IMG/VR virus record: IMGVR_UViG_3300017782_000294
Span: 1 to 20,612 of that record
Reading direction: 5' to 3' (one strand)
DNA from: a virus
DNA length: 20,612 nt
Shown here piece by piece: positions 1 through 20,612 of the stretch. Each line of letters opens with the position of its first letter. Position 1 is the stretch's first letter. The notes under the pieces were generated by a model that ran no database searches, was not told where the DNA came from, and worked only from the letters and a program-made list of their open reading frames with translations. A program made the position numbers and the translations under genes.

Positions 1-272
1 ACTGTATCTGCTAGTTGTCTATATAAATTTTCTGCCATAGACCATGTTGCTTCTGCTGCGGACAGTCTTTGTTTAAGGTCGTTAATATCTGCTGTGGAGC
101 TAGTTATTTTAGACTCCATCTTAAAAATAGTCTCTTGGTTAGCTGTAATAGTATCTGTTAAAGATAATACATATCTTACAGATGTAAATGTTCCGGCTAT
201 GATTGCTGCCACAACAGGAACAATTACAATATTTTTTTTAAACCATTCTAATTTACTTTTAGGTTTTTTCAT
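1..272 (-). CDS. Membrane-anchored coiled-coil protein, C-terminus cut by window edge
   Basis: The gene reads leftward off the window, so only the first 90 codons are visible. The protein begins MKKPKSKLEWFKKN, a basic N-terminus. One hydrophobic segment follows at about residues 15-37 (NIVIVPVVAAIIAGTF...). After it comes a polar stretch with heptad-like spacing (MESKI, INDLKQRL, AEATW) that suggests a coiled coil. This layout fits a small phage membrane protein such as a spanin-like or holin-accessory protein, but no family is recognised. Its ATG overlaps the stop of the 33-aa gene upstream as TAATG, and an AAAGGA lies about 11 bases before the start inside that gene, so the two are probably translationally coupled. 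The reading frame and topology are seen in the sequence; a lysis role is a guess. Confidence 0.7.
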   Translation of the reverse strand, partial: MKKPKSKLEWFKKNIVIVPVVAAIIAGTFTSVRYVLSLTDTITANQETIFKMESKITSSTADINDLKQRLSAAEATWSMAENLYRQLADT

Positions 273-373
273 TATTTATAAAATCCTTTAAACACCCAAT
301 TAACCCATTTGTTCCATAAGCTTTTTACTTTGTCCCATGCTCTGCAACAAATGTTTTTACATTTTTCAATCAT
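272..373 (-). CDS. 33-aa cationic, Trp/Cys-rich small protein
   Basis: A very short gene that starts MIEKCKNICCRAW and ends KGFYK. A strong ribosome-binding site GAGGAG lies seven bases before its ATG. The start overlaps the end of the 216-aa gene by 8 bases, and the stop overlaps the next ATG as TAATG. The peptide has seven Lys and one Arg against two acidic residues. It also has four Trp (13, 20, 23, 26) spaced as on one face of a helix, and three Cys (5, 9, 10) near the N-terminus. An amphipathic, membrane-interfacial helix is the natural reading. No family is recognised. The strong SD and the tight coupling on both sides are the main evidence that it is a real gene. Confidence 0.6.
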   Translation of the reverse strand: MIEKCKNICCRAWDKVKSLWNKWVNWVFKGFYK

Positions 374-1016
374 GTTTTTTCTCCTCAATTTCGTAGAAGA
401 AGTTGTCCGTATCTTCAGTCTTCCACTTACTTGTATTTTCTACATTCCATTCAGATGTCTGCACTTTCCAATCTGGGATATTATCTTTCACTGTGAATGA
501 TGGTATGTCCCAAATACATCTATTGTTAGGTTGTGCTGCATAGTTCCCGTCGTCAAGGGCTATGATGTGAGCACATTTGTGCTCGTGCGGAATTTCTGAA
601 TGATCCGTGTCTAATATATTACTCTCTGGGTGGGCAAAATCAACCGTAAATAAGTATTTGCCGGGGTGCCATTTCTTGTCTTTTCCTATGTATTTTCCTG
701 CTTGTCCGTCTAGGATATCCCAAGAATGCACAGAAGGATAATAACTGAAACAATTCCAAAGCTGTAGCTCATCAAGTCTACGCCTAGGAACATCTTCCGG
801 TTTAAAACCTCTTTGAATAAAGGCAGTAATCGGGAGGCGATAAAAGATTGCACCGTTTTCCATAATCGCATGAAATAAAATTGACTTGCCGGTAATAGAT
901 GACATGCCAAAGATAATACAGTCTTCAACTTCTCCATGGTGTTTTTTAAGATCGTAAAGATATTCTCTTTTAATCTGTGCATATTCCACCGGTATGTTTG
1001 CATTTAAATAAGCCAT
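366..1016 (-). CDS. Conserved-looking phage protein of unknown function, 216 aa
   Basis: A soluble 216-aa protein with no signal peptide or membrane segment. It begins MAYLNANIPVEYAQIKREYL. A central part contains SSITGKSILFHAI and a His/Cys-rich region HSEIPHEHKCAHIIALDDG (about residues 142-160). The C-terminal third is rich in Trp and acidic residues (IWDIP, IPDWKV, SEWNV, SKWKT). The SSITGKS stretch resembles a P-loop only superficially, because GxxxxGK[ST] spacing is not met. The gene follows the DNA polymerase with two bases between stop and ATG, and ends inside the start of the 33-aa gene, so it belongs to the replication transcript. I do not recognise a family. The HxxHxCxH cluster might bind metal, which is inference only. 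Confidence 0.8.
   Translation of the reverse strand: MAYLNANIPVEYAQIKREYLYDLKKHHGEVEDCIIFGMSSITGKSILFHAIMENGAIFYRLPITAFIQRGFKPEDVPRRRLDELQLWNCFSYYPSVHSWDILDGQAGKYIGKDKKWHPGKYLFTVDFAHPESNILDTDHSEIPHEHKCAHIIALDDGNYAAQPNNRCIWDIPSFTVKDNIPDWKVQTSEWNVENTSKWKTEDTDNFFYEIEEKKHD
381..386 (-). promoter_or_regulatory. Ribosome-binding site of the 33-aa gene
   Basis: GAGGAG on the minus strand, 7 bases upstream of the ATG at 373. It is one of the strongest Shine-Dalgarno sequences in the window and supports translation of a gene only 33 codons long. Confidence 0.6.
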
Positions 1017-1018
1017 AG

Positions 1019-2875
1019 TTAATCATAAATATCACCCCAAGTATCCCCATGTTCGTAGTCTACTTTATTGGGAACCTCTAAGGTAACTGCATTCTCCATA
1101 ATCTCAATAACCTTATTTGCTTCTTTATCATCTTTTATAGAAAGATCCAACTCATCATGTATTTGTATGTGCGGTATAATTCCTTCCTTGTAAAGTTCTA
1201 ACATTGCTTTCTTCGTCATGTCTGCGGCAGATCCTTGAATTAATTTGTTAAGAGCTTTATATGTGTAAGCTCTCCTGATCCCCGGTCCATGTTCCCTGAG
1301 TGCATCTTCGTGTGGTAATGCTTTATGCATACCGAATTGATTAGGCTCCCACAAATGAAACCTACATAGTCTACCTAGTAAAGTTCTTATCTGACCACGG
1401 TCCTGTGCACGATTAGATGCTCGTTCCATAAGTTGTTTAACAAAGGGTACTCGACCATGATACGTATTAAATAATTCAGCAGCCTTCTCTTTTGTTACAC
1501 CTAACTCAGCCTGTAATTTAGTTTTACCCATACCATAGAAAAGACCTAGATTGATCGTCTTGGCCTGTGTTCTAGGGATCTTTGCCATGTCAGCTACAGT
1601 CTGATGAAAGTCTGAGTCTTTGTTATTGTGGTAAGCATCAACAACATTATAGACTGATGGTAGTTTATAAAGAGATGCATAGTGTACAACAAGCCTTGGT
1701 TCTTGTTGCGAGTAATCAAAACATCCCCACTTACATCCTTCTTCTGGAATAAATAAGGATCTAATCTTTGGACCTAGATCTTTATTTCTTGCAGGAATTT
1801 GTTGAAGGTTAGGGTTCTGATAACTAAATCTTCCTGTTACTGTCCCACCAAACTGTGAGCGTAATTGATTTATGTCTGCGTGTATTCTACCTTTGTGTTG
1901 ATACTTTAATATTGAATCAATAAAAGTTGTGTGTGCTTTATTAATCTCTCTAGCTTTAGCTATCATCTTTACAACAGGGTGCTCGTGTTCTTGCAAAAAG
2001 TTTTTAGTAAAACTAGGTGCTGAAGTTTTTTGTGTTCTCTCATACGGTATCTTTAAATTATCAAACACTTCTGCAATAGATCGTGCAGCCCATATCTGTG
2101 GTCTGACATTGGTTTCTCTTTCAATAGCTGTGAGTAAATCTCTTTCTTCTTTTACTAATTGTTTCTTCATTAGATGTGCTTTGTCTAAATCAACTCGCAC
2201 ACCTTTAAATTTCATGTCTACAAGACATGGAAAGAGTTCTGTTTCTAAATCAAAAACATCTTCAAGATCTTGGTGAATAATTTCTTTCTTCATTTCTTGC
2301 CACAAACCTAATGTAATTTCAGCGTCACGTTCAGCGTAAGATCCTACGTGCATAGAAGGTAGCTTGTACATCTCAGACTTTGGATCAATGCCCCACTCTG
2401 ATGCAGCTTCAGCTAGTGCACCTTCATTCTTACCATAGCCAAGATGGTGCCAAGACAAACTATTAAGATCATATCTAAATCTATTCTCATCTGTAATAGC
2501 TGCAGCTATCATTGTACAAACAATGTCACCATTTATTTTAAAACCAAGTTGTCTTAACCAACAGACATCATACATTGCATTGTGAAATACTTTGGTTGAA
2601 GGTGCTATTAAAATATCTTTAAGCCACTCTAAAACTTTTTTGCGGTCCATGTTTCCTCCGCCTTCATGTGCGATAGGAAAGTATCCTTTATAGCCATTAG
2701 TGGCTACAGCAATACCAATAACATCACCGTTACCAATCACAGAACCAGATCCTTTTTCTTTTAAGTTTGGATCTTTAGTTTCTAAGTCAATGGCTATCTC
2801 TTCTACTTGTCTAAGATCTGGAAACTCCGTTGGAATAGTCCATTCTGTTTGTGCTTCAAACTTAGGTATTCTCAT
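1019..2875 (-). CDS. polA: Family A DNA polymerase with 3'-5' exonuclease domain
   Basis: This is the replicative polymerase. Numbering is for the 618-aa form starting MRIPKFE. The exonuclease domain shows Exo I (AIDLET, D30/E32), Exo II (FHNAMYDVCWL, N99/D103) and Exo III (YAERD, Y180/D184). The polymerase domain shows TGRFSYQNPNLQQIP (about 347-361), motif A FDYSQQEPR (D387, E392), motif B RTQAKTINLGLFYGMG (R435, K439, L443, Y447) and motif C IHDE (H573-D574-E575). There is no 5'-3' exonuclease domain, as is usual for phage Pol A. The residue equivalent to E. coli Phe762 is Leu. The ATG at 2875 has AAGGA five bases away, whereas the upstream in-frame ATG at 2881 overlaps that SD, so I chose 2875. 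The gene overlaps the DUF3310 gene by 14 bases. Confidence 0.97.
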   Translation of the reverse strand: MRIPKFEAQTEWTIPTEFPDLRQVEEIAIDLETKDPNLKEKGSGSVIGNGDVIGIAVATNGYKGYFPIAHEGGGNMDRKKVLEWLKDILIAPSTKVFHNAMYDVCWLRQLGFKINGDIVCTMIAAAITDENRFRYDLNSLSWHHLGYGKNEGALAEAASEWGIDPKSEMYKLPSMHVGSYAERDAEITLGLWQEMKKEIIHQDLEDVFDLETELFPCLVDMKFKGVRVDLDKAHLMKKQLVKEERDLLTAIERETNVRPQIWAARSIAEVFDNLKIPYERTQKTSAPSFTKNFLQEHEHPVVKMIAKAREINKAHTTFIDSILKYQHKGRIHADINQLRSQFGGTVTGRFSYQNPNLQQIPARNKDLGPKIRSLFIPEEGCKWGCFDYSQQEPRLVVHYASLYKLPSVYNVVDAYHNNKDSDFHQTVADMAKIPRTQAKTINLGLFYGMGKTKLQAELGVTKEKAAELFNTYHGRVPFVKQLMERASNRAQDRGQIRTLLGRLCRFHLWEPNQFGMHKALPHEDALREHGPGIRRAYTYKALNKLIQGSAADMTKKAMLELYKEGIIPHIQIHDELDLSIKDDKEANKVIEIMENAVTLEVPNKVDYEHGDTWGDIYD

Positions 2876-3140
2876 TGTCATCCTTTTTTAATGTGAACCC
2901 TGCTGGTAGAGGTTTTGTGGTAGTGTCCTCTGAATAATCTCTTTCAATAATCATATCGATATAATGTTTTGCTTTTTCAAGATCTTGTTTCTTTCCTTTA
3001 TCGCGATGTCTGATTATGTATTTAATAGCACATCCCTCCGGATATAACAACTCGTTCTCAGATATAAACTGACTTGGCTGAATTTTATACTTCCGGTAAT
3101 GAGATCCTGCAATTTGTTTATCCCAAACTTTCGATGTCAT
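2862..3140 (-). CDS. DUF3310 protein, T7 gp1.7-like nucleotide kinase candidate
   Basis: A 92-aa protein beginning MTSKVWDKQIAGSHYRKYKI. The core matches the DUF3310 signature: a GSHY element near the N-terminus, IQPSQFI, then the helix YPEGCAIKYIIRHRDKGKK followed by DLEKAKHYIDMII. In phage T7 the gp1.7 protein, which carries this domain, has nucleotide (thymidylate) kinase activity, so a role in the dNTP pool is possible. This version is little more than the core domain and the activity is not shown for it. An in-frame ATG exists 27 bases upstream, but AAGGAG sits 7 bases before the ATG at 3140, which fixes the start. It lies between helicase and polymerase genes and overlaps both, so it is co-expressed with the replisome. 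Confidence 0.85.
   Translation of the reverse strand: MTSKVWDKQIAGSHYRKYKIQPSQFISENELLYPEGCAIKYIIRHRDKGKKQDLEKAKHYIDMIIERDYSEDTTTKPLPAGFTLKKDDNENT
2881..2886 (-). promoter_or_regulatory. Ribosome-binding site that decides the polymerase start
   Basis: AAAGGA on the minus strand. It is 5 bases from the ATG at 2875 but overlaps the in-frame ATG at 2881, so it favours the shorter, 618-aa polymerase. Confidence 0.5.
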
Positions 3141-4581
3141 AACTTCTCTCCTTATTTTTTCCTGCAATGAAATACAGATTTTGTTTTGCTCGAGTCACAC
3201 CAACGTACCAAACTCTATGTTCTTCATCTTGTTTCTCTATGCTTCTTTGTAATGATTCTAAAGTACGTTTGGACATATCTAATACTAGTAAAACATTATC
3301 AGCCTCTCCACCTTTGGCTGCGTGTATGGTGGATAGTTTGACCCTTGCTCTACCACTTAGGGGTTCTTTTCTTTCTAACATCTTTCTTATGTATAAGCTG
3401 TCATCCATATCTAGTTGTAACAACTCATACCATTTTAAATTTTTATCTATCTCTTCTATAGTTTTATATGTTGTGTATTCTAAAATATCTTTGGTCTCCG
3501 CTTCGTTTAGTTCTTCACCTTTAATGTATCGTGTCCAATTAATTATGGTCTTGTATAATCTTTCTGAGTAACTTTTCTTATTTTTATATTCATAATAAAT
3601 ACCTAGATCCTTGAGATCTGGCATTAAATTAATTAACCTATAATTAGTTCTAGCCAATATTAACCAATTGCCATCTTGTATTGGTATCTCTTGAAGTGAA
3701 TAAGACTCAGGATATATGTTCCCTGTTTCCTTACGCGGTTGCCATGTTTTTAATATTCGTCTCTCATCAGGAATACGATTTAGTATTTTATTGGCCATAG
3801 ATTGTACGCTCTGTGGCACACGATATGACTTCGGTAATACAATCTCTTTACTAGTTTCTTTTTGAAATCTTTCTACGTCAGCCCCTGCCCAACCATAGAT
3901 AGCTTGATCATCATCACCAGCCAAAACAATATGTTTTGATTTCTTTTTAAGTTCATCGTACATCTTCCATTGTATAGGTGATAAGTCCTGTGCTTCATCA
4001 ATAAACACAACATCAAACGTAGGGCAGAGCTCCCCCGCACGATCGATAAACTTTTGTATCATATCGTTAAAGTCAACTAATTTAAAAGCCTCTTTTCTGT
4101 TATCAAGTTCTATTTTTAATATTTTAACAATCTCAAAGTCTAGATCTTCAGAATACATATTAGTATTAAACTCATCTTCAATAGATATGTTTTTTATTTT
4201 AGCTGAAGATATTAATTTAAAATATTCACTGTTTGAATCAACAAAACCTGTACTGTCTTCACCATTTGAAAATACGGATACCTCAATGCCAACTTCTCTA
4301 CCGATGGCAGCATAGTCTTCATTCTGCATAACATTGCTCTTTTTCATACCTAAAAGATTAAAAGCAAATGAATGTAGTGTTTGAAAGTATGGTAGATCTT
4401 TATCTTCTAACTCAGGATGTTTATCCAACATTCTTCCTCTAGCCTCTCCTGCAGCTTTTTTAGTAAAAGCAAAATACCCTATCCTATGTAATGGTGTGCC
4501 AAACTTAACGAGTGTTCTTACATAGTGTAAAAGTTTTGTTGTTTTACCTGTACCAGGAGGACCCAATATCTTTCTAATCAT
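3118..4581 (-). CDS. UvrD/Dda-like superfamily 1 DNA helicase
   Basis: A 487-aa ATP-dependent DNA helicase. It starts directly with Walker A GPPGTGKTT (residues 7-15). Motif Ia is GYFAFTKKAA (35-44), motif II is VVFIDEAQD (191-199), motif III is GDDDQAIYGWAGA (222-234), and motif IV is LPKSYRVP (249-256). Motif V is STIHAAKGGEAD (417-428) and motif VI is VWYVGVTRAKQ (457-467). The GDDDQAIY and VxxTRAK motifs place it in the UvrD/Rep/PcrA class. The size is far below the roughly 700 aa of UvrD and nearer to phage Dda-type helicases. AAGGAG lies 5 bases before the start, and the ATG overlaps the primase stop as ATGA. It probably unwinds DNA at the fork or displaces proteins. No DnaB-type ring helicase gene is visible in this window. 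Confidence 0.95.
   Translation of the reverse strand: MIRKILGPPGTGKTTKLLHYVRTLVKFGTPLHRIGYFAFTKKAAGEARGRMLDKHPELEDKDLPYFQTLHSFAFNLLGMKKSNVMQNEDYAAIGREVGIEVSVFSNGEDSTGFVDSNSEYFKLISSAKIKNISIEDEFNTNMYSEDLDFEIVKILKIELDNRKEAFKLVDFNDMIQKFIDRAGELCPTFDVVFIDEAQDLSPIQWKMYDELKKKSKHIVLAGDDDQAIYGWAGADVERFQKETSKEIVLPKSYRVPQSVQSMANKILNRIPDERRILKTWQPRKETGNIYPESYSLQEIPIQDGNWLILARTNYRLINLMPDLKDLGIYYEYKNKKSYSERLYKTIINWTRYIKGEELNEAETKDILEYTTYKTIEEIDKNLKWYELLQLDMDDSLYIRKMLERKEPLSGRARVKLSTIHAAKGGEADNVLLVLDMSKRTLESLQRSIEKQDEEHRVWYVGVTRAKQNLYFIAGKNKERSYDIESLG
3148..3153 (-). promoter_or_regulatory. Ribosome-binding site of the DUF3310 gene
   Basis: AAGGAG on the minus strand, 7 bases before the ATG at 3140. It lies inside the 3' flank of the longer open frame and argues against the upstream start at 3167. 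Confidence 0.5.
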
Positions 4582-6209
4582 ATAATCTCCTTATCGTAAT
4601 TAATTTTATTATGTAAAATTTTTACACTTTGAAATTTTTCTAGAGATATCTTAATTAAATGTTTTGTTGGCGTATTGTATTCACCTTTCTTTTGTGATGG
4701 AAACCTCTTCTCCTCAATAAATTCTAAATTGCAATCTTTATAAAACTCCTGTATCATTACGCCCGTTTTATCTTCGGGATACTTCCATCCACTATTTTTT
4801 AACTTGTTATAAAAACTTGCAAATTTAAAATAAGCAAAGCCATCATCAATTAATACGCCACCAGATTTAAAGCTAACATCGTTCTGTGCTCTTGCTCCAT
4901 TTATCTTTTGATGTAATTGATCATGTAGTTTTTCTTTTGGTGTTGTACCTATCGGTGGATCTTGCACTGTTAATGTTCTGTATAAATCTTCTAAAACTTT
5001 TTGATCATCACCAGACTTAATCATGGGTGGTGGAAAACCCGCATACTTTGATATGGCATTACGTCTCTTTCTTTGATCGTTAACGTGCTCCACGTTTCGA
5101 CAATGCACTGTTCGTACGTCTTCACCATCGGGTAGGGTAACATCAAACGTGTATTCTGCTTCAGGTTCTAAATCAATCTTGACTAAATTAGTAAGGATTG
5201 GATAGCTACCCTTAGATCCGCACAGCACACCAAACTTTCTTTTTACACAGATACCTTTTTTACAATAGTCACTGATAGGACTCTGTGTGCATGTGTATCC
5301 CTTGTACGTATCTCGCCATGATTTTAGTTTGGCCTTTAATTTATTTTTGTCCCATGCGTGTGCATTGGCACCAGAAAAAAACTTAACAGGTGCATCCATA
5401 ACCATCTGCTCCCAATTCTCTTCATACTTTAATTTTACAAAGACATGATAGTTATAGAGAAATCTATCTTTACCATCGAACCCTTCTTCTTTGGTTAGTT
5501 TAGATAGTTCTGCCAAACACGGCGGTCCCTCTCTAAATATATCATCAACACCTTGCATAGCCACAGCATCTATACTGTCTGTTACTTTTTTAAGGTCTTC
5601 TTCTACAACAAGATTAGCTTGTATAACTTTCATAAATTCTTCGAAAGAGAATTTAGTTCCATCCATATTTAAAGCTATTCTTTCTGACTTTTTAAAATAA
5701 GGTAGATTAATAAAATTACCTTTACTTATTTTTCCTGTTTCAGAATCTTTTACTAGTCGTGTTTGTTTTGGAAATATTTCTGTGTCGTATTTTAATTTAA
5801 ATAATGGCAACAGATTACTTAAAAAAGATCTTAACACTGTTGCGCTAATAAAATCTTTTAAGAATATATAAAGATGCATACCACCACTTTTAGACAGCAC
5901 GGGTATCAATGGTAAATTAAACTTCTGTATTGTATCAAAAAACTTTTTACGGTCGTACTTCTCATAATCTTTGAAGTCAACATCGATGGCACCGAACCTT
6001 GCTAGTCCATCCTTAGTACAAGGTTGGATACCGATCGACCTTTCTCCAGCCAAGTGTTCGTTGTAGACTTGGTCTGTTATGTCCTCATCGTTCCAACGAT
6101 AACTTGGTTTCTGCTTTTTGGTAATAGGATCTATTTCAAGGCGACTCATGTCGGCTTGACCATACGCAAGATCATACCCAGCGAAATATTTAGAAAATAA
6201 ATTATCCAT
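4578..6209 (-). CDS. Archaeo-eukaryotic-type primase with four-cysteine C-terminal domain
   Basis: A 543-aa primase or primase-polymerase. The N-terminal domain has AEP signatures: the metal-binding pair AIDVDF (D76, D78), SKSGGMHLYIF (residues 106-116, the sGxGxH-like motif with H112), and DTEIFPKQTRL followed by GNFINLPYF (142-172). This order resembles AEP primases of the TOTE/PrimPol type. The middle and C-terminal part carries GPPC (C231), YTC (C307), DYC (C316), GIC (C321) and VLC (C330). The first four of these have the order seen in the Fe-S domain of primase large subunits. The gene lacks a clear Shine-Dalgarno and follows a hairpin (6218-6251). It is coupled by ATGA to the SF1 helicase and probably makes primers for the family A polymerase. 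AEP assignment is firm; an Fe-S cluster is inference. Confidence 0.85.
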   Translation of the reverse strand: MDNLFSKYFAGYDLAYGQADMSRLEIDPITKKQKPSYRWNDEDITDQVYNEHLAGERSIGIQPCTKDGLARFGAIDVDFKDYEKYDRKKFFDTIQKFNLPLIPVLSKSGGMHLYIFLKDFISATVLRSFLSNLLPLFKLKYDTEIFPKQTRLVKDSETGKISKGNFINLPYFKKSERIALNMDGTKFSFEEFMKVIQANLVVEEDLKKVTDSIDAVAMQGVDDIFREGPPCLAELSKLTKEEGFDGKDRFLYNYHVFVKLKYEENWEQMVMDAPVKFFSGANAHAWDKNKLKAKLKSWRDTYKGYTCTQSPISDYCKKGICVKRKFGVLCGSKGSYPILTNLVKIDLEPEAEYTFDVTLPDGEDVRTVHCRNVEHVNDQRKRRNAISKYAGFPPPMIKSGDDQKVLEDLYRTLTVQDPPIGTTPKEKLHDQLHQKINGARAQNDVSFKSGGVLIDDGFAYFKFASFYNKLKNSGWKYPEDKTGVMIQEFYKDCNLEFIEEKRFPSQKKGEYNTPTKHLIKISLEKFQSVKILHNKINYDKEII

Positions 6210-6217
6210 AATTATTT

Positions 6218-6251
6218 AAAGGGCGGATCCAGTCTCCCATCACCGCCCTTT
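6218..6251 (-). terminator. GC-rich hairpin between SSB candidate and primase genes
   Basis: A perfect 9-bp stem, AAAGGGCGG at 6218-6226 against CCGCCCTTT at 6243-6251, with a 16-base loop. It is strikingly GC-rich for this AT-rich region. On the minus strand it lies after the TAG of the upstream gene (6270) and 8 bases before the primase ATG. Only three T follow the stem before AAATAATT, so it is a weak intrinsic terminator at best. It could instead be an attenuator, an RNA-processing site or a translational control element for primase, which has no good Shine-Dalgarno. Confidence 0.5.
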
Positions 6252-6269
6252 CTTCCAACGAGGGAAGTC

Positions 6270-7034
6270 CTAAATAATCGAATCTTTCTCTGCTGATTCA
6301 TTTCCATGTTTGACTTTTACTTGTCCTTTGGAAATGTTTTCAGAGAACGCTTTCGCTTGTGAGTAAAGAGCTGCGTCTTCTATTGGACCCACCTTATTTA
6401 CTTTCCAACCAAACCAAGTGCCTTTATCGTTTGACATTTGAGTTGTTGCTAAATTGTAAATATGACTAAATGCAGGTGGCTGATATAGATTACCACTCTT
6501 GCCTTTTAATCTTAGGCTTGACAACATTGAGTTCCAATTTCTACTCACTTTTAGTTGTGTAGATTTCATTGTAATCAAAGCTGTGCATGGGCTGTCACCA
6601 GTTACAATTACATAATGACTCGCAGTTTTTTCTACGTAATTACCATTGGGTAATCTGTCTTTGTAGTTTGCATCCGGTTTTGTTTTACTGATTACGTCAG
6701 ATGTAGACGGGTGTACTGTTACTGGCGCACCAGAACCTTCACCTCTATCTTTCCACTCGACATATTCAAGTTTGTAAAAACAAGGTATGACATTGATACC
6801 CTTCTCACCATCAAACAATTGATGTGATACAGAGTTATATATCATCCCTGGTTCTGCACCTTCGACATATTTACCGTCCCTTTTGTTTACTTCGGGTGAT
6901 AACTGTCCAAGGATTTTCAAAAAAGGCAGCGCTAAGTCTTCTTGACCTAACGTACCTAAACCTTTTCCAGCATCCTGTTCCATTACATTGGCAGGTAGGC
7001 TAGCAGTTTTTTTTGTTACGTTTCCTGTTTCCAT
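6270..7034 (-). CDS. Probable phage single-stranded DNA-binding protein
   Basis: A soluble 254-aa protein. Near the N-terminus (about residues 30-56) it has the block LGQEDLALPFLKILGQLSPE. This is followed by EPGMIYNSVSHQLFDGEKG and VIPCFYKLEYVEWKDRG, a pattern I associate with phage proteins annotated as ssDNA-binding. The remainder is rich in beta-type segments with aromatic and basic residues (KVSRNWNSML, GTWFGWKVNKVG). The tail is short and mixed-charge, ending SAEKDSII, so it lacks the strongly acidic tip of bacterial SSB. AAGGA lies about 9 bases before the ATG, and one base separates it from the stop of the upstream gene. Its place beside primase, helicase and polymerase supports a replication or recombination role. 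The function is a family-level recollection plus context, not motif proof. Confidence 0.6.
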   Translation of the reverse strand: METGNVTKKTASLPANVMEQDAGKGLGTLGQEDLALPFLKILGQLSPEVNKRDGKYVEGAEPGMIYNSVSHQLFDGEKGINVIPCFYKLEYVEWKDRGEGSGAPVTVHPSTSDVISKTKPDANYKDRLPNGNYVEKTASHYVIVTGDSPCTALITMKSTQLKVSRNWNSMLSSLRLKGKSGNLYQPPAFSHIYNLATTQMSNDKGTWFGWKVNKVGPIEDAALYSQAKAFSENISKGQVKVKHGNESAEKDSII

Positions 7035-7035
7035 A

Positions 7036-7590
7036 TTATTTGTTCCTTGTTATTTTAGTTCTGTTGCCTGAGAACACGTTAAACAAGTCCGTTGGCATAT
7101 CCTGTCCAGCCTCGATACGCTCACGGACTAGTGCTTTAAGTGTCATGGGTTCGACCTTTAATTTCTGGACGGGTTCGTACCCTTGACCTTGCGCAAGGAC
7201 AGCATAATGCTGTGCCTTGTTATCTTCGTCACGACCAAAGGCAACGGTTATCTCATTTTTGATAAGATCACCTAAGCCGTGCTCACGAAGCCATTTGAAT
7301 GCTTCTTCCTTCTTAGCAATAGGAATAGAAGCACCGTAGACGGGTTTAACTTCAACAGCTGAACCGTCTGCTAATTTAAGAGATGAGATGTTCATTTCCT
7401 GCATGATGGTAGGAATTACCTCACCCGAAACTTTATCTGCCTCTCGCTTTTTATCTTTTAGTTGAATCTCTAGGTCTTTTATTTGATCCTCTAAAGATTG
7501 CAATCTAACAACTTGCGTTGATAGCTCACCTGCATTATCTGCAGAAGCTAATTCTTTTGTTTTGTCTTGTTCGAAGTCTATACTATTCAT
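7036..7590 (-). CDS. Coiled-coil early protein of unknown function, 184 aa
   Basis: The first part (about residues 25-54, VVRLQSLEDQIKDLEIQLK...) is a charged heptad region, a likely coiled coil and oligomerisation segment. It is followed by a globular part with LKLADGSAVEVKPVYGASIP (71-90), KKEEAFKWLREHGLGDLIKN (93-112) and a C-terminal helix LKALVRERIEAG (151-162). There are no membrane segments or known catalytic motifs. A longer in-frame start exists at 7623, but AAAGGAG with a 6-base spacer precedes the ATG at 7590, which I take as the start. The gene overlaps the end of the 132-aa gene by 8 bases and is followed after one base by the SSB candidate, so it sits in the replication operon. 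Its function is unknown; a DNA-binding or SSB partner role would fit the context. Confidence 0.8.
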   Translation of the reverse strand: MNSIDFEQDKTKELASADNAGELSTQVVRLQSLEDQIKDLEIQLKDKKREADKVSGEVIPTIMQEMNISSLKLADGSAVEVKPVYGASIPIAKKEEAFKWLREHGLGDLIKNEITVAFGRDEDNKAQHYAVLAQGQGYEPVQKLKVEPMTLKALVRERIEAGQDMPTDLFNVFSGNRTKITRNK

Positions 7591-7981
7591 TAATTTCTCC
7601 TTTCTCATATAAATTGATTTCAATTGGATAGTATCTTTTTTCTTGTTTATCCCACTTTAACAAATTGAATTTACCATTTGTTAATTCTGATATGATAGAA
7701 CAGGCTACACCTATTATCGCAGGGTCACCTGTAAGTAACACATAATCAGTGGGTCTATAATCTCTCAACAGTTTTCTTAATTTAAAAATTAATGGACCTG
7801 GTGAAAAAATTATTTGTGAAAGTTCTGGTAGTAGAAATTCTAACTTACCATACTGCGAGGCACCCATAATATTAAACTTAGGACGACCATCCCTGGTCCC
7901 CGCTACTTCTTGCAATACATATACTTTAGGTACACGTACCTGTTTAACATTTGAATAATCCTGCTTTCTGTCGTCTTTCAT
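7583..7981 (-). CDS. Conserved marine-phage protein of unknown function, about 132 aa
   Basis: A soluble protein starting MKDDRKQDYSNVKQVRVPKV. It carries the blocks VYVLQEVAGTRDGRPKFN, LLPELSQIIFSPGPLIFKL, DYVLLTGDPAIIGVA and LLKWDKQEKRYYPIEINL. These together resemble a family I recall as widespread but uncharacterised in marine and cyanophages. No catalytic motif is evident, and LTGDPAIIG might form a ligand-binding loop. It is the first gene of the leftward replication block. Three in-frame ATGs are possible (8017, 7990, 7981), and none has a Shine-Dalgarno. The two upstream ones lie inside the palindromic control region, so I prefer 7981. If the box at about 7989-7994 is the -10 element, the transcript would start almost at this ATG and be leaderless. 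Confidence 0.75.
   Translation of the reverse strand: MKDDRKQDYSNVKQVRVPKVYVLQEVAGTRDGRPKFNIMGASQYGKLEFLLPELSQIIFSPGPLIFKLRKLLRDYRPTDYVLLTGDPAIIGVACSIISELTNGKFNLLKWDKQEKRYYPIEINLYEKGEINE
7597..7602 (-). promoter_or_regulatory. Ribosome-binding site of the 184-aa gene
   Basis: AAGGAG on the minus strand, 6 bases before the ATG at 7590. It favours this start over the in-frame upstream codon at 7623. Confidence 0.5.
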
Positions 7982-7983
7982 AC

Positions 7984-8017
7984 TTGACATTAATAAACTA
8001 TATAGTATCAATGTCAA
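7984..8017. promoter_or_regulatory. Divergent promoter/operator with inverted repeat
   Basis: The arms TTGACATT (7984-7991) and AATGTCAA (8010-8017) form a perfect 8-bp inverted repeat with an 18-base spacer. The spacer contains the 10-bp palindrome ACTATATAGT (7997-8006). Each arm gives an exact TTGACA -35 box, one per strand. Sixteen to seventeen bases beyond them are weak -10 candidates (TATCAA on plus, TATTAA or ATTAAT on minus). The palindrome gives TATAGT on both strands but too close to the TTGACA boxes (9 and 11 bases). The element sits between the leftward replication operon and the rightward SNF2 gene, whose ATG is 8 bases away. It is either an overlapping divergent promoter or a repressor operator. 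Confidence 0.55.
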
Positions 8018-8024
8018 TAGAAAG

Positions 8025-9455
8025 ATGAATTACAAATTTAAGACAAAACCGTATGCGCATCAGCTTAAGGCTTTAGAACTGTCTTGGGATAAAGAATTTT
8101 TTGCGTACTTTATGGAGATGGGTACTGGCAAATCTAAAGTATTAATAGATAATATAGCCATGCTTTATGACAAAGGTAAGATAGATGGTGCCTTAATTGT
8201 GGCACCCAAAGGTGTTGTGGGTACGTGGTATTTAAATCAGGTTCCTGATCATTTGCCTGACCATATAGAAAAAACTAACGTATTGTGGAAAGCAGCAATA
8301 ACAAAGAAACAGAAACAGAGACTATCTAGTTTATTTGAAACAAATGAAAAGCTACATATATTAATTATGAACGTAGAAGCCTTTTCTACAACAAAGGGTT
8401 GTGAGTTTGCTAAAAGATTTTTAAATAGTCATAGGACATTATTAGCTATCGATGAGTCTACAACTATTAAGAACCCCGATGCTAAAAGAACTAAGAATAT
8501 ATGTGAGCTCGCTAAATTAAGTAGATACAGAAGAATATTAACAGGGTCGCCTGTAACTAAATCACCTCTAGATCTCTATAAACAATGTGATTTTTTATTA
8601 GAAGAATTACTAGGTCATGGATCTTATTATACATTTAGAACAAGATACGCAATTATGAAGACGGCAAATTTTGGTGGAAGATCTGTCAATATTGTGGTGG
8701 GTTATCGTAATTTAGGTGAGTTATCAGAAAAATTAAAACCTTTTTCGTATCGTGTTTTAAAAGATGATTGTTTGGATTTACCCGATAAAATATTTATGAA
8801 ACGTATTATTCAACTTACACCAGAACAACAAAAAGTTTATAGAGAAATGAAAGCACTAGCTTTAGCAGAGATGAATGGTAAGACCATGTCTACAGCCACA
8901 GTGTTGACTCAGCTTATGAGATTACATCAAATAACTTGTGGTCATTTTACTTCTGATGACGGCACCATACAAAAAATAAAAAACAATAGGCTAGATGAAC
9001 TTATGAATGTTCTTGAAGAAATGGAAGGCAAGGTTGTAATTTGGGCACATTACCAGAACGATGTAGAGACAATTGTAGAACATATAAGAAAGAAGTATGG
9101 GGATAAATCAGTTGTTGATTATTATGGTAGAACTAGACCCGAAAATCGTCAAGATAATATTAATAGATTTCAAAAAGAAGAACAGTGTAGATTTTTTATT
9201 GGCACACCTGCTACAGGAGGTTATGGTATTACGTTAACTGAAGCTAGTAATGTAGTTTATTATTCTAACGGTTACGATCTTGAAAAACGTATGCAATCAG
9301 AAGATCGAGCGCATAGAATAGGGCAAGTTCAAAAAGTAACCTACGTAGATTTTATAGCAGAAGATACTGTTGACGAGAAAATTGTAAAATCATTAAGAAA
9401 GAAAGTAAATATTGCTACCCAAATTATGGGAGAAGAGTTAAAAGATTGGATATGA
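8025..9455 (+). CDS. SNF2-type superfamily 2 helicase/ATPase
   Basis: A 476-aa DNA-dependent ATPase of the SNF2/Rad54-like group. The Q-type motif is YAHQ (10-13) and Walker A is MGTGKSK (32-38). Motif Ia is LIVAPKGVVGTW (57-68), motif II is AIDEST (141-146), and motif III is LTGSP (172-176). The second RecA domain contains VVIWAHYQNDVE (337-348), motif V from GTPATGGYGITLTEASNVV (393-411) and motif VI QSEDRAHRIGQ (424-434), the SNF2 hallmark. DES in place of DEAH or DEGH is seen in motif II. No extra nuclease or methylase domain is present; it is close to the minimal two-domain engine. It is transcribed opposite to its neighbours, from the palindromic region, with only a weak AGAAAG before the ATG. 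It may remodel DNA during replication or recombination; the substrate is unknown. Confidence 0.95.
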   Translation: MNYKFKTKPYAHQLKALELSWDKEFFAYFMEMGTGKSKVLIDNIAMLYDKGKIDGALIVAPKGVVGTWYLNQVPDHLPDHIEKTNVLWKAAITKKQKQRLSSLFETNEKLHILIMNVEAFSTTKGCEFAKRFLNSHRTLLAIDESTTIKNPDAKRTKNICELAKLSRYRRILTGSPVTKSPLDLYKQCDFLLEELLGHGSYYTFRTRYAIMKTANFGGRSVNIVVGYRNLGELSEKLKPFSYRVLKDDCLDLPDKIFMKRIIQLTPEQQKVYREMKALALAEMNGKTMSTATVLTQLMRLHQITCGHFTSDDGTIQKIKNNRLDELMNVLEEMEGKVVIWAHYQNDVETIVEHIRKKYGDKSVVDYYGRTRPENRQDNINRFQKEEQCRFFIGTPATGGYGITLTEASNVVYYSNGYDLEKRMQSEDRAHRIGQVQKVTYVDFIAEDTVDEKIVKSLRKKVNIATQIMGEELKDWI

Positions 9456-9652
9456 AGTATCCTTTTTATATTCGAATGGCAATATTATTTTGTGTGGGAG
9501 CGTTCATACCCATCATGATACATCAGCTAGTTTTTAAATTATGGGATGTAAGCGTGCTGAGAGCTGCAGAAATAACTTTTTTCTTATGTATTCCTGTGGC
9601 TTATTGGATGGCTAAAAAAATTAATGAGCGTTGGCACGACGATAGAGAATAA
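9452..9652 (+). CDS. Small two-helix membrane protein
   Basis: A 66-aa protein beginning MKYPFYIRMAILFC. There are two hydrophobic helices at about residues 9-27 and 37-54, joined by a short loop (KLWDVSVLR), and a charged C-terminus (KKINERWHDDRE). The ATG overlaps the SNF2 stop as ATGA, so it is read by coupling. A TTG six bases upstream is possible but less likely. The stop TAA at 9650-9652 abuts the convergent stop of the endolysin gene with no gap. A holin-like role is possible given the adjacent endolysin, but it is on the opposite strand and tied to the helicase, so function is open. Confidence 0.7.
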   Translation: MKYPFYIRMAILFCVGAFIPIMIHQLVFKLWDVSVLRAAEITFFLCIPVAYWMAKKINERWHDDRE

Positions 9653-10123
9653 TTACTCTAACCACGGTTTGTAAATTACCTTACCATCTTCTCTCATGGC
9701 TCGCAATGATTGGTTCCTGTTATGATCTGTAGAATAACTACAATGTATCCATCCAGATGTTGGTTCATTATCTTTGTAAAATTCTAAGATGAGCTGGTCA
9801 AATTCTAGCTCTGATCTAACCCACTTTGCTAGCTCTCTATTGTCTACACCAGGTATCTCAAAGTCTGCTGCAGCTGCATTGTCATCTGCCACATGTTGGC
9901 TGTTCACACTGCTACCAATCTCTACGCAAAGCTGAGCACAACGAAATCCGCTAGATATAATAAGTGGTCTGTCAAAATGAGATCGCACCGGCTGTAATAT
10001 ATTAATAGCCAAAGCTTTTATATTGTCAATTTGCTTTGGATTAGGATTATTGTTAATACCCTTACGTTCCGCAGTTTGCGACTTAGTTAACTCGTCAAGA
10101 GTTATATTTGCTGTAAGTTTCAT
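9653..10123 (-). CDS. M15-family zinc peptidase, probable endolysin
   Basis: A 156-aa D-Ala-D-Ala carboxypeptidase-like enzyme (Peptidase_M15_3 type) that would cut peptidoglycan peptide bridges at lysis. The signature is complete: SGFR (58-61), SQH (H77), AADF (D87) and GWIHCS (H127). H77, D87 and H127 are the expected zinc ligands. It has no signal peptide and no membrane segment, so it would need a holin to reach the wall. The N-terminal region (LDELTKSQTAERKGINNNP) is typical of the phage members of this family. Its ATG overlaps the stop of the upstream coiled-coil/membrane gene as TAATG with no separate Shine-Dalgarno, so the pair is coupled, consistent with a lysis cassette. It could also be a virion-associated peptidase. 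Confidence 0.9.
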   Translation of the reverse strand: MKLTANITLDELTKSQTAERKGINNNPNPKQIDNIKALAINILQPVRSHFDRPLIISSGFRCAQLCVEIGSSVNSQHVADDNAAAADFEIPGVDNRELAKWVRSELEFDQLILEFYKDNEPTSGWIHCSYSTDHNRNQSLRAMREDGKVIYKPWLE

Positions 10124-10341
10124 TATGATAATAATTTATCTAAAAAGAATAAGGCCACAGTCCCCACCGTAGCTAAAAGAACCCAGTAGATTTTGTCTAC
10201 CTTGCCACCCAATTTGTCAATATCTGCATGCATATGTTTAAGATGATTATTTTTAATTTGGGAAATATCTCTTTTAACTCCTGTAAGATAACCATACAGG
10301 GCTAAAATATGTTCTCGGGTATTTTTAGGTTCTATTGCCAT
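10123..10341 (-). CDS. XhlA/holin-like coiled-coil membrane-anchored protein
   Basis: A 72-aa protein. The N-terminal two thirds are polar with heptad-type spacing (residues 22-50: VKRDISQIKNNHL..., IDKLGGKVDKI). A single hydrophobic helix at about 51-68 (IYWVLLATVGTVALFFLD) is followed by a very short tail. This is the layout of XhlA-type hemolysin/holin-associated proteins, which sit next to the phage lysis enzyme. It is coupled by TAATG to the M15 endolysin and lies 8 bases after the stop of the 1377-aa virion gene. The only upstream purine signal is a weak GGAT. Lysis function is inferred from architecture and position. Confidence 0.7.
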   Translation of the reverse strand: MAIEPKNTREHILALYGYLTGVKRDISQIKNNHLKHMHADIDKLGGKVDKIYWVLLATVGTVALFFLDKLLS

Positions 10342-10349
10342 AATTAATT

Positions 10350-13300
10350 TTATCCGAATGGAAATAACTTATCAAAAAGAGATGGATCTGTTAAGTTATT
10401 TTTACTAGTTTGACTCAAAGTTTTTTGGTCAATATTAGGTAGATTTAAAGAGTTTGGACCGCTCACGGGTGATGTTGATGGTAGTAACGGATTTTGTATT
10501 AAAGGAAACTGATCATCACTTAAATTTAAACTTCTTAGTTCCTGTTGAACTTCTATGATGGCAGAAAAAGCTTCTAAGAAAGGATTTGTTACTCCTAGAT
10601 TAGCCGCATTGTTTGCAAAAGCTATTCTTACATTATCTGATATTGCTAATGGCCTAAAGATATCATTATCTATTGATCTAAAATCTATCGATGACATACG
10701 ATCAGAAACTTCACTTAACAAATCGCTTTCACTTAAACCTAAAACTCTAGCACCATCTATATCTTTTTGAAAATCTTGTCGCGTACTATATAATGCTCTA
10801 TTAGCGTTAATGTAATTCTGTACAATTTCTTGAGGATCAACAGGTCCCCCTCTTAAAGATTTTGCTGTAAACAAAGATCTAGAATCTCTAACTCCTTGTT
10901 GATAATCTCTAATTTTAAATTTTAAAGATTTAGCAGGATTAACTTCAACGGCTCTAAATCCAACCAAGCCTCCTAACTCATTCCCTAATTCGTATGTTTC
11001 ACCATACTTATTAAATACACCTTTTTGATCCACCCCTATTTCTTTAAGAGTGCCCATGCCAATTCTTTTAAATTGATCTGCTGAAAATGGGACTTGTGAT
11101 ATAAGAATATGTTTAAAAATTGCCCCCGCTTTATCACCATAAGTATCTTCAGGATTGTATACTCTAGCGCCAGATGATGAAACACCACCTCTGCCTAGTA
11201 TGCCTTTTGGTAAAACATCAACAGCTGCTTCTGTCCAAATTGATTCACTAACAAAAGGTTCACCTAATTCTTTTGTAGCATTAAACAATCCAGCAAGAAA
11301 GTCATCCATAATACCGTCTTGGTCTGTTCTGCCTTGAGATATAGAATTCAATACTGTTTGTATAGGTCTTGTTAAAGTATCGTAAGCATTGGTATGACTA
11401 AAATCAATATATTTAAATTTACCATCCTCACCTTTAATTGGAATTAAAGTAGAGTTTTTTGACCAATCAGGAACATATCTTCTTAGTGCTTCCATCTCGT
11501 CGGATGTAACATTGTATAAAGCTTTAAATGCTTCTGTTAGCGCATAGGGAACAGCGACTGTTGTAGCACCCATACCAAATAATCTTGTGTAACCTATACC
11601 TTGAAAAGGTTTTACCGTTGTGCCATCAGCTCTTACAATGGTTTCATTTACTTCTTTTAGGCCTCTTCTTACAATATTAGTTCCTGTTCTTAATATTTCT
11701 GCGGGAAATGAAACAAAGTTACCAATTGGTAATTTTCTTAAACCTTTAACGAACTCACCAACATAATCATAGTTAGGCACATTGTTTTTAACAATGTCAG
11801 CTGCTTCTCTTTTAATATAATCATCCGTAAACTTTATTGTTCGTCCAGCACCATCTGTAAACGTCTCTCCTTTTTTAATACCATTTTTTAATAGAGCATC
11901 GGCTAATCTTTTTTGTTCTTGAGAAAATGTATATATTTTCCAAAAATCATCTTCAGCTGTGTACAAATCTTCTGACATTCTTTTTATTTTAGAAAAAGGT
12001 TTTAGTAATAAACGTAACCCTTTATCTGATGTCATGGTTTCACCAAACTTAACATCTTCAAGCAGTCGACTTAAGTCTCCAAGTCTTACGTTACTATTAA
12101 CCACGCCAAGCTCTAATAACTCTTCATAAAATTCTTGTTGTTGTTGAGTACCTTTAAAATTAGCTCCCGCTAATCGAAATGCATTTTTAACTGCGTCAGG
12201 ATCTCGTAAAGGAATAATACCGTTTGCAGCAGCAAAAGCTGTGGCACTAATAAAGTTACGTGCGTGTGTAACTGGAGAAAAAATTGTTTTTGCCATTTGA
12301 GAAGTAGCCTTTGGATACAAAATAAAATTTTCATAAAGTCTCATCATTGCACCGCTATCTCTATTAGTTTTATTTGTTTGAATTAAAGCTTCTGCTACAC
12401 CAGTCCTTGCATACTTACCCTCAAGAGGGTTAATAGAACCTGCCTCTAAAGTTTTACTAGGATCAATTTCTATTGGTCCTGTAAAATCATCACCAAAAAA
12501 TTTTCTTGCCTCATCCTCTGTACTAACAACAAAGGGTTCGTTTGGTTTTTTAGGTCTAAGCGCTGGATTAGATCCTGCTGCTCTCCAATCCTCTAATTTT
12601 TTAGGAAAGGCATTTGCTTCTTCAACAGCATTTTTAGATAGGTTATCTAAGTTACTAAAAAATTCATTACGTCTTGTGATTAGTGCTAGTCTAGATGTAG
12701 CTGTTAAAATAGTTTGCATTGGGTTTTGTGTTTTACCCAACAGCTCTTCAAATACTTTTTTATCAAAACCAGCTTCTTCTAGCTGATTTAATCCTTTTAC
12801 GGTTGAATAACTTTTAATTTTATCAGTTGCAGATTTTTTTGTAAAAAAATCTTCAGGTACTTTAAATGATGGACCAGTCATTTCAATTTTTTCAGCCATC
12901 CTAGGTTTAAGTTTTGCTGTCTTTAATATGTTATTAACGTAATAAAGAGCCTGTTCTTTCTGTAAATCTATCCCTTTCGTTGCAGCTACTTTTTGAAACT
13001 CCTTTACAGCTTTAGCAATTGTTTCATCAGCTGGTCTCCAAGATTCTATACCCATGACATTTCTGTTTTGAAACAATTCATAGGTTTGTCCTAGCCAACT
13101 AGAAACTGTGTCTTTATATATTTTTGCAAAGTTATCAAAGTTTTCTTTACTTTGGGCTGCACCTAGGGTTGTAAACATGTCACCCCATTTACTACGTATT
13201 CTACTTAATCCAGCTAGTATTGCATTAATATTTTCTTTATCTTTTAATCTTGGTTCATCTTTTAGTAATTTAAAAAGTTGATTTTTTTCTGCCTCTGCAA

Positions 13301-14483
13301 TAGCACCAAAATCAGCAGTCTGTTTCATCGTTGAAAACTGTCTTTGACGAGTAATATCCAATGATTTAATGAAATCATCTTTAGTTAGATTAGGTGTTTC
13401 TTTTCTTGCTTGTTTAAATAATTCTTCACCTGCTTCATTTAATATAGGTTTATTTATAATTTTAGGATCACCCGATAATAGAATATCATTAATAACTTTT
13501 AGTGCGGCATCTCTTTTCTGTAGTATGTTTGCACCTTTTTTTAAATTAAATTTTTGAGACATTACACCTCTAAAAGGTGGAAAGATTTCATCAATAATTT
13601 GTTCTATTTCTTTACTAATAAACTTTGCTCTAGCTGCATCTGAAGATCTCTTTCCAATTTCAGATCTTTGTTGAGCAAAAAATTCTTTAGTGGTTTTACC
13701 CTCTTTTCTTAAATTAGTAGCAATAACATCAAAAAACCATTGTTCTAACCTTGAGCCATTTTTAAAAGCATCATCAGATCTTGTAGCTAATTTTTTTATT
13801 GTAGCTCCAATACCACCTAACACTCCGGTAAACAATGCACCTTCAGTTCCAAATTTAATTCTATTAATTAATTGTCTAGCAGGATCGTTTTTATCTTCTT
13901 CTCGATTAATTTCTGTAGGACCACCTAATAAATCACCAAAGGTTCCAATGCCTTCTACATCTCCAACAAAAACTCCTTCAGCAACTCCACCAGCGGCAGC
14001 TCCTGTTAAAAACTTAGATCTCTTTAAACGTTTTCTAAGTTCCTTGCTCCCTGTGCCTGGAACCAACCCAGCTTGTCTCACATTTAATTTACCAACGCCT
14101 TCTGCTGTTTCAACTAATGCTTGACTTGGTTTAAAATAAGTATTACCCCGCACTGCTCTTACTGCAGACTTAGCTAATCTCTGTCCTTGTTTAAAAGCTA
14201 TACCACCAGGGATTCCAATGTTAACGAGTGTCTCTACAAGTTTACCTGCAGCTGTTGCTTCTGCTTTTTCATCAAAGGTTGTAAGATCGTCAAAGAAAGC
14301 TTCAACCTCAGCGGCTTTGTTTGTACCTGCACCAAGATCTAATAATGTTGCACCGAGAGAAAAGAAACCTTTAGGTATTGCGATAAGACCAGATGCAACT
14401 CCTGAAAAAACAGATTCAAGAGTGCCAACTCTATTGTTGGGACCTGAGGATGTATTACTTAATAATTCGTCTATTGTTGCCAT
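10350..14483 (-). CDS. Very large virion protein, candidate internal/ejection protein
   Basis: A 1377-aa protein, by far the largest in the window. The N-terminus (about residues 16-60) is rich in Gly, Ala and hydrophobic residues (LESVFSGVASGLIAIPKGFF), as is TGAAAGGVAEGVFVGD near 160. A further apolar segment lies at about 965-990 (FGMGATTVAVPYALTEAF). Between these are long helical, Lys/Glu-rich stretches. The C-terminus is Pro/Ser/Asn-rich and disordered-looking. No lytic transglycosylase catalytic motif was found by eye. Size, helical content and position at the end of the virion gene block before the lysis genes match the large internal (ejection) proteins of podoviruses. AGGA lies six bases before the ATG. 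The structural role is likely; the exact role is inference. Confidence 0.8.
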   Translation of the reverse strand: MATIDELLSNTSSGPNNRVGTLESVFSGVASGLIAIPKGFFSLGATLLDLGAGTNKAAEVEAFFDDLTTFDEKAEATAAGKLVETLVNIGIPGGIAFKQGQRLAKSAVRAVRGNTYFKPSQALVETAEGVGKLNVRQAGLVPGTGSKELRKRLKRSKFLTGAAAGGVAEGVFVGDVEGIGTFGDLLGGPTEINREEDKNDPARQLINRIKFGTEGALFTGVLGGIGATIKKLATRSDDAFKNGSRLEQWFFDVIATNLRKEGKTTKEFFAQQRSEIGKRSSDAARAKFISKEIEQIIDEIFPPFRGVMSQKFNLKKGANILQKRDAALKVINDILLSGDPKIINKPILNEAGEELFKQARKETPNLTKDDFIKSLDITRQRQFSTMKQTADFGAIAEAEKNQLFKLLKDEPRLKDKENINAILAGLSRIRSKWGDMFTTLGAAQSKENFDNFAKIYKDTVSSWLGQTYELFQNRNVMGIESWRPADETIAKAVKEFQKVAATKGIDLQKEQALYYVNNILKTAKLKPRMAEKIEMTGPSFKVPEDFFTKKSATDKIKSYSTVKGLNQLEEAGFDKKVFEELLGKTQNPMQTILTATSRLALITRRNEFFSNLDNLSKNAVEEANAFPKKLEDWRAAGSNPALRPKKPNEPFVVSTEDEARKFFGDDFTGPIEIDPSKTLEAGSINPLEGKYARTGVAEALIQTNKTNRDSGAMMRLYENFILYPKATSQMAKTIFSPVTHARNFISATAFAAANGIIPLRDPDAVKNAFRLAGANFKGTQQQQEFYEELLELGVVNSNVRLGDLSRLLEDVKFGETMTSDKGLRLLLKPFSKIKRMSEDLYTAEDDFWKIYTFSQEQKRLADALLKNGIKKGETFTDGAGRTIKFTDDYIKREAADIVKNNVPNYDYVGEFVKGLRKLPIGNFVSFPAEILRTGTNIVRRGLKEVNETIVRADGTTVKPFQGIGYTRLFGMGATTVAVPYALTEAFKALYNVTSDEMEALRRYVPDWSKNSTLIPIKGEDGKFKYIDFSHTNAYDTLTRPIQTVLNSISQGRTDQDGIMDDFLAGLFNATKELGEPFVSESIWTEAAVDVLPKGILGRGGVSSSGARVYNPEDTYGDKAGAIFKHILISQVPFSADQFKRIGMGTLKEIGVDQKGVFNKYGETYELGNELGGLVGFRAVEVNPAKSLKFKIRDYQQGVRDSRSLFTAKSLRGGPVDPQEIVQNYINANRALYSTRQDFQKDIDGARVLGLSESDLLSEVSDRMSSIDFRSIDNDIFRPLAISDNVRIAFANNAANLGVTNPFLEAFSAIIEVQQELRSLNLSDDQFPLIQNPLLPSTSPVSGPNSLNLPNIDQKTLSQTSKNNLTDPSLFDKLFPFG

Positions 14484-14521
14484 TTTTTATTCCTGCCTAC
14501 CATTAATATATAGGTATGAAA

Positions 14522-15838
14522 CTATTTTAATTTTTTTACTACACCATTTAAGTATTCGTATAATTCTTCTCCTAGAGTATAAGTTCCATTACCACCGTTA
14601 ACTTTTTCAATTGAATCTTTAATTACTGACTCTGGGTTAAGTTTAAAGTCATCCGTTTTTTTAAGGTCTTTTAATGCATCATCGCCACCCAAAGATCCTT
14701 GATATAAGACACCTGTATTTCTTTCAAACTCTTGAGCTAAAAGTTTTGCTCCGCCTTTCGCTCCATATATTGTGCCACCTCGATCCATTGCTCGTATTTC
14801 ATTTATTGACAATTGAGCACGTTTTCTTCTATCAAGAGCAATCGGATCTGTTGCTATGGCTTGTGCTTTAATTTGGTCTTTTTTAAGTTCACTTTCAATT
14901 CTAGCTAGATCTAATTTTTGTTTAAGTTCAACATCTTTATCAAATTCTTTACTTACTCTTTGTGTAATATTTCCAACTGTATCTGAATCAATACCACCTG
15001 TTCTGATCTCGTCACCTGCTACAATTAAGGAATCTGCAACAGCAGCATCTCTAGATCTTTTCTCAACAGCTTTTAATAATCTTGATACTGATGTTTCTTT
15101 TTTACTTCCGTCTTCATTAAACTGATTTCCTTTTTCAGTTGTCTGATTTATTGTATCTGACGTTTTACCTCTTTGTCCAACAGTGCTACCTCTCTGTCCA
15201 ACATCTAGATCAGGTTTCTCTTTACCAAACTCAGTTCCTAATAAATAATTTGCAGCTCCTTGTACTGCATCAACACCTAAGTTTCTGACTTTACCTAAAA
15301 GTAATTCTTCATCACCTTCTACTATACCCTTTATATTTTTAATCTGTCCTGCTCCAAGAAACGTGGTAAATGGATTTTCTCTTATTGCTTGTCCAATAAT
15401 TTTTGGATCCGTAAATGCTTCCTTAAATGTAAGTCTTGCAGGTTGAAACTTACCAGGAATAACTTGATCTTTTGGCGTAGCTACATTTCTAAATCTTTGA
15501 GTAGGGAACAAATTTCTAAATCCTTGCATAGAGAATAAATCAGGTTTAGTTCCTCTTGGAGCAAGACCGGCTTTATCCGCTCTAGTAAAAACACTTTTTG
15601 TTAAATTTTTAAGAAACGCTGGTGATTTTTGGATTAAAGAAGGTATTCCTCTTACAGCGGTTTGAAGCACTAATAGTCTGGGATCTACAAATCCTGTTCT
15701 ACCTTTTCCTTTATCTTCTCCTACAATAGTTCCACCACCAATAGTTCCACCATTGGCTTTAGGTTCTCTAATACCATCCATGATCCCTTCTTTTACGGGG
15801 CCACCCATTTTGAACATTGGTCTATTTAATGGTCTCAT
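14522..15838 (-). CDS. Virion-associated protein with FKMGG N-terminus, 438 aa
   Basis: The protein begins MRPLNRPMFKMGGPVKEGIM, followed by a Gly-rich patch (NGGTIGGGTIVGEDKGKG). The MFKMGGxxxEGIM form is one I associate with uncultured marine phage virion proteins. The middle is basic and helical (RLLVLQTAVRGIPSLIQKSP, FLKNLTKSVF). A region with the near-repeat VGQRGSTVGQRGKTS (about 210-225) precedes a long charged segment, possibly coiled coil (about 290-350), containing KEFDKDVELKQKLDLARIE. It starts one base after the stop of the 327-aa gene, with no clear Shine-Dalgarno. It has no catalytic motif. An ejection-complex or internal virion role is inferred from its place between the Q/A-rich protein and the 1377-aa protein. 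Confidence 0.75.
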   Translation of the reverse strand: MRPLNRPMFKMGGPVKEGIMDGIREPKANGGTIGGGTIVGEDKGKGRTGFVDPRLLVLQTAVRGIPSLIQKSPAFLKNLTKSVFTRADKAGLAPRGTKPDLFSMQGFRNLFPTQRFRNVATPKDQVIPGKFQPARLTFKEAFTDPKIIGQAIRENPFTTFLGAGQIKNIKGIVEGDEELLLGKVRNLGVDAVQGAANYLLGTEFGKEKPDLDVGQRGSTVGQRGKTSDTINQTTEKGNQFNEDGSKKETSVSRLLKAVEKRSRDAAVADSLIVAGDEIRTGGIDSDTVGNITQRVSKEFDKDVELKQKLDLARIESELKKDQIKAQAIATDPIALDRRKRAQLSINEIRAMDRGGTIYGAKGGAKLLAQEFERNTGVLYQGSLGGDDALKDLKKTDDFKLNPESVIKDSIEKVNGGNGTYTLGEELYEYLNGVVKKLK

Positions 15839-15839
15839 A

Positions 15840-16823
15840 TTATCTTATTACCACTTGTGGTTTAGCAAAAATCTTAGCATACAATCCACCAACACCTAAT
15901 GCAGTTCCAAGAGCTTTGTCTAATGGATTTACTGCTTCTGTTGGTAATTGTGGAGCCTGTGCACCAAAGCCAGCTACTTGTCCTAAACCAGCACCATATT
16001 GTTGTAATCTTTGTTGTGGTTCAAAGGCTGCTGCTTGTGCCGCTTGTTGATCTGCTGTTAATTGTGCTTGTGTAATTCCTTGTCTTAATGATCCTAAACC
16101 ACCAAGAGCTTGTATATCTCCTGCTCTGCTTGATTGTAAGAAGTTAGATAAACCTGTTTGAAATCCTGCTTGACCAAATTGTTGTCCAGACAATCCTTGT
16201 AATGCTCCAGAAAATTGTTGTTGTGCACCTGCTAAACCTAATTGATTTGCTAATGCTTGTTGTGCTGCTTGCTGTCCTTGACCAAAACCTTGTTGTAATA
16301 ATCCAGCCTGTAATAAAGCTCTTTCTCTATCCGCACCTGAACCGTACTCCGCTAATTGTACTCCAGCTCTACCTGCACCTAGCACACCAAGTTGTGCTTG
16401 TTGATCTCTAATTTGTTGTTCTTGCATGGCTCTGTTTCTGTCAAACTCTGCAAGTGTTGTATCGATAACTTGTTGTTGAAACGGAGACATAAAATCTTGT
16501 GCTTGAGCTGTAGCTTGTGCTCCTGTTGTTGGAGCTAAACCTTGTGCTGCTGTTAACATCGGTTGAGCACCACCTAGTGCTGTGGCTGCCGTTCCTAATG
16601 TTGTTGCTCCTGATACTCCTGCTTGTTGTGCTGCAGTTAAGAAAGGTTGATAAGATCCAACACCTTGTTGTGCTATACCAATAGCTTGTGTTTGTAATGG
16701 ATCTTCACCACCAACAAACTGTCTGCCTGTAAACTTAGTTGTATCTATAGGAACAGACGTTGTTGCCGTTAATTGTTTTGCAAAGTCTTTTGATGTATCT
16801 TCTAAATAATCTGGTAATGCCAT
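15840..16823 (-). CDS. Gln/Ala/Gly-rich virion protein, 327 aa
   Basis: A strongly biased protein: Gln, Ala, Gly and Leu dominate residues from about 50 to 290 (AQQAGVSGATTLG, QQQFSGALQGLSGQQFGQAG, TADQQAAQAAAFEPQQRLQQ). The one less biased block is FMSPFQQQVIDTTLAEFDRN (about 111-130), followed by RAMQEQQIRDQQAQLGVLGA, a probable long helix. Such Q/A-rich helical proteins are common among podovirus internal or ejection proteins (compare T7 gp14 in position and composition, not by sequence). Its ATG overlaps the stop of the 308-aa gene as TAATG. On the DNA level the bias gives many TTGTTGT-type repeats on the plus strand, which explains the apparent low-complexity DNA here. No enzymatic motif is seen. 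Confidence 0.8.
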   Translation of the reverse strand: MALPDYLEDTSKDFAKQLTATTSVPIDTTKFTGRQFVGGEDPLQTQAIGIAQQGVGSYQPFLTAAQQAGVSGATTLGTAATALGGAQPMLTAAQGLAPTTGAQATAQAQDFMSPFQQQVIDTTLAEFDRNRAMQEQQIRDQQAQLGVLGAGRAGVQLAEYGSGADRERALLQAGLLQQGFGQGQQAAQQALANQLGLAGAQQQFSGALQGLSGQQFGQAGFQTGLSNFLQSSRAGDIQALGGLGSLRQGITQAQLTADQQAAQAAAFEPQQRLQQYGAGLGQVAGFGAQAPQLPTEAVNPLDKALGTALGVGGLYAKIFAKPQVVIR

Positions 16824-17749
16824 TATACTGTCCTATTCTCCAATTGTTTCATTTGATCATACATTTTTTGGGCTCCTTTTTCTACGTTACCGTCACCCAT
16901 ACCTCTAACAGCATCTGCTGTCATAACAAACTCATTTTTTGACAACATCGCTGGGACATCATCTGCTTTTTCTTTTTTACCTACAGGTACAAAGCCACCT
17001 GATTGTCTATAATCTATTTCAGGCATGCCACCTTCTAGCATTCTAACTTCAGGTAGATCTGCTATACCACCTTTTGCAAACTTACCTAATAACATGTCAA
17101 TCTCTTGTTGAATCATTCTTCTATCCATAGGGTCTTTTGTACCTTCTAGCAATTGTAATAATTGTGTAACTCTATTTCCTCCTCCAGCTAATTGTGCTCT
17201 GCCACCTTCTGCTGCTGTAAAGAAACCCGGTTGAGCAAACTGTGTCTGTGGTAAAAACCTTAAACTTGGATCTCTTCTTTTTGCTTGAGATACAATATCA
17301 GTTATAGAAGAAGGTGTTACGCTAAACGGATCTGTAATAACTTCCTCCTCCTCTTCAGCACCTCCCATAAAGAATGGTAATGCAGATAATAAAGCACCGC
17401 CTCCTAAGAATGCTTTTTGACCTCCAGATAAATTTCCAAAACCACCTTTTAAAAGATTTATTAACCCACCTTCTCGTATAGAATCTGCTCCTCCTTTAAT
17501 TGGTTGCAAAGTACCAAATAATTTGTCTTTAATAAAAGAACCAAAAGCGTTGCTGCCAAAACCTGCAGCACCTTTTCCTCTCATAAATTGAGGAAGACCT
17601 CCACCACCACCAAAATATACCGCAGCTCCCGCTAAAGCTGCTTTACCGATAGGACTTTTAACGATCTTCTTGATAGGTTTAGTAATCTTTTTTACTAGGC
17701 TACCAAGGCCATATAATTGTCTAGGTTGTTGCATTCTTGATATCGTCAT
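16823..17749 (-). CDS. Virion protein with cationic N-helix and DDVPAML tail motif, 308 aa
   Basis: The N-terminal part is cationic and amphipathic (LVKKITKPIKKIVKSPIGKA, residues 18-37). It runs into a short apolar Gly-rich stretch (AALAGAAVYFGGGGG), with another apolar segment at 111-130 (QKAFLGGGALLSALPFF). A run of five Glu follows (132-136). The C-terminal third has Gly-Gly patches (KFAKGGIADLP, LEGGMPEIDY, QSGGFVPVGKK) and the segment DDVPAMLSKNEFVMTADAVR (263-282), a motif that recurs at the C-terminus of many phage tail and minor tail proteins. This suggests a tail-associated or membrane-inserting ejection protein. There is no clear Shine-Dalgarno for the ATG at 17749, and 50 bases separate it from the preceding gene. 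The next gene is coupled by TAATG. Confidence 0.75.
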   Translation of the reverse strand: MTISRMQQPRQLYGLGSLVKKITKPIKKIVKSPIGKAALAGAAVYFGGGGGLPQFMRGKGAAGFGSNAFGSFIKDKLFGTLQPIKGGADSIREGGLINLLKGGFGNLSGGQKAFLGGGALLSALPFFMGGAEEEEEVITDPFSVTPSSITDIVSQAKRRDPSLRFLPQTQFAQPGFFTAAEGGRAQLAGGGNRVTQLLQLLEGTKDPMDRRMIQQEIDMLLGKFAKGGIADLPEVRMLEGGMPEIDYRQSGGFVPVGKKEKADDVPAMLSKNEFVMTADAVRGMGDGNVEKGAQKMYDQMKQLENRTV

Positions 17750-17799
17750 AGTTGTAATTAAGCTTTAAATAAGGCAGGCAAAATACCTGAATTATCACA

Positions 17800-17970
17800 T
17801 TACTTGGTTTTTGGAAACAAATCAAGAGATGGCATGACTACTTTTACATCTCTTCTTATGTCTGTTTCTGCTATACCCTTAGCTTTCCACTCCTTATCAT
17901 CCTTGTATATTTCCCCCGTTTTTAGGTTAGAAATAGTTGTTATTATCTTCTCTGGTTTTAACACCTGCAT
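17800..17970 (-). CDS. Small protein of the virion cluster, 56 aa
   Basis: A 56-aa protein beginning MQVLKPEKIITTISNLKTGE and ending in MPSLDLFPKTK. It is hydrophilic with mixed charge (KDDKEWKAKGIAETDIRRDV) and has no membrane segment or Cys. The sequence IYKDDKEWKAKGI suggests a small beta-hairpin plus helix. Its ATG overlaps the stop of the 113-aa gene as TAATG. No family is recognised. The clean reading frame, the exact coupling at its 5' end and the lack of any other gene in the 17800-17970 interval on this strand are the reasons to call it. Confidence 0.6.
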   Translation of the reverse strand: MQVLKPEKIITTISNLKTGEIYKDDKEWKAKGIAETDIRRDVKVVMPSLDLFPKTK

Positions 17971-18311
17971 TACGTTACGACCTCTCTCGGCTGTATTTCT
18001 AATATTGAAGCTATGACGTGCAGCTCGTTCGCGTCAGAAGCTTGTACTTTTAAGATCTCACTTTCCTCCATAACCAAAGGTTGCGTTAAAAGTTCTGTTG
18101 TTGTGTTAGAGGATATAGTCTTAGATTTAAACAAACTGAATATATTAGCCGATGAATCAACTAACGTAATCGTTATATTAGCCCCGGACCCTGCATCCTC
18201 AGACACTAAGATTGATTTAACAACCGCGGTCTTTGCAGTAGGGACCGTGTACAGAGTTGTAAGATCTGTCGTTGTTAAGTCTGCTTTTTTATTTATAAAA
18301 CTGTTAGCCAT
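17970..18311 (-). CDS. Small beta-rich virion protein, 113 aa
   Basis: A 113-aa protein beginning MANSFINKKADLTTTDLTTL. It is rich in Thr, Val, Ile and Ser with an alternating pattern typical of beta sheet (TAVVKSILVSEDAG, ANITITLVDSSAN, LHVIASILEIQP). There is no signal peptide or membrane segment. The start MANSF... followed by TTLYTVPTAKTAVVKSI resembles small proteins I associate with marine phage structural clusters, perhaps a decoration, head-tail joining or fibre-type beta sandwich, but this is not certain. Both ends form TAATG overlaps with the flanking 54-aa and 56-aa genes, so the three are probably translated as one coupled set. Confidence 0.75.
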   Translation of the reverse strand: MANSFINKKADLTTTDLTTLYTVPTAKTAVVKSILVSEDAGSGANITITLVDSSANIFSLFKSKTISSNTTTELLTQPLVMEESEILKVQASDANELHVIASILEIQPREVVT

Positions 18312-18475
18312 TATTGTAAAAAGAAATTAAATGCTTCTACCTCATCTTTTAGTTCTTGTTGAAACGTTGTGTTTAGTTTTTGAATTATAGCATCAAGATC
18401 TCTAACCTGTGAGTCAGCTACAGATTGTCTGTATTCTTTACTAGGTCTTGTTAATACTTGTACGATCTTTGCCAT
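18311..18475 (-). CDS. Small helical protein of the virion cluster, 54 aa
   Basis: A 54-aa protein beginning MAKIVQVLTRPSKEYRQSVA and ending EAFNFFLQ. After a short N-terminal strand-like part it is almost wholly helical and charged (ADSQVRDLDAIIQKLNTTFQ, QELKDEVEAFNF), consistent with a coiled coil or helical hairpin. Both its start and stop form TAATG overlaps, with the 300-aa gene upstream and the 113-aa gene downstream. No family is recognised. A chaperone, head-completion or small tail-assembly role would suit the size and context, but that is a guess. Confidence 0.65.
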   Translation of the reverse strand: MAKIVQVLTRPSKEYRQSVADSQVRDLDAIIQKLNTTFQQELKDEVEAFNFFLQ

Positions 18476-19377
18476 TACTCTCCTCCACCTGGATCGTATG
18501 GATCACTGTATGAAGTATCATCTCCTGGTGTTGACTCACCGCCAGAGTATGTATCAGATTCTCCTGTGTAGTCTAAAGTCTTGCCAGTAGCATCTGTTGT
18601 TGGCATTGCGAACTGACCGATACCTTGATTGTAATTAAAAGCAAATTCTCTTGGAGTCATTGTTCTATTTGTAACTGAATCTCTATAACCTCTTATTTTA
18701 GCGCCTGTTGTTAAATAGGCTCTTAATTCTGCTTCAGCTTTTTCTTTCTGACTTTTTTGAAAGTCTGTAAGATCTTCTTCGTCTTCAAACTGGTCAATAT
18801 AGTTTTGATACATTTCTCCTAAATCTCTTGAACCAAAAGCGCTTTCGAAATTCTTACCTGCAAGAACACCTGTTGTAATTTTATTATCTACAACATTAAC
18901 ACCACCAGGTTGATTCACATATTGATAATCCATACCTGGTTTACTTCTACCTAATGGCAAGAACTGTGAACCAATTGCACCTGCTAAAGCAAAAAGAGGA
19001 TTAGCCGCTCCAGTAAGAAGTTGGCCTGCCCCTAAACCTACATTTGCTCCAGCTTGAAACATTAAGGGCCGAGCAACTGTATTTTTTAATATACCTGTAA
19101 ATCTATTGTCTTGTGGCACACCAAGGTTTCTTGCAGCGTTTAGTTCACTTGCAAGAATAGGATTTGCAGAAAGTGTGTTTTGAGCTTGGTCGGTTCCTAG
19201 TATTCCTGAATTATTTTGATTAAAAAAATCATTATTAAAATACTCAAAAGCATCTGCGGGAGGTTGACTAGAAACAGGTAAACTGCTAGCTAATTTGTTT
19301 GCAGCAAGTTCAGATGTATTTTGTAAGAAATCTGTTCCTGTTCCACTAAAGAGTTTTAAAAAAGTTTCTTGATCCAT
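18475..19377 (-). CDS. Virion cluster protein of unknown function, 300 aa
   Basis: The protein starts MDQETFLKLFSGTGTDFLQN. The N-terminal part is Asn/Ser/Ala-rich. A central apolar Gly/Ala stretch (about 106-143: MFQAGANVGLGAGQLLTGAA, then LFALAGAIGSQFLPLG) may insert into or pass a membrane. An acidic segment FEDEEDLTDFQKSQKEKAEAE (near 195-215) follows, then TPREFAFNYNQG. The tail is a disordered-looking run of Ser, Gly, Asp, Tyr and Pro (residues about 270-300). It is joined by TAATG overlaps to the tail protein upstream and the 54-aa protein downstream. The apolar Gly-rich centre recalls ejection or minor tail proteins. No specific family is recognised. Confidence 0.7.
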   Translation of the reverse strand: MDQETFLKLFSGTGTDFLQNTSELAANKLASSLPVSSQPPADAFEYFNNDFFNQNNSGILGTDQAQNTLSANPILASELNAARNLGVPQDNRFTGILKNTVARPLMFQAGANVGLGAGQLLTGAANPLFALAGAIGSQFLPLGRSKPGMDYQYVNQPGGVNVVDNKITTGVLAGKNFESAFGSRDLGEMYQNYIDQFEDEEDLTDFQKSQKEKAEAELRAYLTTGAKIRGYRDSVTNRTMTPREFAFNYNQGIGQFAMPTTDATGKTLDYTGESDTYSGGESTPGDDTSYSDPYDPGGGE

Positions 19378-20612
19378 TATCTTCTACCGTCCGGTTGTAT
19401 GTCTAATCTAAACGTACCTAGCTTCCAGTCTTGACCAGATCCTGTGTTTGCTACCTTAAGAGCAATTGCTCTTGCCCTTGCTCGTGTATCTACTTTAGTC
19501 GTTGATGAGGTAACTGTAAAGGGTCCTAATGACGAGCTTGATGCGGTATCATTTGAATAATTACGTAAGTTTAGTGTAACCTGTGAGTTACCTGTCTGTG
19601 AAATAAAGTCTGGTATAAATCTTCTAATCTTCATAATAAACTCACCATCACCTCTAAGCTCTGCCATAGGGCCAGCACCTCTTTGTACTTTCTGTGTAAT
19701 ATCAAAATCACCAGATATAATATTTGCTGTGATAGCTGTAACCGTTCCACCCTTAACTTGATCGGTCCCCGTTTCGTGTTGATAGTATGTTGATGTACCA
19801 TCAGTGTTTCCTTGTACATAAGTCGCGGAACTAGAACCCTCAACACCATCAGCATCGTATTCCAATGCATGAGGTTTACCAAAGACAGCTGAATCCTGCC
19901 ACGCTGTTCTTGCTAATGTTCCAATCGTCCATACAGGTCTTTGTGCTGATGAATCAAAATAATTGTAACAAACCATTCTGTTAACTACAGAAGATGTTGA
20001 CGTTGGATAGAACCACATAATCTCACCAAACAAGTTATTAAGTCCTGCAGATATCATTTGATTACCGGAGTCTAAATTAATATCATCATACACATGGTCT
20101 TCAACTAAACACGGTAAAGACTCGAGTGAACCTGCATATTTAAAGAAACCATTCTCTGATAACCAATACGCTGCACCATCTACTTCAACCACTGCGTTCT
20201 TACCTGCAAGTCCACAGTTCGTACCTGCTTGCTCAAAGGCAAAGGTAAACGGTTGACCTACAAAACGCATCGTAAATAAAGCTGTGTCGGTATAAACATA
20301 AATTGCATTTCTACCTCTAATGGCTCCCATAATTCTTGATCCATCAGCTAATCTTTGTGTACCTGCTGTATTGGTTGCTGTAGGTGTATAAGTATTAATA
20401 TCCTCTTGATCGGAGAATCTAACAAACATATCATCTTGTGTAGTCTTTGTACCAATTGTAGTTTCTGTACCAAAGAATACTAAGTGTCGATCCGGTGTAG
20501 ATACTAGCATGTGTCTTGATGCTGTAGGTGCACCTGTAATAATAGAAGCTCTTGTTGATGTAGCATTCGTAGCGGATGAGTCCCATTCAAAAACCTCACC
20601 ATTACATATTAA
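19377..20612 (-). CDS. Beta-rich tail protein (P22 gp10/T7 gp12-like nozzle candidate), N-terminus outside window
   Basis: The frame stays open to the right edge. The 34 codons upstream of the internal ATG at 20510 read LICNGEVFEWDSSATN... and fit the same style, so the true start lies beyond the window. The visible 411 residues show repeated beta blades with FFGT, FVRFSDQEDINTYTPTATNTAG, GAIRGRNAIYVYTDTALFTM, AYWLSENGFFKYAG and WTIGTLARTAW. Blocks of this kind occur in short-tail nozzle or stabilisation proteins of podoviruses (P22 gp10 and T7 gp12 classes), where beta-propeller blades build the tail tube. The assignment rests on pattern recall. The order, tail protein first and internal proteins after it, agrees with podovirus virion clusters. 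It is coupled by TAATG to the 300-aa gene. Confidence 0.7.
   Translation of the reverse strand, partial: LICNGEVFEWDSSATNATSTRASIITGAPTASRHMLVSTPDRHLVFFGTETTIGTKTTQDDMFVRFSDQEDINTYTPTATNTAGTQRLADGSRIMGAIRGRNAIYVYTDTALFTMRFVGQPFTFAFEQAGTNCGLAGKNAVVEVDGAAYWLSENGFFKYAGSLESLPCLVEDHVYDDINLDSGNQMISAGLNNLFGEIMWFYPTSTSSVVNRMVCYNYFDSSAQRPVWTIGTLARTAWQDSAVFGKPHALEYDADGVEGSSSATYVQGNTDGTSTYYQHETGTDQVKGGTVTAITANIISGDFDITQKVQRGAGPMAELRGDGEFIMKIRRFIPDFISQTGNSQVTLNLRNYSNDTASSSSLGPFTVTSSTTKVDTRARARAIALKVANTGSGQDWKLGTFRLDIQPDGRR

Follow-up and report, generated by a model that had tools for sequence, protein, structure and literature searches.

Primases that carry an AEP catalytic domain and a PriL-like cysteine domain in a single chain have been described before. 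PolpTN2, encoded by the Thermococcus plasmid pTN2, is a PriS-PriL fusion with four cysteines, and the purified protein is light brown, consistent with an Fe-S cluster (PMC3973330). The same paper cites fused PriS-PriL primases from Nanoarchaeum equitans and from the Bacillus provirus phBC6A51. PolpTN2-like AEPs fall in the PrimPol-PV1 supergroup (PMC5862659) and come with PriCT-1, PriL-like and WH domains. MpCAPP carries, after its AEP domain, a PriCT domain whose cysteines are conserved (PMC8211822); the CAPP C-terminal domain has been modelled as Pri2/PriX-like, and the CAPP AEP domain alone is able to prime (PMC10345425). Homology of PriCT-1 and PriCT-2 to PriL Fe-S_N and PriX has also been proposed; for PriCT-2, two of the four cysteines align (PMC5862659).

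The primase considered here comes from a marine phage and is encoded in a window of 20,612 nucleotides, the whole stretch of viral DNA that was analysed (IMG/VR record IMGVR_UViG_3300017782_000294). A first-pass annotation of the window had implied that its one-chain architecture is rare. This was overstated, given the fused primases reported for pTN2, N. equitans and phBC6A51 (PMC3973330) and the similar CAPP proteins (PMC8211822). Single-chain primases are known; what is new is the full PriL cysteine set placed around PriCT-1 and invariant in a large phage family. No account of a full PriL cysteine set in this phage family was found in a literature search that reached few subscription papers and preprints.

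The closest named relative is gp04 of Pelagibacter phage HTVC027P (QGZ17785.1; PHROG 21866), a full-length homologue (39% identity over 99%) that shares the operon order and the four cysteines but is annotated just as "primase", and no published account of its cysteine domain came to light. PolpTN2 is alike in being a single-chain AEP with a PriL-like four-cysteine domain, whereas it belongs to another AEP family, is larger and has a cysteine spacing of about C-x90-C-x5-C-x8-C, as counted by eye on its ORF, L391. The pTN2 record stops where this ORF (L391:10248-13013) ends, and the PLSDB gene table does not list it. The phBC6A51 and N. equitans proteins, compared by citation only, are likewise one-chain PriS-PriL fusions, one of them in a phage. 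The CAPP/TOTE group provides the nearest solved AEP, and CAPP, known here by description, also has an AEP followed by a cysteine-bearing PriCT domain. The differences are the TPR domain at the N terminus of CAPP, its neighbouring cas genes and another type of C-terminal end, the phage gene lying instead in a replication operon.

The gene and its replication operon

The ORF reported in the first-pass annotation is real, and the residues named in it are found at the positions given for them, but its strand needed correction to minus (Table 1). The plus strand of 4578-6209 has stops throughout and no open frame. The protein matches PHROG 21866 "primase" (E 6e-107), and the AF2 model of the full-length chain has a mean pLDDT of 90.6. 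In that model residues 339-543 appear to form a small beta unit, helices and a winged-helix-like end.

Table 1 Features of the primase and of neighbouring operon genes in the window
Feature	Coordinates	Strand	Basis
AEP-type phage primase (543 aa + stop)	4578..6209	minus	ORF, PHROG 21866, AF2
AEP (TOTE/CAPP-type) catalytic domain, ~residues 1-200	5610..6209	minus	Pfam, profile, Foldseek
Catalytic motif D76-x-D78 (DVD)	5976..5984	minus	170/170
SKSGGMH motif, residues 106-112 (H112)	5874..5894	minus	K107, S108, G110, H112 170/170
EIFPKQ, residues 144-149	5763..5780	minus	E144, P147 170/170; K148, Q149 169/170
PriCT-1 / PriL Fe-S-like helical domain, residues 218-338	5196..5558	minus	Pfam in homologues, AF2, PriL profile
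PPC, residues 229-231, first cysteine C231	5517..5525	minus	170/170; aligns with archaeal PriL PPC
K247, basic residue	5469..5471	minus	170/170 basic; aligned to PriL initiation Arg
Second cysteine C307 (YTC)	5289..5291	minus	170/170
Third cysteine C316 (DYC)	5262..5264	minus	170/170; C2-x8-C3 in 169/170
Fourth cysteine C321 (GIC)	5247..5249	minus	170/170; C3-x4-C4
C-terminal region, residues 339-543	4581..5195	minus	AF2 secondary structure
UvrD/Rep-type helicase	3118..4581	minus	Pfam UvrD-helicase E 2.3e-32; same operon
Family A DNA polymerase with 3'-5' exonuclease	1019..2881	minus	Pfam DNA_pol_A E 3e-67; same operon
Pam3 gp34-like protein, directly upstream of primase	6270..7034	minus	Pfam PF23977 E 1.6e-71

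The minus-strand gene order is Pam3 gp32-, gp33- and gp34-like proteins, primase, UvrD-like helicase, DUF3310 protein, PolA and a 216-aa protein, with the helicase gene overlapping that of the primase by 4 bases. The order primase-helicase-PolA is conserved in HTVC027P, 023Pt and DSL-LC04. The window is a genome fragment, and the absence of DnaG and DnaB rests on 18 gene-carrying records (11 full deposited phages and 7 long contigs), none of which matched DNAG_N, Toprim_2 or DnaB_C while the controls did match. This agrees with the earlier remark that no TOPRIM primase is in view beside the family A polymerase.

The closest characterised AEPs are TOTE and the CRISPR-associated CAPP, and host dnaG is upregulated in pelagiphage infection, HTVC027P included (PMC12753301); both observations would suit a TOTE/CAPP-like primase-polymerase that acts mainly in repair or conflict and leaves replication to host DnaG. 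We consider such a role quite improbable, because the gene is found in a replication operon together with helicase and PolA across several phage lineages and no cas gene was seen in the flanks. Neither the Pfam and PHROG matches of the scanned window genes nor the annotated flanks of relatives include a cas gene, and membership in CAPP, which calls for an operonic cas association, was rejected on this ground.

The Pam3 gp32/gp33/gp34-like proteins (6270-8017, minus) may belong to the replication machinery, because HTVC027P, 023Pt and DSL-LC04 have similar-sized genes in the corresponding place. The 216-aa protein beside PolA (366-1016, minus) matches the ferredoxin family PHROG 3704, and the HTVC027P protein in the equivalent position is named PurM; as these labels disagree and Pfam gives no match, both are doubtful. 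An SNF2-type helicase gene (8025-9455, plus) diverges from the replication operon, and related phages likewise have SF2 helicases close to the primase. Genes of 7-deazaguanine type follow the primase-helicase pair immediately downstream in Pan1 and R5C (QueD, QueC) and in R26L (QueD) (L005, L006 and L011), hinting at modified DNA.

A large family with invariant catalytic and cysteine residues

Searches with tblastn gave 24 deposited phages with a homologue, many annotated as primase. These include the Pelagibacter phages HTVC027P and HTVC023P, phage 023Pt_psg01 and Pseudanabaena phage Pan1, as well as Dinoroseobacter, Acinetobacter, Klebsiella, Providencia, Pseudomonas and Salmonella phages. 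Scans of viral contigs added at least several hundred more. Conservation was scored on an alignment of 170 sequences (viral contigs made 90% non-redundant plus 11 deposited phages), for which the contigs were chosen by AEP-domain patterns or near-identity, the cysteines playing no part in selection. D76, D78, K107, H112, E144, N168, C231, C307, C316, C321 and G327 are invariant (170/170), and the two prolines preceding C231 are present in 166/170 and 169/170. Another 79 proteins, from a scan whose seeds were for the most part relatives lacking the cysteines, likewise have all four. Chance conservation of the named residues is not a serious alternative. An alignment of homologues had been proposed as the check on C231, C307, C316 and C321, and each passes it in every sequence; the additional C330 named beside them is not conserved (its column varies among S, G, A and others across the 170 homologues), and it was dropped as a candidate ligand.

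Residues 42-175 match Pfam AEP-TOTE (E 1.5e-15), the primase profile matches MpCAPP (7nqd, E 2.6e-16) and Foldseek retrieved the CAPP Prim-Pol structure (7nqf, E 2e-10). By both profile and Foldseek, MpCAPP is the nearest solved structure to the catalytic domain. The fold together with the DxD and sxH-type motifs places the protein in the AEP superfamily (AEP-TOTE). The AEP motifs recognised in the first-pass annotation (D76 and D78; SKSGGMH) are thus present, and its two acidic residues are upheld, although E144 of the EIFPKQ segment, equally invariant, went unlisted. E144 is probably the third metal ligand.

A helical domain with PriCT-1 matches in homologues

When residues 218-338 were modelled alone, AF2 gave four main helices and zero strands (pLDDT 86, pTM 0.81). 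A simple zinc ribbon, the fold that would have spoken against the earlier proposal, is therefore excluded, and the sequence also lacks CxxC knuckles.

PriCT_1 (PF08708) was matched by 46 of 86 homologues (best E 1.2e-7), a count that admits E-values up to 5, so that the weakest matches carry little meaning; the window primase itself had no Pfam match to PriCT_1. The curated cut-off is passed by three four-cysteine relatives (L291, L306 and L330), in which the match spans the segment between the first and second cysteines, and two others (L179 and L169) fall below it. The points in common with PriCT-1 are these family matches in part of the homologues and the placement after an AEP domain. The phage family differs in that it brackets the domain with four cysteines, whereas cysteine-less PriCT-1 relatives exist.

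Comparison with the PriL Fe-S domain

PriL reference sequences were gathered from Asgard genomes. In ten of archaeal type the ligands are spaced C-x71/72-C-x8-C-x5/6-C, and in the phage family (n=170) the spacing is C-x(67-128, median 69)-C-x8-C-x4-C, with x8/x4 in 169/170. All 170 phage sequences have four conserved cysteines in the PriL order and with nearly its spacing. When the phage domain profile was aligned by hhalign with 31 Asgard PriL C-terminal domains (CTDs), the match had P 7.3e-5 and a probability of 62%. An unguided alignment with the accuracy filter off covered the whole domain, placing PPC on PPC and C307, C316 and C321 on the remaining ligands. It was preceded by smaller PriL profiles (10 and 3 sequences), which gave only partial alignments. 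None of 200 column-shuffled controls reached the real score; counted over match columns only, the real profile scored 23.8 and the best shuffle 19.8. Reversing the profile gave a score of 13.4 and no match, and masking the cysteines lowered the score to 15.9, within the shuffle range. Hence the PriL profile signal is real against the shuffle null, yet it is largely driven by the cysteines.

The hhalign alignment also pairs K247 with the PriL Arg at C+19. Across the family this position is Arg in 156/170 and Lys in 14/170. The pairing matters because yeast PriL R355 and human R306, which overlie PriX R72 at the NTP site, are essential for initiation (PMC5700102).

The window had no match to Pfam DNA_primase_lrg (PF04104), and a PDB sequence search with the domain profile returned nothing relevant. 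A PDB fold search with the cysteine domain gave no significant match, the best PriL having E 2.2; human, Xenopus (two) and yeast PriL-CTD chains made up 4 of 41 weak matches (E 2-6). Baculovirus LEF-2 is the counterpart of PriL. In the BFVD fold search two primases came first (the R5C homologue among them), followed by a LEF-2 (prob 0.57); one more LEF-2 and the large subunit of an archaeal-virus primase were also retrieved. The fold searches weakly suggest kinship with PriL, and they converge across PDB and BFVD. The fold check proposed in the first-pass annotation thus yielded a helical domain with PriL-CTD chains among its matches, although at non-significant E-values.

Could the cysteine domain be a convergent metal-binding domain with no kinship to PriL? 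The non-significant PDB matches and the loss of profile signal on cysteine masking are what convergence would give, but we consider it very unlikely in view of the independent Pfam PriCT_1 matches (PriCT-1 itself being tied to PriL Fe-S_N; PMC5862659), the basic residue in 170/170 sequences at the position of the PriL initiation Arg, and the recurrence of LEF-2, PriL and the archaeal-virus large subunit among the weak fold matches. Residues 218-338 are probably homologous to PriL-CTD. The claim that a PriL-like four-cysteine domain is joined to an AEP domain in one chain holds up, since cysteine order, near-spacing and unguided alignment agree. The phage domain resembles the archaeal and eukaryotic PriL C-terminal Fe-S domain (PF04104) in cysteine order, near-spacing, PPC start, an initiation Arg equivalent and helical fold, whereas it is fused to the catalytic domain, is shorter and has no Pfam-level match.

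Four invariant cysteines alone could also bind zinc. The same primase might then have a PriCT-1 domain in which a zinc staple, rather than a 4Fe-4S cluster, plays a structural part. AEP domains are often followed by zinc-binding ones (ZnBD, PrimQH family; PMC5862659), and some relatives that have none of the four cysteines retain the domain, which is compatible with a structural site. However, the helical fold and the arrangement C-x69-C-x8-C-x4-C, which has no CxxC knuckle and follows archaeal PriL in ligand order, spacing and profile alignment, argue for the cluster, and we regard zinc as rather unlikely.

The cysteines are all present or all absent in relatives

Among bacterial and archaeal genome contigs, 55 relatives had the four cysteines and one had all except a masked position. 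Twenty alphaproteobacterial relatives were without the four-cysteine set, one of them having a chance C at the first column. Intermediate states with two or three cysteines were absent from the bacterial and archaeal relatives and from the follow-up scan, and the cysteines are all-or-none across the 123 rows of the tree. A single metal site would be expected to leave this joint pattern. In the AEP-domain tree the cysteine-less rows are scattered, and well supported branches force at least two changes (the bootstrap is not fully settled). Of the cysteine-less relatives scanned with Pfam, three (L335, L345 and L329) match PriCT_1, two of them with DUF5906, and another (L341) had no match to it. 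The alphaproteobacterial AEP relatives lacking the four cysteines (L335, L345-L349, L328, L329, L331, L338, L353 and L354) could be natural cysteine-less controls.

One four-cysteine primase of the family lies on a Lokiarchaeota MAG contig (L306, 2186-3202), and the same Asgard genome has its own PriL (L355). This contig is possibly from an archaeal virus or a binning error.

Discussion

We think it probable that the protein is the phage's own replicative primase, a single-chain AEP whose PriCT-1/PriL-type domain has a predicted 4Fe-4S cluster and which would hand its primer to PolA. In this scheme the N-terminal AEP domain (D76, D78, H112 and probably E144) would make the primer. The helical domain of residues 218-338 most likely grips the initiating nucleotide by its 5' triphosphate (in the K/R247 region) and holds the template as well, as PriL-CTD or PriX does, and holding both would let the first dinucleotide form. 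Most likely a single 4Fe-4S cluster is coordinated by the four cysteines, where it would tie the C-terminal loop to the PPC helix and stabilise the site. PolA, encoded in the same operon, would then extend the primer, with the UvrD-like helicase as a candidate partner. Note that the Fe-S cluster is dispensable in the Sulfolobus primase (PMC5700102) and that the CAPP AEP primes without its CTD; therefore the cysteine domain may be unneeded for catalysis.

A broader proposal, which we advance tentatively and rate somewhat below an even chance, is that this widespread phage family has retained an intact PriL-type 4Fe-4S domain within the segment that Pfam names PriCT-1. The PriCT-1 of mobile elements would then be a PriL Fe-S domain whose cluster some lineages lost, with all four ligands going together, and bacterial phages would possess an archaeo-eukaryotic primase, fused and complete, priming a family A polymerase of bacterial type.

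The phage family links two domain families that were previously connected only distantly. Should the cluster prove real, a compact single-chain primase bearing a PriL-type Fe-S domain would be present in hundreds of phages, marine ones and others. The family also points to a way in which such phages, having no DnaG themselves, may prime replication.
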